Origin: Quadrisphaera granulorum
Lineage (GTDB): Bacteria; Actinomycetota; Actinomycetes; Actinomycetales; Quadrisphaeraceae
NCBI RefSeq assembly: GCF_003149145.1
Contig: NZ_QGDQ01000024.1
Span: 1 to 64,000, forward strand
Direction: 5' to 3'
Length of the DNA stretch: 64,000 nt
A model generated the notes under the pieces. The model was not told where the DNA came from and searched no databases. It saw only the letters and a list, made by a program, of their open reading frames with translations. A program made the translations under genes and the position numbers. Numbering within the stretch: position 1 is the stretch's first letter; each line of letters starts with the position of its first letter. Shown piece by piece: positions 1-64,000 of the stretch.

Positions 1-157
1 TGATGGGTTCCTTCGCAAGTCCCATCGTTCCAGGTAGATCGACACCCGCTCCTACGTGATCAGCCCCTCACCCGCACCGACGCGGTGGATCGAGGCTCAG
101 CGGACCTCCACGAACGCAGGAGGACGGAAGACGCTCCGGACGAGCGGGCGATCTCCC

Positions 158-163
158 TAGCGT
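158..163 (+). promoter_or_regulatory. Leaderless -10 box of the secreted nidogen-like protein
   Basis: TAGCGT is followed by 7 nt and then ATG at 171. This fits the actinobacterial leaderless pattern (TANNNT about 7 nt before the first base of the start codon). A GTG at 162 is in frame but overlaps this box, so 171 is preferred. Confidence 0.55.
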
Positions 164-170
164 GATCCAC

Positions 171-1430
171 ATGAGTCTCACTCGTGTCGTCTCCGCTGCT
201 GTGAGCGCTGTGACCCTGGCCGTGGGAGCTGTTCTGGTCTCCGGCGCTGCGTCGGCGGCTGGTCCAACCCCTGGGCCGGCCTTCGTCTCGTGCCAGAACA
301 GCACGCCCCTGACCCCGCTGGTCGACGGCGGCCTGCGGTCGGCGAGCATCCCGTTCGACCTGTCCTTCGGTGGCGTCACGCGCCAGGAGCTGTGGGCTAC
401 GGAGGACGGGTACGTGGTGTTCACGCCCCAGCGGATGTGGGGGTCGTCGTATGACCTCACGACAGTGGTCCGGCCCCTGATCGCGCCGTTCTGGGCGGAT
501 GCCACCGAGTACCGGCCCTCCGAACGGGTGTACTCGGGGACGACGACGTTCGAGGGGTACCCGGCGATGTGCCTCAGCTGGCTCTCCACGGCTCCGGCAG
601 TCACCGCACCTTCCGCTGAGCAGCCGAGCAACCGCTACCAGCTCCTCCTCGTGAACCGGAACGACCGTGGGCCGGGCGAGTTCGACATGGTCTTCAACTA
701 CGACCGGATCCAGTGGGACGAGACCGGGTTCTACCGCTTCGAAGCCGGGGCGACGGTCGGCTGGAGCGACGGCCGCACGGGCGTGGAGTTCGCCGGGAGC
801 CGCAAGGACGGCGCCTTCCTCGATTCCGGCCCTCGGGCGCTGACCAAGGGCTGGCAGGCCGGCGACTACGCCCCGGTGCTCGGGCGCTACGTGCTCCCCT
901 ACGGACAGGGGCTGCAGCCGACGGCATCTCCGACGACGGCGCCTCCGACGACGGCGCCTCCGACGACGGCGCCTCCGACGACGGCGCCTCCGACGACGGC
1001 CTCTCCGACGACGGCGCCTCCGAAGAGCGTCGTCGACCTGCGGGTCGGCGTCGGCGGTCCCTACCTGGCCCGACGCGGCGGCTTGGTCGCCTACACCGTC
1101 ACCGTGCTGAACCGCGGCACCACCACGAGCGCCCCCACCGTCGTGGGGGTCCAGCTGACGGGGGTGACCGTCCAGTCGACGACGCCGCCCGGGCTGGCCG
1201 ACGGCTCCGTGAGCGCCGGCCAGGCCTCCGTGACCGGCAGGCGGTGGGCCGTGCCAGCGCTCGCCCCGGGGGCGACGTTCACCACGCCGATCTACGCCAA
1301 CGCCTCCGGCGCCGGTGGCAGGCCCGTCGCTGTCGCCGGTGCGAAGGCCGTCGTCGCACCGAGCGGCCCGGAGCCTGAGCTGACTCTGGTCAACAACGTC
1401 GCGCAGGCGGTCACCGTGGTTTTGCCGTGA
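171..1430 (+). CDS. Secreted nidogen-like (NIDO) domain protein with Thr/Pro repeat linker and DUF11-like C-terminus
   Basis: A secreted protein of 419 residues. Residues 1-30 form a signal peptide with a hydrophobic core ending in ASAAG. Residues of about 50-225 resemble NIDO domains (PFDLSFGG, IAPFWAD, FDMVFNYDRIQW), which occur in bacterial surface and adhesion proteins. Residues 251-284 are a TTAPP-type repeat that looks like an extended wall-spanning linker. The last 130 residues form a beta-rich domain resembling DUF11/CARDB (VVDLRVGVGGPY, YTVTVLNRG). No LPXTG sorting signal or C-terminal membrane helix is seen, so it is probably secreted or loosely wall-bound. The start is set by a leaderless -10 box. 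The 3' end overlaps the convergent TetR-like gene by 20 bp. Secretion and architecture are clear; ligand and role are unknown. Confidence 0.75.
   Translation: MSLTRVVSAAVSAVTLAVGAVLVSGAASAAGPTPGPAFVSCQNSTPLTPLVDGGLRSASIPFDLSFGGVTRQELWATEDGYVVFTPQRMWGSSYDLTTVVRPLIAPFWADATEYRPSERVYSGTTTFEGYPAMCLSWLSTAPAVTAPSAEQPSNRYQLLLVNRNDRGPGEFDMVFNYDRIQWDETGFYRFEAGATVGWSDGRTGVEFAGSRKDGAFLDSGPRALTKGWQAGDYAPVLGRYVLPYGQGLQPTASPTTAPPTTAPPTTAPPTTAPPTTASPTTAPPKSVVDLRVGVGGPYLARRGGLVAYTVTVLNRGTTTSAPTVVGVQLTGVTVQSTTPPGLADGSVSAGQASVTGRRWAVPALAPGATFTTPIYANASGAGGRPVAVAGAKAVVAPSGPEPELTLVNNVAQAVTVVLP
930..1019 (+). repeat. 15-bp tandem repeat, six copies, encoding Thr/Pro linker
   Basis: The unit CCGACGACGGCGCCT occurs six times in a row, with the fifth copy altered to GCCTCT. 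It encodes PTTAPP-type residues between the two extracellular domains. The unit length is a multiple of three, so copy changes keep the frame and would only alter linker length. Confidence 0.9.
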
Positions 1431-3066
1431 CCCTCCCCGACCCGGCGCCGGCGGTGTCGTCTACGCAACCGAGGAAGGCCCACGGTGCGAGGCGGCCCAA
1501 GAGCGACTCGCCGGTGCGCCTGTCGAACCAGCCCTGTTCGCCGGTCGCCAGGATGCGCAGGACCACCCCTTCGCTGATGGCGACGAGCAGCTCGGCCTGG
1601 TCCTCGGGCGTGATCGGTGCCCGCAGCGACAGGCCGAACGTCGAGAGCACTGCGCGGTTGAGGTCACCCCAGACGTCTCGCTGCGCGGTCCGGGCCGCGA
1701 CGAGCGCGGCGTGGAGCCGGGGCCGCCCCTGTGTGAGCACCGAGCCGAGGAGGCGAGCCTTGGCCGACGGCCTGTCGAGGACCCAGGCCAGCTCGGCCGC
1801 CGTCACGGCGTGCGCGAAGGCCGAGAAGTCACCCGGTGCGCCCTCCGTGACCTGCGCGCCGAGGGTGAAGCCGGCGTCGTACATCCCTCCGTGAGCCGAG
1901 ACGGAGTACGACAGCACGTCCTCGACGAGACCCTCGTGCCGCGGCCAGCGGTCCTTTACCTGCGCGGCGGTGACGGACCCCCGGCCGTCGGCGGTGGTTG
2001 CCGCGGCCACCTGGGGGAAGGAGAGCGCCTCGAAGAGGCGGGGTGAGGTGGCCCCGGTGAGGTCCTCGGCGAGGACCGCGGTCGCTCCGGCCAGCAGCTG
2101 CTCGGTCAGGGCGTCCTCGGCGAGGACCCGTCGCCCGCGCTCGGTGCGTCGGGTGCCCGTCACGGGGTCGGTGAGGCGCGCCAGCACCTGAGGAGCGGCC
2201 GGGGGCGCCGCCGTGCTCGCTGGGCCGTCGGCAGGGGCCGGCCCGCGGGGCGGCTCGCCTGGTTCGAGTGCGGCGTGGGCCAGCACGTCGAGCCCACGCT
2301 GCAGGCGGTGGGCGCAGCGCCGCGCCACCGCCGGGTCGTCACCCCCCTCCAGTGCCACGAGGTGCACTCCGTCGAGGAGGGCGGACAGGCCACGCGCGAG
2401 GTCGGCGAGGTGCACGCCCGCGCGGGGACGTAGGCCACGCGCCCGCAGCGCGCACGAGAGCACGGAGGACCACGCGTCGTCGGCTGCTGCGCGGCCCTCC
2501 CGCGCCACGGCCTGCAGCCTCGGGTCACCGCTGGCCAGCACCACGGCCACCACGTGAAGCCGGTGCAGCAGGGGATCACGGGGGAGGTGGAGGCCCAGCT
2601 CGACCCACTGCTCGCCCAGGGGCCGCGACGCGTCTGCCGCAGCGTCCGCCAGCGCCTGTCGTTGGGTCCGCTCGAGGTGCCCTCCCCACAGGGACCTCAC
2701 GAGCAGGTGGGCTACGAGGTCCTGGGCCAGGTCGCCCTGGCGCGGCCAGCGGTCGCGCACGTGCGCTGGGGTGGCCCGCAGGGGCCCGAGCCGGGTCGCG
2801 GCGTCGGCCACAGCCTGCGCGGAGAGCTGGTCGAGCATGCGGCAGCGGTTCCCGCCCTGGGCCGTTGCCCTGTCGGTCACCGCGAGGGGGGCGCCGACCT
2901 CGGCGGCCAGCAGCTGCAGCGCACCCTCGACGATTCGACGCGTCGTGGGGTCGGAGGCCAGCGCCCTACGCCCCTGTGCCGTCCGCCGGTTGCTCGTGGC
3001 CCGTCCAGCCAGGTGGCGCAGCACCGTGGCGTCCAGTGGTGCGTCGACAGCACTCTCCCCGCCCAC
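1411..3066 (-). CDS. Tandem-duplicated TetR-like regulatory protein
   Basis: 551 residues built as two similar halves of about 230 residues joined by a Pro/Ala linker (around residues 265-295). Both halves carry the same block order: RRTAQGRRALA versus RRTERGRRVLA, then HVRDRWPRQGDLAQDL versus QVKDRWPRHEGLVEDVL. The second block resembles helices 3-4 of a TetR DNA-binding domain. The rest of each half is helical like a TetR ligand domain. A normal TetR protein has one such unit in about 200 residues, so this looks like a fused pseudo-dimer. The GTG start lies 18 bp after the flavin reductase gene and may be co-transcribed with the monooxygenase pair, which it could regulate (inference). The fold assignment is by pattern only. 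Confidence 0.65.
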   Translation of the reverse strand: MGGESAVDAPLDATVLRHLAGRATSNRRTAQGRRALASDPTTRRIVEGALQLLAAEVGAPLAVTDRATAQGGNRCRMLDQLSAQAVADAATRLGPLRATPAHVRDRWPRQGDLAQDLVAHLLVRSLWGGHLERTQRQALADAAADASRPLGEQWVELGLHLPRDPLLHRLHVVAVVLASGDPRLQAVAREGRAAADDAWSSVLSCALRARGLRPRAGVHLADLARGLSALLDGVHLVALEGGDDPAVARRCAHRLQRGLDVLAHAALEPGEPPRGPAPADGPASTAAPPAAPQVLARLTDPVTGTRRTERGRRVLAEDALTEQLLAGATAVLAEDLTGATSPRLFEALSFPQVAAATTADGRGSVTAAQVKDRWPRHEGLVEDVLSYSVSAHGGMYDAGFTLGAQVTEGAPGDFSAFAHAVTAAELAWVLDRPSAKARLLGSVLTQGRPRLHAALVAARTAQRDVWGDLNRAVLSTFGLSLRAPITPEDQAELLVAISEGVVLRILATGEQGWFDRRTGESLLGRLAPWAFLGCVDDTAGAGSGRVTAKPR

Positions 3067-3084
3067 CCGACCATGATCCCGCTC

Positions 3085-3636
3085 TCAGCGGCTCCGTGCC
3101 GGCAGCGTCGTGAAGCCGCTGGCGTGGAACACGAGCGGACCCGGCTCCAGCACGCGGTGAGCGTGCACGCGCAGCAGCACCACCACGTGGTCACCGCCCG
3201 GCAGCTCCTCCTCGACGGAGCACTCGAGCCACGCGGCGGCGCCGTCGACGAAGACCGCTCCGCCGTCGCCGTCCACCAGCGACAGGCCGGCGAACCTGTC
3301 GGCGGTGCGGGAGGCCAGCTGACGCGCGGTGGTGTCGTGCGCCTCGCCGAGCACGGAGATGCCCAGGCGGCCGCCCGCTCCCGCCTCGCGCAGCTTCGGC
3401 CAGGTCGACGACGCCCTGTCGACGCAGACGAGCACGAGCGGTGGGTCGAGCGAGACGGACGTGAACGAACTCATCGCCATCCCGATCGGGGTGCCACCGA
3501 TGCGCGCGCAGGCCGACACCACCCCGCTGGGGAAGCGCCCGAACGCGTCGCGGAGCGCGCGGTGCGCTGAGGCGGCATCGGGGGCGTCGTCGACGTCGGT
3601 CAGACCCGCGTCCGTTCCGGTCACCGGGGTGCTCAC
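3085..3636 (-). CDS. Flavin reductase-like FMN-binding protein
   Basis: 183 residues, normal for the HpaC/NtaB-type flavin reductase family. Family features include FGRFPSGVV near residue 33, GIPIGM-like GGTPIGMAMSSFTSVSLDPP for flavin binding, and a GDHVVVLLRV segment near the end. Such enzymes reduce FMN with NAD(P)H and pass it to a partner monooxygenase. The partner is next door: the GTG start overlaps the stop of the upstream NtaA-like monooxygenase gene by four bases (GTGA), which implies coupled translation. Together they form a two-component FMN monooxygenase. The flavin reductase call is firm; the final substrate of the pair is not known. Confidence 0.85.
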   Translation of the reverse strand: MSTPVTGTDAGLTDVDDAPDAASAHRALRDAFGRFPSGVVSACARIGGTPIGMAMSSFTSVSLDPPLVLVCVDRASSTWPKLREAGAGGRLGISVLGEAHDTTARQLASRTADRFAGLSLVDGDGGAVFVDGAAAWLECSVEEELPGGDHVVVLLRVHAHRVLEPGPLVFHASGFTTLPARSR

Positions 3637-5042
3637 GCGGTCGCCCAGGTGCGCGCCGCGGCACCGGGGTGGTCGGCGGGCAGGTGGCGGCGGCCTGCGC
3701 CGAACATGCGCTCGCGCAGGGTCTGCTCGGTGTACTCGGTGGGGAACCTGCCGGCGGCGCGCAGGCGCGGCACCACGTGCTCGGCGACGTCGTCCACCGA
3801 CCCGGGCTGCACGAACGGCTCCAGGAGGAAGCCGTCGACCCCGGTGGAGTCGACGAGGTCGAGCACCTGCTCGACGACGTCGTCGGGGGAGCCGACGGCC
3901 ACGAGGCCGCGAGAACCGCGAGTGCGGTGAGCTTCGATCACGTCACCCACCGTAGGACCGGGCCCATCACCGGCCTGCCGCAGATGCCTTTCGATCTGGC
4001 TCTGGCCCATCTCGGTGCGGATGCCCGCGAACGGCGCATCCGGGTCGTACGCGCCGAGGTCGATGCCGGTGAACAGCGCGTAGCTGGCGATGGCGGTCTC
4101 GCGGGTGTTCAGCGCCAGGTACTCGGCATAGCGGCGCTGCGCCTGTTCGCGGGTGGGGGCGACGACGACGGACAGCCCCACCATCGTCTTCACCGAACCC
4201 GGCGCCCGTCCGGCCTCGACGGCGAGCCGGTCCAGCGTCGCCACGTGCTCGGCGAGCTTGGCCTTGGTCGACCCCTGGAGGAAGACGCACTCCGCGTGCC
4301 GTGAGCCCACGCCCAGCCCCGCCTTCGACGTGCCGGCCTGGAACAGCACGGGCGTGCGCTGGGGCGAGGGTGCGGTGTTGCTGTACCCGTCGACGGAGAA
4401 GTACCGGCCGGTCCGGGTCACGCGGTGGACCTTGGCCGGGTCGGCGTAGGTGCGGCTGGCCTTGTCGGCCAGCACGGCATCGTCCTCCCAGGAGCCTTCG
4501 AGGATGGCGTAGGTGGTGAGCAGATGGTCCTCGGCCATGGCGTACCGCTCGTCGTGGGGGACCATCGGCCGACCGAAGTTGGCCGAGGCGCTCTCCGCGA
4601 AGCTCGACGTCACGACGTTCCAGCCGATGCGACCGCGGGTGAGGTGGTCGAGGGTGGAGAAGCGGCGTGCGTTGGCGAACGGCGGTTCGAACATCGTCGA
4701 GGCCGTCACCACGAAGCCCAGCTGCTGCGCCGCCTGCGCCATCGCCGGGACGAGGAGCATCGGGTCGAGGCGGGGGAGCTCCATCGCCTCGCGGGCGTTG
4801 ACGTCGGGGCGGACCCCGCCGATCTCACCGTGGCCGTAGCTGTCCGCCAGGAAGCAGAAGTCGAAGGTGGCGTCCTGCAGGCGCTGGGCGGTCTCCACCC
4901 AGTACGACAGGTCGGCGTACCGGTGGGTCTGGTTGTGGGGGTGCGTCCACGTCGTCATCCCACCGACGTTGAGGACGGGCGTCTCGAACAGGCCGAGCTT
5001 GATGTGCTTGCTGGGGGCAGGACGCGTGGGGGCAGAGGACAT
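3633..5042 (-). CDS. NtaA/SnaA/DszA-family FMN-dependent monooxygenase
   Basis: 469 residues with a luciferase-like TIM-barrel fold, typical in length for the NtaA/SnaA/DszA group. Visible family features are KLGLFETPVLNVGGMTTWTH at the N-terminus, FCFLADSYG, a central TRGRIGWNVVTSSF segment and PVLFQAGTSKAG. Members use FMNH2 from a separate reductase to oxidise nitrilotriacetate, dibenzothiophene sulfone, dimethyl sulfide and similar compounds; the reductase gene follows directly. ATG at 5042 is preceded by AGGAG at about 8 nt. A candidate leader peptide lies upstream, which would fit control by sulfur supply (inference). The exact substrate cannot be told from sequence. Confidence 0.88.
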   Translation of the reverse strand: MSSAPTRPAPSKHIKLGLFETPVLNVGGMTTWTHPHNQTHRYADLSYWVETAQRLQDATFDFCFLADSYGHGEIGGVRPDVNAREAMELPRLDPMLLVPAMAQAAQQLGFVVTASTMFEPPFANARRFSTLDHLTRGRIGWNVVTSSFAESASANFGRPMVPHDERYAMAEDHLLTTYAILEGSWEDDAVLADKASRTYADPAKVHRVTRTGRYFSVDGYSNTAPSPQRTPVLFQAGTSKAGLGVGSRHAECVFLQGSTKAKLAEHVATLDRLAVEAGRAPGSVKTMVGLSVVVAPTREQAQRRYAEYLALNTRETAIASYALFTGIDLGAYDPDAPFAGIRTEMGQSQIERHLRQAGDGPGPTVGDVIEAHRTRGSRGLVAVGSPDDVVEQVLDLVDSTGVDGFLLEPFVQPGSVDDVAEHVVPRLRAAGRFPTEYTEQTLRERMFGAGRRHLPADHPGAAARTWATA

Positions 5043-5108
5043 GGCGGTGCTCCTGAGCTGGGGTGACGGGGTGGCTGCTGGCCGGGTGGGGGGCGGGAGC
5101 AGCCGGGC

Positions 5109-5210
5109 TCAGGGGCGAAGGTCGCCGCGGGTGGTGTCCTCGGCGTACAGGGGCATCTTGCGCGTCGTCGCGAGGCACGCGGGGTGCACGTGCGCGCGAC
5201 GGGGGATCAC
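5109..5210 (-). CDS. Candidate leader peptide (33 aa) upstream of the FMN monooxygenase operon
   Basis: A short GTG-initiated frame, too small for routine gene calling, with residues MIPRRAHVHPAC at its start and one cysteine at position 12. It starts exactly 7 nt after TAGCGT, so it would be the first codon of a leaderless mRNA. It ends 66 nt before the monooxygenase start. Actinobacteria carry short leader peptides with an RRxHV...C pattern ahead of sulfur and cysteine metabolism genes; this frame resembles that pattern, and the downstream enzyme family is often used in sulfur scavenging. Expression and function are inferred. The frame could be chance, but its coincidence with a leaderless promoter argues otherwise. 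Confidence 0.45.
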   Translation of the reverse strand: MIPRRAHVHPACLATTRKMPLYAEDTTRGDLRP

Positions 5211-5217
5211 CCGGGGG

Positions 5218-5223
5218 ACGCTA
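5218..5223 (-). promoter_or_regulatory. -10 box for leader peptide and monooxygenase operon
   Basis: Read on the minus strand this is TAGCGT, followed by 7 nt and GTG at 5210. It is the only good -10 candidate between the MarR and monooxygenase genes. Confidence 0.5.
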
Positions 5224-5243
5224 GGTGCGGCCCCGTATGCGCG

Positions 5244-5792
5244 TCAACGGGGTCGGGCCACATCGGACGGCGCGTCCGCCGGCTGCTCGTGGTGGGCGAG
5301 CCAGGTGCGCAGAATCCGCTCGAGCGCGGCCGCGTCGTCGTCGTCCAGCTGGCCCACGAGCCGGTGCTCGTTGGCGACGTGAGTGGTGAACGCCTCGTCG
5401 ATGAGCCGCCGTCCGGCCCCCGTCAGCGCCACCACGCGGCTGCGCCCGTCGGTCTCGCTGACGCGCCGAACCACGAGACCAGCGCGTTCGAGCCGGTCCA
5501 GGCGCTTGGTGGTGCCGCCCGTGGTGACCATCGTGGCGGTGGCGAGGTCGCCGGCCGTGAGCTCGGTGGCCGTGCGCCGCAGGGTGGCGAGGACGTCGAA
5601 GTCGCCCTCGGACAGTCCATAGGCCTCGTAGACGACCTCCAGCTCGCGGGTGAGTGCCGCGGCCAGCCGGTGGAGGCGTCCGATGAGCCCGAGCGGGGAG
5701 ACGTCGAGGTCGGGGCGCTCGATGCGCCACTGCTCCTGGATGCGCGCCACCCGGTCCGTCATGCCCTGGACTCTATCTTCCTGGTAAGGCAT
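5244..5792 (-). CDS. MarR-family transcriptional regulator
   Basis: 182 residues with a winged helix-turn-helix. LSEGDFDVLATLRR leads into the recognition region (MVTTGGTTKRLDRLERAGLV), followed by a wing with SETDGRSRVVALT and a C-terminal helix for dimerisation. It is divergent from an EamA transporter gene only 10 bp away. The shared control region holds inverted repeats, so it probably represses itself and the transporter (inference from layout). The start chosen is ATG 5792, with GGAAG 5 nt upstream. An ATG at 5762 (172 residues) is the other option and gives a more usual MarR N-terminus. The ligand is unknown. Confidence 0.85.
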   Translation of the reverse strand: MPYQEDRVQGMTDRVARIQEQWRIERPDLDVSPLGLIGRLHRLAAALTRELEVVYEAYGLSEGDFDVLATLRRTATELTAGDLATATMVTTGGTTKRLDRLERAGLVVRRVSETDGRSRVVALTGAGRRLIDEAFTTHVANEHRLVGQLDDDDAAALERILRTWLAHHEQPADAPSDVARPR

Positions 5793-5812
5793 CCTGTCTT
5801 CCGTGGAAGATA
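5774..5812. promoter_or_regulatory. Divergent MarR/EamA promoter region with candidate MarR operator
   Basis: TATCTT occurs as a -10 candidate on the plus strand (5774-5779) and, inverted, on the minus strand (5807-5812). Between them lies the perfect inverted repeat TCTTCC-GT-GGAAGA at 5797-5810. A weaker repeat (CTTCC...GGTAAG) lies at 5777-5788. A MarR dimer bound here would block both promoters. Confidence 0.5.
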
Positions 5813-6831
5813 AATGGCGCTGGGTCGCCGTCACCGCTGTCGCCCCCATTTCCTGGGGCACCGCCTACTGGGTGACCGGCCACGCGCTGCCCGCCCACGA
5901 GCCCCTGTGGGGAGGCGTGCTCCGAGCCCTGCCTGCCGGCCTCGTGCTGCTCGCCCTGCCCCTGCACGGCTCCGCGAGTGCAGGGCGGGGCCGCAGGGTG
6001 CACGGCGTCTGGTGGTGGCGCGCCGCGGTGCTCGGCACCCTCGTCAACGGCGCGTTCTTCTCCCTCGTCTACGCCAGCGCCCAGCTGCTGCCCTCGTCCG
6101 TGGCCGCCACCGTGACAGGCCTCAGCCCGCTCGTCGTGCTCGTCCTCGCGTGGGCCTTGCTCGCCCAGCGACCACGCCTGGCGACGACGGCGTCCGCACT
6201 GATCGGGCTGGTCGGCGTCGTCCTGCTGGTCGGTGCCGCCGCCTCCGGGCTGGACCCGCTCGGCGTGCTCGCCGCCGTGGCCGCAGTGGTCGTCTTCGCC
6301 GTCGGCACCGTGCTGTCCCAGCGCTGGACCCGCAGCGCCGCGGCTGCCGGTGAAGCCGTGCCGCCCGCGCTGACCATGACGGCCTGGCAGCTCACCCTCA
6401 GCGGGCTCCTGCTCGCGCCGGTGGCCGCCGCCGTCGAGGGCGCACCGCCCTCCCTCGACGGCGCGGGCCTGCTGGCCCTGGCCTACGTCTCCCTCGTGGC
6501 CACCGCGCTGGCCTTCACCGCCTGGTTCGCCGGCCTCGCGCGGCTCGACGCGAGCGCCGTCGCCGTCGTCGGGCTCCTCAACCCGGTGGCCGGCGTGGCG
6601 CTGGGCACCCTGCTCGCGGGCGAGCACCTCAGCGCCCTCCAGTGGGTGGGGCTGCTGCTCGTGCTGGGCGGCGTGGCGCTGGGACAGGCCCGCCGTAGGG
6701 TCGTCGGTCGTGAGCCAGCGACCGGACCTGAGGATCTTCACCGAGCCCCAGCAGGGGGCCACGTACTCCCAGCTGCTGGCCATGGCCCGGCGGACCGAGG
6801 AGACGGGGTTCAGCGCCTTCTTCCGCTCTGA
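5803..6831 (+). CDS. EamA/DMT-superfamily transporter
   Basis: A membrane protein with about ten hydrophobic segments arranged as two EamA repeats (APISWGTAYWVTGH near the start; LARLDASAVAVVGLLNPVAG in the second repeat). Members export metabolites or drugs across the cytoplasmic membrane. GTG 5803 lies inside the MarR operator region, so expression is probably controlled by the divergent MarR protein. The last helix ends around residue 300; the frame then runs on for about 42 non-hydrophobic residues, overlapping the next gene by 122 bp. That tail is probably a chance extension past the ancestral stop. Substrate unknown. Confidence 0.85.
   Translation: MEDKWRWVAVTAVAPISWGTAYWVTGHALPAHEPLWGGVLRALPAGLVLLALPLHGSASAGRGRRVHGVWWWRAAVLGTLVNGAFFSLVYASAQLLPSSVAATVTGLSPLVVLVLAWALLAQRPRLATTASALIGLVGVVLLVGAAASGLDPLGVLAAVAAVVVFAVGTVLSQRWTRSAAAAGEAVPPALTMTAWQLTLSGLLLAPVAAAVEGAPPSLDGAGLLALAYVSLVATALAFTAWFAGLARLDASAVAVVGLLNPVAGVALGTLLAGEHLSALQWVGLLLVLGGVALGQARRRVVGREPATGPEDLHRAPAGGHVLPAAGHGPADRGDGVQRLLPL
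6696..6701 (+). promoter_or_regulatory. -10 box of the F420-type oxidoreductase gene
   Basis: TAGGGT, 8 nt before GTG 6710, lies within the 3' end of the transporter gene. It suggests the oxidoreductase has its own leaderless transcript. Confidence 0.4.
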
Positions 6832-7654
6832 CCACTACCTCGCGATGGTGGACGATCCCGCGAACGCCCTGCCCGGCTCGACCGATGCGTGGACCACCCT
6901 CGCTGGCCTCGCCCGTGAGACGAGCAGGGTGCGCCTGGGCACGTTGGTGTCCTCCGCAACGTTCCGCCATCCCGGCGTGCTCGCGGTGCAGGTCGCGCAA
7001 GTCGACGAGATGTCCGGCGGCCGCGTGGAGCTGGGTCTGGGCGCGGGGTGGTTCGAGGCCGAGCACGCCGCCTACGCCATCCCGTTCCCCCCTCTCAAGG
7101 AGCGGTTCGACAGGCTGGCTGAGCAGCTGGAGCTCATCACCGGGATGTGGTCCACGCCGGCGGGCAGCACGTACGACTTCTCCGGTCAGCACTACACCGT
7201 GACGGACAGCCCGGCGCTGCCCAAGCCGGTGCAGCAGCCGCTGCCCGTGGTGGTCGGCGGTGCGGGCAAGAAGCGCACCCCGGAGCTCGCCGCCCGCTAT
7301 GCGGCGGACTTCAACGCGGGCTTCTGCACCCCCGAGGACGCCGGCCAGCGCTTCGCCCGGGTGCGCGCCGCGTGCGAGGCGATCGGGCGCGACCCGGGCA
7401 CCATCGAGCTGTCGGTGGCGCACCTGCTCGTCCTCGGGAAGGACGACGACGAGGTGGCGCGCCGCGCCCGTGCCGTCGGCCGTGACCCCGAGCAGATCCG
7501 GGAGCAGGGGTTCTGCGGCACGCCGGGCGAGGTGGTCGAGCTGCTGGGGCGCTACCGCGAGGCGGGCGCGACCCGGTTCTACCTGCAGGTGCTCGACCTG
7601 GCCGACCTCGACCACCTCGACGCGTTCGCGTCCCTGGTGACCCCGCAGCTGTAG
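6710..7654 (+). CDS. LLM-class F420-dependent oxidoreductase
   Basis: 314 residues of the luciferase-like fold. The N-terminus LRIFTEPQQGATYSQLLA and the motif FFRSDHYLAM match the actinobacterial F420-dependent subgroup. GRVELGLGAGWFEAEHAAY and PLPVVVGGAGKKRTPELAA are the usual barrel-strand motifs. Such enzymes use reduced deazaflavin F420 for hydride transfer to varied substrates. GTG 6710 is the natural family start, although it lies inside the preceding transporter frame. The cofactor is inferred from family resemblance; the substrate is unknown. Confidence 0.88.
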   Translation: MSQRPDLRIFTEPQQGATYSQLLAMARRTEETGFSAFFRSDHYLAMVDDPANALPGSTDAWTTLAGLARETSRVRLGTLVSSATFRHPGVLAVQVAQVDEMSGGRVELGLGAGWFEAEHAAYAIPFPPLKERFDRLAEQLELITGMWSTPAGSTYDFSGQHYTVTDSPALPKPVQQPLPVVVGGAGKKRTPELAARYAADFNAGFCTPEDAGQRFARVRAACEAIGRDPGTIELSVAHLLVLGKDDDEVARRARAVGRDPEQIREQGFCGTPGEVVELLGRYREAGATRFYLQVLDLADLDHLDAFASLVTPQL

Positions 7655-7685
7655 CCCCCTCCCGTCGCGGCGGAGGCGGAGGCGG

Positions 7686-8210
7686 TCAGGCGTGTCGGTG
7701 GGCCACCGGGGTGGGTGCTGCCTTCTTGCCAAGCAGCGGCTCGATGACGTCCGCGCCCTTCTCGGAGGCGAACGCGAGCAGTGCGCCGACCACGAGCGAC
7801 ACCACGGACGCGAGGACGGCCGCTCCGCTGGCTCCTGTGCCGAAGAAGCACGCGGCGCCGACGAAGGCGCCGGGGATGAAGGCCAGCGGCTTCCACGCGG
7901 CCTGCACGCACATGCCGAACGCGCCGATCGCCACCGCCAGGCCCAGGACGGCCGCGTTGCCGCTCATGGCGGCGGTGGCGGCCTGGATGATCAGCCACCC
8001 CCAGACCACGCCGGACAGGGTGGACGCCACGGTCTTGCCGAGCCCGCCCGTGCCTCCGCCGGCGGCGTAGAACATCGCCCAGGCGGCGAAGCCCACCCAG
8101 ACGACGAGGACGGCGGCGGTGGTGCCCGCCTCGGGCAGGGAGAAGCCCACCCAGGTGAGGATCCCCGCGAGGACGCCGATCGAGATGCCGAGCGCGAGCA
8201 GACGCTTCAT
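7686..8210 (-). CDS. DUF1097-family membrane protein
   Basis: 174 residues with five or six hydrophobic segments and a short polar C-terminal tail ending in VAHRHA. Sequence and size resemble the DUF1097 family, small inner-membrane proteins of unknown function. AAAGGAG precedes ATG 8210 by 7 nt, a strong ribosome site. It lies downstream of the DUF59/amidohydrolase genes in the same direction, but a large inverted repeat separates them, so it may be transcribed on its own. It converges on the oxidoreductase gene with 31 bp between stops. Confidence 0.75.
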   Translation of the reverse strand: MKRLLALGISIGVLAGILTWVGFSLPEAGTTAAVLVVWVGFAAWAMFYAAGGGTGGLGKTVASTLSGVVWGWLIIQAATAAMSGNAAVLGLAVAIGAFGMCVQAAWKPLAFIPGAFVGAACFFGTGASGAAVLASVVSLVVGALLAFASEKGADVIEPLLGKKAAPTPVAHRHA

Positions 8211-8271
8211 GACTGTTCTCCTTTGAACAGCAGCAGGGGTGGTGCAGGACGTGGCACATCGCCCCCTCTGC

Positions 8272-8322
8272 GACGACCAAGGAAGTTCTGCACGGTGACC
8301 GTGCAGGACTTCCTTGATCGTC
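8272..8322. repeat. 24-bp near-perfect inverted repeat; candidate terminator or operator
   Basis: Arms 8272-8295 and 8299-8322 pair over 24 bp with two mismatches around a TGA centre. The inner part CTGCACGG-TGA-CCGTGCAG is perfect. It lies 24 bp after the stop of the DUF59 gene and about 60 bp before the DUF1097 start, on the same strand as both. There is no T-run, as is common for actinobacterial terminators. It could instead be a regulator site for the DUF1097 gene. Confidence 0.7.
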
Positions 8323-8346
8323 GGGAGGAGCGTGGGAGGGGAATGG

Positions 8347-9162
8347 TCAGGCGGGGCGACGGCTGAGCAGCTGCACCGGGACCGGTGAGGTGCCCTCGTC
8401 GCGGGGGGCCTGGTCGTGCTCGGCCCCCGGGTAGCGCGTGGCCAGCAGGCCGCGGCAGAAGTGCGCGTTGCCGTCGATGCTGATGCGCGTCGACCTGGCC
8501 TTGCGCAGCCACATGCCCACCACCGACGGCGGCACGGGCGTGCCGTGGTCGTCGACGGCGACGGGCGCGTCGTCAGCGGTGCTGAGCCCGAGCGCCGAGC
8601 GACGGCGCAGCAGCGCCGCCGTGACCTCGCCGGGCAGCAGGTCTCGCACCCTCACGGCGTGCACGTCGTGCTCGCCGAGCGTCGGACGTGCCCGCAGCAG
8701 CGCGGTCAGCGCCCGCTCCGCCGCGGCGGTGTGGGCCTTGCGGCGGAAGGTCAGGCGCAGCTCGTCGAGGTCGGACTCCGCCTCGTGCCCGAACGTGCCC
8801 TTGTACCCGGCGTCGGCCGCGAGGCCGCGGTTGATGAGGTCGGAGTCGTGGTGGTCGTCGAGCTCGACGTAGGCCCGCCCGCCGCCGTGACGGCCGAGCA
8901 GCGCCTCCAGCACGTCCTTGGCGTCCGAGCACATGAGGTAGGCGAAGTTCGGCGAGCAGAACGAGGTCGGCAGGCGAAGGTGCACGCGCAGCGACCGGCC
9001 ACGCTGACCGTCGCCGTCGTCGCCCAGCTCATCCAGTGATCGAACGAACCCCAGCGACGTGATCGCCTCGTCGAGCTCAGGGTCCATGACCGCCCCGAGC
9101 GCGTCCCAGGCCTCCTGTTCGAGCCGGGTCCGCTGCTCGACCCGCTCGGCGACGGCCGTCAC
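8347..9162 (-). CDS. MIP18/DUF59-family metal-sulfur cluster assembly protein
   Basis: 271 residues. The N-terminal 60 residues carry the MIP18/PaaD-type signature (ALGAVMDPELDEAITSLGFV). The rest is a longer family-specific region containing FCSPNFAYLMCSDAKD and a C-terminal FCRGLLATRY. DUF59 proteins assist iron-sulfur or diiron enzyme maturation. Proteins of this length occur next to the amidohydrolase in propane-monooxygenase gene clusters, where they are thought to help assemble the diiron hydroxylase. The GTG start overlaps the upstream amidohydrolase stop by four bases (GTGA). No monooxygenase is in this window, so its client here is unknown. Confidence 0.75.
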   Translation of the reverse strand: MTAVAERVEQRTRLEQEAWDALGAVMDPELDEAITSLGFVRSLDELGDDGDGQRGRSLRVHLRLPTSFCSPNFAYLMCSDAKDVLEALLGRHGGGRAYVELDDHHDSDLINRGLAADAGYKGTFGHEAESDLDELRLTFRRKAHTAAAERALTALLRARPTLGEHDVHAVRVRDLLPGEVTAALLRRRSALGLSTADDAPVAVDDHGTPVPPSVVGMWLRKARSTRISIDGNAHFCRGLLATRYPGAEHDQAPRDEGTSPVPVQLLSRRPA

Positions 9163-10223
9163 GCCATCCCCGTCATGAGCTCGGACTCGGCGGCGCGGGG
9201 GTTGTCGACCTTCACGGCCGGCTCCTCGACGTTCAGCGGTTCCGGTGCCACCTGCAGGTGCGCCGGGACGGGGATGTCGTAGAGGGCCGCGGCGTTGAGG
9301 CCGAGGATGCGCTTCTTGGAGTCGGTGGTGAGCGGGGCGTACTCCGTCATGTCTTCGGGGATCTGGAAGTCGACGAACTTCTCCACCAGCCACTTGGGCG
9401 TCCAGATGGCGTAGTCGGAGGAGAAGAAGATGCGGCTGTCGCCGATCCAGTACATGAGCTCGCCGATGATCTGCGCGAAGTAGCGCGGGCGCGAGTGGAT
9501 GAACGGCATCGCAACGGCCAGGCCGGCGTAGACGTTGGGCTCCTGCGTGGCGATCCAGCAGAAGTCCTCCAGACGCGGCAGGCCGCAGTGCTCCACCACG
9601 AAGTTGAGGTCGGTGAAGTCCGAGGCGACGGCGTCGATGTCGGCGACGTCGAACGCGTCACGGTCCAGCGGGCGGATGGTGGGGCCCTTGTGCACGTGGA
9701 TGTTCTTGATGCCGAGTTCCTGACAGGCCTCCAGGTAGCGGTAGCTCCACGGGTCGGTGAGCTTGTAGCCGCGCGACTCGCCCTGCCACTCCGCCGTGTA
9801 GAGCTTCACGCCCTTGAGGTTCATGCGCTCCGCGTCCCTGCGGAGCTGCTCCAGGCCCCGCTCGCCGAAGCGCGGGTCGAAGGCGTGGTTGTAGGTCAGC
9901 TTGTCCGGGTGAGCCTGCGCGAGGGCGAGCGCCTGCTCGGTCTGCCCGAAGCCGTTCCTGTAGAACTCGCCGAGGATCGCCGGCTGGAAGATCGCGTGGT
10001 CGACGTAGCCGTCCTCGAAAAGGTCCTTCATGAGACGGTCCGCGTAGTACAGGTACTGGTCGTAGGACCAGTGCTCGCTCTCGGGCGAGAGGTTGCGGTG
10101 GTAGTCGTAGAAGCAGTCGATGAACTGCTTGCCGTGGATGTTGCGGAGGTTCTCCGGGCGGGCGTCCCACAGCGCGATGTGCGCGTCGAGGATGAAGTAG
10201 TCGGTGCCGTCCTTGCTGTACAC
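9159..10223 (-). CDS. Amidohydrolase family protein of the propane-monooxygenase-associated type
   Basis: 354 residues of the amidohydrolase-2 (ACMSD-like) fold. GTDYFILDAHIALWD, NIHVHKGPTIRPLDRDAFD, FVVEHCGLPRLEDFCWIA and FFSSDYAIWTPKW supply likely metal-binding His and Asp residues. The sequence closely resembles the amidohydrolase found beside the prm/mim propane-oxidation genes of actinobacteria. Its role there is not settled and may be in enzyme assembly. GTG 10223 is preceded by GAGGAGG at 6 nt. The first metal pair, usually HxH, reads DAHIALW here, so one ligand may be missing. Operator-like repeats lie upstream, shared with the divergent regulator. Confidence 0.85.
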   Translation of the reverse strand: MYSKDGTDYFILDAHIALWDARPENLRNIHGKQFIDCFYDYHRNLSPESEHWSYDQYLYYADRLMKDLFEDGYVDHAIFQPAILGEFYRNGFGQTEQALALAQAHPDKLTYNHAFDPRFGERGLEQLRRDAERMNLKGVKLYTAEWQGESRGYKLTDPWSYRYLEACQELGIKNIHVHKGPTIRPLDRDAFDVADIDAVASDFTDLNFVVEHCGLPRLEDFCWIATQEPNVYAGLAVAMPFIHSRPRYFAQIIGELMYWIGDSRIFFSSDYAIWTPKWLVEKFVDFQIPEDMTEYAPLTTDSKKRILGLNAAALYDIPVPAHLQVAPEPLNVEEPAVKVDNPRAAESELMTGMA

Positions 10224-10284
10224 GGTGCCTCCTCGTCGAGGTGGTGCGTCGTTGCTCCGAGAAGACCGTCGCACCCCGTGGCCC

Positions 10285-10319
10285 CGTCTCACAGAGGGTG
10301 TACGTCTCACTGTGAGACG
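10285..10319. promoter_or_regulatory. Candidate operator: GTCTCA-N3-TGAGAC plus extra half-site
   Basis: A perfect inverted repeat CGTCTCAC-T-GTGAGACG lies at 10303-10319, with a further CGTCTCAC half-site at 10285-10292, 18 bp earlier. It sits between the amidohydrolase and the divergent GAF/AAA regulator. The same arms and spacing recur at 12995-13011, next to the alcohol dehydrogenase gene. Confidence 0.65.
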
Positions 10320-10390
10320 CGCTCGCTCACGCCGCTTACGCTGAGTGCCGACGGGGGCAGCGTTGCCTCCGACCTCGGGGGTGGGGAATC

Positions 10391-11866
10391 GTGCCGGAGG
10401 CCCTGGCGGGCACGTCGGTGGACACGTCGCTGAGGCTGCGGGCCTCATGGGCGCGGTGCGAGCACCTGGAGGTGCCGCCCGACGAGGTGCCACCCGTGTT
10501 CAGCGGCGCGGTCGACGTGGACCCCGTCTTCGTGGAGTCCGGTCGCACCGTGCTCGCCGACCTGCGCTCCACCCTCGCCGGGGAGCCCGTCGGCGTCATG
10601 CTGACCGACGCCACCGGCCTGGTGCTGCAGCGGTTCCTCGACGACGCCGCCATGCACCGCTCCCTCGACAGGGTGCATCTGGCGCCCGGCTTCTCCTACG
10701 CCGAGGCACACGCCGGCACCAACGGCCTGGCCCTGGCGCTGGCCGACCGCGCTCCGAGCATCGTGCGTGGCCCGGAGCACTATGTGGAGAGCCTGCGCGA
10801 GTACACCTGCGCCGCTGCGCCGGTGATCGACCCGCGCACCGGCGACATCGCCGGCACCGTCAACCTCACCACCTGGTCGCGCTCGTCCTCCGGCCTGCTC
10901 CTCGCGCTGGCCACCACCGCGGCCCGCAGTACCTCGGCGCTCATGCTCGCCCGCACCGGAGGCACCGCTGCCCTCGGACCTAGCAGGACGACGACGGGCG
11001 CCGCGGCTGCGCCGCGTGGGCAGGTGTACCGCGTGGTGCCCGCCCGGGCAGCCGGCCCCGCGGACCCCTGCACCTCGCGGCTGTGGCGCACCGCCGTTGA
11101 GCAGGTCGAGCGGGCGCTGCTCGCCGGGCGCGTCGTCGCGCTCGCGGGGGAGGCCGGGGCGGGCAAGACGGCGCTGGTCGCCTCCGCACGCCGCCGCGCC
11201 GAGCTGCGCGGCACGCTGCTCGCGGCCCGCACGCCCGGCCCCGAGGAGGTCAGCTCCTGGATGGCCGCGTGGACGCCGGTGCTCCACGAGGACGGCGCCT
11301 GCATCGTCGTCTCCGGCACCTCCGCGCTGCCCGCGTGGGCCGTTGACGAGCTCGCTGCGCTGCTGGCTGCCGCGCGGCGCAGCGACGGCTCACCGCAGCC
11401 GTTCGTCCTGACCGAGCACGACGCGCCGTCGCTGCCCGAGGCGCTGGCCGCGCTGGTCGACGTCGTCGTCGAGGTCCCCCCGCTGCGCGACCGTCCCGAC
11501 GACGTCGTCCCCCTGGCCGAGCACTTCGCCCGCGCCTACCGCCACCGCGACGTGGCGATCACGCCCGCCGCCGCGCAGGTGCTGCGGGCGGCAGCGTGGC
11601 CGGGAGGCGCGACCCAGCTGCGGCAGGTGGTGCAGGCAGCCTCGGCGCGCACCGACGTCGTCGACGTCCGCCACCTTCCGGCCGACCTCGCCTCCCGCAC
11701 CCGGCGCACGCTCACCCGCCTCGAAGCCCTCGAACGCGACGAGATCGTCAAGGCGCTCGCGGTGCCCGGCACGACGGTGGCGCAGGCCGCCGAGAGACTC
11801 GGCATCTCCCGCGCCACCGTCTACCGGCGCATCAGCTCCTACGGCATCGACGTGCCGCGCGCATGA
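10391..11866 (+). CDS. GAF-AAA-Fis transcriptional regulator, sigma54-activator-like but lacking GAFTGA
   Basis: 491 residues. An N-terminal GAF-like sensor (about 40-200) contains GFSYAEAHAGTNGLALAL. An AAA+-like region has Walker A GEAGAGKTALV near residue 253 and the sigma54-activator segment PPLRDRPDDVVPLAEHF. The C-terminal Fis helix-turn-helix is AAERLGISRATVYRRI. It resembles AcoR/MimR-type activators of acetoin and propane operons. The GAFTGA loop that contacts sigma54 is absent, consistent with actinobacteria lacking sigma54, so it must act on the housekeeping polymerase in another way. It is divergent from the amidohydrolase and convergent with the alcohol dehydrogenase, and it probably binds the GTCTCA-N3-TGAGAC sites. 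The GTG start is tentative. Confidence 0.85.
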   Translation: MPEALAGTSVDTSLRLRASWARCEHLEVPPDEVPPVFSGAVDVDPVFVESGRTVLADLRSTLAGEPVGVMLTDATGLVLQRFLDDAAMHRSLDRVHLAPGFSYAEAHAGTNGLALALADRAPSIVRGPEHYVESLREYTCAAAPVIDPRTGDIAGTVNLTTWSRSSSGLLLALATTAARSTSALMLARTGGTAALGPSRTTTGAAAAPRGQVYRVVPARAAGPADPCTSRLWRTAVEQVERALLAGRVVALAGEAGAGKTALVASARRRAELRGTLLAARTPGPEEVSSWMAAWTPVLHEDGACIVVSGTSALPAWAVDELAALLAAARRSDGSPQPFVLTEHDAPSLPEALAALVDVVVEVPPLRDRPDDVVPLAEHFARAYRHRDVAITPAAAQVLRAAAWPGGATQLRQVVQAASARTDVVDVRHLPADLASRTRRTLTRLEALERDEIVKALAVPGTTVAQAAERLGISRATVYRRISSYGIDVPRA

Positions 11867-11873
11867 TCAAGGT

Positions 11874-12902
11874 CTAGGGGATGAGTATCCCGCGGCCGCG
11901 GATGTTGCCGGACTCCAGGTCGTGGATGGCGTCGAGCGCCGCCTCCAGCGGGTACTTCTTGGTGTGCAGCGTGACGCGGCCCTGCGCGGTGAGCGCCATG
12001 AGCTCGACGAGGTCCTGGTAGGTGCCCACGAGGTTGCCGACCACGTTGATCTCGCGGCTGATGATCTCGATGGTGGGCAGGCGCACCTCGCCGCCGTAGC
12101 CGATGACGTAGTGCGAGCCGCGGTTGCGCAGCAGCTTCGGCGCGAGGAGCTCCGCGCCGTGCTCCCCGACGACGTCGAACAGCACGTGGGCGCCGCCGTC
12201 GGTGGCGTCCAGCACCGCCTTCTCGACCTCGGCGTCGCTCGTCGCCTGCACGGTGTGGTGGGCGCCGATGCCCTTCGCCAGCTCCAGGGCCGCTTCGCTG
12301 CGGTCGACCACGGTGATCTGGGCGCTGGTGATGGCCGCGAGGGTCTGGATGCCGATGTGTCCCAGTCCGCCGGCACCGACGACGACGGCGTGGGTGCCCG
12401 GGAACAGCACGTCCGCTGCCTTGCGGACCGCGTGGTAGGCGGTGAGGCCGGCATCCGCCAGCGCCGCGACGTCGGCGGGCTGCAGCCCGCCGTCGAGCTT
12501 CACCACCGAGCGGGCGTTGGTGAGCAGCTGCTCGGCCATGCCGCCGTCGACGTTGAGACCAGGGAACACCGCGTTCTGGCAGTGCGAGTCCTGGCCGTTG
12601 CGGCAGGGCAGGCACAGCCCGCACGTGACCAGCGGATGCATGATCACCACGTCGCCGGGGGCGACGTTGCTCACCGCCGAGCCGACGGCGCGGACCGTGC
12701 CGGCGTTCTCGTGGCCGATCGTGTACGGCAGCGGCGGATGCTGGATGGGCTCCCACTGCCCTTCGATGATGTGCAGGTCCGTCCGGCACAGGCCCGCCGC
12801 GCCGATGTCGACGACGACGTCCCAGGGCCCGGAGACCTCCGGCTCGGGCACGTCGTCCAGCGACGGCGGCTTGTTGTACTCGTGCACGCGCAGGGCCTTC
12901 AC
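11874..12902 (-). CDS. Zinc-dependent NAD(P)+ alcohol dehydrogenase
   Basis: 342 residues of the medium-chain dehydrogenase/reductase family. Catalytic zinc ligands are C39 and the GHEN motif H64/E65. The structural zinc site is C94, C97, C100 and C108. The Rossmann motif is GAGGLGHIGIQ. Close relatives oxidise secondary or medium-chain alcohols in alkane-oxidation clusters. GTG 12902 has GAGGAGGAG upstream. The promoter region carries the same inverted repeat as the amidohydrolase/regulator intergenic region, so co-regulation is likely. It converges on the regulator gene with 7 bp between stops. Enzyme class is certain; the natural alcohol is inferred. Confidence 0.93.
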   Translation of the reverse strand: MKALRVHEYNKPPSLDDVPEPEVSGPWDVVVDIGAAGLCRTDLHIIEGQWEPIQHPPLPYTIGHENAGTVRAVGSAVSNVAPGDVVIMHPLVTCGLCLPCRNGQDSHCQNAVFPGLNVDGGMAEQLLTNARSVVKLDGGLQPADVAALADAGLTAYHAVRKAADVLFPGTHAVVVGAGGLGHIGIQTLAAITSAQITVVDRSEAALELAKGIGAHHTVQATSDAEVEKAVLDATDGGAHVLFDVVGEHGAELLAPKLLRNRGSHYVIGYGGEVRLPTIEIISREINVVGNLVGTYQDLVELMALTAQGRVTLHTKKYPLEAALDAIHDLESGNIRGRGILIP

Positions 12903-12994
12903 GGCGCTCCTCCTCGTCGAGGTCCCACCGGCGCTCATTGCCGATCTGGGGACCAGGCCCAGCCTTCCCACCGCCACGGCAGACCGCCAGCGCG

Positions 12995-13011
12995 TGTCTC
13001 ACCCTGAGACG
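12995..13011. promoter_or_regulatory. Second GTCTCA-N3-TGAGAC operator candidate, upstream of the alcohol dehydrogenase
   Basis: TGTCTCACCCTGAGACG has the same arms and 3-nt spacing as the site at 10303-10319. It overlaps the stop codon of the ureohydrolase gene and lies about 95 bp before the alcohol dehydrogenase start. Confidence 0.65.
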
Positions 13012-14261
13012 TTGCGGCGGAGGCTGCGCGGCTCCAGCGTGCCGCGGGAGCGCGGGTCGACGTAGCGGGTCTGCGTCAGCCCCCGCTTGCGCATGGCGAT
13101 ACCCGTCATGGCCTCGCGGACCGCCCGGTTGGCGAGCAGCGCGGTGATGGCACCGGGTCCGTCGTAGGGCGGGGACACCTCGACGACGTCCATCGCCACG
13201 ATCCCCACCTCGGCGCTGAGCCGGCGCACGGCGGCCAGCACCTGGCTGCTCGTGAGGCCACCGGGCTCGGGCGTGCCGGTGGCGGGGGCGAACGCCGGGT
13301 CGGCGACGTCGATGTCGAGGGAGATGTAGAGGTAGTCGGCCTGGTCGAGCGCCTCGTCGACGGCGCGCTCGAGCACCGCGTCGAACCCGTCCTCCTCGAT
13401 CTCGGCCATGAAGTGGGTGCGCATGCCCTGCTGCGACATCCAGTCGAGGGTGTCCGGCGTGGGCCAGTACCCGCGCAGCCCCACCTGCACGAAGTTCTTG
13501 CCCGGCACCGCGCCCGACTCGATGAGCTTGCGCATCGGGGTGCCGTGGCTGGCGAGGTGGCCGGGGGAGTTGGGGGCGGTGTCGGCGTGCGCGTCGAAGT
13601 GGACGATGCCGACCTTCCCGTGGCCGTGGTGGTCGGCCACGGCCATCGCGCACGGCCACGTGATGGAGTGGTCTCCGCCGAGGATGATCGGGACGGCGCC
13701 GGTCTCGACGACCGCCCCGACGAACTTGCGCACCCCGACGAACGAGCCCATGACGTTGCCCAGGTGCAGCGGCGCGTCGCCGAAGTCGCACATGCGCAGG
13801 TCCGCGAAGGCGTCCACGCGGGTGCCCAGGTGAGGGGCCGGGTAGCCGAACCCGCCGACGTAGTCGCACGAGCGGATGGCCGCCGGCCCGAACCGGGCGC
13901 CGGAGCGGCCCGTCGTCGTCGCATCCCACGGCACCCCGAGCACGGCGACCTCCATCTCCCCGGCCCGCAGGTCCTCCGGGGTGAGGCAGACCGGGAGCTT
14001 GCCGAAGGTCTGGATGCCGTAGGAGGCCTCGCCGTCGTAGCGGTCCACGAAGATCGGACCGGGCCGGCGGCCCTGGCGCGCGCCGTAGGGGTCGACGGCC
14101 CCGTGGCCCTCCAGTCCGGTGCCGAGGCTGGGGGAGAGGTCGGCGGAGAGCGCGTCGAGGTCGGCGAGGACGGCCGGGTCGCCGTCGTGGTGGTGGTGCT
14201 CGTGGGGTGTCTCGTCGCCGTCGAGGTCGGGCGGCCACCAGCCGCCGCGGGAGTCGCTCAC
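12999..14261 (-). CDS. Agmatinase-family ureohydrolase with His-rich N-terminus
   Basis: 420 residues. The arginase/agmatinase core has the binuclear Mn motifs [16 protein letters not shown] and SLDIDVADP. Family members hydrolyse agmatine or related guanidino compounds, releasing urea. An N-terminal extension of about 100 residues includes HEHHHHD near residue 20, possibly a metal-binding stretch, and [17 protein letters not shown]. The GTG start overlaps the lipB stop by four bases (GTGA), so it is translated with lipB. Long-form members of this family may act on guanidine or other substrates, so the substrate is left open. There is no clear functional link to lipB. Confidence 0.85.
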
Positions 14262-14962
14262 GCGCCGGACGGTAGCGCGATCTCCCCGGGTTCCCGGGAG
14301 GGGTCGAGCAGCTCCGCGTGAGCTTCCACCAGCGGCAGCACCTCGGCCACCGTCACCTGCCGGCCCAGCTCGACGGACAGCGTGGTTACGCCGGCGTCAG
14401 CGATGCCGCAGGGGACGATCGCGCCGTAGGCGCCGAGGTCGTTGTCGCAGTTCAGCGCAAAGCCGTGCATCGTCACCGACTGCGCGACGCGGATGCCGAT
14501 CGCCGCGACCTTGCGCTCGTCGACCCACACACCGCTGCGGCCCCGCACCCGCTCCGCGACCACGCCGAGGTCGGCGCAGACGGCGATGAGCAGCTCCTCC
14601 ACGCGGCGCACGTGCTTGACCACGTCGATCCGCCCCGCCAGGGACAGCACCGGATACCCCACGAGCTGACCCGGGCCGTGCCAGGTGATCCGGCCGCCCC
14701 TGTCGACGTCGATGACGGGCACCCCCGCATCACCTGGACCGCCGGCGAGGGGCCGGTCCGCGGGCTCGGTGAGCTTGCCCGCCGTGAACACCGGCGGGTG
14801 CTCCAGGAGCAGAAGGGTGTCGCCTCGGCGACCGGCGACGACGCCGGCGTGGACCTCGCGCTGCAGGTCCCAGGCGTGCCGGTACTCGACCAGGCCGCCG
14901 GCTCCGACGCCGCCGACCCGCTCCACGATGGGGCCCCGCTCCATCAGAGGGACATGGTGCAC
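14258..14962 (-). CDS. lipB: Lipoyl(octanoyl) transferase LipB
   Basis: 234 residues, usual for LipB. It moves octanoyl groups from acyl carrier protein to lipoyl domains of 2-oxoacid dehydrogenases. Motifs are [30 protein letters not shown], the lysine segment [11 protein letters not shown] and the catalytic Cys in [14 protein letters not shown]. The GTG start at 14962 lies 6 nt after the minus-strand -10 TACCCT. An in-frame ATG at 14944 would remove six residues. The usual partner lipA is not adjacent; a ureohydrolase follows instead. Its lipoyl targets include SucB, encoded 5 kb away. Confidence 0.95.
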
Positions 14963-14967
14963 CGACC

Positions 14968-14974
14968 TAGGGTA
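14968..14974. promoter_or_regulatory. Overlapping divergent -10 boxes shared by lipB and the Gfo/Idh/MocA gene
   Basis: TAGGGTA contains TAGGGT on the plus strand (14968-14973) and TACCCT on the minus strand (14974-14969). Each lies exactly 6 nt from its GTG start (14980 and 14962). Both mRNAs would be leaderless and polymerase could bind in only one direction at a time. Confidence 0.6.
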
Positions 14975-14979
14975 GTCCG

Positions 14980-16005
14980 GTGCGCGTGGGCCTCGTCGGG
15001 TACGGCGACTCCGGTCGCTCCTTCCACGTCCCGCTGCTGCGCGCCGCGGGCGCGCGGGTGGTCGCGGTGGTCACGCGGGACGCCGTCCGCTCCGCCGCCG
15101 TCCGTTCGGACCTGCCCGGAGCCCGCGTGCTGCCCGACCTCGAGGCGCTGCTCGCCTCTACCGAGGAGCTCGCCGTCGACGTCGTCGTCCTCGCCTCCCC
15201 GTCCGGGGTCCACGCGGAGCAGGCGCTCGCGTGCATCGCGGCCGGTGTCGCCGTCGTCGTCGACAAGCCCCTCGCCGTCGACGCGGCGTCCGCGCAGCGG
15301 GTGGTCGAGGCCGCCGAGGCGGCCGGCGTCGTCCTCACGACCTTCCAGAACCGACGTCACTCCGACGAGCACCGCACGCTGCGGCGGCTCCTCCAGGCCG
15401 GCGAGGTGGGGCGTCCGTTCCGCTTCGAGCGGCGCTGGGAGCGGTGGCGGCCCAAGCCCAAGCAGCGGTGGCGTGAGAACGCGCCCGCTTCAGAGGGCGG
15501 TGGGCTGCTGCTCGACCTCGGCAGCCACGTGGTGGATGCCGCCGTCGACCTGTTCGGACCGGTGAGCGCCGTCTACGCCGAGCTCGCCGCCCGCACCACG
15601 CCGTCAGAGGACGACGCCGTGCTCGCGCTCACCCACGCCGGTGGGGTGCGGTCGCACCTCGCGGTCGGGTCGCTGGTCGGGGCGCCCGGACCGCGCACGC
15701 GGCTGCTCGGCACGGCGGGCGCGTACGTCGTCACCGACTTCGAGGGCGAGCCCGCGGCGTTCGGAGGCTTTGCCGATGCGCCGCGCTGCACCGGGTGGGT
15801 GGTCGCGGGCGCCGAGCGTCGTCCCGTGCCCACCGCGCCCGGTGCACCCGCCGACTTCTACCGCGCCGTCGCGGCGGCCGTACGCGCCGGCGACCCCGCG
15901 GCCGTGCCGGTGCCCCCGCGCGAGACGCTGCACGTGGCGCAGGTGCTCGACGCCGCCCGCATCAGCTCGGCCGAGCAGCGGGTAGTGACGCTCCCAGCTG
16001 GCTGA
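14980..16005 (+). CDS. Gfo/Idh/MocA-family oxidoreductase
   Basis: 341 residues. An N-terminal Rossmann domain ([17 protein letters not shown]) is followed by the family lysine motif VVDKPLAVD and a C-terminal alpha/beta domain with [21 protein letters not shown], where the His is usually catalytic. Members are NAD(P)-dependent sugar, inositol or biliverdin-type oxidoreductases. GTG 14980 is fixed by the leaderless -10 box. The 3' end overlaps the convergent FAD oxidoreductase gene by 44 bp. The substrate cannot be predicted. Confidence 0.9.
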
Positions 16006-17281
16006 GCACCGCGTCGGCGGCGCGCCGCCCGGAGGTCAGCGCGCCCTGCTGGCTGGCGGTGTCCCGGTGGTCGCCCGCCACGTAGACGCCGTCGCCCAGG
16101 GCCGGGTCCTGCCGGGCCCGCAGCGGCGGCAGCAGCGCGGGCAGCGCCTCCGGCACGACGCTGGTGCTCACCAGCTGCCACCCCGCGGTGCGTACGCCCC
16201 AGACGTGCTCCAGCTGCTGGCGCACCACCGGCTCCAGGCCCGGCTCGGCACCGAGCACCGTCGACGCCACGAGGTGCCGTCCCGTGGGGCCGTAGCCGGG
16301 GGCGACGGCGGTGAGCAGCGCGCTGTTGACCACCGGGCCGCGACGGTCGCCGTCGAGGTGCAGCAGCCGCGCGCGGCCCCGCTCGACCGGCGAGACCGGT
16401 GCCTCGTGCCAGAACGTGGTGAGGCCGCGGGCTGCCGGCACGGTCAAGCCCGGCAGCAGGTCCGCCGCCGCCCACCCGCTGGTGGCGACGACGACGGCGC
16501 GGGCGCGCACCTCGCCGTCGTCGGTGTGCACGCGCACGCCGTCGGCACCGGGATGGATCCCGCGCACGGGCGCGCCGCAGCGCAGCTGCGCGCCTCCCTG
16601 ACCCGCTCGCGCCCCGGCCAGCCGGGCTGCCAGCAGGTCGGGGAGGCGCTGCACCCCGTCGGGCGGTACTCCCGGCGTACCCAACACGAACGACCTCACG
16701 ACCAGCCGCGCGAACGCCGCCGACGTGCGGCCCTCGGCCTCGCCGAGCACCCCCGCGAGGAACGGATCGACCACGCCGGTCCGGAGCCGCCCGCGCACCC
16801 CCGCCCTGTCGAGGGCGCTGCTCAGCGGCTCGTCCGCGCCGTCGCGCAGCGCGTGCGGGTCCGCCGTGGCCGCCCGCAGCGCCCACGCGACGAACGCCGC
16901 CTTCTCCCACGGTGACCCCAGCGGCGCCAGCAGCGACGACAGCGCCGCCGAGGGCAGGCGCCGCGGGTCACCGAGCACGTGGTGGGCGCCGCCGACGGCC
17001 ACCGCAGCTCCCGCGCCGAACGCCTGCAGCGAGAGGTCCTCCATCCCGTCGGCGCCCAGCACGCGCCGCAGCGCGGGGTAGGCCGGGTTGATGAGCTGGA
17101 ACCCGCGGTCGACACGGAAGCCGCCCGCGTCGTCGGTGCGCACGCGACCGCCGGGGCGGTCGTCAGCCTCCAGCACCAGCACGCCGACGCCCGCCTCGGC
17201 GAGCCTCAGCCCGCACGCCAGTCCCGCCAGCCCGGCGCCGACCACCACGACGTCCAGCTCGTGACCCAGCCCGTGATCCAC
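15962..17281 (-). CDS. FAD-dependent amine oxidase-like/phytoene desaturase-like oxidoreductase
   Basis: About 439 residues. A dinucleotide-binding motif VVVGAGLAGLACGLRLAEAG lies at the N-terminus, followed by LEADDRPGGRVRT, typical of amine oxidase and carotenoid desaturase-like flavoproteins. Near the C-terminus, DGVYVAGDHRDTASQQGALTSG is the second FAD-contact motif. GTG 17281 is chosen because it leaves a short lead to the FAD motif; the frame stays open upstream but that part does not resemble the family. The substrate is unknown. It is divergent from a degenerate kinase gene, 70 bp apart. Confidence 0.85.
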   Translation of the reverse strand: MDHGLGHELDVVVVGAGLAGLACGLRLAEAGVGVLVLEADDRPGGRVRTDDAGGFRVDRGFQLINPAYPALRRVLGADGMEDLSLQAFGAGAAVAVGGAHHVLGDPRRLPSAALSSLLAPLGSPWEKAAFVAWALRAATADPHALRDGADEPLSSALDRAGVRGRLRTGVVDPFLAGVLGEAEGRTSAAFARLVVRSFVLGTPGVPPDGVQRLPDLLAARLAGARAGQGGAQLRCGAPVRGIHPGADGVRVHTDDGEVRARAVVVATSGWAAADLLPGLTVPAARGLTTFWHEAPVSPVERGRARLLHLDGDRRGPVVNSALLTAVAPGYGPTGRHLVASTVLGAEPGLEPVVRQQLEHVWGVRTAGWQLVSTSVVPEALPALLPPLRARQDPALGDGVYVAGDHRDTASQQGALTSGRRAADAVLSQLGASLPAARPS

Positions 17282-17351
17282 GGGGACCAGTTGTCCACAG
17301 GCGGCGGCTGCGCGCCAGCGGGACACCCCGACGCGCAGGCACAGTGACCGG

Positions 17352-18731
17352 GTGAGGCGCCAGAACCCCGCACCTACGTCGATGCCGTCGGCTCCGCAGG
17401 TGCCGGGCCTGCTCGTCGGCGGACCCGTCGCCAGCCCGGTACCCGGCCGACCCGCCGCGTGGTGGGCCGTCGACGAGGACGGGCAGGACGTCGTCGTCCA
17501 GCGCGTCCGCCCCGCCGGGGGCACCGGCCCGCTCGCAGGCCTCGACGAGGCCACCCTGCGCCGGAGTCTGCCCCACCCCCACGTCGTGCCGCTGCTCCGC
17601 GTGGCCCGCGGCCGCGAGGGCGCCGTGCAGGTGCTGGGGCCGGTCACCGGGATCTGCCTGGCGGACCTGCTCGCCGAGCGCGGCCGGCTCGAGCCCGGCG
17701 AGGTGACGACGCTCGTGGCGGGGGTGGGCAGCGCGCTCGCGGCGCTGCACGAGCGGGGGCTCGTGCACGGGGAGGTGTGCGCCGCCGGCGTGCTCGTCGG
17801 CGACGGCGGCCTGCCCGTGCTGCTCGGCTGGGGCGCGGCCCGCGCCGCCGCCACCACGGGGCTGCGGCGTCGGGACCTGCGGAGCGGCTCCAGCCGTCCC
17901 CGCCCTCGACCATCCGCACCCCGCACCACGGACGACGTGCGGGCGCTGGCCCTGCTCGGGCTGCAGGCACTGGGCAGGAGCAGCTCCGACCTCGCCGGGC
18001 TCCTCAGCGCCGCCGCCGAAGCCGCCGCCGACGCCGACAGCGGCTCCGCCTCGCCGACGGCAGAGGAGCTCGCTCGCGCGTGCTGGCAGGCCGTGCCGCC
18101 GGCACCGCTCGGAGCAGGATGCGCCCACCCCGCCGACGGCTCAAGGTCCACCGTCCAGGCAGCCGACTCGGCCGTCACCCAGCGCATCCGTCGCACGGCC
18201 GCTGTCGCCGCCGCGACCTCCCCCGAGCCCGCGGCCGGCAGCCGACGGTTGCGCTCGCGCGTGGCCCGTCATCCGCTGCGCTGGGCGGGCGGCCTGCTCG
18301 CGGTGGCGCTGCTCACGGGCGGAGGGGCCGCTCTCGGAGCGGCGCGAGCACCAGACCCCCGCCTCACCGGAGACGACCCCGCCGCCGCCGTCGAAGTGCT
18401 CGCGGAGCTGCGTCTGCAGGCCGTCACCCAGCACGACACCGCGCTCCTCGCGGCCGTCGACGTCACCGACTCACCCGCCGCTCGCGCTGACGCGGACCTG
18501 CTGGCCTCCCTGGAGGCCAGCAGCGTCGAGGGCGCCACGTCACAGGTCCTGTCAGCGCAGGTGCGAGAGCACCATGGCGACGAGGCGTGGGTCCAGGTCG
18601 TCACGGAGGTGTCCGCTCACCGCGTCGTCACGGGAGACCACGTCGAGGAGGTGCCGGCCACCGGGCCGGTGACGTCGCGGCTGCTGCTGCGCCGGGACGG
18701 GGGCCGGTGGAAGGTCGCCGAGACCGCGTGA
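17352..18731 (+). CDS. Membrane-anchored protein kinase-like protein with degenerate catalytic loop
   Basis: 459 residues. Residues of about 20-240 resemble a bacterial Ser/Thr kinase: LPHPHVVPLLRVARG, then ALHERGLVHGEVCAAGVLV in place of the catalytic HRDLKPxNxL loop (near residues 137-148). The HRD Asp is replaced (HGEV), no DFG is evident (LLGWG) and no clear VAIK lysine is seen, so it is probably a pseudokinase. A transmembrane helix at about 300-320 (WAGGLLAVALLTGGGAALG) is followed by an exported domain of about 130 residues. The layout resembles PknB-type receptors. It may act as a scaffold or sensor. No regulatory site is visible. Confidence 0.7.
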   Translation: MRRQNPAPTSMPSAPQVPGLLVGGPVASPVPGRPAAWWAVDEDGQDVVVQRVRPAGGTGPLAGLDEATLRRSLPHPHVVPLLRVARGREGAVQVLGPVTGICLADLLAERGRLEPGEVTTLVAGVGSALAALHERGLVHGEVCAAGVLVGDGGLPVLLGWGAARAAATTGLRRRDLRSGSSRPRPRPSAPRTTDDVRALALLGLQALGRSSSDLAGLLSAAAEAAADADSGSASPTAEELARACWQAVPPAPLGAGCAHPADGSRSTVQAADSAVTQRIRRTAAVAAATSPEPAAGSRRLRSRVARHPLRWAGGLLAVALLTGGGAALGAARAPDPRLTGDDPAAAVEVLAELRLQAVTQHDTALLAAVDVTDSPAARADADLLASLEASSVEGATSQVLSAQVREHHGDEAWVQVVTEVSAHRVVTGDHVEEVPATGPVTSRLLLRRDGGRWKVAETA

Positions 18732-18737
18732 GGCCGC

Positions 18738-19628
18738 TCAGCGGGCGAGTGTCCAGCGCACCGCCGACGGCAGGTCGGGGTGGCTGAACCGGAAGCCGCT
18801 CCCGAGCAGCGCCGAGGGCGTCAGCCGACGGCTCGCGAGGATCTCCTCGGCGAAGCCGCCGACGGCGAGGCGCAGGGCGGCCGCCGGCACCGGCAGCACC
18901 GCTGGGCGGTGCAGCTGCCGTGCGAAGGTCTTGATGATCTTGCCGCTGGGCCGGGGGTCCGGTGCCACGAGGTTCACCGGACCGGAGACGTCCGCATGCA
19001 TCAGGTGGTCGATGGCGCGGAGCTGGTCCTCGAGGGAGATCCACGACCACCAGTCGCGTCCGCTCCCGAGCGGACCGCCGAGGCCGAGGCGCACCAGCGG
19101 CAGCACCTGGCCGAAGGCGCCGCCGGTGGCGTCCATGACCAGCCCCGTGCGCAGGGCCACCGTGCGGATGCCTGCGGCGCGCGCCGGGGCGGCGGCTGCC
19201 TCCCACGCGACACAGCACCGCGCCAGGAACTCCTGGCCCGCCGGGGCTGCCTCGTCGAGGGGTTCGTCGCCGCGATCGCCGTAGTAGCCGATGGCGCTGC
19301 CCTGGAGCAGCACCGACGGCGGTTCGTCGAGGGCGGCGAGGGCCTTCGCGAGCGTTGCCGTGGCCGAGGTGCGCGACTCGACGATGGTGCGCCGGTAGGA
19401 CTCCGTCCAGCGGTGGTCCCCGACGCCGGCGCCGGCGAGGTTCACCGCAGCGTCGACCCTCCCCAACAGCGCCGGGTCGAGCCGGCCGGACGCCGGATCC
19501 CACTGCACCTCACCGGGTGCAGTGGGATCCCGACGGACGAGCTGGAGGACGTCGTGGCCGGCTCCGCGCCACCAGCGGACCAGTGGCTTGCCGATCATGC
19601 CGGATGCTCCGGCCACGACGATCCTCAC
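18738..19628 (-). CDS. TIGR01777-family NAD-dependent epimerase/dehydratase-like protein
   Basis: 296 residues of the extended SDR type, with [14 protein letters not shown] at the N-terminus, [12 protein letters not shown] and the [18 protein letters not shown] active-site region (YxxxG variant). The C-terminus carries the short DUF1731-like tail ([20 protein letters not shown]). The GTG start overlaps the sucB stop by four bases (GTGA). Genes of this family commonly follow lpd-sucB in actinobacteria, which suggests a link to lipoyl-enzyme or respiratory metabolism, but the reaction is not known. Confidence 0.88.
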
Positions 19629-21400
19629 AGGCCGAGCTCGGCCTCGAACGCGCCCTCCTCCAGGCGGGTCTTGACCGCCACGAGGAAGCGGGCAGCGTCA
19701 GCGCCGTCGACCAGGCGGTGGTCGTAGGACAACGCCAGGTACATCATCGAGCGGACCGCGATGACATCGTCACCGTCAGGACCGGTCACGACGGCGGGCC
19801 GCTTGACGACAGCGCCGGTGCCGAGGATGGCCACCTGCGGCTGGTTGATGATCGGCGTGTCGAACAGGGCGCCGCGGCTGCCGGTGTTCGTGATGGTGAA
19901 CGTGCCACCCCCGAGCTCGTCGGGCGTCACCTTGTTGTCCCGGGTGCGCTTGGCGAGGTCACCGATCTTGCGGGCGATCCCGGCGAGGTTGAGGTCGCCG
20001 GCGTCCTTGACCACGGGCACGAGCAGGCCGCGCTCGGTGTCGACGGCGATGCCGATGTTCTCCTGCGGGTGGTAGACGATCGAGTCGCCCTCGATGCTGC
20101 CGTTGACCTGCGGGTACTGCTTCAGCGCCTCGACCGTGGCCAGGGTGATGAAGGGCAGGTAGCTCAGCGAGGCGCCCTCACGGGCCTTGAAGGCGTCCTT
20201 GGCGCGCTCACGCAGCTTGGCGATGCGCGTGACATCGACCTCGACCACGGTGGTGAGCTGCGCGGAGACCTGCAGCGACTCGACCATGCGCTGCGCGATG
20301 ACCTTGCGCAGGCGGCTCATCTTCTCGGTGGTGCCGCGCTTGGCGGAGATGCTCGGTGCCGGCGGGGCCTTGGGGGCCGACGACGGCGCCGCGGGTGCTG
20401 CGGCCGGCGCGGCCTTCGCCTTGGCGGCCTCGGCTGCCTTGAGCACGTCCTCCTTCCGGATGCGCCCACCGACGCCGGTGCCCGTCACGGTGGACAGGTC
20501 GACGCCCTCGCTGGCCGCGAGCTTGCGCACGAGCGGAGTGACGTACGCCGACACGTCGGCCGGCGCCTTCGGCGCGCTGCTGCTGGGGGTGCTCGGAGCA
20601 GCCGGGGGCGTGATGCTGCCGCTGGCCTTGGTCGGTGTCTCCGGAGCCGGAGCCGGCTTTGACTCGGGCGCCTCCGCGTCGCTCAGCGACTGCTCCTCGG
20701 CCTTGGCGCGCTCGCTGACCTCGTCCGCCAGCGAACCGGCGGCGGAGTCTTCCCCGTCGGAACTGCCGGAGCTGCCCGAGCTGGCGGAGCCGCTGCCGAC
20801 GAGGGCGAGCTTCGCGCCGACCTCGGCGGTCTCGTCCTCGCCGACGAGGATCTCCAGCAGCGTGCCCGCAAACGGCGAGGGAATCTCGGTGTCGACCTTG
20901 TCGGTCGAGACCTCGAGCAGCGGCTCGTCGACCTCGACGGTGTCACCGACGCTCTTCAGCCACCGGGTCACGGTCCCCTCGGTGACGGACTCGCCCAGGG
21001 CGGGCATGGTGACGGACTGAGAGGAACCGCCGCCCGAGGACCCGCCGGAGCTCTTGGGAGCTTCAGCCTTGGGGGCCTCGGTCTTCGGAGCCTCGGCCTT
21101 CGGCTCTTCAGCCTTGGGCTCTGCGGCCTTCGGGGTTTCCGCCGGTGCCGACGAGGAACCCTCGGACGCCTCGCCGATGACGGCGAGCTTCGTGCCGACC
21201 TCGGCGGTCTCGTCCTCGCCGACGAGGATCTCGGTCAGCGTGCCCGCGAAGGGCGAGGGGATCTCGGTGTCGACCTTGTCGGTCGAGACCTCGAGCAGCG
21301 GCTCGTCGACCTCGACGGTGTCGCCGACGTTCTTGAGCCAGCGGGTGACGGTGCCTTCGGTGACGCTCTCGCCGAGCGCCGGCATCTCCACGGAGGGCAT
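19625..21400 (-). CDS. sucB: Dihydrolipoamide acyltransferase (2-oxoglutarate/pyruvate dehydrogenase E2), two lipoyl domains
   Basis: 591 residues. Two nearly identical lipoyl domains lie at about 1-80 and 130-210, each with the lipoylated lysine in [10 protein letters not shown]. They are joined by Ala/Pro/Lys-rich linkers. An E3-binding domain ([15 protein letters not shown]) follows, then a catalytic acyltransferase domain with [17 protein letters not shown] (His and Asp of HxxxDG). This is the actinobacterial SucB-type E2 that carries acyl groups in the 2-oxoglutarate and pyruvate dehydrogenase complexes. It follows lpd by 22 bp and shares an operon with it. The two lipoyl coding segments are direct repeats, a recombination-prone feature. 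Confidence 0.93.
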
Positions 21401-21422
21401 GGGTTCTGTGTCTCCCTAGGGC

Positions 21423-22799
21423 TCAGGCGTGCGAGTGGAGGGGCTTGCCGGCCAGCGCCAGGTGCGCCTCGCCGAGCGACTCGTTCTGGGTGGGGTGGGC
21501 GTGCACGAGCTGCGCGACCTCGTCGGGGAACGCCTCCCAGTTGACGATCAGCTGGGCTTCGCCCACCTGCTCGCCCATGCGGGCGCCGACAGCGACGAAG
21601 CCGACGATGGGGCCGTCCTTGCGGCGGATGAGCTTGACGAAGCCCTGGGTGCCGAGGATCTGGCTCTTGCCGTTGCCGGCGAGGTTGTACTCGAGCGCCT
21701 CGACCTGGTCGGCGCCGTAGGCCTCTTCGGCCTGCTTCTGCGACAGGCCCACGGAGGCGATCTCGGGGTCGCAGTAGGTGACGCGGGGGATGCCCGAGTC
21801 GACGATGGGGACGGGGTTGAGGCCCGCGATCTCCTCGGCCACGAACATCCCGTGGGCGAAGCCGCGGTGCGCCAGCTGCAGACCGGGGACGATGTCTCCG
21901 ACGGCGTAGAGGCCCTCCACGCCGGTGCGCAGGCGCTCGTCGGTGATGACGAACCCGCGCTCGACCTTCACGCCCTGCTCCTCGTAGCCCAGGCCCGCGG
22001 TCACCGGGCCGCGGCCGACAGCCACGAGCAGGTAGTCGGCCTGGAGCTGCTCGCCGGACTCCAGCGAGACGGTGACGCCGGAGTCGTCCTGGGTCACGCC
22101 GGAGAAGCGCACGCCGGTCTTGAAGCCGATCTTCCGCTTGCGGAAGGCACGCTCGAGGGCCTTGCTGGCGGCCTCGTCCTCGACGGGCACGAGCCGGGGC
22201 AGCGCCTCGACGATGGTCACCTCGGCGCCGAAGGACTTCCAGGCGCTGGCGAACTCCACACCGATGACGCCGCCACCGAGGATGATCACACTGCTCGGCA
22301 CGTGGTCGAGCTGGAGCGCCTGCTCGCTGGTGATGACGCGCCCGCCGATCTCCAGGCCGGGCAGGGAGCGCGAGTAGGAGCCGGTGGCCAGCACGACGTT
22401 CTTGCCGGTGTACCGCTCACCGTTGACTTCCACCGTGTTGCGGGCGACGAGCTTGCCCTCGCCCTCGACCAGCGTGAGCTTGTGGGCCTTCGCGAGGCCC
22501 TGCAGGCCCTTGTACAGGCGGCCGATGGTGCCGTCCTTGTACTTGTTGACGCCGGCCATGTCGATGCCCTCGAAGGTGGCCTTGACGCCGAACTGCTCGC
22601 TCTCGCGGGCTGCGTCGGCCACCTCGGCGGCGTGCAGCAGCGCCTTGGTGGGGATGCAGCCGCGGTGGAGGCAGGTCCCGCCGAGCTTGTCCTTCTCGAC
22701 GAGGGCAACGCTCAGTCCTAGCTCCGCTGCGCGGAAGGCTGCTGCGTACCCGCCGCTGCCGCCACCCAGGATGACGACGTCGTACACAGACTCAGCCAC
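21423..22799 (-). CDS. lpdA: Dihydrolipoyl dehydrogenase (E3)
   Basis: 458 residues. FAD motif LGGGSGGYAAAFRAAELG; redox-active disulfide in GGTCLHRGCIPTKALL; NAD motif GGGVIGVEFASAWKSFG; C-terminal dimerisation domain with the His-Glu pair HAHPTQNESLGE. It reoxidises dihydrolipoamide on E2 and makes NADH. GTG 22799 is chosen because AAGGAGG lies 5 nt upstream and it gives the normal N-terminus (AESVYDVVILGGG). The frame continues upstream but lacks homology. First gene of the lpd-sucB-epimerase operon. Confidence 0.95.
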   Translation of the reverse strand: MAESVYDVVILGGGSGGYAAAFRAAELGLSVALVEKDKLGGTCLHRGCIPTKALLHAAEVADAARESEQFGVKATFEGIDMAGVNKYKDGTIGRLYKGLQGLAKAHKLTLVEGEGKLVARNTVEVNGERYTGKNVVLATGSYSRSLPGLEIGGRVITSEQALQLDHVPSSVIILGGGVIGVEFASAWKSFGAEVTIVEALPRLVPVEDEAASKALERAFRKRKIGFKTGVRFSGVTQDDSGVTVSLESGEQLQADYLLVAVGRGPVTAGLGYEEQGVKVERGFVITDERLRTGVEGLYAVGDIVPGLQLAHRGFAHGMFVAEEIAGLNPVPIVDSGIPRVTYCDPEIASVGLSQKQAEEAYGADQVEALEYNLAGNGKSQILGTQGFVKLIRRKDGPIVGFVAVGARMGEQVGEAQLIVNWEAFPDEVAQLVHAHPTQNESLGEAHLALAGKPLHSHA

Positions 22800-22881
22800 C
22801 AGACCCTCCTTCGAACCGTCTGTCGCCGGCACGGCGGCATCTCTGCCGCGCCGCGCTCCCCGTCATGCTCCCAGACGCCAC

Positions 22882-22887
22882 TACCGT
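22882..22887 (+). promoter_or_regulatory. Leaderless -10 box of the conserved 116-aa protein
   Basis: TACCGT is followed by 7 nt and GTG 22895. An in-frame ATG at 22865 lies upstream of this box and is therefore unlikely to be used. Confidence 0.5.
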
Positions 22888-22894
22888 GTGCCGC

Positions 22895-23245
22895 GTGGGT
22901 CTGCTCTCGCGCCTGGGCCTGGGGCGCTCCTCGTCCCGTGCGTCGTCACGGGGTGGCGGCGGGTTCCGCCCGACCGGTCCCGATTCGGCCCACCTTGCGG
23001 AGTTCGCAGCGACCCGCACCGGCGTGGAGGCGTACGTCGAACCCGCCACCAACGTGACACCCACCACACTCGTGCTCGTCGCGCAGGACGGCGAGTGGAC
23101 CCGCCGTCGCGTCCCGGACCCCGCCACTGCGCGGGCCTTCGCCCGTCGCACCGGTATCCCCGTCTACGACGTGAACCTCACCGGCTACCCGCAGCGCATG
23201 CGGGAGTGGACCGCCCGCAAGCGCCGCGAGGACGGCGGCCTCTAG
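22895..23245 (+). CDS. Conserved actinobacterial protein of unknown function
   Basis: 116 residues. A basic, Gly/Ser-rich start is followed by a compact conserved part: HLAEFAATRTGVEAYVEP, TTLVLVAQDGEWTRRRV and IPVYDVNLTGYPQRMREW. It resembles a small protein widespread beside lpd or pepA in actinobacteria, sometimes labelled oxidoreductase without evidence. No signal peptide, membrane segment or catalytic motif is visible. Its place between divergent lpd and convergent pepA is the usual one. The start is set by the leaderless -10 box. Confidence 0.8.
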   Translation: MGLLSRLGLGRSSSRASSRGGGGFRPTGPDSAHLAEFAATRTGVEAYVEPATNVTPTTLVLVAQDGEWTRRRVPDPATARAFARRTGIPVYDVNLTGYPQRMREWTARKRREDGGL

Positions 23246-23254
23246 CCCAGGTCT

Positions 23255-24754
23255 TCAGCCCAGGTCTTCGGCGAGGGCCAGGAGCGTGCGTAGCGCGTGG
23301 CCGGTGCCGCCCTTGCCGGTGTAGCCGTGGGGGCCCTGCTCGTTGAACGCAGGGCCGGCGATGTCGAGGTGCGCCCACGGCAGCCGCGTGCCGTCGGCGC
23401 CGTTGGGCACGAACTCCCGCAGGAACAGGCCCGCCACGAGCATGCCGCCGTTGCGGTCACCGATGTTGGCGATGTCGGCGATGGGGGAGTCGAGCGAAGC
23501 GCGCAGCTCCTCGGGCAGCGGCATCGGCCAGAACTGCTCGCCGGCGCGCTCGGCGGCGGCCAGCACCGCCGCGCGGAGTGCGTCGTCACCCATGACGGCG
23601 CTGACGCGGGAGCCGAGGGCCACCACCTGGGCGCCGGTGAGGGTGGCGACGTCGACGATCGCGTCGGGCTGCTCCTCGCCCGCGGCGACGATCGCGTCGG
23701 CCATGACGAGGCGGCCCTCGGCGTCGGTGTTGAGCACCTCCACGGTCCGGCCGCCGTAGGTGGTGAGCACGTCGGACGGGCGCTGCGCGGTGCCCGACGG
23801 CATGTTCTCCGCCAACGCCAGCCACCCGGTGACGCGCACGGGCAGGTCGAGCCGGGCCGCGGCGACAACGGCCGCCAGCACCGTGGCTGCGCCGGCCATG
23901 TCGCACTTCATGGTGACCATGCCGGTCGGCGGCTTGAGGGACAGGCCGCCGGAGTCGAACGTGATGCCCTTGCCGACGAGCGCCAGGTGCGCCTTCGGCT
24001 TGGAGGGCGCGTGCTCGACCCGGACCAGGCGCGGCGGGCGCTCCGAGCCCTGACCGACGCCGAGGATGCCGCCGTAGCCGCCGGCGGCCAGCGCCTTCTC
24101 GTCGAGCACGGTGATCTTGACCTTGGTGCCCTTCGCTGCGTCGCGCGCCGCCTGGACGAACGTCTCGGGGTAGAGCTCGTTCGGCGGGGCGTTGACGAGG
24201 TCACGCACGGTGGAGACGGCGTCGGCGAGCACGGCCGCGCGCTCCAGGCGGGCGGCGAGGGTCTTGTCGCGGGCGAGCGGCGTCAGCAGCTCCAGCTCCG
24301 CGACCGGCGCCTTCGCGTCGGCGGCCGTGCGTCCACGCTGCGCGCGGTAGGCGTACGCGCCGAGCAGGGCGCCCTCCGCGACGGCCGCGGCGCTCTCGAC
24401 GTCGTCGGCGGGCAGGGCCAGCGCCGCCGAGCCGAGGCCGGCCAGCGTCCGGGTGGCCGCGCCAGCGGCACGGCGCAGTTGCTCAGCACTCGGAAGGTCA
24501 CCGGTGAGGCGGCCGGTGCCGGTGAGGACGACGACGGCGGCACGCAGGCCACCCTCGGCCGTGGGGATGCGCACCACCTCGTCGGCCTTGCCGCTCACGC
24601 CGAGCGCTTTCAGCCCCTCGGGCGAGAGCGTGGAGCGCAGCGGTCGCGGCAGGTCGTCGGCGCCCAGCAGACGCGGCCCGGGGGCGACGGCCAGCACGAG
24701 GGCGTCGGCCTTCGCGCGGTAGAGGGCGGTGGTCGAGGCGCGCAGGTCGGTCAC
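23255..24754 (-). CDS. pepA: Leucyl aminopeptidase (M17)
   Basis: 499 residues. The C-terminal catalytic domain has the two-metal motifs VGKGITFDSGGLSLKP, MKCDMAGAATVLAA and the signature NTDAEGRLVMADAI. The N-terminal domain is the variable macro-like domain of M17 peptidases. The enzyme is a cytoplasmic hexameric exopeptidase for N-terminal residues and dipeptides. GTG 24754 is chosen because the minus-strand -10 TAGGTT lies 8 nt upstream. It converges on the preceding small gene with 9 bp between stops. Confidence 0.95.
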   Translation of the reverse strand: MTDLRASTTALYRAKADALVLAVAPGPRLLGADDLPRPLRSTLSPEGLKALGVSGKADEVVRIPTAEGGLRAAVVVLTGTGRLTGDLPSAEQLRRAAGAATRTLAGLGSAALALPADDVESAAAVAEGALLGAYAYRAQRGRTAADAKAPVAELELLTPLARDKTLAARLERAAVLADAVSTVRDLVNAPPNELYPETFVQAARDAAKGTKVKITVLDEKALAAGGYGGILGVGQGSERPPRLVRVEHAPSKPKAHLALVGKGITFDSGGLSLKPPTGMVTMKCDMAGAATVLAAVVAAARLDLPVRVTGWLALAENMPSGTAQRPSDVLTTYGGRTVEVLNTDAEGRLVMADAIVAAGEEQPDAIVDVATLTGAQVVALGSRVSAVMGDDALRAAVLAAAERAGEQFWPMPLPEELRASLDSPIADIANIGDRNGGMLVAGLFLREFVPNGADGTRLPWAHLDIAGPAFNEQGPHGYTGKGGTGHALRTLLALAEDLG

Positions 24755-24762
24755 GCCAGCCC

Positions 24763-24768
24763 AACCTA
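24763..24768 (-). promoter_or_regulatory. pepA -10 box built on the stop codon of the M50-like gene
   Basis: Minus-strand TAGGTT. Its first three bases are the TAG stop codon of the upstream M50-like gene. The pepA GTG follows after 8 nt. Confidence 0.5.
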
Positions 24769-25475
24769 GCGTCGGACTCCGAGGAGCAGCGAGCCGCCCC
24801 ATGCCGCGGCTCCCGCCGTCACCAGCGCGAACAGGCTCACCCACACCACCGCGGGTACCCCCGTCAGCCGGCCCAGCTGGTCGGCGTCGCTGCCGGAGGA
24901 GCGTCCGCGGCGGCGGGACCGCGCCAGCTCGGCCACCCCGCGCGGCGCGCCGAGCAGCAGACCCCACGCGAGCAGCGCGGCCACCACCTGCAGCACGGTC
25001 GCGCTGGCCCACCAGGTGACGGCCGCGGTGGGCAGCGCCGTCGCGGCGAGCGCGCCGACGGCTCGCCAGCCGCGCACCTGGACCGCGAGCAGGGCCAGCG
25101 CGAGCAGCACCGCCCAGAGCACGGCCGCCGGGCGGCCCGCGGCCAGCAGAGCCGCGGCGCCCAGGCCCACCAGCGCGGGCGCGGGATACCCGGCGAGCAG
25201 CACCGCGACGACGCCGAGCCCGCGCGCCGGTCCCACGGACACCGTCACCGCGGAGGCGTCGGGGTGCATCCGGATGCCGCGCAGCCTCCGTCCGACCACT
25301 GTCGCGACGAGGCCGTGCCCACCCTCGTGAGCAAGCACGAGTGCGGCACGCCACACGCGCCAGCTCGGCCGCCACACCACCACCGCGAGGGCGATGATCC
25401 CCGTGGCCACCGCCGTCGCCAGCGGTAGCGGTGGTGCGAGCGCCGTCGCGCGTGCCCAGACCTCGAAGAGCCAGC

Positions 25476-25479
<4 letters not shown>
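24766..25479 (-). CDS. M50-family (site-2-protease-like) integral membrane metallopeptidase
   Basis: 237 residues, mostly hydrophobic, with six or seven membrane segments. HEGGH at residues 51-55, inside a membrane segment, is the zinc-binding HExxH of M50B-type proteases. Such enzymes cut membrane-bound regulators or act on precursors. The usual second motif with a metal-binding Asp is not obvious. The GTG start overlaps the ABC-F gene stop by four bases (GTGA), so it is the last gene of the NYN-ABC-F-M50 operon. Substrate unknown. Confidence 0.75.
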
Positions 25480-27139
<1,660 letters not shown>

Positions 27140-27143
<4 letters not shown>

Positions 27144-27793
27144 GCTGGAAGCTCAGAGGCGACGTCGGCTTCGATGCCCGACAGGTCGAGGATGTCGGTG
27201 GCGGCGTCGTCGAGGCGGTCCGACAGCGCGTCGACCCCGGGGGAGAGCACGAGCAGCGGTCCGGTCTCGGCGAGCGTCGCGAAGATGCCGTCGTTACTGA
27301 CGACCAGCACCTGCGGGCCGTCTTCCCCGGCCTCCAGCGCGGCGCGGGCGTCCGCGGCGGCAGCTTCCAGGAGCACGTAGTCGGCGACGTCGGAGCCGTC
27401 GGCCACCGGGATCGCCTGCTCGGCGAACTCCGCCAGGTGAGGCCGAGCCCTCTCCACGGCGCCGGCCTGCCCCGCCAGGTGGGCGGTGTCGGCCTGGCGC
27501 GCGAGCGTCACGACGGCCGCCATCCGCGCACGCCAGCGCGCCGGGCCGGCGCGCAGATTGTCGAGGTCGACCAGGAGCACGCGGCGGATGGGCAGCGAGA
27601 GCCACAGCGGCCGGTCGGTGAGCAGGGCACAGAGCGCGTCGGCCAACGGATCCGGTGCTGGCTTCGCTGCCGGCGCCGGACCAGGGGTGACCGGCGTGGT
27701 TCGGCGGGGCCAGCGGGCGCGCAGCACCGCGAGGTCGATCCACTCGTAGTCGTCGGCCTCGCTCGGCCCGCCTCCTAGCCCCACGCGCGCCAT
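27140..27793 (-). CDS. NYN/PIN-like domain protein
   Basis: 217 residues. After a variable Pro/Ala-rich N-terminus, VLLVDLDNLR (D76, D78) matches the first acidic strand of NYN nuclease-like domains. DGSDVADYVLLEAA and VLVVSNDGIFATLAE supply the later acidic positions and the typical SND loop. NYN domains are RNA-processing nucleases of the PIN fold. Its coupling with an ABC-F gene (GTGA overlap) hints at a ribosome or RNA role, which is inference. ATG 27793 is used; the frame stays open farther upstream but would overlap the divergent gene at 27822. Confidence 0.7.
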
Positions 27794-27808
27794 CCTCGCA
27801 GGGCGACC

Positions 27809-27814
27809 TAGCGT
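27809..27814 (+). promoter_or_regulatory. Leaderless -10 box of the 80-aa conserved protein
   Basis: TAGCGT, then 7 nt, then ATG 27822. It lies in the 28-bp gap between two divergent starts. Confidence 0.5.
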
Positions 27815-27821
27815 GGCTCCC

Positions 27822-28064
27822 ATGAGCGCCGCATCGATCGCCGCCCCGAGCCGGTGGACGTGGTCCTTCGAGGACGCCGAGGGCAGCCCGGTGTCACCAT
27901 CGGGTGTCGAGCAGCCCGAGGGCGGTTTCGGGGCCCAGGCCGACGCCGAGACGTGGGTCGGCCTGAACTGGCGGCCGCTGCTGGCGGGAGGCGCTGAGGG
28001 CGCCGTCCTGCTGCGTGACAACGGACGCGTCTACGGGCCGATGCCCCTGCGCCCCGCCGAGTAA
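27822..28064 (+). CDS. Small conserved actinobacterial protein of unknown function
   Basis: 80 residues with a WTWSFEDAEG start, an acidic middle and AETWVGLNWRPLLAGG followed by VLLRDNGRVYGPMPL. The pattern resembles a short protein conserved in many actinobacteria. No membrane segment or catalytic motif is visible. The start is decided by the leaderless -10 box. It is divergent from the NYN gene and convergent with the DUF3043 gene (11 bp apart). Confidence 0.7.
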   Translation: MSAASIAAPSRWTWSFEDAEGSPVSPSGVEQPEGGFGAQADAETWVGLNWRPLLAGGAEGAVLLRDNGRVYGPMPLRPAE

Positions 28065-28075
28065 CGCCGAGAAAC

Positions 28076-28687
28076 TCAGCCGATCTGCTGGCCCCGGGTG
28101 ACCTGTGGCTTGGGGATGCGGCTGCGGCGCAGCTGCAGGGCGCGCATCACGGCGTAGCCGACCACGCCGGTGCGGACCAGCGCCTCGGCGCCGAACTTCG
28201 CCTCGACCAGCCGGCGCACCCGCCGGCGCAGGAAGAGCGAGTCGACGACGACGGCGATGAGCCCGACGTACAGCAGCGCGTACGAGGCGAAGAAGAGGGT
28301 GTTGTTGCGGGTGCTACTCACGCCCAGCTGGACCAGCAGCAGCACGAGCACGAAGGGGAGGAAGTACTCCCCGAGGTTGCGGCGCGAGTCGACGATGTCG
28401 CGGACGTACCGCTTGACGGGGCCGCGGTCGCGCAGGGTGAGGTACTTCTCCTCACCGTTGATGCGGCCCTGCTGCACGCGGCGGCGTTCGTCGCGCATCG
28501 CCTCCTTGGAGCTGGCGCTGGCGGCTTTGCGGTCCGTCGGCACCAGGGGACGGCGGTTGGCCGCCTCGCGCTCGGCGCGCGTGGGTGTCGGCCTGCCCTT
28601 GCCCTGACCCGGCTGACTCCCCGACGGACCAGCGGGCCCCCCAGAGGGAGTTGCCGGGGTGGGGGGCTCCTTCGTCCGTCCGAACAC
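28076..28687 (-). CDS. DUF3043-family membrane protein
   Basis: 203 residues. A charged N-terminal half (FGRTKEPPTPATPSGG, later RPTPTRAEREAANRRPL) precedes DRGPVKRYVRDIVDSRRN and two transmembrane helices (about 115-160). A basic C-terminal tail follows. This order is diagnostic of DUF3043, an actinobacterial family without known function. GTG 28687 is chosen from the leaderless -10 box 6 nt upstream and matches the usual FGR start. The open frame upstream is not family-like. Confidence 0.85.
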   Translation of the reverse strand: MFGRTKEPPTPATPSGGPAGPSGSQPGQGKGRPTPTRAEREAANRRPLVPTDRKAASASSKEAMRDERRRVQQGRINGEEKYLTLRDRGPVKRYVRDIVDSRRNLGEYFLPFVLVLLLVQLGVSSTRNNTLFFASYALLYVGLIAVVVDSLFLRRRVRRLVEAKFGAEALVRTGVVGYAVMRALQLRRSRIPKPQVTRGQQIG

Positions 28688-28693
28688 ACCCCA

Positions 28694-28699
28694 AGAGTA
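28694..28699 (-). promoter_or_regulatory. Leaderless -10 box of the DUF3043 gene
   Basis: Minus-strand TACTCT, 6 nt before GTG 28687, in the 14-bp gap after the transporter gene. Confidence 0.5.
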
Positions 28700-28701
28700 G
28701 G

Positions 28702-29616
28702 TCAAGGACGGCTGGCCTCCCGGACCATGTACTCGGCCAGCCGATCGCCGTACCGCGAACGGACGCGCTGGCGGACGTCGTCGTCGTGACGCGGGACCGG
28801 CTCCAGGAACACCTCCGCGACGTCGGGGAAGGCTTCCTCGACACCGCCGCCGATCCGCACCATGGCCCGTTCGACCTCCGCGGAGGTGAGGCCGTCGGCG
28901 AGGTCGAGGCGGGCACACACGAGGACGGCGTCGGTTCCGAGCTGCAGGGTGAGGAGGTCGACGACGGCGTCGACCTCGGGCTCGTCACCGAGGTGCCGGA
29001 GCACGGCGCGCACGAGGCGCGGGTCGGCCTGGACGTCGGTGAGCAGCCGCTTGTTCGTCAACCCGAGGCGCAGCGCCACGGCCGCGAGCACCACGGCGAT
29101 GGCGAGCGAGGCGATGCCGTCCCAGAAGGCATGCCCGGTGACCTGGTGGAGGACGTTGCCGGCTGCCGCGAGCAGCAACCCGATGAGGGCGGCCGAGTCC
29201 TCGAAGACCACCGTGGTCGCCGTGGGGTCGTCGCTGGTGCGCAGGAACCCCCGGAAGCTCTGCCGGTGCTGGCGGGCTTCGTCGCGGGTCTGCTGCAGTC
29301 CGCGGACCAGGGAGGCGCCCTCCAGGACGAACGCGACCCCTAGCACCACGTAGTTGACCAGCGGCGAGGCGATGTCGTGCTCCCCGGAGGTGAGCGCGTG
29401 GACGCCCTCGAAAGCGGAGTACAGCGCCCCGGTGACGAAGATCGACCCTGCCGCCAGCAGCGCCCAGAAGTACCGGACCCGGCCGTAGCCGAACGGGTGG
29501 GCGCGGTCGGCGGGCTTCGCGCTGCCGCGCAGCGCGATGAGCAGGAAGACCTGGTTCAGCGTGTCGGCGAAGGAGTGCGCCGTCTCCGCGGCCATCGAGG
29601 CCGACCCGGTGAGCAC
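28702..29616 (-). CDS. Cation diffusion facilitator (CDF) efflux transporter, apparent 5' frameshift
   Basis: The intact frame gives 304 residues with SASMAAETAHSFADTLNQVF, HPFGYGRVRYFW and a later membrane helix with VFEDSAALIGLLLA, carrying the His/Asp zinc-site residues of CDF transporters, plus a cytoplasmic C-terminal domain. The family normally has about 30 more N-terminal residues forming helix 1. These are present upstream: LGANLLVALAKGVAAV continues in frame to about 29655, but no start codon is found there. A family-like start (GGESTVTVLS, from GTG 29719) is in another frame. The two join if one C of the CCCC run near 29686-29689 is removed. Either the gene is frameshifted or this base is a sequencing error. 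Likely Zn, Co or Fe export. Confidence 0.8.
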   Translation of the reverse strand: MLTGSASMAAETAHSFADTLNQVFLLIALRGSAKPADRAHPFGYGRVRYFWALLAAGSIFVTGALYSAFEGVHALTSGEHDIASPLVNYVVLGVAFVLEGASLVRGLQQTRDEARQHRQSFRGFLRTSDDPTATTVVFEDSAALIGLLLAAAGNVLHQVTGHAFWDGIASLAIAVVLAAVALRLGLTNKRLLTDVQADPRLVRAVLRHLGDEPEVDAVVDLLTLQLGTDAVLVCARLDLADGLTSAEVERAMVRIGGGVEEAFPDVAEVFLEPVPRHDDDVRQRVRSRYGDRLAEYMVREASRP

Positions 29617-29660
29617 CGCCGCGACACCCTTGGCGAGGGCGACGAGAAGGTTCGCGCCGA

Positions 29661-29689
29661 GGGGAGAGCACCGTGACGGTGCTCTCCCC
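29661..29689. repeat. Perfect 13-bp inverted repeat at the CDF frameshift point
   Basis: GGGGAGAGCACCG, then TGA, then CGGTGCTCTCCCC. It lies in the 5' region of the transporter gene, about 100 bp before the divergent M20 peptidase start. Such a stable hairpin with C/G runs is prone to polymerase slippage or read errors. Confidence 0.8.
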
Positions 29690-29772
29690 TCCCGCGCGCT
29701 TCTCGGGTTCCTCGGGCACCCGCAGAGCCTGCCGTGCGGTGACCCGGTCCGCGCGTCGAAGAGCTCCGGTCG

Positions 29773-29778
29773 TACCGT
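29773..29778 (+). promoter_or_regulatory. Leaderless -10 box of the M20 peptidase gene
   Basis: TACCGT, 8 nt before ATG 29787. The frame is open farther upstream, but this box and the family N-terminus favour ATG 29787. Confidence 0.5.
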
Positions 29779-29786
29779 CCGGAGAC

Positions 29787-31190
29787 ATGACCAGCAGCGA
29801 GACCAGCAGCAAGACTGTGGAAGACGCCGTCCGCGCCGCCCTGCCGGGCGCTCGCGCGGACCTCGAGGCCCTCGTGAGGATCCCCAGCGTCTCGGCCACC
29901 TCCCCCGACGAGGTGCGCCGCAGCGCCGACGCCGTGGTCGACCTGCTGCACTCGGCCGGTCTCGACGACGTCCGCGTCCTCACGTCCGCCCGCCCCGACG
30001 GCTCGCCCGGCATGCCCGCCGTCGTCGGTCGCCGTCCCGCGCCCGCCGGTGCGCCGACCGTGCTGCTCTACGCCCACCACGACGTCCAGCCGCCCGGCAC
30101 CCCTGACGGCTGGACCACGCCGGCCTTCGAGCCTGTCGAGCGGGATGGCCGCCTGTTCGCCCGCGGCGCCGCGGACGACAAGGCCGGCGTGCTCGTGCAC
30201 GTCGGGGCCCTGCGCGCGCTCCTGCCGACCTGGGGCCCGGACGAGGGCGTCGGCATCGTCGTCTTCGTCGAAGGGGAGGAGGAGGTCGGCTCGCCGTCGT
30301 TCTCCGCGTTCCTGGCCGAGCACCGCGACGCGCTGGCCGCCGACGTCATCGTCGTCGCCGATTCCGACAACTGGTCCGTCGACACCCCTTCCCTCACCAC
30401 GAGCCTGCGGGGCCTCGTCGACGCCACCGTCACCGTGCGGACCCTCGACCACGCGGTGCACTCCGGGATGTACGGCGGTCCGGCGCTCGACGCGACCACC
30501 GCGCTGGTCCGGTTGCTGGACCGTCTTCGCGACGACGACGGCGCCATCGCCGTTCCCGGGCTGCGCCCCACCGACGGCCCTGAACCCACGGGGCTGCCCG
30601 AGGTGACCGAGGAGCGGTTCCGCACCGACGCGGGCGTCCTCGACGGCGTCGCGCTGCTCGGCTCGGGTCCGCTCGCGCAGCGGCTGTGGCACCGCGCCGC
30701 CATCACCGTCATCGGAATGGACGTCACGCCCCTCGCCCAGGCCTCCAACACCCTCGCGCCCACCTCCCGCGCCCGCCTGTCCCTGCGCGTGCCGCCGGGG
30801 CTGGCACCCGCGAAGGCCTACGAGCTGCTGCGTGACCACCTTCTCGCCACCGCCCCGCTCGGCGCGCACGTCGAGGTGGAGCTCGACGAGTCAGGTCAGC
30901 CGTTCGCCGGCGACGTCGACGGACCCGTCTACGACGCTGCCCGCGCCGCCCTGGCCCGCGCCTGGGGCCTGGCCTCGGCGGACGACGTCGTGCACGCCGG
31001 CGTCGGCGGGTCGATCCCCTTCATCGCCGAGCTCGTCGAGGCCTTCCCCGGCGCGACGGTGCTCGTCACCGGCGTGGAGGACCCGGACACCCGCGCCCAC
31101 GGCCAGGACGAGTCGCTCTCGCTGGCGGTCTTCGAGCGGGCCCTGCTCGCGGAGGCGCTGCTGCTCGACTCGCTCGCTGCCCTGCGCTGA
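29787..31190 (+). CDS. M20-family dipeptidase/peptidase
   Basis: 467 residues, typical of M20 dipeptidases. Metal ligands are visible in VLLYAHHDVQPPG, FARGAADDKAGVLVH, VEGEEEVGSPSF (catalytic and metal Glu), VVADSDNWS and the C-terminal DTRAHGQDESLSL. A central dimerisation domain begins around residue 205 (LRGLVDATVTVRTLDHAVHS). It is a cytoplasmic two-zinc peptidase acting on dipeptides or amidated amino acids. Glycerate kinase follows 12 bp downstream in the same direction and may be co-transcribed. Exact substrate unknown. Confidence 0.93.
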   Translation: MTSSETSSKTVEDAVRAALPGARADLEALVRIPSVSATSPDEVRRSADAVVDLLHSAGLDDVRVLTSARPDGSPGMPAVVGRRPAPAGAPTVLLYAHHDVQPPGTPDGWTTPAFEPVERDGRLFARGAADDKAGVLVHVGALRALLPTWGPDEGVGIVVFVEGEEEVGSPSFSAFLAEHRDALAADVIVVADSDNWSVDTPSLTTSLRGLVDATVTVRTLDHAVHSGMYGGPALDATTALVRLLDRLRDDDGAIAVPGLRPTDGPEPTGLPEVTEERFRTDAGVLDGVALLGSGPLAQRLWHRAAITVIGMDVTPLAQASNTLAPTSRARLSLRVPPGLAPAKAYELLRDHLLATAPLGAHVEVELDESGQPFAGDVDGPVYDAARAALARAWGLASADDVVHAGVGGSIPFIAELVEAFPGATVLVTGVEDPDTRAHGQDESLSLAVFERALLAEALLLDSLAALR

Positions 31191-31202
31191 AGAAGGGCTG
31201 AC

Positions 31203-32369
31203 GTGAGGGTGCTCGTCGCCCCGGACGGCTTCACGGGCACCCTCACCGCCCCCGAGGCCGCCGCGGCGATGGCGGAGGGCTGGTTGCACACCCGTCCCGG
31301 CGACGACGTGGACCTGTGCCCGATGTCCGACGGCGGGCCCGGCTTCCTCGACGTGCTCGAGGCCGCCGCGCCCGCCTCCCGGCGCGTCGAGGTCCCCACC
31401 ACCGGCCCGCTCGGCGCCCCGGTGACCGCCCCCGTCCTGTTCCTCGACGGCACGACGGCGACGGCGGCCGTCGAGTCCGCGCTGGCCTGCGGCACGGCGC
31501 TGCTGCCCGTCGCCGTGCCCGTCGCCGAGCGTGACGCCCTCGGCGCAACCACCGTCGGTGTGGGGGCGCTGCTGGCGGCCGCCCGGGCAGGACTGCCTCC
31601 CTCGGGCCCGCGGCGCGTGCTCGTGGGCCTGGGCGGCAGCGCCACCACCGACGGGGGAGCGGGGGCGCTCGCGGCGCTCGCCCGCGCCGACGAGCCGTTC
31701 CTCACCAGCGGGGGAGGGGCCGTCCGCTCCGTGCGCGCCGAGCATCTGTCCTGGCTCCCGGCGCTGCGCGCGGCCTGGGCCGAGGTCGACCTCGTCGCGG
31801 CCACCGACGTCGACGTCCCCCTGCTCGGGCCCCACGGCGCCGCGCACGGCTTCGGGCCACAGAAGGGCGCCTCCCCAGCGGACGTCGCGCTGCTGGAGGA
31901 GGCGCTCGCGGCGTGGCGCGACGCCGTCGAGGAGGTCGAGCCCGTCACCACCGGGGTGGCGCGCGCGCCGGGCGCTGGGGCGGCCGGCGGCCTGGGGTAC
32001 GGGCTGCTCGTGCTGGGTGGCCACCGTGAGGCGGGTGCTCGGGCGGTGGCGCAGGCCGTCGGGCTGGCGGACCGGGTCGCGCGCGCCGACGTCGTCCTCA
32101 CCGGGGAGGGGAGCCTCGACTGGCAGTCACTGCACGGGAAGGTCGTGGCGGAGGTCGCCCGGCTCGGCGTCCGCACGGGGACGCCGGTGGTCGCGGTCGC
32201 CGGGCAGGTCCGTCTCGACGTCGCGCAAGCAGTCGGCGCAGGCCTGGCGCTGGTCCACGCCGTCGTCGAGGACGCGGCCCACCATCCGGGTGAGCTGGAA
32301 CGCTCGCTGGCCTCTCCCGGCCCTGCGCTGGCCGCCGCGACGGCCGAGGCAGCTGCTCAGTGGGCGTAG
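31203..32369 (+). CDS. Glycerate kinase
   Basis: 388 residues, the usual size of the GarK/GlxK glycerate kinase family. RVLVAPDGFTGTLTAPEAA (N-terminal lysine replaced by Phe), DLCPMSDGGPGFLDVLEA, GLGGSATTDGGAGALAAL and the phosphate-binding VLTGEGSLDWQSLHGKV are diagnostic. It phosphorylates D-glycerate from glyoxylate or serine breakdown. Most relatives read APDSFKGSL where this protein has APDGFTGTL, a substitution at a residue near the nucleotide site. AAGGG lies 5 nt before GTG 31203. The TAG stop forms the start of a TAGCCT box that may promote erpA. Confidence 0.9.
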   Translation: MRVLVAPDGFTGTLTAPEAAAAMAEGWLHTRPGDDVDLCPMSDGGPGFLDVLEAAAPASRRVEVPTTGPLGAPVTAPVLFLDGTTATAAVESALACGTALLPVAVPVAERDALGATTVGVGALLAAARAGLPPSGPRRVLVGLGGSATTDGGAGALAALARADEPFLTSGGGAVRSVRAEHLSWLPALRAAWAEVDLVAATDVDVPLLGPHGAAHGFGPQKGASPADVALLEEALAAWRDAVEEVEPVTTGVARAPGAGAAGGLGYGLLVLGGHREAGARAVAQAVGLADRVARADVVLTGEGSLDWQSLHGKVVAEVARLGVRTGTPVVAVAGQVRLDVAQAVGAGLALVHAVVEDAAHHPGELERSLASPGPALAAATAEAAAQWA

Positions 32370-32461
32370 CCTGGCTGGAAGACTGGCGGGAACAGTGGTG
32401 CCGCGCCCCGCGTTGCAGACCGCATACTCGCCGAGACGAGCCCCTGTGCCGAGGAGGACCA

Positions 32462-32833
32462 GTGACCGACCTGGCAGATTCACGTGCTGACACGCCTACC
32501 ACCAAGGAGCACGGCGTCGAGCTGACCGACGTCGCCGCTGACAAGGTGCGCAGCCTGCTCGAGCAGGAGGGCCGTGATGACTTGCGCCTGCGCGTCGCCG
32601 TGCAGCCCGGCGGCTGCTCGGGCCTGATCTACCAGCTGTACTTCGACGAGCGCTTCCTCGACGGAGACGCCGCCCGTGACTTCGACGGCGTCGAGGTCAT
32701 CGTCGACAAGATGAGCCGTCCCTACCTCGAGGGCGCCGTCATCGACTTCGCCGACTCGATCGAGAAGCAGGGGTTCACCATCGACAACCCCAACGCGCAG
32801 AGCAGCTGCGCCTGCGGCGACTCGTTCCACTGA
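32462..32833 (+). CDS. erpA: Iron-sulfur cluster insertion protein ErpA/HesB type
   Basis: 123 residues of the A-type carrier family, with VAVQPGGCSGLIYQLYFDE and the C-terminal SSCACGDSFH supplying the three conserved cysteines. It holds and transfers Fe-S clusters to apoproteins such as the respiratory Rieske subunit. GTG 32462 follows a strong GAGGAGG site; the frame stays open upstream but is not family-like. In actinobacteria this gene commonly lies just before the cytochrome oxidase genes, as here (ctaC is 0.9 kb away). A weak TAGCCT promoter candidate is at 32367-32372. Confidence 0.93.
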   Translation: MTDLADSRADTPTTKEHGVELTDVAADKVRSLLEQEGRDDLRLRVAVQPGGCSGLIYQLYFDERFLDGDAARDFDGVEVIVDKMSRPYLEGAVIDFADSIEKQGFTIDNPNAQSSCACGDSFH

Positions 32834-32888
32834 GCCCGCTCCTTCCCTGAACCTGCGAGAGCCGCCGCCGTCCCCGTACGCCACGGGG

Positions 32889-33560
32889 TTGGCGGCGGCT
32901 CTCGCGCGTCTGGAGGCGGCGGCCGCTGCCGGGGAGGCCGTGGGCGAGGTCGCTGGCACCGGCGGAGACCTGGAACCCGGCACCCTCCTGGCGGCCTACC
33001 GCGTGGGCCTGTTCCCCATGGGGGTGGGCGGGGGAGGGGCCGGCCCCATCGGCTGGTGGAGCCCGGACCCGCGGGGCGTGCTGCCGCTCGACGGTCTACG
33101 GGTCTCGAAGTCGCTGCGGCGGTCGGTGCGCCGGTACGAGACCACGGTGGACACCGCCTTCGACGATGTCGTCGAGGGCTGCGCCGATCCGTCCCGGCCT
33201 CACCGGTGGATCACCCCCGAGGTGGCCGCCGCCTACGGCCGGCTGCACCGCCTGGGGTGGGCGCACTCCGTGGAGGTGTGGGACGGCGCACCCGGGGAGC
33301 GACTGGTCGGCGGGCTCTACGGCGTGTCGGTCTCGGGTCTGTTCGCCGGCGAGTCGATGTTCTCGCGAGCCACCGACGCCTCGAAGGTCGCGCTGGTGCG
33401 GCTGGTGTCGGTCCTTCATGCCGACGGCGACCCGCGTCGGCTCCTGGACGTGCAGTGGAGCACGTCGCACCTGGCCAGCCTGGGTGTTGTCGAACTGTCA
33501 CGCGCGGACTACGCGAAGGCGCTCCGGAGAGCACTCGAGGCACCTCCACCGGTGTGGTGA
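32889..33560 (+). CDS. aat: Leucyl/phenylalanyl-tRNA-protein transferase
   Basis: 223 residues from TTG 32889. Family motifs are YRVGLFPMGV, WWSPDPRGVLPLDGLRVSKS, RWITPEVAAAYGRLHRLGWAHSVEVW, GLYGVSVSGLFAGESMFSR and DVQWSTSHLASLG. The enzyme adds Leu or Phe to N-terminal Arg or Lys of proteins, marking them for Clp degradation (N-degron pathway). The family-like N-terminus (REPPPSPYATG) continues 14 codons farther upstream, but no ATG, GTG or TTG is in frame there, only CTG at 32847 or 32853. The true start may be one of those rare codons. Confidence 0.9.
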   Translation: MAAALARLEAAAAAGEAVGEVAGTGGDLEPGTLLAAYRVGLFPMGVGGGGAGPIGWWSPDPRGVLPLDGLRVSKSLRRSVRRYETTVDTAFDDVVEGCADPSRPHRWITPEVAAAYGRLHRLGWAHSVEVWDGAPGERLVGGLYGVSVSGLFAGESMFSRATDASKVALVRLVSVLHADGDPRRLLDVQWSTSHLASLGVVELSRADYAKALRRALEAPPPVW

Positions 33561-33597
33561 TCTCGTCACCGGCGTTACTCCGGGTGGGGGAGATCAC
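33557..33597. repeat. 8-bp inverted repeat GTGATCTC...GAGATCAC between aat and ctaC
   Basis: Arms at 33557-33564 and 33590-33597 are perfect and 25 bp apart, overlapping the aat stop. It could be a weak terminator for aat or a regulator site upstream of the oxidase promoter; no T-run is seen. Confidence 0.5.
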
Positions 33598-33647
33598 AGC
33601 TCCGGCGCGGCGTGCCCCCAGGAGGGTGGTGGAGGGTCCCGGCGGGG

Positions 33648-33653
33648 TACTGT
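33648..33653 (+). promoter_or_regulatory. Candidate -10 box for the ctaC-ctaD-ctaF operon
   Basis: TACTGT, about 78 nt before ctaC GTG 33731, in the 170-bp gap after aat. Unlike many genes here, ctaC has a leader and a clear AGGAG ribosome site. Confidence 0.35.
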
Positions 33654-33730
33654 GCCAGCGATCCGGGTCCTCCGCCGCGGCGCCCTTCGGCGACACGAGC
33701 GCCGGGGCCGCCAGACGAGCAGGAGCGCAC

Positions 33731-34651
33731 GTGTCGCAGCAGCACCGTTCCGGACCGACCGGGACCCGCCGGGCCTCCGTGGCCTGGGGCGTCGTCGCTC
33801 TGGCAGCGACCGCCCTTACTTCCGGCTGTACAGCAGCCGTCAATGATGATGTCAAGCGTGGGTGGTTGCCTCCCGAGACGGAAGGCGCCACCACGACAAC
33901 CGCCCTTTCGGAGCACCTCTGGGTGGGTTCGTGGATCGCGGCGCTCGTCGTCGGGGTCATCACGTGGGGCGTGATGCTTTACGCCATCGTGAAGTTCCGG
34001 CGCCGCAAGGGCGAGGCGGGCCTTCCGGCCCAGCTCCGCTACAACGTGCCGGTCGAGATGCTCTTCACGATCATGCCGCTGTTCATGGTGGCGGTGCTGT
34101 TCTACTTCACCGCCCGTGACCAGCACATCCTCGAGAACCGCTACCAGGAGCCCGAGGTCAACATCGAGGTCGTGGGCAAGCGGTGGGCGTGGGACTTCAA
34201 CTACACCGACTCGGGCGTCTACGACACCGGCATCCAGGCCGCGCAGACCCCCGACGGTCTCGACTTCGACGTCCCGGGAACCATCCCCACGCTGTACCTC
34301 CCGGTCGACAAGAAGATCGAGCTGAAGCTCACCGCGCGTGACGTCATCCACGACTTCTACGTCCCGGCGTTCTCCTACAAGAAGGACGTCATCCCGGGGC
34401 ACACGAACTACATGGCCATTACGCCTACCAAGACGGGCGACTACATCGGCCGCTGCGCCGAGCTGTGCGGCGAGGGCCACAGCCGCATGATCTTCAAGGT
34501 GAAGGTCGTGTCCCAGGCGGACTACGACCAGCACATGGAAGATCTGCGAGCCGCTGGCAACGTGGGCGAGCTGAGCCCCGACATCGGCCCGGCGCACTCC
34601 GTCCCCGGCGAGGGCCAGGCAGAGACCGACTCCGAGGGAGCCAACGGATGA
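33731..34651 (+). CDS. ctaC: Cytochrome c oxidase (aa3) subunit II
   Basis: 306 residues. The N-terminus has a hydrophobic signal ending in the lipobox-like LTSGC. Two membrane helices lie at about 60-125, followed by a cupredoxin domain with the CuA site in [13 protein letters not shown] (C242, C246, H250, M253). [12 protein letters not shown] is the aromatic electron-entry patch. It takes electrons from the cytochrome bcc complex and passes them to subunit I. The GTG start has AGGAG 6 nt upstream. The stop overlaps ctaD by four bases (ATGA). Confidence 0.96.
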
Positions 34652-36378
34652 CCACCTACTACGAGGCCGGTGGCGCCGCCGGGGCCTCGCGGTCGCGAGC
34701 GATCAGCGATCGCGAGGCGATGGGCCGCATCGTCGTCAAGTGGATCACCAGCACCGACCACAAGGTCATCGGTGCGATGTACATGATCGCCAGTTTCATC
34801 TTCTTCCTGCTGGGTGGCGTCATGGCGCTGCTCATCCGCGCCGAGCTCTTCGAGCCCGGCCTGCAGGTGGTCAAGACGGGCGAGCAGTACAACCAGTTGT
34901 TCACCATGCACGGCACGGTGATGCTCCTGCTCTTCGCGACACCACTGTTCGCGGGTTTCGCTAATGCGATCATGCCGCTGCAGATCGGCTCGCCGGACGT
35001 GGCGTTCCCGCGCCTGAACATGCTGTCGTTCTGGCTGTTCCTCTTCGGTTCGCTCATCGTCATGGCGGGCTTCCTGGCGCCGTCGGGTGCGGCGAGCTTC
35101 GGCTGGTTCGCCTACAGCCCGCTCTCGGACGACTCCTTCACCCCCGGCATCGGCGGTGACCTGTGGGTGCTCGGCCTGGCGATGAGCGGCTTCGGCACCA
35201 TCCTGGGGGCCGTCAACTTCATCACCACGATCATCTGCATGCGCGCGCCCGGCATGACCATGTGGCGCATGTCGCTGTTCACCTGGACGGTGCTCATCAC
35301 GAGCGTCCTGGTGATCATGGCTTTCCCGGCCCTCGCGGCGGCACTCTTCGCCCTCGCGGCAGACCGCATCTTCCAGGCCCAGGTGTTCAACCCCGAGAAC
35401 GGCGGCGCCATCCTGTGGCAGCACCTGTTCTGGTTCTTCGGGCACCCCGAGGTCTACATCATCGCGTTGCCGTTCTTCGGCATCATCAGCGAGATCCTGC
35501 CGGTCTTCAGTCGCAAGCCGCTCTTCGGCTACAAGTCGTTGGTCTACGCGACCATCGCGATCGCCGGTCTGTCCGTGGCCGTGTGGGCCCACCACATGTA
35601 CGTGACGGGTGCGGTGCTGCTGCCGTTCTTCGCCTTCACCACGATGCTCATCGCGGTGCCGACGGGCGTGAAGTTCGTCAACTGGATCGGCACCATGTGG
35701 AGCGGGTCGATCACCTTCGAGACGCCGATGCTGTGGTCGATCGGCTTCCTCATCACGTTCCTCTTCGGTGGCCTGACCGGCATCATCCTGTCGAGCCCCC
35801 CGCTCGACTTCATCATCTCGGACAGCTACTTCGTGGTGGCGCACTTCCACTACGTGGTGTTCGGCACGGTGGTGTTCGCGATGTTCGCCGGCTTCTACTT
35901 CTGGTGGCCGAAGTGGACCGGTCGCATGCTGGACGAGACGCTCGGCAAGTGGCACTTCTGGTTGCTGTTCGTGGGCTTCCACGGCACGTTCCTCATCCAG
36001 CACTGGCTGGGCGTGCGCGGCTTCCCGCGTCGCTACGCGGACTACTCCGCCACCGACCAGTTCACGTGGATGAACCAGCTCTCCACCATCGCGTCCTTCA
36101 TCCTCGCGGCGTCCTTCATCCCCTTCATCCTGGCGGTGTACAAGGCCGTGCGGTCCCCGAAGGTCGAGGTCGACGACCCGTGGGGCTTCGGCCGTTCCCT
36201 GGAGTGGGCCACCGCTTGCCCGGTGCCGCGCCACAACTTCACGTCGCTGCCGCGCATCCGCAGCGAGTCGCCGGCGTTCGACCTGCACCACCCGGAAGTG
36301 GCCGCGGCTGACCGCGCCACGCCGGACCAGAACCTGCTCGACAAGCTGGTCGGCGAGCCCGACCTCCGGGGGAAGTGA
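34648..36378 (+). CDS. ctaD: Cytochrome c oxidase (aa3) subunit I
   Basis: 576 residues with twelve membrane helices. Haem a ligand in TMHGTVM (near residue 88); CuB site in FFGHPEVYI, including the His-Tyr cross-link pair, and HHMY (about 315-318); haem a3 and a ligands in [10 protein letters not shown] (about 397-403). It is the catalytic core that reduces oxygen to water and pumps protons. ATG 34648 overlaps the ctaC stop, with GAGGGAG upstream. The full set of key residues is present, so the enzyme should be active. Confidence 0.97.
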
Positions 36379-36384
36379 GCATCC

Positions 36385-36783
36385 GTGAAGACCGAGTTCT
36401 GGACCTTCGGCGGCGGTGCGTTCTTCTTCCTGCCGCTGGCCGTCGTCTACGGCGTCCTGTCGAGCTGGGAGACTGTTGGCACCGTCTGTCTGTTCCTGAC
36501 GGGCGGGATGGCCAGCCTCATGGGCGCCTACCTGTGGCTGACCTCGCGGCGCATCGACCCGCGCCCCGAGGACGACGTCTTCGGTGAGATCGCCGACGGC
36601 GCCGGCGAGCAGGGCGTGTTCCCGCCGCACTCCTGGTGGCCGCTGGCCATCAGCCTGTGCATCTCGCTGGTCGTCTGCGGACTCGCCGTGGGGTGGTGGC
36701 TGTCGCTGCTCGGCGGCCTCCTCGCGCTGGTCTGCCTCGTGGGGTGGCTCTTCGAGTTCTACCGCGGGGCCCACGCCCACTGA
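36385..36783 (+). CDS. ctaF: Cytochrome c oxidase subunit IV (actinobacterial CtaF)
   Basis: 132 residues with four membrane helices and a conserved central EDDVFGEIADGAGEQG and FPPHSWWPL, typical of the actinobacterial subunit IV. It stabilises the oxidase within the bcc-aa3 supercomplex. It starts 6 bp after ctaD, and a strong terminator follows 20 bp after its stop, so it ends the ctaCDF operon. Confidence 0.95.
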   Translation: MKTEFWTFGGGAFFFLPLAVVYGVLSSWETVGTVCLFLTGGMASLMGAYLWLTSRRIDPRPEDDVFGEIADGAGEQGVFPPHSWWPLAISLCISLVVCGLAVGWWLSLLGGLLALVCLVGWLFEFYRGAHAH

Positions 36784-36802
36784 GGATGCGTCACAGCTTT
36801 TC

Positions 36803-36840
36803 CCGAAGGGCCCCGGAGCAACTGCTCCGGGGCCCTTCGG
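36803..36840 (+). terminator. Terminator hairpin after ctaF
   Basis: A perfect 18-bp stem (36803-36820 with 36823-36840) and a 2-nt AC centre, 20 bp after the ctaF stop. GC-rich and without a T-run, as usual in actinobacteria. Confidence 0.85.
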
Positions 36841-36895
36841 CGTCGTGAGGCGATTTCCCGAACGACCCGGGAAGGTATTCCGCTTCCCTGTGGCC

Positions 36896-37594
36896 ATGCT
36901 CACGTTGCTGCGCCTCACCGGGTGGTCCGCGCTGACCGCCGCCTTTGCCCACCTCCTGCAGTTCCTCGTCCTGGGGATCGGCCCCGTGCTCGACGAGCCG
37001 GAGTTCCCCACGCCTGGCGAGGCCGCGAGCAACTACTGGTTCGGGGTGGCGGGTGCCACCACCTTCACCGTGATCGGGCTCGCCTACCTGGTCTTCTTCA
37101 GCGCCGCGACCGCGCTCGTGTGGCAAGACGCGACAGGCACCGATGCCGCCTGGAGTCGGGCAGCGCACTCTGCGACCGTGGTGGGAGTGACGGGGTGGTT
37201 CCTCGCCGGGATGACCAACATCGCTCGCCGCGGCTTCAACGCGACCGCGATCGACGAGGTCACCACCGACCCTTCGGTCGCGCGAGCAGCCCTGCAGTCG
37301 ACCGACGTCCTGCTGACGACGGCGGCGACCGCGACGGCGGTGGTGCTCTGCGCCTGGCGGTTCGCCTTCGCGGTCCGAGCCGTCAAGACCGGGACGCTCG
37401 GCCTGCCGACGGCGGTCGCCGTCGTGGTGCTGGGGGGCCTCGTGCCTTTGGCTGGATGGGTGGCGAACGTGGGCGGCATCCCCTCGAGCATCGTGGCGCT
37501 GCTCGTCCTGGGCGCCGCCCTCCTGCTCCGCGCCCGGAGGCTCGAGCGCGTTGGGGCAGCGTCATCGACGCCGACGCTTCCCGTGGCACCGTAG
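36896..37594 (+). CDS. Polytopic membrane protein of unknown function
   Basis: 232 residues with about six hydrophobic helices. Short loops include DEPEFPTPGEAASNYWF and NIARRGFNATAIDEV. No enzyme or transporter motif is recognised. It is the first gene of the block between the two oxidase operons and lies 4 bp before a LuxR-type regulator gene, so the two are probably co-transcribed. A functionally similar-looking membrane protein starts the opposite side of the block (41558-42223). ATG 36896 is used; GTG 36890 is also in frame. Confidence 0.65.
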   Translation: MLTLLRLTGWSALTAAFAHLLQFLVLGIGPVLDEPEFPTPGEAASNYWFGVAGATTFTVIGLAYLVFFSAATALVWQDATGTDAAWSRAAHSATVVGVTGWFLAGMTNIARRGFNATAIDEVTTDPSVARAALQSTDVLLTTAATATAVVLCAWRFAFAVRAVKTGTLGLPTAVAVVVLGGLVPLAGWVANVGGIPSSIVALLVLGAALLLRARRLERVGAASSTPTLPVAP

Positions 37595-37598
37595 CCAC

Positions 37599-38894
37599 GT
37601 GCGGACGCGGATGGTCGCGGTGACCGTCGTCATGGCGCTCGCGCACCTCGCCGACATCGTCTGGCTGGGCGCTGACGAGCGAGAGGGGAGTCCGGCGACG
37701 GTCGTGTTCGTCGCCGCTCTGAGCTTTCTCCTCTCCTGCTATCCCACGGGGCGGCCCGTGCCGCGGTGGACGCTCGCGGTGGCAGGCTGCCTGACGCTGC
37801 TGTTCGCGGGTGCCCAGGTCGCCGGCCCCGACGTCTCGGCGCGCGTGTGGTGGCCGTTGCCAGTGGTTCCCCTCCTGCTGCTCCTGACGGTGGGGGGACA
37901 GGGGTACCGGTACTGGCGACGGTCCAGCGCGGCCGAGCGTGAGGCAGTGCGCTGGCCGCTCCTGGCCGTCCTGGTGGTGGTGACCTTCTTCCTCACCGTG
38001 GACGTGGTCGCGGTCGCCGTCACCGGTGGCCCGGTTAGCGATCCGCCGCCGGTGCTGGTCGGAGTGCAGGAGGTCCTGTTCCTCGTGCCCGCAGCGGGCT
38101 TCCTCGCGGGTCTTCTCCTGCCGCCGAACGACCTCGTCGACAGGCTGCTCGCCGTCTGGGTGACGCTGGTGCTCGTGGGATCCGGCTTGGGCCTGCTCTT
38201 CGCAGGCTCTCTCGCGATCCTCATGACGTGGCTGGAGGTGCCCTGGGCCGCCGTCGCGGCGGCGGGGACTGCTGTGGTCGCGAGCCTCTGGGTCGTGCCA
38301 GCCGCCCAGCGGCTCGCGCGCAGGGTCGTCTTCCGCGGGCGGGAGGAGGAGCACCGGGCGGTTCACGAGCTGGCTCGTCGGCTCCAGGACGCTGTCGACC
38401 CGGTGGAGATCCCGCACCGGGCCGTGGAAGCGATCCGCGCCGCGATTGGAGCCGAGGCCGTCGTGCTGCGCCGCTCGGGCCAGGTCGACGCGTGGGCTGT
38501 CGCAGGCAGACCGGGGGAGAGCGTGCAGGGTGGGGTCGAGCACGTCGTGCGCTTTCTCGGCGTCCCCGTCGCCACGTTGACGCTCTGGCCGCGCCCCGCC
38601 GAGTCCGCGCTCGCCGCCGCCGACCTGCGCCTCCTCGACGCGCTGGCTGCCGCCGCAGCGCCGGCACTCCACAGCGCCCGGCTCGCCAGCGCCTTCCCCG
38701 AGCTCACCGACCGTGAGCGCCAAGTGCTCGCCGGGATCACCCGTGGCCTGCCGAACGCAGCCATCGCGGCTCGTCTGGGCGTCTCCACCAAGACCGTGGC
38801 CAACTACGTGTCCATCGTGCTCACCAAGCTTGGCGTCCCCGACAAGGAGCGGGCGGCCGAGCTCGCTCGGCGTCGCAGCGCGGCCGCAGGGTGA
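37599..38894 (+). CDS. Membrane-anchored LuxR-family transcriptional regulator
   Basis: 431 residues. Six to eight membrane helices fill residues 1-240. A GAF-like linker (about 250-360, HELARRLQDAVDPVEIPHRA, AIGAEAVVLRRSG) follows, and a C-terminal LuxR/NarL helix-turn-helix (LTDRERQVLAGITRGLPNAA; KTVANYVSIVLTKLG). The membrane and linker parts resemble the sensor half of the histidine kinase at 39566-41548 (compare PTGRPVPRW and PDGRFVPGW), but the kinase is replaced by a DNA-binding domain. It is probably a one-component membrane sensor regulator. It converges on the response regulator gene with 18 bp between stops. The start is GTG 37599 or ATG 37611. Signal unknown. Confidence 0.8.
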   Translation: MRTRMVAVTVVMALAHLADIVWLGADEREGSPATVVFVAALSFLLSCYPTGRPVPRWTLAVAGCLTLLFAGAQVAGPDVSARVWWPLPVVPLLLLLTVGGQGYRYWRRSSAAEREAVRWPLLAVLVVVTFFLTVDVVAVAVTGGPVSDPPPVLVGVQEVLFLVPAAGFLAGLLLPPNDLVDRLLAVWVTLVLVGSGLGLLFAGSLAILMTWLEVPWAAVAAAGTAVVASLWVVPAAQRLARRVVFRGREEEHRAVHELARRLQDAVDPVEIPHRAVEAIRAAIGAEAVVLRRSGQVDAWAVAGRPGESVQGGVEHVVRFLGVPVATLTLWPRPAESALAAADLRLLDALAAAAAPALHSARLASAFPELTDRERQVLAGITRGLPNAAIAARLGVSTKTVANYVSIVLTKLGVPDKERAAELARRRSAAAG

Positions 38895-38912
38895 GCGATG
38901 GCCCCTTCAGTG

Positions 38913-39569
38913 TCAGGGCAGCTCTCCGAGGCCGGCCTCGCGAGCCCGTGCCGCAGCCTCCTCGCGATCACGCACGCGCAGCTTCGCGAGAACTGTCGCG
39001 ACGTAGTTGTAGACCGTCTTCTCGGTGAGCCCGAGCCGTCGAGCGATGTCCACTGTGCCCAGGTCTGAGGCGAGCAGGGCGAGTACCTGGCGTTCGCGCC
39101 CGGTGAGGTCCGGGAAGGCGTCTGGGGCGTGCGTGCGGCCGGGGACGCGGACGAAGTGCTCGGTAAGCCTCCGGGCGGCCGCCGGGCTGAAGATGGCCTC
39201 GCCCTTCGCTACGGAGACGATCGCGCGCGTCAGCTCCTCCACCCCCGCGTGCTTGAGCAGGTACCCCCGCGCCCCTGCCCGCAGAGCCAGGAAGACCGAG
39301 GCGTCGTCGTGCATCGTCAGCACGAGCACGGCGGTCGCCGGTTGGCGCGTGACGATCCGCCGGGTCGCTTCCAGCCCTCCGATGCCGGGCATCGTCAGGT
39401 CCATGAGGACCACGTCCGGTGCCTCTCGCGCGGCCAGTGCCACGGCTTCCTCGCCGGTGGCCGCCTCGGCCACGAGCCGGATGCCGTGGTCTTCCGACGC
39501 GAGCATCGCCCGTACCCCCTCCCGGTAGAAGGGGTGGTCGTCGGCGAGCAGCACGCGCACGTGGCTCAT
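38913..39569 (-). CDS. NarL/FixJ-family response regulator
   Basis: 218 residues. Receiver domain with DD at 10-11, phosphoacceptor D57 (VVLMDLTMPG), Thr in VLTMHDD and Lys in GYLLKHAG. The LuxR-type DNA-binding domain is at about 150-210 (LTGRERQVLALLASDLG; LGLTEKTVYNYVATVLAKL). Its start overlaps the stop of the histidine kinase gene (ATGA), so they form a cognate pair. Its DNA-binding domain resembles that of the nearby membrane LuxR protein, so the two may share targets (inference). Confidence 0.95.
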   Translation of the reverse strand: MSHVRVLLADDHPFYREGVRAMLASEDHGIRLVAEAATGEEAVALAAREAPDVVLMDLTMPGIGGLEATRRIVTRQPATAVLVLTMHDDASVFLALRAGARGYLLKHAGVEELTRAIVSVAKGEAIFSPAAARRLTEHFVRVPGRTHAPDAFPDLTGRERQVLALLASDLGTVDIARRLGLTEKTVYNYVATVLAKLRVRDREEAAARAREAGLGELP

Positions 39570-41548
39570 GCGGCACCTCCAGTGACCGGCAGCCGGGCGA
39601 CGATCCGTACACCAGTGCGGTCACTGTCGGTGGTGAGTTTCCCGCCGAGCTCGGCTGTGCGCTCACGCATGGTGCGAAGGCCCGCGCCGGGCACCGGGCA
39701 CGCGGGCATCCCGTGGCCGTCGTCGACGATCTCGAGGACGAGCACGCCGTCGCCGTCGCCGTCGTCCTCGTGGTCGAGGGAGACGGTCACGTCGCACCGG
39801 GTGGCGTCGGCGTGCCGGACGGCGTTGCTGACCGCTTCCATCGCGATGCGGTAGGCGGCCTGCTCGACCTGCGGATCCAGAGGAGGCAGCGTGAACCCGT
39901 CGACCCTGACCCGCTCATCGCATGACCACGCCGCGGCGATCGCGCCGACGAGGCCCAGGCGGTCGAGCGCGGCGGGGCGCAGCGACTCGACGACGACGTG
40001 CAGCTCGGCGAGAGCCTCGTCGATGCCTTCCCGGGCGCCGTCGAGGAGGTGCCGCGTGCGGGCCGGGTCTGACGCAAGGGAGCGTAGGGCGAGGTCGATG
40101 CGCTGGGAGAGGCTGGCGAGGGTGGGTCCGAGACCGTCGTGCAGGTCGCGGTGCAGACGGTGGCGCTCCTCCTCTCTCGTGAGGATGAGCTCCGCGCGGG
40201 ACCGCTGCAGCTCCTCGGTGACGATCCCGGCCCGGATCGCGACGGCGGCGTGCCGCGCAAGGCGCTGGACGAGGGCGAGGTCGCGAGGGCTCACCCGGTC
40301 CCACGGGCGCGGCGCGACGTCGATGCGGCCGAGCAGCGCGCCGTCGGAACGGATGTCGACGGTGGCCGCCTGGTCCAGCGCAGTGGCTGGCGCTCCCGCG
40401 GTGGCCTCGCGGGGCGGCGCGCCCTCGGGGAAGACCTGGACCCGCACCCGCGGGGAGCGAAGCGCCGACCGGACCGTCGACGCGATCCGCGACATGGCCC
40501 CATCGAGGTCGGACGTCGCGGACAGTTCTTCCCCGAGACGGCCGAGCGCGGCTGCGGGCTCGTCACGCAGCCCGTAGAGCCAGCGGTTGACACGCCGCTG
40601 CACCGCTCGGCGCAGTGGCCCCATACCCAGGGCAGTGACGGCTGTCGCGGCGACGACCAGCGCGGCCGGGGTGTCCGCGGGCTGGACGAGGCCCGCGGCA
40701 CCGATGACGACGGCACAGCTCAGGGCCGTGAAGGCGGTCAGGGCCCCGTACACCAGGGCCCGTCCGACCACGAGGTCCACGTCGAAGAGGCGGTGGCGCA
40801 GCACGGCGCCGCCGATGGCCACGCAGAGCGACGTCGTGACGAGAGCCCCGCAGGCGGCGACGGCTGTCCGACCGGCAGCGGGCAGCGCCTCGATCGTGTG
40901 GACCGGAAGGGCGACGACGGCGAGGTACCAGGTCACCTGCAGCGTGAGGGCGAGGAGGAACCAGGTGGTCTGCTGACGCTCCAGCGGTGTGGAGACCGCG
41001 CGGTAGCGGTGGACCTGCGTGCCGACCAGGGTCAGCAGGAGGGGAGTCGTCAGGACGCCGAGGAGGACCTGGGCGGCCGGGGGAAAGGTGTCCCAGGGGA
41101 AGGCGAGGGCGAGAGCGGCCGCCGCCCCCCAACCGGCGATCAGCCAGCGGCTCCATCCGGGCACGAAGCGACCGTCGGGGAACAGGTAGGCCACCACAAG
41201 GAACCCGAAGCAGGACAGGACCGTGAAGGCGTCCAGGAGACGCGGTGGCCCCGACAGGGCGGTCACCGCACGCTCGGCAAGGTGCGTCGTTCCGAGGACG
41301 AACAGGACGAGGGCGAACGCGAGATAGGCCGTGAACCCCGGGTGCCGTGGGGCCCGCAGCAGGAGCCAGCCCGTGAGGAGTGCCGCGGTCAGGGGGAGCA
41401 GGTCGAAGGCGAGGAGCACGGTGTCCAGCGCCCTGGTCGGCGGCGTGCGTACCCCTGACACCACGACGGCGCCCGCGCAGACCAGGGCGAGCAGCGCAAG
41501 TGCACCGGAGAGCACCCGGGCACGGATCGCCACCACCCCCGCGAGCAC
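39566..41548 (-). CDS. Membrane histidine kinase, NarL-partner (HisKA_3) type
   Basis: 660 residues. About eight to ten membrane helices occupy residues 1-300, then a GAF-like region (about 330-430). The HisKA_3 dimerisation segment has HRDLHDGLGPTLASLSQRI (phospho-His near residue 465), and the HATPase_c domain has ERVRV, SNAVRHADA and LEIVDDGHGM. The N-terminal part resembles 7TM-type sensors for small molecules or membrane state. GTG 41548 is decided by the minus-strand -10 TAGGTT 6 nt upstream. It signals to the response regulator encoded next. Confidence 0.93.
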   Translation of the reverse strand: MLAGVVAIRARVLSGALALLALVCAGAVVVSGVRTPPTRALDTVLLAFDLLPLTAALLTGWLLLRAPRHPGFTAYLAFALVLFVLGTTHLAERAVTALSGPPRLLDAFTVLSCFGFLVVAYLFPDGRFVPGWSRWLIAGWGAAAALALAFPWDTFPPAAQVLLGVLTTPLLLTLVGTQVHRYRAVSTPLERQQTTWFLLALTLQVTWYLAVVALPVHTIEALPAAGRTAVAACGALVTTSLCVAIGGAVLRHRLFDVDLVVGRALVYGALTAFTALSCAVVIGAAGLVQPADTPAALVVAATAVTALGMGPLRRAVQRRVNRWLYGLRDEPAAALGRLGEELSATSDLDGAMSRIASTVRSALRSPRVRVQVFPEGAPPREATAGAPATALDQAATVDIRSDGALLGRIDVAPRPWDRVSPRDLALVQRLARHAAVAIRAGIVTEELQRSRAELILTREEERHRLHRDLHDGLGPTLASLSQRIDLALRSLASDPARTRHLLDGAREGIDEALAELHVVVESLRPAALDRLGLVGAIAAAWSCDERVRVDGFTLPPLDPQVEQAAYRIAMEAVSNAVRHADATRCDVTVSLDHEDDGDGDGVLVLEIVDDGHGMPACPVPGAGLRTMRERTAELGGKLTTDSDRTGVRIVARLPVTGGAA

Positions 41549-41554
41549 GCGGCC

Positions 41555-41560
41555 AACCTA
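41555..41560 (-). promoter_or_regulatory. Histidine kinase -10 box built on the stop codon of the preceding gene
   Basis: Minus-strand TAGGTT, 6 nt before GTG 41548. Its TAG is the stop codon of the membrane protein gene at 41558-42223, the same arrangement as at pepA. Confidence 0.5.
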
Positions 41561-42223
41561 GAGCGAGACCCCGCCTCTGCGCTGTGTCCCCAAGAGCCAG
41601 ACGACACCGAGCGGAAGCCACAGGAGCGCCAGCACGAACGGCGGCACGAACGCGTAGGCGACGACGCTGACGAGGAGGACCACGGTGCCGAGTGCCCCGA
41701 CGACGGTGCCCGTGGTCCGGTGGATACCCGTCACGGAAAATGCGGCCGCGAGCAGGACGATCGCGGCCGCCGAGGCAGAGAAAGCGACATTGCTCGCGAG
41801 CTCGGCGGCCCGGAAGAGCCCGTCGTCACCGAGCCGCGCCCCGTCGAACCCTGCCGCGGCGATGCGGAGGACGGCGTCGACCACGCCGCCGGCCACGGCG
41901 AGCACCGCCGCCGCTGCGGCGAGGACGGGCTGGCGGGCGCCTCGGGGGCCGCCTCGGGGGTCGCGCAGTGTGAGCGCCACGACGGACACGCCCGCGTTCC
42001 CGATCACCATCGCCAGCAGGACCGTCAGCACCACGAGGGCCCACTGGTTCCCGAGCTGGTTCATCTGGTCACGTGTGATGTCGCTGAACGGCCCGATCCC
42101 GGCGCCGGAGAGCACGGCGACGTTCACGACGGGCACGAGCACGAAGGCGGGCAGCGAGGCGATGAGCAGCCATCCGCCGGTCCGTTGGAGCGGAACGGGG
42201 GTGGGGACGCTGGTGCGGGTCAT
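41558..42223 (-). CDS. Polytopic membrane protein of unknown function
   Basis: 221 residues with about six hydrophobic helices and one longer polar loop (SGAGIGPFSDITRDQMNQLG). No enzyme motif is recognised. It lies 9 bp before the histidine kinase gene and could be a membrane partner of that sensor, or a target of the regulator. In position and general shape it mirrors the membrane protein at 36896-37594, but clear sequence identity between them is not visible. Confidence 0.65.
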   Translation of the reverse strand: MTRTSVPTPVPLQRTGGWLLIASLPAFVLVPVVNVAVLSGAGIGPFSDITRDQMNQLGNQWALVVLTVLLAMVIGNAGVSVVALTLRDPRGGPRGARQPVLAAAAAVLAVAGGVVDAVLRIAAAGFDGARLGDDGLFRAAELASNVAFSASAAAIVLLAAAFSVTGIHRTTGTVVGALGTVVLLVSVVAYAFVPPFVLALLWLPLGVVWLLGTQRRGGVSL

Positions 42224-42270
42224 GACCCCACGGTGCGATTCCCGGCATCCCAGGGACCAGGGGGACGCGG

Positions 42271-42310
42271 CGAGGGGCGGGTCCCGGACTTCTCCGGAAC
42301 CCGCCCCTCG
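42271..42310 (-). terminator. Terminator hairpin after qcrB
   Basis: An 18-bp stem (42271-42288 with 42293-42310), one mismatch and a 4-nt CTTC loop, 46 bp after the qcrB stop. It marks the end of the ctaE-qcrCAB operon. Confidence 0.8.
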
Positions 42311-42355
42311 GCGGAGTGCGCCAGCGGCGTTCAGTACACCGACGCGTGAAGGACC

Positions 42356-44032
42356 TCAGTGGCCGTGGCTCGACCCGGTGCCGTGACCCGTGGCGCCGAC
42401 GGCGGGCACGTCGTGACCGGACTCGACCTCGCCGTGGCCCCCGTGAGCATGAGCGGCCTCGAGCTCGGCAGGTGTGACGGGGGCGATGCGGTCTTCGAAG
42501 AAGAAGGCCGACAGACGCGCCCGCAGCTTGTCGAGCGTCGTGGCACGCCCCTGGGGCAGCGGCACCACGACCTCGTCCTCGTGCTGCACGAGGTTCCACC
42601 GCTCGTAGACGTCGAGGGGCTCGTGCACCTCGAAGTACTCACCGTCCGCGGTGCGGACGATGCGCCCGCTCTCGCGGCCGTGGAGCGCGAGCTCACGGTC
42701 ACGACGCTGCAGCCCCAGGCAGATCCGCTTGGTCACCCAGAAGGCGATCGGCGGGCCCACGAAGAACAGCGTGCGGAGCACGTACGTCATGTCGTTGATG
42801 GAGATGTGGAAGTGCGTCGCCACGAGGTCGTTCGTGGCGGCGAGCGCCATGACCACGTAGAAGACGAGCGCCGCGACGCCCAGACCGGTGCGGGTCGGCT
42901 TGTTCCGGGGACGGTCGAGCAGGTGGTGCTCGCGGGTGTCACCGGTCAGCCACTGCTCGATCCAGGGGTAGGCGAACAGCCCCATGATCATGATTCCCGG
43001 GACCACTGCGCCCGGCAGGAGGATGTTCAGCGACCAGACGTAGCCGAACGTGGAGAACTCCGTCGGGACCGGTCCGAGCCAGCCCGGCATGAGCCGCAGG
43101 GCGCCGTCGACGAACAGGATGTACCAGTCGGGCTGAGTGCCGGCGCCGATCGGGGAAGGGTCGTAGGGCCCGTAGTTCCAGATCGGGTTGATCGTCACGG
43201 TGGCCGCCATGAGGACGACGACGCCGAAGACGATGAAGAAGAAGCCACCGGCCTTCGCGGCGTACACCGGCAGCACCGGGTAGCCCACGACGTTGTTGTT
43301 GGTGCGGCCCGGGCCGGGGAACTGCATGTGCTTGTGCATGACGAGCATCCCGAGGTGGATGCCGATCATCGCCAGCAGGGCGGCCGGGATGAGCATCACG
43401 TGCATGATGAACAGCCGCGGGATGATCACCTCGCCGGGGAACTCCCCGCCGAAGATGAAGAACGCCATGTACGTGCCGACCACCGGGATGGCCTGGATGA
43501 CGCCCGAGATGATCCGCAGACCGTTGCCGGAGAGCAGGTCGTCAGGGAGCGAGTAACCGGTGAAGCCGGCAGCCAGGGCCAGGATGGCGAGCACGCAGCC
43601 CACCACCCAGTTCAGCTCGCGCGGCTTGCGGAACGCGCCGGTCACGAAGATGCGCGCCATGTGGGCGAGGATCGCCGCGACGAACAGCAGCGCAGCCCAG
43701 TGGTGGATCTGCCGGATCAGCAGTCCGCCGCGGATGTCGAAGCTGATGTGCAGCGTCGTGGCGTACGCCTCGGAGACCGTCTGCCCCACAAGCGCGGGGT
43801 AGCTGCCCTCGTAGGTGGTCAGCGCCATGCTCGGCGTGTACCAGAACGTCAAGAACGTCCCGGAGATGAGCAGGACGACGAACGTGTAGAGGCAGACCTC
43901 GCCCAGCATGAAGGACCAGTGGTCCGGGAAGATCTTTCGCGCAAAAGTCTTGACGATCTTCGACGCGCCGACGCGGTCGTCGACGTAGCCGGCGAGCGTC
44001 GCCGTCCTCTTGTCGGTGAGGATCGAGCTCAC
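42356..44032 (-). CDS. qcrB: Cytochrome bcc complex cytochrome b subunit
   Basis: 558 residues with eight or nine membrane helices. Haem b ligands appear in IRQIHHWAALLFVAAILAHM and in the later LFIMHVMLIPAALLAMIGIH. The quinol-site motif is PDWY (PEWY in mitochondria). The actinobacterial C-terminal extension ends in a His/Gly-rich tail. It oxidises menaquinol and passes electrons to the Rieske protein and low-potential haems. The GTG start overlaps the qcrA stop by four bases (GTGA). This subunit is the known target of imidazopyridine inhibitors in mycobacteria. Confidence 0.97.
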   Translation of the reverse strand: MSSILTDKRTATLAGYVDDRVGASKIVKTFARKIFPDHWSFMLGEVCLYTFVVLLISGTFLTFWYTPSMALTTYEGSYPALVGQTVSEAYATTLHISFDIRGGLLIRQIHHWAALLFVAAILAHMARIFVTGAFRKPRELNWVVGCVLAILALAAGFTGYSLPDDLLSGNGLRIISGVIQAIPVVGTYMAFFIFGGEFPGEVIIPRLFIMHVMLIPAALLAMIGIHLGMLVMHKHMQFPGPGRTNNNVVGYPVLPVYAAKAGGFFFIVFGVVVLMAATVTINPIWNYGPYDPSPIGAGTQPDWYILFVDGALRLMPGWLGPVPTEFSTFGYVWSLNILLPGAVVPGIMIMGLFAYPWIEQWLTGDTREHHLLDRPRNKPTRTGLGVAALVFYVVMALAATNDLVATHFHISINDMTYVLRTLFFVGPPIAFWVTKRICLGLQRRDRELALHGRESGRIVRTADGEYFEVHEPLDVYERWNLVQHEDEVVVPLPQGRATTLDKLRARLSAFFFEDRIAPVTPAELEAAHAHGGHGEVESGHDVPAVGATGHGTGSSHGH

Positions 44033-45093
44033 TCTGATTCGCCTCGCTCCCAGTAGCTCGGACCGGGCGGGTACGGGAAGTCGCGTTGCGCGACGAGGTA
44101 CCCCTCGTTGTCCACCGTGATCGGAAGTTGCGGCAGCGGCCGCTTGGCCGGGCCGAAGATCACCTTGCAGTGCTGCGTCAGGTCAAAGGTCGACTGGTGG
44201 CACGGGCAGAGAAGGTGGTGTGTCTGCTGCTCGTAGAGAGCGACGGGGCAGCCGACGTGCGTGCAGATCTTGGAGTAGGCGTAGATGCCGTCGTAGTCCC
44301 AGCCGTCCCGCTCCGGGGCAGCCTGGACCTTCTCGGGCTGGATACGGATGAGGAGCACGGCCGCCTTTGCCTTCTCCTCGATCGGGTGGGCGGAGTCCTC
44401 CATGCCGTCGGGGATGACGTGGAAGACCGAGCCGTACGTGACGTCGGCGGCGCGGATGGGCGTGCCGTCGGGGTCACGGGTGAGCCGGACGCCGTTCTCC
44501 CACAGGGAGTGGCGGAGCACCTCGCCCGGCAGGGGGCCGAGGTCGCGGAAGAGCACCACCGCGGGGATCGGGAGGATGCCGAGGGCGCCGATGAGCGAGT
44601 TGCGGATCACCGTGCGGCGCATGACGCCGCTCTCCTCGACGCCGTCGAGGATGATGTTCGCCGCGTCGCGGCGGTCGTCCTCGGTGCCGGCAATGTCGTG
44701 CCGGAGCTCGATCTGCTCGTGGTCGGGCATGAGTGTCTTAGCCCAGTGCACGAGACCGATGCCGATGCAGAAGATCGCGAAGCCCAGACCGAGACCGAGG
44801 ACCAGCGTCGAGAGCAGCAGCCGCTCGAAGCTCTTGTCCTCCTCGATGGGGAGGGCGAAGTAGCCAACCAGGAAGACGACCGTGCCCACTGCGGAGAGCA
44901 GGAAGATCGTCGAGACCTGGCGCTCAGCGCTGCGCGCCGCCTTCGGGTCGGTGTCCGTGACGCGGAACCGGTGGGCCGGCAGGCCAGGGTTGGCGAAGCG
45001 GTTCTCGAGGTCGGTGCCCTCGGGAGCGGCAAGATCGGTGCCGCCGCCGTGACTGTGCACGGCGGCGTGCCCCGTGGTGGGCGAGTCCTTCAC
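44029..45093 (-). CDS. qcrA: Cytochrome bcc complex Rieske iron-sulfur subunit
   Basis: 354 residues. A His-rich cytoplasmic N-terminus (AAVHSHGGGTD) precedes three membrane helices (about 60-190), unlike the single helix in mitochondria. The 2Fe-2S ligands are in ICTHVGCP (near 275) and CPCHQSTFD (near 294), with the usual disulfide cysteines. It transfers electrons from menaquinol to the dihaem QcrC. GTG 45093 has GGAGG upstream and overlaps the stop of a mini-ORF that bridges from qcrC. Confidence 0.96.
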   Translation of the reverse strand: MKDSPTTGHAAVHSHGGGTDLAAPEGTDLENRFANPGLPAHRFRVTDTDPKAARSAERQVSTIFLLSAVGTVVFLVGYFALPIEEDKSFERLLLSTLVLGLGLGFAIFCIGIGLVHWAKTLMPDHEQIELRHDIAGTEDDRRDAANIILDGVEESGVMRRTVIRNSLIGALGILPIPAVVLFRDLGPLPGEVLRHSLWENGVRLTRDPDGTPIRAADVTYGSVFHVIPDGMEDSAHPIEEKAKAAVLLIRIQPEKVQAAPERDGWDYDGIYAYSKICTHVGCPVALYEQQTHHLLCPCHQSTFDLTQHCKVIFGPAKRPLPQLPITVDNEGYLVAQRDFPYPPGPSYWERGESE

Positions 45094-45140
45094 GGCCGGT
45101 CCTCCGGGGTGTGCGTGATGGTGGTGGTGGGCCGGTTCAT
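45090..45140 (-). CDS. Bridging mini-ORF (16 aa) between qcrC and qcrA
   Basis: [16 protein letters not shown]. Its ATG overlaps the qcrC stop (ATGA) and its stop overlaps the qcrA start (GTGA), with the qcrA ribosome site inside it. The peptide itself may be meaningless; the frame could carry ribosomes from qcrC to qcrA and couple their translation. No homology is known to me. Confidence 0.3.
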   Translation of the reverse strand: MNRPTTTITHTPEDRP

Positions 45141-45925
45141 GAGGCCTTCGCTCCGAGCCAGACGGCGCACCCGACGAGGGCGAGGATGCCGGCGGCCCAC
45201 GCGAACAGGCCCTCCGAGACGGGGCCGAGGCCGCCGAGCGTCAGGCCGCCCGGGGAGGGTTCGGTGCCCGCGAAGTGGAGGTAGCTGGCGATGTCCTGCT
45301 TCTCCTCCGGCGTGATGTTCGCGTCGTTGAAGACAGGCATGGACTGCGGACCGGTGAGCATGGCCTCGTAGATGTGCTTGGCCGAGACGTCCTGCAGGTT
45401 CGGGGCCCACTTGCCGCGGGTCAGTGCGCCACCGGCGCCGACGACGTTGTGGCACATGGCGCAGTTGGTGCGGAAGAGCTCGTTGCCCTTGGAGATGCGC
45501 TCCGGGTCATCCGTGAACTCCTGGAACTCGGCCGGCGGTACGGCGGGGCCGGGGCCCAGGCTGGCGACGAACGCCCCCATCTGCGCGATCTGCTCGTCCG
45601 AGAACTGGACGGGCTTGTCGTGCGCCTGCGGCTGGTTGGCCGACAGGGGCATGCGGCCGGTGCCTACCTGGAAGTCGACCGACGCGGACCCCACACCGAT
45701 GAGGGTCGGCCCGGCGTCGGTGCCCTGGGCCTGCAGCCCGTGGCAGTTGGCGCAGTTGGCGAGGAAGAGCTCCTTGCCGGCCTGGATGTCGTCATCGGTG
45801 GCGGCGGCGGCCGAAGCGGGTGCCGGAGTGAGTACCGAGTAGGCACCGCCCACGACGAGCAGCGCCAGCAGCATCACGACCACGCCACCCAGCGGGTGGC
45901 GGCGGCGGGCGGCGAGAGCCTTCAC
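45137..45925 (-). CDS. qcrC: Cytochrome bcc complex dihaem cytochrome c subunit
   Basis: 262 residues. An N-terminal membrane anchor (about 12-32) is followed by two cytochrome c domains with haem sites CANCH (58-62) and CAMCH (155-159), and a C-terminal helix ([18 protein letters not shown]). Two haems replace a soluble cytochrome c and pass electrons directly to the CuA site of CtaC in the supercomplex. GTG 45925 is preferred: GAGG lies about 8 nt upstream, and longer starts lack homology. Confidence 0.95.
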
Positions 45926-46006
45926 GGGGTCATCCTCAACGTTGCGGGGGGAAGCGCGACGAGACGCGCCGGGGACGTGACGAGACACACATCGCTCATC
46001 GGAGGG

Positions 46007-46639
46007 TCAGCGGAGGATGTAAATGATGAAGAACAGTCCGATCCACACCACGTCGACGAAGTGCCAGTAGTAGCTGGTGACGACGGCGCTGGTCGCCTCC
46101 TGGTGGCCGAAGCGGCGGGCGGCGAAGCTGCGGCCGATGACGAGCAGGAAGGCCAGCAGGCCCGCCGTCACGTGCAGGCCGTGGAAGCCGGTGGCCAGGT
46201 AGAACACCGAGCCGTACGGGGACGACGAGATGGTCAGCCCCTCGTGCACGAGCTCGGCGTACTCGAAGGCCTGACCGGAGACGAAGAAGGCCCCCATGAG
46301 GTACGTCAGCACGTACCACTCGCGCATGCCCCAGCGGTTGATCTGGAGCAGGGAGCCGGTGCGGGACCTCTGATAGCGCTCTGCGGCAAAGACCCCGTAC
46401 TGGCAGGTCACGGAGCTGAGCACCAGAATCGCCGTGTTGGTCACGGAGAACGGCATGTTGAACAGCGCCGGCTCGGTCTCCCAGAGCTGCGGCACCACCG
46501 ATCTCACCGTGAAGTACATGGCGAACAGCGCCGCGAAGAACATCAACTCGCTCGAAAGCCAGACGATGGTCCCGACCGACACGGGGTCGGGCCTGTTGAC
46601 GGCCGCCGGAGCGTGCGGCAGGGCTGTTGTGCTCGACAC
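46007..46639 (-). CDS. ctaE: Cytochrome c oxidase (aa3) subunit III
   Basis: 210 residues with five membrane helices; subunit III motifs are [49 protein letters not shown] and [16 protein letters not shown]-like [18 protein letters not shown]. It supports proton uptake and stability of the oxidase core. It is the first gene of ctaE-qcrC-qcrA-qcrB, so oxidase and bcc subunits are co-expressed. GTG 46639 follows CATAAT by 6 nt, a leaderless arrangement. Divergent from trpD. Confidence 0.95.
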
Positions 46640-46645
46640 GGCGCC

Positions 46646-46651
46646 ATTATG
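46646..46651 (-). promoter_or_regulatory. Leaderless -10 box of ctaE-qcrCAB
   Basis: Minus-strand CATAAT, 6 nt before GTG 46639. It is one base from the classic TATAAT and the only strong candidate between ctaE and trpD. Confidence 0.5.
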
Positions 46652-46756
46652 GCGTCCTGGACGCGACGCGCGGCGATCGGGACCCGTTGCGGCGCGTCTT
46701 CGTCTGTGTACAGCCTGTGCCCGGGCTGCTCGTTTGCCACCTCTACCTGGCAGGGT

Positions 46757-47845
46757 GTGGCCGTGGCAGTGGTCGGAGCGCAGGGTGCGCGCACCTGGCA
46801 GTCCCTCATCTCGTCCCTGGTCGCAGGGCGTGACCTCACCGCTCAGGACTGCGCCTGGGCCATGGCACGGGTGATGGCGGGAGAGGCGCCCGCGGTGCCT
46901 CTGGCGGGCTTCCTCGTGGCCTTGCGGGCCAAGGGCGAGACCGTCGAGGAGCTCAGCGGCCTCGCGGACGAGATGCTCGCGCACGCGGTCCCGCTCACCC
47001 TTCCCCCGGCGGCAGGTCCCGCGGAGGCCGCCGTAGACATCGTCGGCACCGGCGGCGACCGATCGGTGACGGGCACGAGCACCGTGAACATCTCCACCAT
47101 GGCGGCGCTGGTCGTGGCCGGGGCCGGCCGCACCGTGGTCAAGCACGGCAACCGGGCGGCGTCCTCGCTGTGCGGCTCGGCTGACCTGCTCGAGGAGCTC
47201 GGCGTCCGCCTCGACCTCCCACCGGCGCGGGTGGGCGAGCTCGCGGGGGAGGTCGGCATCACCTTCGCCTTCGCCAGGGTCTTCCACCCGGCCTTCCGGC
47301 ACGCCGCGGAGGCGCGCTCGGGTCTGGGGGTGCCCACGGCGTTCAACGTGCTGGGCCCCATGACCAACCCCGGGCGCCCCGGGGCCGCGGCTGTCGGGGT
47401 CGCCGACGCACGCCTGGCCCCGCTGGTGGCGGGCGTGCTGGTCGGGCGGGGGACGCGGGCGTTGGTGTTCCGCGGCGACGACGGCCTCGACGAGCTCACG
47501 ACGAGCGGCCCCTCGCGGGCCTGGAGGGCCGGCGCAGCCGGCACGGTGGAGGAGGTCGTCGTCGACCCCGCCGCTCTCGACCTGCCGCCCTCGAGCCTTT
47601 CCGATCTCGCAGGGGGTGACGCACCCCACAACGCGGCGATCGCCCGAGCCGTGCTCGCGGGTAAGCCTGGGCCGGTGCGCGACGCGGTGCTCCTGAACGC
47701 CGCGGCCGCGCTCGTCGCGGCCGACGGCCTCCACGGTGACCTCCACGACGACCTGCGCGCCCAGCTGGCTGTGGCCGCCGCGTCGGTGGACAGCGGGGCG
47801 GCCGCCGCCGTCCTCGAACGGTGGGTCGCCGCGACCGGTAGCTGA
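46757..47845 (+). CDS. trpD: Anthranilate phosphoribosyltransferase
   Basis: About 362 residues. Motifs are [20 protein letters not shown] (PRPP and Mg binding), [23 protein letters not shown] (anthranilate site), [18 protein letters not shown] and [13 protein letters not shown]. It joins anthranilate to PRPP in tryptophan synthesis. It stands alone here, without other trp genes. A solitary trpD beside the ctaE-qcr operon is common in actinobacteria. GTG 46757 is chosen from the family N-terminus ([15 protein letters not shown]); GTG 46763 and 46769 are alternatives. Confidence 0.93.
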
Positions 47846-47869
47846 GCGCCAGCTGACAGAGGCCCGACG

Positions 47870-48151
47870 CTACTCGTCGGCGCCGATGGCGAACGCCGCC
47901 TCGAGGTCGTGCTTGGAGTAGGCGCGGAAGGCGAGGTAGGTGCGGGTGGCCCGCACGCCGGGCACCTTGCCGATCCGGTCGGCGATGACCTCGGCGAGGG
48001 CCTCCTGCTGCACCACGCGCACCATGACGACGAGGTCGGTGTCTCCGGTGACCGAGTAGACCTCGCTGACGCCCTCGACGTCGGCGATGGCCGCCGCCGC
48101 TTCCGGAACCTGGGAGACCTCGACGTCGACGTGGACGATGGCGGTGATCAT
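47870..48151 (-). CDS. Stand-alone Lrp/AsnC-type ligand-binding (RAM) domain protein
   Basis: 93 residues forming only the effector-binding domain of Lrp/AsnC regulators (ITAIVHVDVEVSQVPEAAAA, VSEVYSVTGDTDLVVMVRV, PGVRATRTYLAFRAYSK). The helix-turn-helix is absent, so it cannot bind DNA by itself. Such small proteins bind amino acids or partner with full-length Lrp proteins. The ATG overlaps the stop of the nuclease gene (ATGA). The pair nuclease plus this domain is common in actinobacteria. Confidence 0.88.
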   Translation of the reverse strand: MITAIVHVDVEVSQVPEAAAAIADVEGVSEVYSVTGDTDLVVMVRVVQQEALAEVIADRIGKVPGVRATRTYLAFRAYSKHDLEAAFAIGADE

Positions 48152-49857
48152 GCGCCCATCCCAGCACGTCCGATCGCCGACCGCACCGGGCACGCCCACG
48201 TCCCCTCGACGCTGACGAGGCGCACGCCCTCGCCCTCGAGCCACGCCAGCACCCGCTCGGCCTCCTCGGCCGAGCACGCCGGCTCGGGCGGCACCGGTGG
48301 AGCCACCACCTCCGCGGTGGCCCGCAGTGCTTCGACGGCCGGGCGGGGGTCGGCGCCGGGCGGTGTCGTCGTCGTCCCGGCCAGCCGGCCGTGGCGGACC
48401 ACCACGAGCTCCCAGCCGCCGGCCGGCCGGCGCCGTGCGGCCACGACCTCGGGGGCCGCTGCGAGCGGCGCGAGCCGCTGGGCGCGGGCCGCGCCCCGCA
48501 GGAACGCCAGCGACCTGTCGCGCACCTGGCCGGCCTCCTCGTAGCGCTCCGCCGCGGCCAGCGCCGTCAGGCGCGCCCGCGCGGCGCCCACCACGACGTC
48601 GGGATCCGCCGTGAGGGCCGCGCGCGCCCTCGCGGCGACCTCCGCGTACGCCTCGGGTGACTGCGCGCCGGTGCACGGCGCCCCGCAGCGCCCGATCTCG
48701 TGCAGCGCGCACGCGGACGCGCCGGCCGCGGGACGCAACGGCAGCCTTGGAGTGCACCGCCGCAGGGGCAGGGCGTCCTGGATGGCTTCGACGGCGGCCT
48801 GCGCGGACCGCGAGGAGGAGAACGGGCCGACATAGGCGGCGCCGTCGTCGGAGTCGGCACGGACCTCCCGCACCACCGACAGCCGCGGGTACGGCTCGGC
48901 GGTGAGCTTCACCCACGGCAGCCGATCCGGCCGGCGCGAGCGGCGGTTGTAGTGCGGATCGTGCTCGGCGATGAGACGCAGCTCCCGCACCTGAGCCTCC
49001 AGCGGGGTGGCGCACACCACGGGAGTCACCGAGGCGGCCAGCTGAACCATCTCGGCCATCCGGGTGCGCTTCTCGGCCGCCGTGAAGTAGCTGCGGACCC
49101 GGGCGCGCAGGTCGCCGCTGGTGCCGACGTAGAGCACCCGACCGCGGGCGTCCTTGAACAGGTACACCCCGGGCGCCGACGGCAGCCCGTCGGCGAGGGT
49201 GCGCTTGCGCCGGACCTGCTCCGGCACCGCCGGGGCCACCTGCACGAGGTCACCCAGGGTGGTCACGCCCAGGGAGCCGACACGCCCCAGCAGGGCGTGC
49301 AGCACGTCCACGGTGGCGCGTGCGTCGTCGAGGGCCCGGTGCGTGGGCGTGGTGCGTGCCGACAGGTGGCGCGCCAGCGTGCCGAGCTTGTGGTCTCGCA
49401 CCTCGCCGCGCGCCAGCACCGCCCGGGCCAGGCGGAGGGTGTCGACGACGGCGGGCGCAGGCCAGTCTCGGCCGGTGGCCACGCACGCGGCGCGCAGGAA
49501 CGAGATGTCGAACGGCGCGTTGTGCGCCACGAGGACGGCGCCGCGCAGCAGCTCCAGCAGCGGGGCGAGCACCTGACCGACGGTCGGCGCGTCCGCGACC
49601 ATCGCGTCCGAGATGCCGGTCAACGCCGTGATCTCGCGCGGGATCGGGCCCGGCGGCCGTACGAGGCTGCCCAGCTCGGCCACCACCTCCCCGCCGCGGA
49701 CCCGCACGGCCCCGACCTCGGTGATGTCGCAGGTGGCTGCGGAGGCGCCGGTGGTCTCCAGGTCGACGACGACGAAGTCGACCTCGTGCAGGGGGGTGAC
49801 CGGGTCGAGCTCGCCCACGACGGCCAGCGGGAGGGTCGGGGAAGAAGGCTCCAGCAC
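48148..49857 (-). CDS. DEDDh exonuclease fused to UvrC-like GIY-YIG region
   Basis: 569 residues. Residues of about 18-185 form a DnaQ-type 3'-5' exonuclease: FVVVDLETTGA, VAHNAPFDISFLRA, THRALDDARATVDVLHAL (the HxxxD). After a linker, residues of about 220-310 match the UvrC/Cho GIY-YIG nuclease (SAPGVYLFKDARGRVLYVGTS). A Cys-containing region resembling UvrC follows (ACALHEIGRCGAPCTG). It probably acts in DNA repair or end trimming. This fused form is known in actinobacteria. GTG 49857 is decided by a leaderless -10 box; the frame upstream is longer but not family-like. Confidence 0.88.
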   Translation of the reverse strand: MLEPSSPTLPLAVVGELDPVTPLHEVDFVVVDLETTGASAATCDITEVGAVRVRGGEVVAELGSLVRPPGPIPREITALTGISDAMVADAPTVGQVLAPLLELLRGAVLVAHNAPFDISFLRAACVATGRDWPAPAVVDTLRLARAVLARGEVRDHKLGTLARHLSARTTPTHRALDDARATVDVLHALLGRVGSLGVTTLGDLVQVAPAVPEQVRRKRTLADGLPSAPGVYLFKDARGRVLYVGTSGDLRARVRSYFTAAEKRTRMAEMVQLAASVTPVVCATPLEAQVRELRLIAEHDPHYNRRSRRPDRLPWVKLTAEPYPRLSVVREVRADSDDGAAYVGPFSSSRSAQAAVEAIQDALPLRRCTPRLPLRPAAGASACALHEIGRCGAPCTGAQSPEAYAEVAARARAALTADPDVVVGAARARLTALAAAERYEEAGQVRDRSLAFLRGAARAQRLAPLAAAPEVVAARRRPAGGWELVVVRHGRLAGTTTTPPGADPRPAVEALRATAEVVAPPVPPEPACSAEEAERVLAWLEGEGVRLVSVEGTWACPVRSAIGRAGMGA

Positions 49858-49864
49858 GTCGCGC

Positions 49865-49870
49865 ACGCTA
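49865..49870 (-). promoter_or_regulatory. Leaderless -10 box of the DEDDh/GIY-YIG nuclease gene
   Basis: Minus-strand TAGCGT, 7 nt before GTG 49857. Confidence 0.5.
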
Positions 49871-49893
49871 GGTGCCGCCACTGACAACCGACG

Positions 49894-49899
49894 TACCAT
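49894..49899 (+). promoter_or_regulatory. Leaderless -10 box of the gluzincin-like gene
   Basis: TACCAT, 6 nt before GTG 49906, in the 48-bp gap between divergent starts. Confidence 0.45.
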
Positions 49900-49905
49900 C
49901 GCCCG

Positions 49906-51378
49906 GTGGCTGGACGGCACAGCGCGGCCGGCCCGCCCAGCACCCCGGAGTTCCCGCGTCGTCGCGACCTCCGGCAGCACCACCGTCGTCCCGCCCCCCG
50001 CTCGCCGCGGCTCGTCACGCGCGTCCTCACGCTGCTGCTGTCCGTCGCGGCCCTCGCGGTGCTCGCCACGGGGGCGTCCCGCCTGCTGGAGCCCGCGGAC
50101 CCGGCCGCACCGGTCGCCGCCCCCGCCCCCTCCAGCGCCGCGACGGCCACCGACCCGGGAGACTCCACCGCCGGCGCGCCCTCGGCGGTGCGGGCCGTGC
50201 AGGCCCTCCTGGACGCCCGGGCGGCCGCGCTGCTCGCTCGCGACGGCGCCGGATGGCGGGCGGCGGTGGCCGGGGACGACTCGGTGAACGGCCCAGGGGT
50301 CGCCGCGCTGGCGGCCTACCGCGAGCGGACCCGGGTCACCTTCGACAGGCTCGAGCCGGTGCCGCTGGGCACGTGGCACTGGGAGGTCACCGGGAGCGGC
50401 CCGGCGCTGTCCGCCGAGCGGGCCCAGCAGCTGCCCGCGGGCAGCTGGGTGGCCCGTACGACGCTGGTGTGGTCGGTGGCGGGCGCCGGTGACGACCCCG
50501 TGCGCCGCCAGCAGGACCTCACCGTGGTCCCGCGTGACGGCGGGTGGGCCGTGGCCGACGACGCCGACGGCGAGACGGTGCCCGACCTGTGGGACCTCGG
50601 CGCGGTGCGGGTGGTCACGTCCGAGCGGGCGGTGGTCATCGGTACCGCGGAGCGGTCCGAGCTGGACAAGGTCGCCCGGCTGGCCACCACCTCGGCGCGC
50701 TCGGTCGACGCGGTGTGGGGGACGGCCTGGCCGCGCGCCACCGTGGTGGAGGTCCCCGCCGACCAGCAGCAGATGGCGAGGCTGCTGGGCCGTGACGACG
50801 ACGCCGGGCTGGAGCAGATCGCCGCGGTGACCACGGGCGAGCTGGTGGGGGGCCGGGGGGCCACCCGCGGTGACCACGTGGTGGTCAACCCGCGCGGATT
50901 CGGCCAACTGGCTGCCCTGGGCCAGGAGGTGGTGCTGACCCACGAGCTGACCCACGTGGCCACACGCTCCGGCGCCACGCGGGCGGTGCCGCTGTGGCTG
51001 TCCGAGGGTTTCGCGGACTGGGTCGGGTACCGGGGGACCAGGCTGTCGCGGCAGGACGTCGCGGCGGACCTCCTCACCCAGGTCCGGGCCGGGAGGCCGC
51101 CGCGGGCGCTGCCGACCTCCGACGACTTCGACCCCACGAAGACCTCCGACGTGGGGCCCGCGTACTCCTCGGCCTGGTTGGCGGTCGAGGCGCTGGCGCA
51201 GCGGTACGGCGACGACCGCGTGGTGGCCCTGTACCGCACGGCCTCGCGCGAGGGCGCGGCCACCGACGACCCCGACGCGGCCCTGGACGCCTCGCTGGCC
51301 TCGGTGCTGGGCACCGATCGCGCCGGCGTGGACGCCCTGTGGCGCGCGGAGATCGCCCAGCTCGCGGCGCCGCGGTGA
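49906..51378 (+). CDS. Membrane-anchored gluzincin-like metallopeptidase
   Basis: 490 residues. A basic cytoplasmic start, one membrane helix at about 45-65 (LTLLLSVAALAVLATGA), a Pro/Ala-rich spacer and an NTF2-like middle part precede a C-terminal peptidase domain. HELTH (346-350) is followed by WLSEGFADWVGY, giving the third zinc ligand E367, as in the peptidase MA clan. The catalytic part would lie outside the membrane. Its stop overlaps the glycosyltransferase start (GTGA), so a cell-envelope role is plausible but inferred. Substrate unknown. Confidence 0.8.
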   Translation: MAGRHSAAGPPSTPEFPRRRDLRQHHRRPAPRSPRLVTRVLTLLLSVAALAVLATGASRLLEPADPAAPVAAPAPSSAATATDPGDSTAGAPSAVRAVQALLDARAAALLARDGAGWRAAVAGDDSVNGPGVAALAAYRERTRVTFDRLEPVPLGTWHWEVTGSGPALSAERAQQLPAGSWVARTTLVWSVAGAGDDPVRRQQDLTVVPRDGGWAVADDADGETVPDLWDLGAVRVVTSERAVVIGTAERSELDKVARLATTSARSVDAVWGTAWPRATVVEVPADQQQMARLLGRDDDAGLEQIAAVTTGELVGGRGATRGDHVVVNPRGFGQLAALGQEVVLTHELTHVATRSGATRAVPLWLSEGFADWVGYRGTRLSRQDVAADLLTQVRAGRPPRALPTSDDFDPTKTSDVGPAYSSAWLAVEALAQRYGDDRVVALYRTASREGAATDDPDAALDASLASVLGTDRAGVDALWRAEIAQLAAPR

Positions 51379-52556
51379 GCGCGTCCCTGCTGGTCGTCAC
51401 GAACGACTTCCCGCCGCGCGCGGGGGGCATCGAGGCCTTCGTCGAGAACCTCGTGCGGCGGCTCCCCGCCCACGGGGCGCGTCGCGTCGTCGTCCATACC
51501 CGACGGCACCCGGCCCTGCTCGGCGCGCAGCGCGCCCTCGACGCGGAGCTGGCGACGGCGGGCGTCGTCGTCGTCCGCGATCCCCGCAGCCTCCTCCTGC
51601 CGACCCCGGCCCTGGCCCGTCGGGTCGCCGCGACCGCCCGCGCGCACGGCTGCGACCGGGCGTGGTTCGGCGCCGCGGCCCCGCTGGGCGTGCTGGCCCC
51701 CGCGTTGCGCCGCGCCGGGGTGCGCCGGACGGTGGCCACCACGCACGGTCACGAGGTCTGGTGGGCGCGGCTTCCCGGCTCTCGCGCCGCGCTGCGCGCC
51801 GTCGCCGCTCGCAACGACGTGCTCACCGTCCTCGGGCCCGCAACGGGCGGGCCGATCGCCGCGGTACTGCCCGCGCACCTGCGCGCCCGGGTCGCCACCC
51901 TGTCGCCCGGGGTGGACCCGGCCGCGTTCGGCAGACCCGAGGACGACGACGGCGGCCGGGCCCTGCGCGCGCAGTGGGGCCTGACCGGCCGACCGCTCGT
52001 GCTGTGCCTGTCGCGCCTGGTGGCCCGCAAGGGCCAGGACGTGCTGCTGCGCGCCTTGCCCGCCGTCCAGCGCGCCGTCCCCGATGCGGCGCTCGTGCTC
52101 GTGGGTGAGGGGCCCCGCCGCCGGTACCTCGAGCATCTCGCGGACTCGCTCGGCCTGCGCCGGGGGCCGGGCGGCGACGTCGTCCTCACCGGGCGGTTGC
52201 CGGCCCCGGACCTGGCTGCCGCGCACGCCGCCGCCGACGTCTTCGCCATGCCCTGCCGCGACCGCCGCGGTGGGCTGGAGACCGAGGGCCTGGGCATCTG
52301 CTTCCTCGAGGCGGCCGCGAGTGGCCGCCCGGTGGTGGTGGGCAGGTCCGGGGGAGCGCCGGACGCCGTCCGCGACGGCGAGACGGGCCTGCTCGTCGAC
52401 GGCACCGCCGTCGCCGCCGTCGCCGCCGCCGTCACGACCCTGCTGGCCGATCCAGCGCTCGCCCACGCCATGGGCGAGGCCGGTCAGCGGTGGATCCGCG
52501 ACGCCTGGGACTGGGAGGACCGGGCCGCGGCGCTGGCTCAGCTCCTGGAGCTGTAG
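51375..52556 (+). CDS. GT4-family glycosyltransferase, PimB-like
   Basis: 393 residues of the GT-B fold. The N-terminus LLVVTNDFPPRAGGIEAFVE closely fits PimB-type mannosyltransferases. The C-terminal domain has VLCLSRLVARKGQDVLLRAL and the nucleotide-sugar motif ETEGLGICFLEAAASGRPVV (EX7E). PimB adds the second mannose to phosphatidylinositol mannoside in actinobacterial envelopes; that substrate is inferred from similarity. The GTG start overlaps the upstream peptidase stop (GTGA). The 3' end overlaps the convergent acyl-CoA ligase by 19 bp. Confidence 0.85.
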   Translation: MSASLLVVTNDFPPRAGGIEAFVENLVRRLPAHGARRVVVHTRRHPALLGAQRALDAELATAGVVVVRDPRSLLLPTPALARRVAATARAHGCDRAWFGAAAPLGVLAPALRRAGVRRTVATTHGHEVWWARLPGSRAALRAVAARNDVLTVLGPATGGPIAAVLPAHLRARVATLSPGVDPAAFGRPEDDDGGRALRAQWGLTGRPLVLCLSRLVARKGQDVLLRALPAVQRAVPDAALVLVGEGPRRRYLEHLADSLGLRRGPGGDVVLTGRLPAPDLAAAHAAADVFAMPCRDRRGGLETEGLGICFLEAAASGRPVVVGRSGGAPDAVRDGETGLLVDGTAVAAVAAAVTTLLADPALAHAMGEAGQRWIRDAWDWEDRAAALAQLLEL

Positions 52557-54367
52557 AGCTCCTCCACCGCCTCGGCGTGGGCGGCCATCACCTGCCGGCG
52601 GCGCAGCTTCAGTGAGGGCGTCAGCAGGCCGTTCGCCTCGGTGAAGTCGGTCTTGAGCACGGCGAACTTCTTGATGGCCTCGGCGTGGGACACGGCGGCG
52701 TTGGCCTGGTCGACGGCCTCCTGCAGCACGGCGCGGACCCCGGCGTCGTGCGCGGCGGCGGCGACGTCGAGCACGGGCATGCCGCGGGCGCGCAGCCAGC
52801 CGGGCAGCACGTCGGGGTCGAGGGTGAGCAGACACGCGACGAACGGGCGGGCGTCGCCCACCACCAGCGCCTGGCTGATGATCGGGTGGGCGCGGAGGCG
52901 GTCCTCCAGGACCGCGGGGGCCACGTTCTTGCCGCCGGCCGTGACGATGATCTCCTTCTTGCGGCCGGTGATCGACAGGAACCCTTCGTCGTCCAGGGCA
53001 CCGAGGTCTCCGGTGCGGAACCAGCCGTCGGCGTCGAAGGCCTCGGCGTCGGCCTTCGCGTCGCCCCAGTAGCCCGCGAACACGTGAGGGCCCTTGACGA
53101 GCACCTCGCCGTCGCTGTCGATGCGCACCGAGCAGCCCGGCAGGGGACGGCCGACCGAGGCCACCTTCACGCGCTCGGGCCGGTTGACCGTGGTGGGGGC
53201 CGTGGTCTCCGTGAGGCCGTAGCCCTGGAGCACCGTGATGCCGACGCCCTTGAAGAAGTGGCCCAGACGCTCCCCGAGCGGACCGCCGCCGGAGACGGCG
53301 TACTGCGCGCGCCCACCGAGGGCCGCCCGCAGCTTGGCGTAGACGAGTCGATCGAAGACGGCGTGCTGCGCGCGCAGCGCGAGCCCGGGGCCCCGTCCGC
53401 CGTCCGCCCCGGCATCCGCAGCGCGGCTGTACGCCTCGGCGACGGCGGCTGCCCGCGTGAAGACCTTGCCCTTGCCGCCCTCGATGGCCTTCTGCTCGGC
53501 GCTGGCGTAGACCTTCTCGAACACGCGCGGCACCGCGAGCACGTACGTGGGCTGGAACGAGGCGAGGTCTCTCGTGAGCTGGGTGGTGTCCGCCGTGTGC
53601 GCCAGGGTGGTGCGGCCGGCCAGGCACAGCACCTGGACGAACCGCGCGAAGACGTGAGCCAGCGGCAGGAACAGCAGCGTGGAGGCGCCGACGGCGAAGA
53701 CCTCGGGGATGGCGGCGACGGCGTTGCGCGAGAGCACGACGAAGTTGGCGTGCGTGAGCCGGCAGCCCTTGGGGCGACCGGTGGTGCCCGAGGTGTAGAT
53801 GATCGTGGCGAGGTCCGCCCCGGTCACGGCGGCGCGGCGGCGCTCGAGCTCGGCGTCGTCGACGGCGAGCGACGCGTCGCGCCCCAGGGCCTCGACCGCC
53901 TCGAAGCCGCCGTCGTCGATGACCCAGACCCGCGCCGGGTCGAGCGCGGGGGTCTCGCCCGCAACGGACTCGAGCAGCGCGCGGTGGCGGGGCTGCTCGA
54001 CGATGGCCGCGGTGCAGCCGGAGTCGGAGATGATCCACGCCGCCTGCTCCGCCGAGGACGTCTCGTAGACCGGCACGGTGACGGCGCCCGCCCACCAGAT
54101 CGCGTAGTCGGCGAGGGTCCACTCGAGCCGTGTCCGGCTCAGCAGCGCCACCCGGTCTCCGGGGGCCACGCCGCTGGCGGCCAGGCCCGCCGCGAGCGCG
54201 CGCACGCGGCGCACCACCTCGGCGGCGCCCAGGTTCTCCCAGCCGTCACCGGCCGGACGGGCCAGGAGCGGGAGGTCGGGAGAGGCCGCCGCCACCTCGA
54301 CCAGCAGGTCGGTGACCGACTGGTCCGGGTCGATCTGGACAGCGAGAGGTTCGGCGCGCTCGATCAC
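52538..54367 (-). CDS. Long-chain fatty acid-CoA ligase (FadD15-like)
   Basis: 609 residues of the AMP-forming ligase family. ATP motif IIYTSGTTGRPKGCRLTH, acyl-AMP motif GYGLTETTAPTTVN, hinge WFRTGDLGALDDEGFLSITG and catalytic lysine region near the C-terminus (SLKLRRRQVM). It activates long-chain fatty acids for lipid synthesis or breakdown. GTG 54367 has AAGGGAG upstream; a -10 candidate (minus-strand TACAGT, 54402-54407) lies in the gap to the divergent glucokinase. Close to the FadD15-type ligases often found beside this glucokinase in actinobacteria. Confidence 0.92.
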   Translation of the reverse strand: MIERAEPLAVQIDPDQSVTDLLVEVAAASPDLPLLARPAGDGWENLGAAEVVRRVRALAAGLAASGVAPGDRVALLSRTRLEWTLADYAIWWAGAVTVPVYETSSAEQAAWIISDSGCTAAIVEQPRHRALLESVAGETPALDPARVWVIDDGGFEAVEALGRDASLAVDDAELERRRAAVTGADLATIIYTSGTTGRPKGCRLTHANFVVLSRNAVAAIPEVFAVGASTLLFLPLAHVFARFVQVLCLAGRTTLAHTADTTQLTRDLASFQPTYVLAVPRVFEKVYASAEQKAIEGGKGKVFTRAAAVAEAYSRAADAGADGGRGPGLALRAQHAVFDRLVYAKLRAALGGRAQYAVSGGGPLGERLGHFFKGVGITVLQGYGLTETTAPTTVNRPERVKVASVGRPLPGCSVRIDSDGEVLVKGPHVFAGYWGDAKADAEAFDADGWFRTGDLGALDDEGFLSITGRKKEIIVTAGGKNVAPAVLEDRLRAHPIISQALVVGDARPFVACLLTLDPDVLPGWLRARGMPVLDVAAAAHDAGVRAVLQEAVDQANAAVSHAEAIKKFAVLKTDFTEANGLLTPSLKLRRRQVMAAHAEAVEELYSSRS

Positions 54368-54417
54368 TGCACTCCCTTGAGCGGCTCGGCGGGTGCCCTC
54401 GACTGTAGCGAGGCCGG

Positions 54418-54423
54418 TAACGT
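54418..54423 (+). promoter_or_regulatory. Leaderless -10 box of the ROK glucokinase gene
   Basis: TAACGT, 8 nt before GTG 54432. Confidence 0.4.
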
Positions 54424-54431
54424 CCGGCCGC

Positions 54432-55436
54432 GTGAGCACCCCTTCCGGCGCAGCGGCGCAGGACCTGGCCAGCGCCTTCACCATCGGCATCGACATCGGC
54501 GGCACCAAGATCGCGGCGGGGGTGGTGGACGCCGACGGGCGGGTGGTCGCCCGCACCCGACGCGAGACGCCCGCGCGCGACGTCGGTGCGATCGCCGACG
54601 CCGTCGTCGACGCGGTCGAGGAGCTGCGACGCACCCACGAGGTCGCTGCTGTCGGCGTCGCGGCGGCGGGCTTCGTCGACGCGAGTCGCTCCGTCGTCAC
54701 TTTCGCCCCCAACCTCGCGTGGCGCGACGAACCCGTGCGCGCCGACCTCGAGGGCGCCCTCGGCCTGCCGGTGGTCGTGGAGAACGACGCCAACGCCGCC
54801 GCGTGGGGTGAGTTCGCGCACGGCGCGGGGCGCGCCGCCAGCAACGACGGGCACGAGGTCCACGACATGGTGCTGCTCACCATCGGCACCGGGCTGGGCG
54901 GCGGCATCGTCATCGGTGACCGTCTGCTGCGCGGCGCCAACGGCTTCGCCGGGGAGCTCGGCCACGTGCGCGTCGTGCCCGACGGGCACCCCTGCGGCTG
55001 CGGCAACCGCGGGTGCTGGGAGCAGTACGCCTCCGGCCGCGCGCTGGTGCGCGAGGCCCGCACCGTGGCCCGCACCCGTTCGCCGCTGGCGGCGCACCTG
55101 CTGGAGCTCGCCGGAGACGACCCCGAGGCCATCCAGGGGCCCACGGTCACCACGGCCGCGATGGAGGGCGATACCGCCGCCATCGAGCTGCTCGCCGACC
55201 TGGGCCGGTGGATCGGGGAGGGCGCCGCGAGCGTGGTCGCCGCGCTCGACCCGGCGCTCGTCGTGGTCGGCGGTGGAGTCTCCGAGGCAGGCGACCTGCT
55301 GCTGGGCCCCGCGCGCGCCGCGTTCGCGCGTCAGCTCACGGCCCGCGGGCACCGCCCCGCCATCCCTGTGGAGCTGGCCACCCTCGGCAACGACGCGGGG
55401 ATGATCGGCGTGGCCGACCTGGCCCGCCAGGGCTAG
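54432..55436 (+). CDS. ROK-family glucokinase
   Basis: 334 residues. Phosphate motif GIDIGGTKIAAGVV; catalytic Asp in VENDANAAAWGEF; ATP motif GTGLGGGIVIGD; the ROK zinc signature GELGHVRVVPDGHPCGCGNRGCWEQY (His and three Cys) spans about residues 176-200. It phosphorylates glucose with ATP. Unlike ROK repressors it has no N-terminal DNA-binding domain. GTG 54432 gives the expected start just before the phosphate motif; the frame is open for 13 more codons upstream. Confidence 0.93.
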   Translation: MSTPSGAAAQDLASAFTIGIDIGGTKIAAGVVDADGRVVARTRRETPARDVGAIADAVVDAVEELRRTHEVAAVGVAAAGFVDASRSVVTFAPNLAWRDEPVRADLEGALGLPVVVENDANAAAWGEFAHGAGRAASNDGHEVHDMVLLTIGTGLGGGIVIGDRLLRGANGFAGELGHVRVVPDGHPCGCGNRGCWEQYASGRALVREARTVARTRSPLAAHLLELAGDDPEAIQGPTVTTAAMEGDTAAIELLADLGRWIGEGAASVVAALDPALVVVGGGVSEAGDLLLGPARAAFARQLTARGHRPAIPVELATLGNDAGMIGVADLARQG

Positions 55437-55443
55437 AGCCCTG

Positions 55444-55977
55444 CTAGAGGCGGGCGCCGTCGTCGCCGTCGTCCTCGCGGTGGCTGGGCAACCGCAGGAC
55501 GAGGGTGACGAACCCCGCCACGAAGCCCAGCACCGCCACGAGGACGACGACGGGCGGCAGCGGCGGCCTCACCACGAGGACGACGAGGAAGAAGAACGGG
55601 ACGCCGAGCACGCCCACCCACGGCAGCCACGTCCGCCAGGCGCGCCAGCTGCCGCTGGGCAGCGGAGGCGGCTCCGGAGGGGTCCAGTGCTCCTCGGCGA
55701 GCGGGTCGGCCTCGGTGCCGCCGCGCCCGTCCGGGAGCTGCGGCCGCTCGACGGCGCGGTCGACGGGAGGCTCGGCGGGACGGTCGGTGCGCCGTCGGCG
55801 CAGCTCACCCGGAGGGGTTGGCGGGGCCGCAGGAGTCGGGGGAGCCGACGGCGGCGCGGCAGGCTCGGGCCGGTCGGGGCGCGCAGCGGGCTCGTCCCAG
55901 TGGGCCATGATCTCGGCCCAGGCGGCGTCGACGTCGACACCCTCGGGGTCGCCTCCGGGCGGAGGGGCGGCGGTCAC
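55444..55977 (-). CDS. Pro-rich membrane protein of unknown function
   Basis: About 177 residues. An acidic start (DVDAAWAEIMAHWDEP) is followed by a long Pro/Ala-rich stretch, EEHWTPPEPPPLP, and two adjacent membrane helices (WLPWVGVLGVPFFFLVVLVV; VVLVAVLGFVAGFVTLVLRL) near the C-terminus. The EEHWxPPEPPPLP plus two-helix layout resembles a family conserved next to glucokinase and PlsC genes in actinobacteria. Function unknown. GTG 55977 is a tentative start. Confidence 0.7.
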   Translation of the reverse strand: MTAAPPPGGDPEGVDVDAAWAEIMAHWDEPAARPDRPEPAAPPSAPPTPAAPPTPPGELRRRRTDRPAEPPVDRAVERPQLPDGRGGTEADPLAEEHWTPPEPPPLPSGSWRAWRTWLPWVGVLGVPFFFLVVLVVRPPLPPVVVLVAVLGFVAGFVTLVLRLPSHREDDGDDGARL

Positions 55978-56048
55978 AGTCGTGCCACCAGGTCGACGGC
56001 GCCGGCCAGCACACCCACGCCACCATCGTCGCACGGCGGGGGCGCCCC

Positions 56049-56080
56049 TATGGTTGACCCGGAACCGCTCGGAGAGGAGG
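56049..56080 (+). promoter_or_regulatory. Promoter and ribosome site of the plsC-like gene
   Basis: A -10 candidate TATGGT (56049-56054) and a strong GGAGAGGAGG (56071-56080), 4 nt before GTG 56085. This is one of the few clearly leadered genes in the region. Confidence 0.55.
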
Positions 56081-56084
56081 ACGG

Positions 56085-57017
56085 GTGCTCTACTGGCTGT
56101 TCAAGGCGGTGCTGTACCCGATCCTGACGTCCCTGTTCCGGCCGGAGGTCAAGGGGCTCGAGCACGTGCCGCTCACCGGGCCGGCCGTACTGGCCAGCAA
56201 CCACCTCTCGGTGTCCGACTCGTTCTTCCTGCCGCTCGTCATCCCGCGGCGGGTCAGCTTCATGGCCAAGGCCGAGTACTTCACCGGCCGCGGCGTCAAG
56301 GGGCGCCTCACGGCGGGCTTCTTCAAGGGCATCGGTCAGCTCCCCGTCGACAGGTCCGGCGGCAAGGCGAGCCAGGCCGCGATCGACCTGGCGCTGCAGG
56401 TGCTCGACAGGGGCGAGCTGTTCGGCATCTACCCCGAGGGCACCCGCAGCCCCGACGGCCGCCTCTACCGCGGCAAGACCGGCGTGGCCCGGGTGGCGCT
56501 GACCAGCGGCGTCCCGGTGCTCCCGGTCGCGATGCACGGCACCGACAAGGTGCAGCCGATCGGCCGGCGCATCCCGCGCATCCGCCGCGTGGGCATCACC
56601 ATCGGCGCTCCGCTCGACTTCTCCCGCTACGAGGGCATGGAGAACGACAGGTTCGTCCTGCGGTCCGTCACCGACGAGATCACCTACGAGATCATGCGGC
56701 TCTCGGGCCAGGAGTACGTCGATGTCTATGCGGCGTCGATGAAGGAGCGTCTGGCCGCCGGCGCCAAGGAGCGCCGCGTGCCGTTCCGCACCTCCAAGGC
56801 CGCCTCGGCCAACGGCCCCGGCACCACGTCAGCGCCCGCCGACGGCCCCGAGGTGCTGGCCGCCGGCCCCGACGCCGACTCCACCAGCCGTCGCGCCCAC
56901 GAGCCCGAGCTGGGCCCGGAGGAGCTGGGCGACGTCGGCACCGCACTTCCCGCCGAGCCGACTCCCGAGCCGACTCCCGAGCCGCCCCCGGACGGGCCCG
57001 GCGGGGCCCCCCGGTAG
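56085..57017 (+). CDS. 1-acyl-sn-glycerol-3-phosphate acyltransferase, PlsC type
   Basis: 310 residues. The acyltransferase motif NHLSVSD (H40, D45) and the substrate motif YPEGTRSPDG (near 120), with GVPVLPVAMHGTD, define the PlsC family. A hydrophobic N-terminus would place it at the membrane, where it makes phosphatidic acid or a related lipid. Beyond about residue 230 the sequence is a low-complexity tail with EPTPEPTPEPPP, longer than usual. dapA follows 9 bp later, but its own -10 box is built on the TAG stop of this gene. Confidence 0.9.
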   Translation: MLYWLFKAVLYPILTSLFRPEVKGLEHVPLTGPAVLASNHLSVSDSFFLPLVIPRRVSFMAKAEYFTGRGVKGRLTAGFFKGIGQLPVDRSGGKASQAAIDLALQVLDRGELFGIYPEGTRSPDGRLYRGKTGVARVALTSGVPVLPVAMHGTDKVQPIGRRIPRIRRVGITIGAPLDFSRYEGMENDRFVLRSVTDEITYEIMRLSGQEYVDVYAASMKERLAAGAKERRVPFRTSKAASANGPGTTSAPADGPEVLAAGPDADSTSRRAHEPELGPEELGDVGTALPAEPTPEPTPEPPPDGPGGAPR

Positions 57018-57020
57018 CCT
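57015..57020 (+). promoter_or_regulatory. dapA -10 box built on the plsC-like stop codon
   Basis: TAGCCT, 6 nt before GTG 57027. The TAG is the stop codon of the preceding gene. Confidence 0.5.
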
Positions 57021-57026
57021 TCCCCG

Positions 57027-57956
57027 GTGCCCGCAGTGCCCGCAGTGACGCCCGCCGCCGTTCATCGGCCCTTCGGGGCGGTGCTCACCGCGATGGCCAC
57101 CCCGTTCACCCGCGACGGCGCCCTCGACGTGCCCGCCGCACAGGCGCTCGCCGAGCGCCTTGTCGACGACGGCAACGACGGGCTCGTCGTCGCCGGGACG
57201 ACGGGCGAGTCGCCCACCCTGGCCGAGCACGAGCACGACACGTTGCTGGCCGCCGTCGTCGAGGCGGTCGGCTCCCGCGCCCACGTGGTCGCGGGGTGCG
57301 GCAACAACGACACCGACCACACCCTCCGGCGTGCCCGCGCGGCGGAGAAGACCGGCGTCGACGGGCTGCTCGTCGTGACGCCGTACTACAACAAGCCCCC
57401 GCAGGAGGGGCTCTACCAGCACTTCCTGGCCGTCGCCGACGCCACGGGCCTGCCGGTGATGCTCTACGACATCCCCGGCCGCGCCGCCACCGCCATCTCC
57501 ACCGAGGTGCTCCTGCGCCTCGCGGCGCACCCGCGCGTGGTGGCCGTCAAGGACGCCAAGGACGACCTGTTCGCCTCGTCCCAGGTCATGGCCGCCGCCG
57601 GTGGAGAGGGCGGTCTCGCCTACTACTCCGGCAGCGACCAGCTCAACCTCGCCCACCTCGCCCAGGGCGCCGCAGGCATGGTCTCCGTGGTCTCCCACGT
57701 GGCCGCCGCCGAGTACGCCCAGATGGTCGCCGCCGTCGACGCGGGCGACCTGCCTACCGCCCGGGCACTCCACGCCCGTCTGCTGCCCGCCGTCACCGCG
57801 ATCATGACCCGCACCCAGGGCGCGATCATGGTGAAGGCGGCGTTGGAGCTGCTGGGCGCCGTCCCCAACCGCCATGTTCGCCTCCCCCTCGTGGAGGCCA
57901 CCGACGAGCAGGTCGAGCAGCTCGCTGCCGACCTGCGAGGAGCCGCACTGCTGTGA
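57027..57956 (+). CDS. dapA: 4-hydroxy-tetrahydrodipicolinate synthase
   Basis: 309 residues, a TIM barrel of the DapA family. VAGTTGESPTL holds the catalytic Thr pair. Y147 lies in MLYDIPGRA and Schiff-base K175 in VAVKDAKDD. It condenses pyruvate with aspartate semialdehyde on the lysine and diaminopimelate route, needed for the cell wall. GTG 57027 is fixed by the leaderless -10 box. The stop overlaps the rnj start by four bases (GTGA); the dapA-rnj order is typical of actinobacteria. Confidence 0.95.
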   Translation: MPAVPAVTPAAVHRPFGAVLTAMATPFTRDGALDVPAAQALAERLVDDGNDGLVVAGTTGESPTLAEHEHDTLLAAVVEAVGSRAHVVAGCGNNDTDHTLRRARAAEKTGVDGLLVVTPYYNKPPQEGLYQHFLAVADATGLPVMLYDIPGRAATAISTEVLLRLAAHPRVVAVKDAKDDLFASSQVMAAAGGEGGLAYYSGSDQLNLAHLAQGAAGMVSVVSHVAAAEYAQMVAAVDAGDLPTARALHARLLPAVTAIMTRTQGAIMVKAALELLGAVPNRHVRLPLVEATDEQVEQLAADLRGAALL

Positions 57957-59671
57957 CAGCCCCCACCGCCGACGCCACGTTCACCCAGCCGCTGGGCCTC
58001 CCGCCGAAGCTGGCCCGCGGCACCCTGCGGGTCGTGCCGCTGGGTGGTCTGGGGGAGGTCGGCCGCAACATGGCCGTCCTCGAGATCGACGGGAAGCTCC
58101 TGATCATCGACTGCGGGGTGCTCTTCCCGGAGGACCACCAGCCTGGCGTCGACCTGATCCTCCCGGACTTCAGCCACATCGCCGACCGCCTCGACGACGT
58201 CGTCGCCGTCGTGCTGACGCACGGCCACGAGGACCACATCGGCGCGGTGCCGTTCCTCCTGCGGCTGCGTCCCGACATCCCCCTCGTGGGCTCCACCCTG
58301 ACGCTGGCCTTCGTGGAGGCGAAGCTCAAGGAGCACCGCATCCAGCCGTACACCCTCGCCGTGCGCGAGGGGCAGGTCGAGCAGCTCGGCCCGTTCGAGT
58401 GCGAGTTCGTCGCGGTGAACCACTCCATCCCCGACGCCCTCGCCGTGGCCGTCCGTACGAGTGCGGGCACGGTGCTCCACACGGGCGACTTCAAGATGGA
58501 CCAGCTCCCGCTGGACGGGCGCATCACCGACCTGCGCGCCTTCGCGCGCCTGGGCGAGCGCGGTGTCGACCTGTTCATGGTCGACTCCACCAACGCCGAG
58601 GTGCCCGGATTCACCACCGCAGAGCGCGAGATTACCCCCGTGCTCGACAGGGTCTTCTCCACCGCCCAGCGCCGGCTCATCGTCGCGAGCTTCGCCTCGC
58701 ACGTGCACCGCGTGCAGCAGGTGCTCGACACCGCCCACAAGCACGGCCGCAAGGTCGCTTTCGTCGGCAGGTCGATGGTCCGCAACATGGGTGTCGCCGC
58801 CGACCTTGGCTACCTCGACGTGCCGAAGGGTGTGCTCGTCGACCTGAAGCAGATCGACGACCTGCCCGACGCCAAGGTCGTGCTGATGTGCACCGGCTCG
58901 CAGGGCGAGCCGATGGCGGCCCTGAGCCGGATGGCCAACCACGACCACCGCGTGCAGGTGGGCCCCGGCGACACCGTCGTCCTGGCCTCCTCGCTCATCC
59001 CCGGCAACGAGAACGCCGTCTACCGCGTCATCAACGGGCTCATGCGCCTCGGCGCGACGGTGGTGCACTCCGGCAACGCGCGCGTCCACGTGTCGGGCCA
59101 CGCCAGCGCCGGTGAGCTCCTGTACTGCTACAACATCGTCAAGCCGAAGAACGCGATGCCGGTGCACGGCGAGGTGCGCCACCTGCACGCCAACGCCGAC
59201 CTCGCGGTGAAGACCGGCGTGCCTCGCGAGCGGGTGCTCATCACCGACTGCGGCACCGTGGTGGACCTGCGCGACGGCCGCGCGAAGATCACCGGTCAGG
59301 TGCCCTGTGGCTACGTCTACGTCGACGGCTCCTCGGTGGGCTCCATCACCGACGCCGACCTCAAGGACCGCCGCATCCTCGGCGACGAGGGCTTCATCTC
59401 GGTGTTCGCCGTGATCGACTCCTCCACCGGCAAGGTGGTGGCGGGCCCGGAGGTGCACGCCCGGGGCGTCGCGGAAGACACGAGCACCCTCCAGTCGATC
59501 GTCCCGCGGGTGGCCGACGCGCTGGCCCAGGCCGTCGCCCAGGCGTCCCAGGGCGGCGGCGGGGTCGACACCCACCAGCTGCAGCAGGTGGTGCGGCGCG
59601 TGGTGGGCCGCTGGGCCGGAACGTCGCTGCGCCGTCGTCCGATGATCATCCCGGTAGTCGTCGAGGCGTAG
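57953..59671 (+). CDS. rnj: Ribonuclease J
   Basis: 572 residues. Metallo-beta-lactamase motif LTHGHEDHIGAVPF for two zincs, HTGDFKMDQLPLDG, the beta-CASP region with VFVDSTNA-like MVDSTNAEVPGFT and VASFASHVHRV, and HVSGHASAGELLY. The C-terminal domain ends with RRVVGRWAGTSLRRRPM. RNase J combines 5'-exonuclease and endonuclease action on mRNA and rRNA, replacing or complementing RNase E. The GTG start is coupled to dapA by GTGA overlap. Confidence 0.96.
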   Translation: MTAPTADATFTQPLGLPPKLARGTLRVVPLGGLGEVGRNMAVLEIDGKLLIIDCGVLFPEDHQPGVDLILPDFSHIADRLDDVVAVVLTHGHEDHIGAVPFLLRLRPDIPLVGSTLTLAFVEAKLKEHRIQPYTLAVREGQVEQLGPFECEFVAVNHSIPDALAVAVRTSAGTVLHTGDFKMDQLPLDGRITDLRAFARLGERGVDLFMVDSTNAEVPGFTTAEREITPVLDRVFSTAQRRLIVASFASHVHRVQQVLDTAHKHGRKVAFVGRSMVRNMGVAADLGYLDVPKGVLVDLKQIDDLPDAKVVLMCTGSQGEPMAALSRMANHDHRVQVGPGDTVVLASSLIPGNENAVYRVINGLMRLGATVVHSGNARVHVSGHASAGELLYCYNIVKPKNAMPVHGEVRHLHANADLAVKTGVPRERVLITDCGTVVDLRDGRAKITGQVPCGYVYVDGSSVGSITDADLKDRRILGDEGFISVFAVIDSSTGKVVAGPEVHARGVAEDTSTLQSIVPRVADALAQAVAQASQGGGGVDTHQLQQVVRRVVGRWAGTSLRRRPMIIPVVVEA

Positions 59672-59714
59672 ATCCTCTCGGCGTGGGGCCTGTGTGAGGG
59701 TTGTGACGACCCGT

Positions 59715-59720
59715 TAGCGT
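59715..59720 (+). promoter_or_regulatory. Leaderless -10 box of ftsK
   Basis: TAGCGT, 6 nt before ATG 59727, in the 55-bp gap after rnj. Confidence 0.55.
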
Positions 59721-59726
59721 GGCCGC

Positions 59727-62528
59727 ATGGCCTCCCGCTCGCCCTCGCGCGCTCCCGCGAACCCTCGCGCCGCCGCCAAGAGCGGGGCGAAGGCGGCGCC
59801 CAAGACCACGTCCACGACGCGGACCACGAGGGCGACCAGTACGACGCGGGCACCTGTCCACGCCCGCACCCGGGCACCGCTGCCGCTCCGCGCGGCACGC
59901 GGTGCCTGGATGGGCCTCGCGCACGCCGTCGGCGGGTCCGCCCGGCGTTCCCGGCCCGATGCCACTGACGTCGACCCCGATGTCCGCCGCGACGGCTTCG
60001 GGCTCGCGCTGCTCGCCGCGGCGCTGATCGTCGCGGCCCGCGAGTGGTGGGGGCTGCACGGCACCTTCGGTGACGTCGTCCACGCCGTCGTCGCCGGCAC
60101 CGTAGGCAAGGTGAGCCTCGCGCTGCCGCTGGTGCTCTTCTTCCTCGCGCTGCGCCTGCTGCTGCGCCCGGACGCCGGCAGCGAGAACGGCCGCGTCGGT
60201 GTCGGCATCACCTTCGTCGCGGTGGCCGTGACGGGCATGCTCCACCTCGGTGGCGCGATCGGCGCCAGCCCGGTGACCAACCTGCCCGCCATCCGCGAGG
60301 CGGGTGGCGTGCTCGGCTACCTCATGGCCACGCCCGTCGACGCGGCCGTCGGCCAGCTGCTGACGTACGTGCTGTTCAGCATGCTCGCCGTCTTCGGGGT
60401 GCTCGTGACGACGGCGACTCCGGTGCACCTGGTGCCCCACCGCCTCGGCCAGCTCTACCGGGCTCTCACCGGGGGTGACGAGGTGCACGGCAGCCGCTGG
60501 GACAGCGAGGACGACCCCGACGGCGAGCTCGAGCGTCTCCAGCTGGGCCGCGCCCGCGGCGAGCGTTCCGGGGACCGGGCCTACGAGCAGGCGATGGAGC
60601 GCGAGGCCGAACCGCCGAAGCCGAAGCGCCGCCGGCGTGGTGCCGCGGCCGACGACAGGCCCGCGTTCGAGGAACAGGCCACCGAGCCAGCCCCGGCGGA
60701 GCCGGCGGACGTCGGCGAGGTCTTCGACCCGTTCAAGGATTTCGGTTCCGTTCCCCTCAACAGCGACCCCACCACCGCCGTCGTCGCAGAACCGAGCGAA
60801 CCGGAACCTGAGGAGCCGCGGCGTTCCTCGGCCGCCGGCGTCACCGCCCACGCGAGGAGCTCGCTGCAGGCCCCGCCGACCACGCAGCTGCCCCACCGCG
60901 TGGAGCAGATGGCGCTGGCGTTCACGGGCAGCTACGAGATGCCGCCGGACGACGTCCTCAAGCACGGCGAGGGGCACGCGCTCCGCACCGAGGCGAACGA
61001 CAGGGTGGTGGACGCCCTCACCGCCGTCCTGGACAACTTCGCCATCGACGCCCGCGTCGCCGACTTCACGCGCGGCCCGACGGTCACCCGCTACGAGGTG
61101 GAGCTGGGCACGGGCGTCAAGGTGGAGAAGGTCACGGCGCTGTCGAAGAACATCGCCTACGCCGTCGCCAGCGCCGACGTCCGCATCCTGAGCCCGATCC
61201 CGGGCAAGTCGGCGATCGGTGTGGAGATCCCCAACACCGACCGCGAGATCGTCGTCCTCGGCGACGTCCTCCGCAGCGACGTCGCGCAGCGCAACACCCA
61301 CCCGATGGTCATGGGCATCGGCAAGGACGTCGAGGGCGGCTACGTCATCACCAACCTCGCCAAGACGCCTCACCTGCTGGTCGCGGGAGCCACAGGCGCC
61401 GGCAAGTCGAGCTTCATCAACTCGATGATCACGTCGATCCTCATGCGGGCCACGCCCGACCAGGTCCGCATGATCCTCGTCGACCCCAAGCGGGTGGAGC
61501 TCACGGCCTACGAGGGCATCCCGCACCTGCTGAGTCCGATCATCACCAACGCCAAGAAGGCCGCCGAGGCGCTCGACTGGGTCACCCAGGAGATGGACCG
61601 CCGCTACGACGACCTCGCGATGTACGGCTTCAAGCACGTCGACGACTTCAACGCCGCCATCGACGAGGGCCGCGTCGAGCCGATCGAAGGCAGCGAGCGC
61701 CAGCTGCGCCGCTACCCCTACCTGCTTGTGGTGGTCGACGAGCTCGCCGACCTCATGATGGTCGCGCCGCGCGACGTCGAGTCGTCCATCGTCCGCATCA
61801 CCCAGCTCGCCCGCGCCGCCGGTATCCACCTGGTGCTCGCCACGCAGCGCCCCTCCGTTGACGTCGTGACGGGCCTCATCAAGGCCAACGTGCCCTCGCG
61901 TCTCGCGTTCGCGACGTCGTCGCTGGCCGACTCCCGTGTCGTCCTCGACCAGCCGGGCGCCGAGAAGCTCATCGGCCAGGGCGACGCGCTGTTCCTGCCG
62001 ATGGGCTCCTCCAAGCCGGCCCGCGTGCAGGGCGCGTGGGTCAGCGAGTCCGAGGTCGAGCGCGTGGTCGCCCACGTCAAGGCGCAGGCAGCGCCGGAGT
62101 ACGTGCAGGACGTCGTCGCGCCGAGCACCGCGCAGAAGATCGCCGAGGACGTCGGCGACGACCTCGAGCTCATGCTGGCGGCTGCCGAGCACATCATCAC
62201 CACGCAGTTCGGCTCCACGTCGATGCTCCAGCGCAAGCTGCGCGTGGGCTTCGCGAAGGCGGGTCGCCTCATGGACCTGCTGGAGCAGCGTGGCGTGGTG
62301 GGGCCCTCGGAGGGTTCGAAGGCGCGCGACGTCTACGTCAAGCCCGACGACATGGACGAGGCGCTCGCGCGCCTGCGCGGTGACGCCGCTCGTGAGCCCG
62401 TGCACATCCCTGACGGCGCGACCCAGGTCGTGGACCTGGCTGAGGGCGACGGCTGGAACGACGGCATCGACGACGAGGCCTCCTCGGAGGCCACCGAAGA
62501 CGCGTGGCAGCTCACCGACAGGTACTGA
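59727..62528 (+). CDS. ftsK: DNA translocase FtsK/SpoIIIE
   Basis: 933 residues. A basic, Ala/Thr-rich start is followed by four membrane helices (about 90-235), an acidic Pro/Glu-rich linker (about 250-390) and a RecA-like motor with Walker [15 protein letters not shown] (near 554) and Walker [14 protein letters not shown]. The C-terminal gamma winged helix ([40 protein letters not shown]) reads polar DNA sequences. It moves chromosomes through the division septum. ATG 59727 is supported by the leaderless -10 box. rimO follows 16 bp later. Confidence 0.96.
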
Positions 62529-62530
62529 CC

Positions 62531-62536
62531 TACCCT
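62531..62536 (+). promoter_or_regulatory. Leaderless -10 box of rimO
   Basis: TACCCT, 8 nt before GTG 62545, directly after the ftsK stop. Confidence 0.4.
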
Positions 62537-62544
62537 TGCACCCC

Positions 62545-63990
62545 GTGAGGTCGGTAGCTCTGGTCACCCTCGGGTGCGTCCGCAACGAGGTCGACTCCGA
62601 GGAGCTGGCAGGTCGCCTGTCGGCCGCGGGCTGGCGCCTCGAGGACGACCCGGCCGCCGCCGACGTCGCCGTCGTCAACACGTGCGGCTTCGTCGAGCAG
62701 GCGAAGAAGGACTCGGTCGACGTCCTCCTCGATGTCGCCGAGCTCCGGGACGACGCCGACTCGCGCACGCAGGCCGTCGTCGCGGTGGGCTGCATGTCCG
62801 AGCGGTACGGCAAGGACCTGGCCGAGGAGCTGCCCGAGGTCGACGCGGTGCTCGGCTTCGACTCCTACGCCGATCTCTCTACCCACCTGGCCTCCATCCT
62901 CCAGGGCGAGCGCCCGGAGTCCCACGTCCCGCGCGACCGGCGCACGCTGCTCCCTGTCAGCCCCGCGAAGCGCCAGGCCGCTGCGCGCGCCGGCGCCGTC
63001 GCCCTGCCCGGGCTGGGGGAGCTGAGCGACGCCAGCCTCACCAAGGTCCCCGACTCCGGCCCGCCCGTGGTCCGTGCCCGCCTCGGAAGTGCCCCGTGGG
63101 CGCCGCTGAAGCTGGCGTCCGGCTGTGACCGGCGCTGCTCGTTCTGCGCGATCCCGGCCTTCCGTGGCTCCTTCGTCTCCCGGACCCCGGCCGACGTCCT
63201 CACCGAGGCGCGCTGGCTGGCCGAGAACGGCGTCAAGGAGGTGTTCCTCGTCTCCGAGAACTCCACCTCCTACGGCAAGGACCTCGGTGACCTGCGCGCC
63301 CTGGAGAAGCTGCTCCCGGAGCTGGCCGCTGTCGACGGGCTCGAGCGGGTGCGTGTGAGCTACCTGCAGCCCGCCGAGGTGCGCCCGGGGCTGCTCGAGG
63401 CGATCGCCGGCACGCCCGGCGTCGTCCCCTACTTCGACCTGTCCTTCCAGCACTCCGCGCCGGCGCTGCTGCGGCGGATGCGCCGGTTCGGCAGCACGGA
63501 CGAGTTCCTCGCGTTGCTCGACCGCGTGCGCGCCCTGGCCCCCGAGGCGGGCGTGCGCTCCAACGTCATCATGGGCTTTCCGGGGGAGACCGAGGACGAC
63601 GTCGCCGAGCTCGAGCGGTTCCTCGAGGCGGCACGTCTCGACGTCGTCGGGGTGTTCGGCTACTCCGACGAGGACGGCACCGAGGCCGCGTCGCTTCCCG
63701 ACAAGGTGGACGAGGACGTCGTCGCCGAGCGCGTCGACCGGATCTCCCGCCTCGTCGAGGCCCTCGTCGACGAGCGGGCGGCGCAGCGCGTCGGCACCCG
63801 CGACGTCGTCCTGGTGGAGGAACACGACGACGAAGCTGCGACAGGGCGGACCGGCTTCCAGGGCCCTGACGTCGACGGCACCACGCGCCTCGACCTCGCC
63901 GCCGACGCCGAGCTTCCCGCCGTGGGCGCCCTGGTGCCGGTGGAGATCACCGGCAGCGAGGGCGTCGACCTGATCGCGCGCCCGCTGTGA
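62545..63990 (+). CDS. rimO: Ribosomal protein S12 methylthiotransferase RimO
   Basis: 481 residues. The N-terminal MTTase domain has three Fe-S cysteines (C11 in TLGCVRN, one in [10 protein letters not shown], one in [10 protein letters not shown]). The radical SAM site is C194, C198, C201 ([16 protein letters not shown]). A C-terminal TRAM-like domain ends the protein. It adds a methylthio group to an Asp of ribosomal protein S12. A charged insert between the first two domains (about 130-175) is longer than in enterobacterial RimO. GTG 62545 gives the family start [12 protein letters not shown]. Confidence 0.95.
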
Positions 63991-64000
63991 GCCAGAAGGT
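63987..64000 (+). CDS. pgsA: Start of the next gene, probably pgsA (partial)
   Basis: GTG 63987 overlaps the rimO stop (GTGA) and reads MSQK before the window ends. In actinobacteria the gene after rimO is usually pgsA (phosphatidylglycerophosphate synthase), so identity is from gene order only. Confidence 0.35.

Follow-up and report, generated by a model that had tools for sequence, protein, structure and literature searches.

An amidohydrolase-DUF59-alcohol dehydrogenase cassette of Quadrisphaera granulorum and its kinship with the accessory triad of prm/mim clusters

Introduction

The closest described relatives of the locus presented here are the prm/mim clusters of actinobacteria, which carry the propane/acetone monooxygenase genes prmABCD/mimABCD and are known from M. 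smegmatis (MSMEG_1970-1979), Rhodococcus BCP1 and Gordonia TY-5. They have the gene order HYDA-RED-HYDB-CPL-AMH-DUF59-ADH-GroEL, in which AMH is an Amidohydro_2 protein and ADH an alcohol dehydrogenase, and stand under the same palindrome as our locus. For Rhodococcus BCP1, a conserved palindrome over the −35 region of prmA was reported, its sequence not being printed in the text (PMC4428276). The AMH and DUF59 genes are drawn or listed without an assigned role in the publications we found. A literature search retrieved no biochemical assay of AMH or of a cassette-type DUF59 protein, nor a binding study for the operator sequence or for MimR.

We analysed a window of 64,000 nucleotides (contig NZ_QGDQ01000024.1, positions 1 to 64,000) from the 4.88 Mb, 99% complete genome of Quadrisphaera granulorum. 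The original prediction, made on this window, saw in it a propane monooxygenase accessory set without the monooxygenase, which may serve another oxygenase elsewhere, play a part of its own in the use of alcohols or ketones, or be a remnant.

Results

Pfam confirmed the four neighbours that had been named at this locus, a DUF59 protein, an amidohydrolase, a GAF-AAA-Fis regulator and a zinc alcohol dehydrogenase (Table 1). Alignment of starts and the sequence itself placed the start of AMH at the GTG at 10223, behind the Shine-Dalgarno sequence GAGGAGG, and alignments and sequence likewise placed that of ADH at the GTG at 12902. The longer forms given by the ORF finder, including an AMH start at 10493, were rejected as upstream over-extensions on the grounds of alignments and Shine-Dalgarno sequence. 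The DUF59 and AMH genes share a GTGA start/stop overlap, and the DUF1097 gene, which adjoins the cassette at other loci too (e.g. L054, L065), probably belongs to the DUF59 operon. The regulator matched GAF, AAA_lid_14 and HTH_8; a Pfam match to Sigma54_activat was not obtained. ADH, with conserved zinc ligands in the alignment, is located beyond the regulator, as against its usual place downstream of DUF59. The idea that it is an unrelated neighbour was rejected, since it has its own operator copy and its closest relative within the genome is merely 35% identical.

Table 1. Genes and operator copies of the cassette in the window
Feature	Position	Strand	Remarks
DUF1097 membrane protein	7686..8210	-	downstream of DUF59; Pfam match
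DUF59/FeS_assembly_P (PF01883)	8347..9162	-	271 aa; Pfam match
Amidohydro_2 (PF04909) TIM-barrel protein (AMH)	9159..10223	-	354 aa; Pfam match, 163.9 bits
Operator copy 1, GTCTCACTGTGAGAC	10304..10318	.	in the intergenic region of the diverging AMH and regulator genes; 81 bp before the AMH start
GAF-AAA(degenerate)-Fis transcriptional regulator	10391..11866	+	491 aa; divergent from AMH; Pfam match
Zinc-dependent medium-chain alcohol dehydrogenase (ADH)	11874..12902	-	342 aa; Pfam match
Operator copy 2, GTCTCACCCTGAGAC	12996..13010	.	94 bp upstream of displaced ADH

Some neighbouring genes deserve mention on their own. Two luciferase-like (LLM) oxidoreductases, one an NtaA/DmoA-type flavin monooxygenase and one of F420 type, are encoded at 3633-5042 and 6710-7654, with a MarR regulator and the DUF1097 gene in the vicinity. 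An agmatinase/arginase-family gene (12999-14261), with lipB upstream, overlaps the second operator copy with its 3′ end and is apparently unrelated to the cassette.

De novo motif discovery in the intergenic regions between regulator and AMH yielded the palindrome GTCTCA-N3-TGAGAC. A genome-wide search for such an operator motif, suggested in the original prediction, returned exactly two exact copies in the 4.88 Mb, one ahead of the AMH-DUF59 operon and the other ahead of the displaced ADH, where about 0.07 would be expected from base composition. With at most one mismatch, the palindrome was present between AMH and regulator in 86 of the 92 stand-alone cassettes with an adjacent regulator and in 0 of 212 control windows; the exact form occurred in 19 of 28 cassette genomes and its reversed control in none of the 28. 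Most of the sites in loci (75 of 89) were situated between regulator and AMH, and 11 of the 89 beside a hydroxylase gene. In the sister genome L001, a one-mismatch version occupies the same place before ADH. A TA(G/C)CGT-like −10 element followed the operator after 33 bp in 31 of 54 AMH promoters, in keeping with an activator that works on a sigma-70 promoter; in most homologues the palindrome stands about 40 bp ahead of a −10-like element. From position and co-occurrence, the regulator is predicted to bind the palindrome. The one-mismatch sites elsewhere in the genome (on C9, C12 and C47) were few, had no related genes beside them and were set aside. Away from cassettes, exact copies were seen at position 6947 of L207 and position 6898 of L206 (genomes G268 and G314), where the adjoining genes have no obvious relation.

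With AMH as query, 80 loci were collected from diverse actinobacteria. Nearly all of them had the order regulator(−) AMH(+) DUF59(+) ADH(+) with nothing between, often followed by an ABM-domain gene. The grouping of the four genes is not due to chance, since almost every one of these 80 independent loci preserves it. Four prmABCD-like genes were inserted between regulator and AMH at only three of the 80 (L019, L028, L034), and L026 and L080 combined a stand-alone cassette with a separate prm cluster. An even sample of 395 genomes of the class contained 28 with both AMH and DUF59. PF02332, the diiron hydroxylase alpha/beta family, was wholly absent from 19 of these 28, linked to AMH and DUF59 in seven (one of which, G369, also had a stand-alone copy) and unlinked in two, G178 and G226. 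In G226 the prm cluster (L163) was without AMH, DUF59 and ADH, a stand-alone cassette was found on another contig (L162), and the palindrome was present at both. Genomes with a prm-type hydroxylase nearly always contained the triad of AMH, DUF59 and ADH somewhere, the exception being the 63%-complete metagenome-assembled genome G371. The triad, by contrast, can do without the hydroxylase.

DUF59 and ADH again accompanied AMHs from outside the class that had 60-67% identity to that of the window (L243, L244, L245, L247, L249, L250, L253). Several of the out-of-class triads adjoined IclR regulators, as judged by Pfam, mostly with no hydroxylase beside them, and 22 of the 35 genomes examined had no PF02332 match over the cut-off. 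Even AMHs of about 40% identity kept DUF59 and ADH, at L240 and in two genomes of 1.3 Mb (L216, L217), where ABC transporter genes occurred in the same run. Other features of these loci were seen in passing. A protein of 305-344 aa without Pfam match accompanied divergent AMH (and DUF59) at L216 (18032-18949), L217 and L239 (1395-2429). A homodimeric pyruvate-dehydrogenase-E1-like (aceE/transketolase-like) gene was found near the cassette at L056, L058, L061 and L066, which are Arthrobacter-type and Geodermatophilus loci. At L157 (G088:C1:2660000-2675000), an orphan AMH with in-frame stops in a first alignment stood beside a cassette-type regulator with neither DUF59 nor ADH as partner; this genome also had a full prm cluster, and the locus is perhaps a decaying cassette.

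Between the cassette genes and in the whole window there was no diiron monooxygenase gene, in agreement with the original prediction. The proposed extension of the search for hydroxylase and coupling protein to the genome was negative for both: PF02332, which matched 36 of the 395 class genomes in the same search, had no match in Q. granulorum, and neither had PF02406 (coupling protein MmoB/DmpM), which all 7 prm-carrying controls contained. We did not find a dedicated GroEL-like MimG in this genome, its only two GroELs being 58 and 54% identical to a prm-linked GroEL, compared with 64-65% for prm-linked controls. Homologues of acoABC (acetoin dehydrogenase) were not present among the genes beside the cassette (Pfam/NCBIfam).

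The predicted structure of AMH was a confident Amidohydro_2 barrel, with 3irs as best Foldseek match (E 9e-12), followed by carboxylate decarboxylases and LigJ hydratase. H15, H176/H178, H212 and D270 were invariant in the alignment. The strand-1 motif, however, read D13-A-H15-I-A17 in place of HxH. About 97 of 111 AMH homologues shared this HxA form, among them those of almost every stand-alone GAF-Fis cassette and, of the prm-linked ones, that of L019 at least. HxH was present in 7 of 11 prm-linked members and in the Streptomyces and IclR types, and the group of about 40% identity had HxG. Loss of a canonical metal ligand makes catalysis by the window AMH uncertain. In the DUF59 protein C69 and C236 were invariant in the alignment. 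Its AF2 model (pLDDT 90) combined a MIP18-like N-domain resembling DUF59/CIAO2B with a helical C-terminal domain; a PDB search for DUF59 gave no match beyond the MIP18 domain, and the helical domain is without a solved relative.

The nearest relative of the locus, L001 (NZ_VDMJ01000010.1), is labelled Streptomyces sp. NP160, which may be wrong: its cassette matches that of the window in arrangement and sequence, unlike Streptomyces loci. The cassette genes are under purifying selection, as dN/dS values against L001 were 0.13 for AMH, 0.27 for DUF59, 0.22 for ADH, 0.16 for the regulator and 0.17 for DUF1097. In the AMH tree, prm-linked members were early-branching and also nested, on a weak backbone (SH-aLRT 40-58). 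The DUF59 tree placed prm-linked and Streptomyces-type (ADH-AMH-DUF59) proteins on one side of a branch with SH-aLRT 94. All prm-linked regulators belonged to one group of 11 rows, whose separation from the remaining stand-alone regulators had a value of 100; the group also included four Streptomyces cassette regulators without palindrome. The trees of AMH, DUF59, ADH and regulator are compatible with either gain or loss of the monooxygenase. They did not group the proteins with families unrelated to prm/mim, an outcome that would have spoken against the proposed kinship; the proteins belong to the prm/mim family, and the relationship is further supported by the same triad, the same palindrome and the AMHs forming one family.

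As to the substrate, an acetoin reductase (TIGR02415, above cut-off) was part of the cassette operon at L060, L064 and L079 and stood under its own operator at L045; L060 and L064 have a prm-like regulator and no palindrome. In Prauserella and relatives, an aldehyde dehydrogenase and a DUF779 gene were found near the cassette. In Actinomycetospora chiangmaiensis grown on 2-hydroxyisobutyrate, Adh1 and AMH of the Mim cluster made up 6.1% and 3.2% of the proteome; Mim proteins were also induced on acetone, and oxidation of acetol by Adh1 was proposed (PMC7176365). A published list of genes differentially expressed in M. smegmatis when carbon is limiting includes all of MSMEG_1970-1979 (PMC5445863).

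Discussion

The locus is probably an intact, inducible operon, complete in itself, through which a small alcohol or a hydroxyketone is catabolised under the control of a dedicated GAF-Fis regulator. Its distribution suggests that the triad is autonomous and tied to ADH rather than to a monooxygenase, and that the presumed helpers serve ADH. To call it an accessory set without the monooxygenase puts the dependence the wrong way round; it is an autonomous triad that prm/mim clusters also contain. Taken together, the acetoin reductase loci, the aldehyde dehydrogenase and DUF779 genes and the proteome and expression reports favour oxidation of short alcohols or hydroxyketones, and among the roles considered at the outset an independent one in the use of alcohols or ketones is favoured. 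As to substrate class, the data weakly support a preference for a vicinal diol or an alpha-hydroxyketone of the acetoin/acetol type; no metabolic neighbour gene was universal across cassettes, acetoin reductase occurring in just four loci. Against the reading as a catabolic operon, DUF59 might still have its target in some other Fe or Fe-S enzyme of the cell, and the set may contribute to an oxygenase of another family outside the control of the operator.

We infer the chemistry of AMH and DUF59 and the substrate of the operon within the following scheme. The GAF domain would sense a small oxygenated metabolite, and the regulator would bind the palindrome and activate the AMH-DUF59(-DUF1097) operon and the ADH unit. 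ADH would oxidise the alcohol to a carbonyl, and AMH, possibly metal-loaded by DUF59, might act on this carbonyl product or otherwise support the ADH step. Where the triad is part of a prm/mim cluster, it would deal with the alcohol that the monooxygenase produces (2-propanol, acetol).

Other explanations differ in what they make of the missing monooxygenase and of AMH and DUF59. If the operon is autonomous, these two proteins might be metal- or metabolite-repair or protein-maturation partners of ADH rather than carbon-pathway enzymes. DUF59 is a family of metal/Fe-S maturation, the window AMH is without the second His of HxH, and the AMH-DUF59 pair stays with ADH even where the regulator is a different one. 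Against this, AMH shows invariance at most of its other catalytic-site positions, the AMHs of the Streptomyces and IclR types and most prm-linked ones have an intact HxH, and the zinc-ligand set of ADH is ordinary. The invariant residues and the retention of HxH in some groups make an enzymatic role of AMH plausible, and we regard the repair or maturation role as unlikely. A set that works in trans on an oxygenase encoded elsewhere in the genome, with DUF59 and AMH in its maturation, is quite unlikely. In its favour, the same triad is found inside prm/mim clusters, and triad and prm cluster of G226 share an operator across two contigs. Against it, PF02332 and PF02406 were absent from the genome while the positive controls worked, 18 other cassette genomes were also without PF02332, and no further exact operator copy exists in Q. 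granulorum. In addition, Furuya reportedly showed in 2013 that heterologous function of MimABCD depends on the chaperonin MimG.

Decay of a prm/mim cluster that has lost its monooxygenase, which the original prediction had also considered, is very improbable. Although ADH has left its usual place in the gene order and the prm-linked members are early branches of the AMH tree, with weak backbone support, a remnant does not fit with dN/dS of 0.13-0.27 against L001, with the preservation of both operators or with a monooxygenase-free order that recurs in tens of genera; the majority of stand-alone regulators, moreover, make up a clade separate from the prm regulators.

For the intact alcohol or hydroxyketone operon, one may go further, tentatively: AMH and DUF59 could form an obligate enzyme pair with ADH, for example as a metal-loaded lyase or hydratase consuming a reactive carbonyl, in an unnamed route for short alcohols and hydroxyketones that is independent of propane/acetone monooxygenases and possibly predates them; HxA of the GAF-Fis cassettes would then be a new metal-site variant with altered chemistry. 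Comparative genomics separates AMH and DUF59 from the monooxygenase and ties both to ADH. Whether they act in monooxygenase maturation or in product metabolism is directly testable in organisms without monooxygenase, and the palindromic operator is a practical handle for finding the inducer.

Among known proteins, AMH resembles gamma-resorcylate and 5-carboxyvanillate decarboxylase and LigJ in its TIM-barrel and in the His/Asp positions after strands 5, 6 and 8; it differs from these Amidohydro_2 decarboxylases and hydratases in having only about 14-19% identity and an Ala in place of the second His of the strand-1 HxH. The regulator shares with AcoR/DhaR-type GAF-AAA-Fis regulators the GAF sensor, the Fis-type HTH and the divergent orientation towards the target operon. 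In contrast to them, no sigma-54 activation domain was detected in it, and most homologous cassette promoters have a sigma-70-like −10 element at a fixed distance from the operator. Compared with prm/mim clusters, the cassette is without hydroxylase, reductase, coupling protein or dedicated GroEL; its regulator comes from a separate clade, its AMH has HxA in place of HxH, and its ADH is transposed under an operator of its own. AMH, DUF59, ADH, the divergent GAF/Fis regulator and the palindromic operator are common to both, as is the ABM-domain gene to some members of each. In our assessment, the cassette is a variant of the accessory triad of prm/mim clusters, autonomous and regulated.
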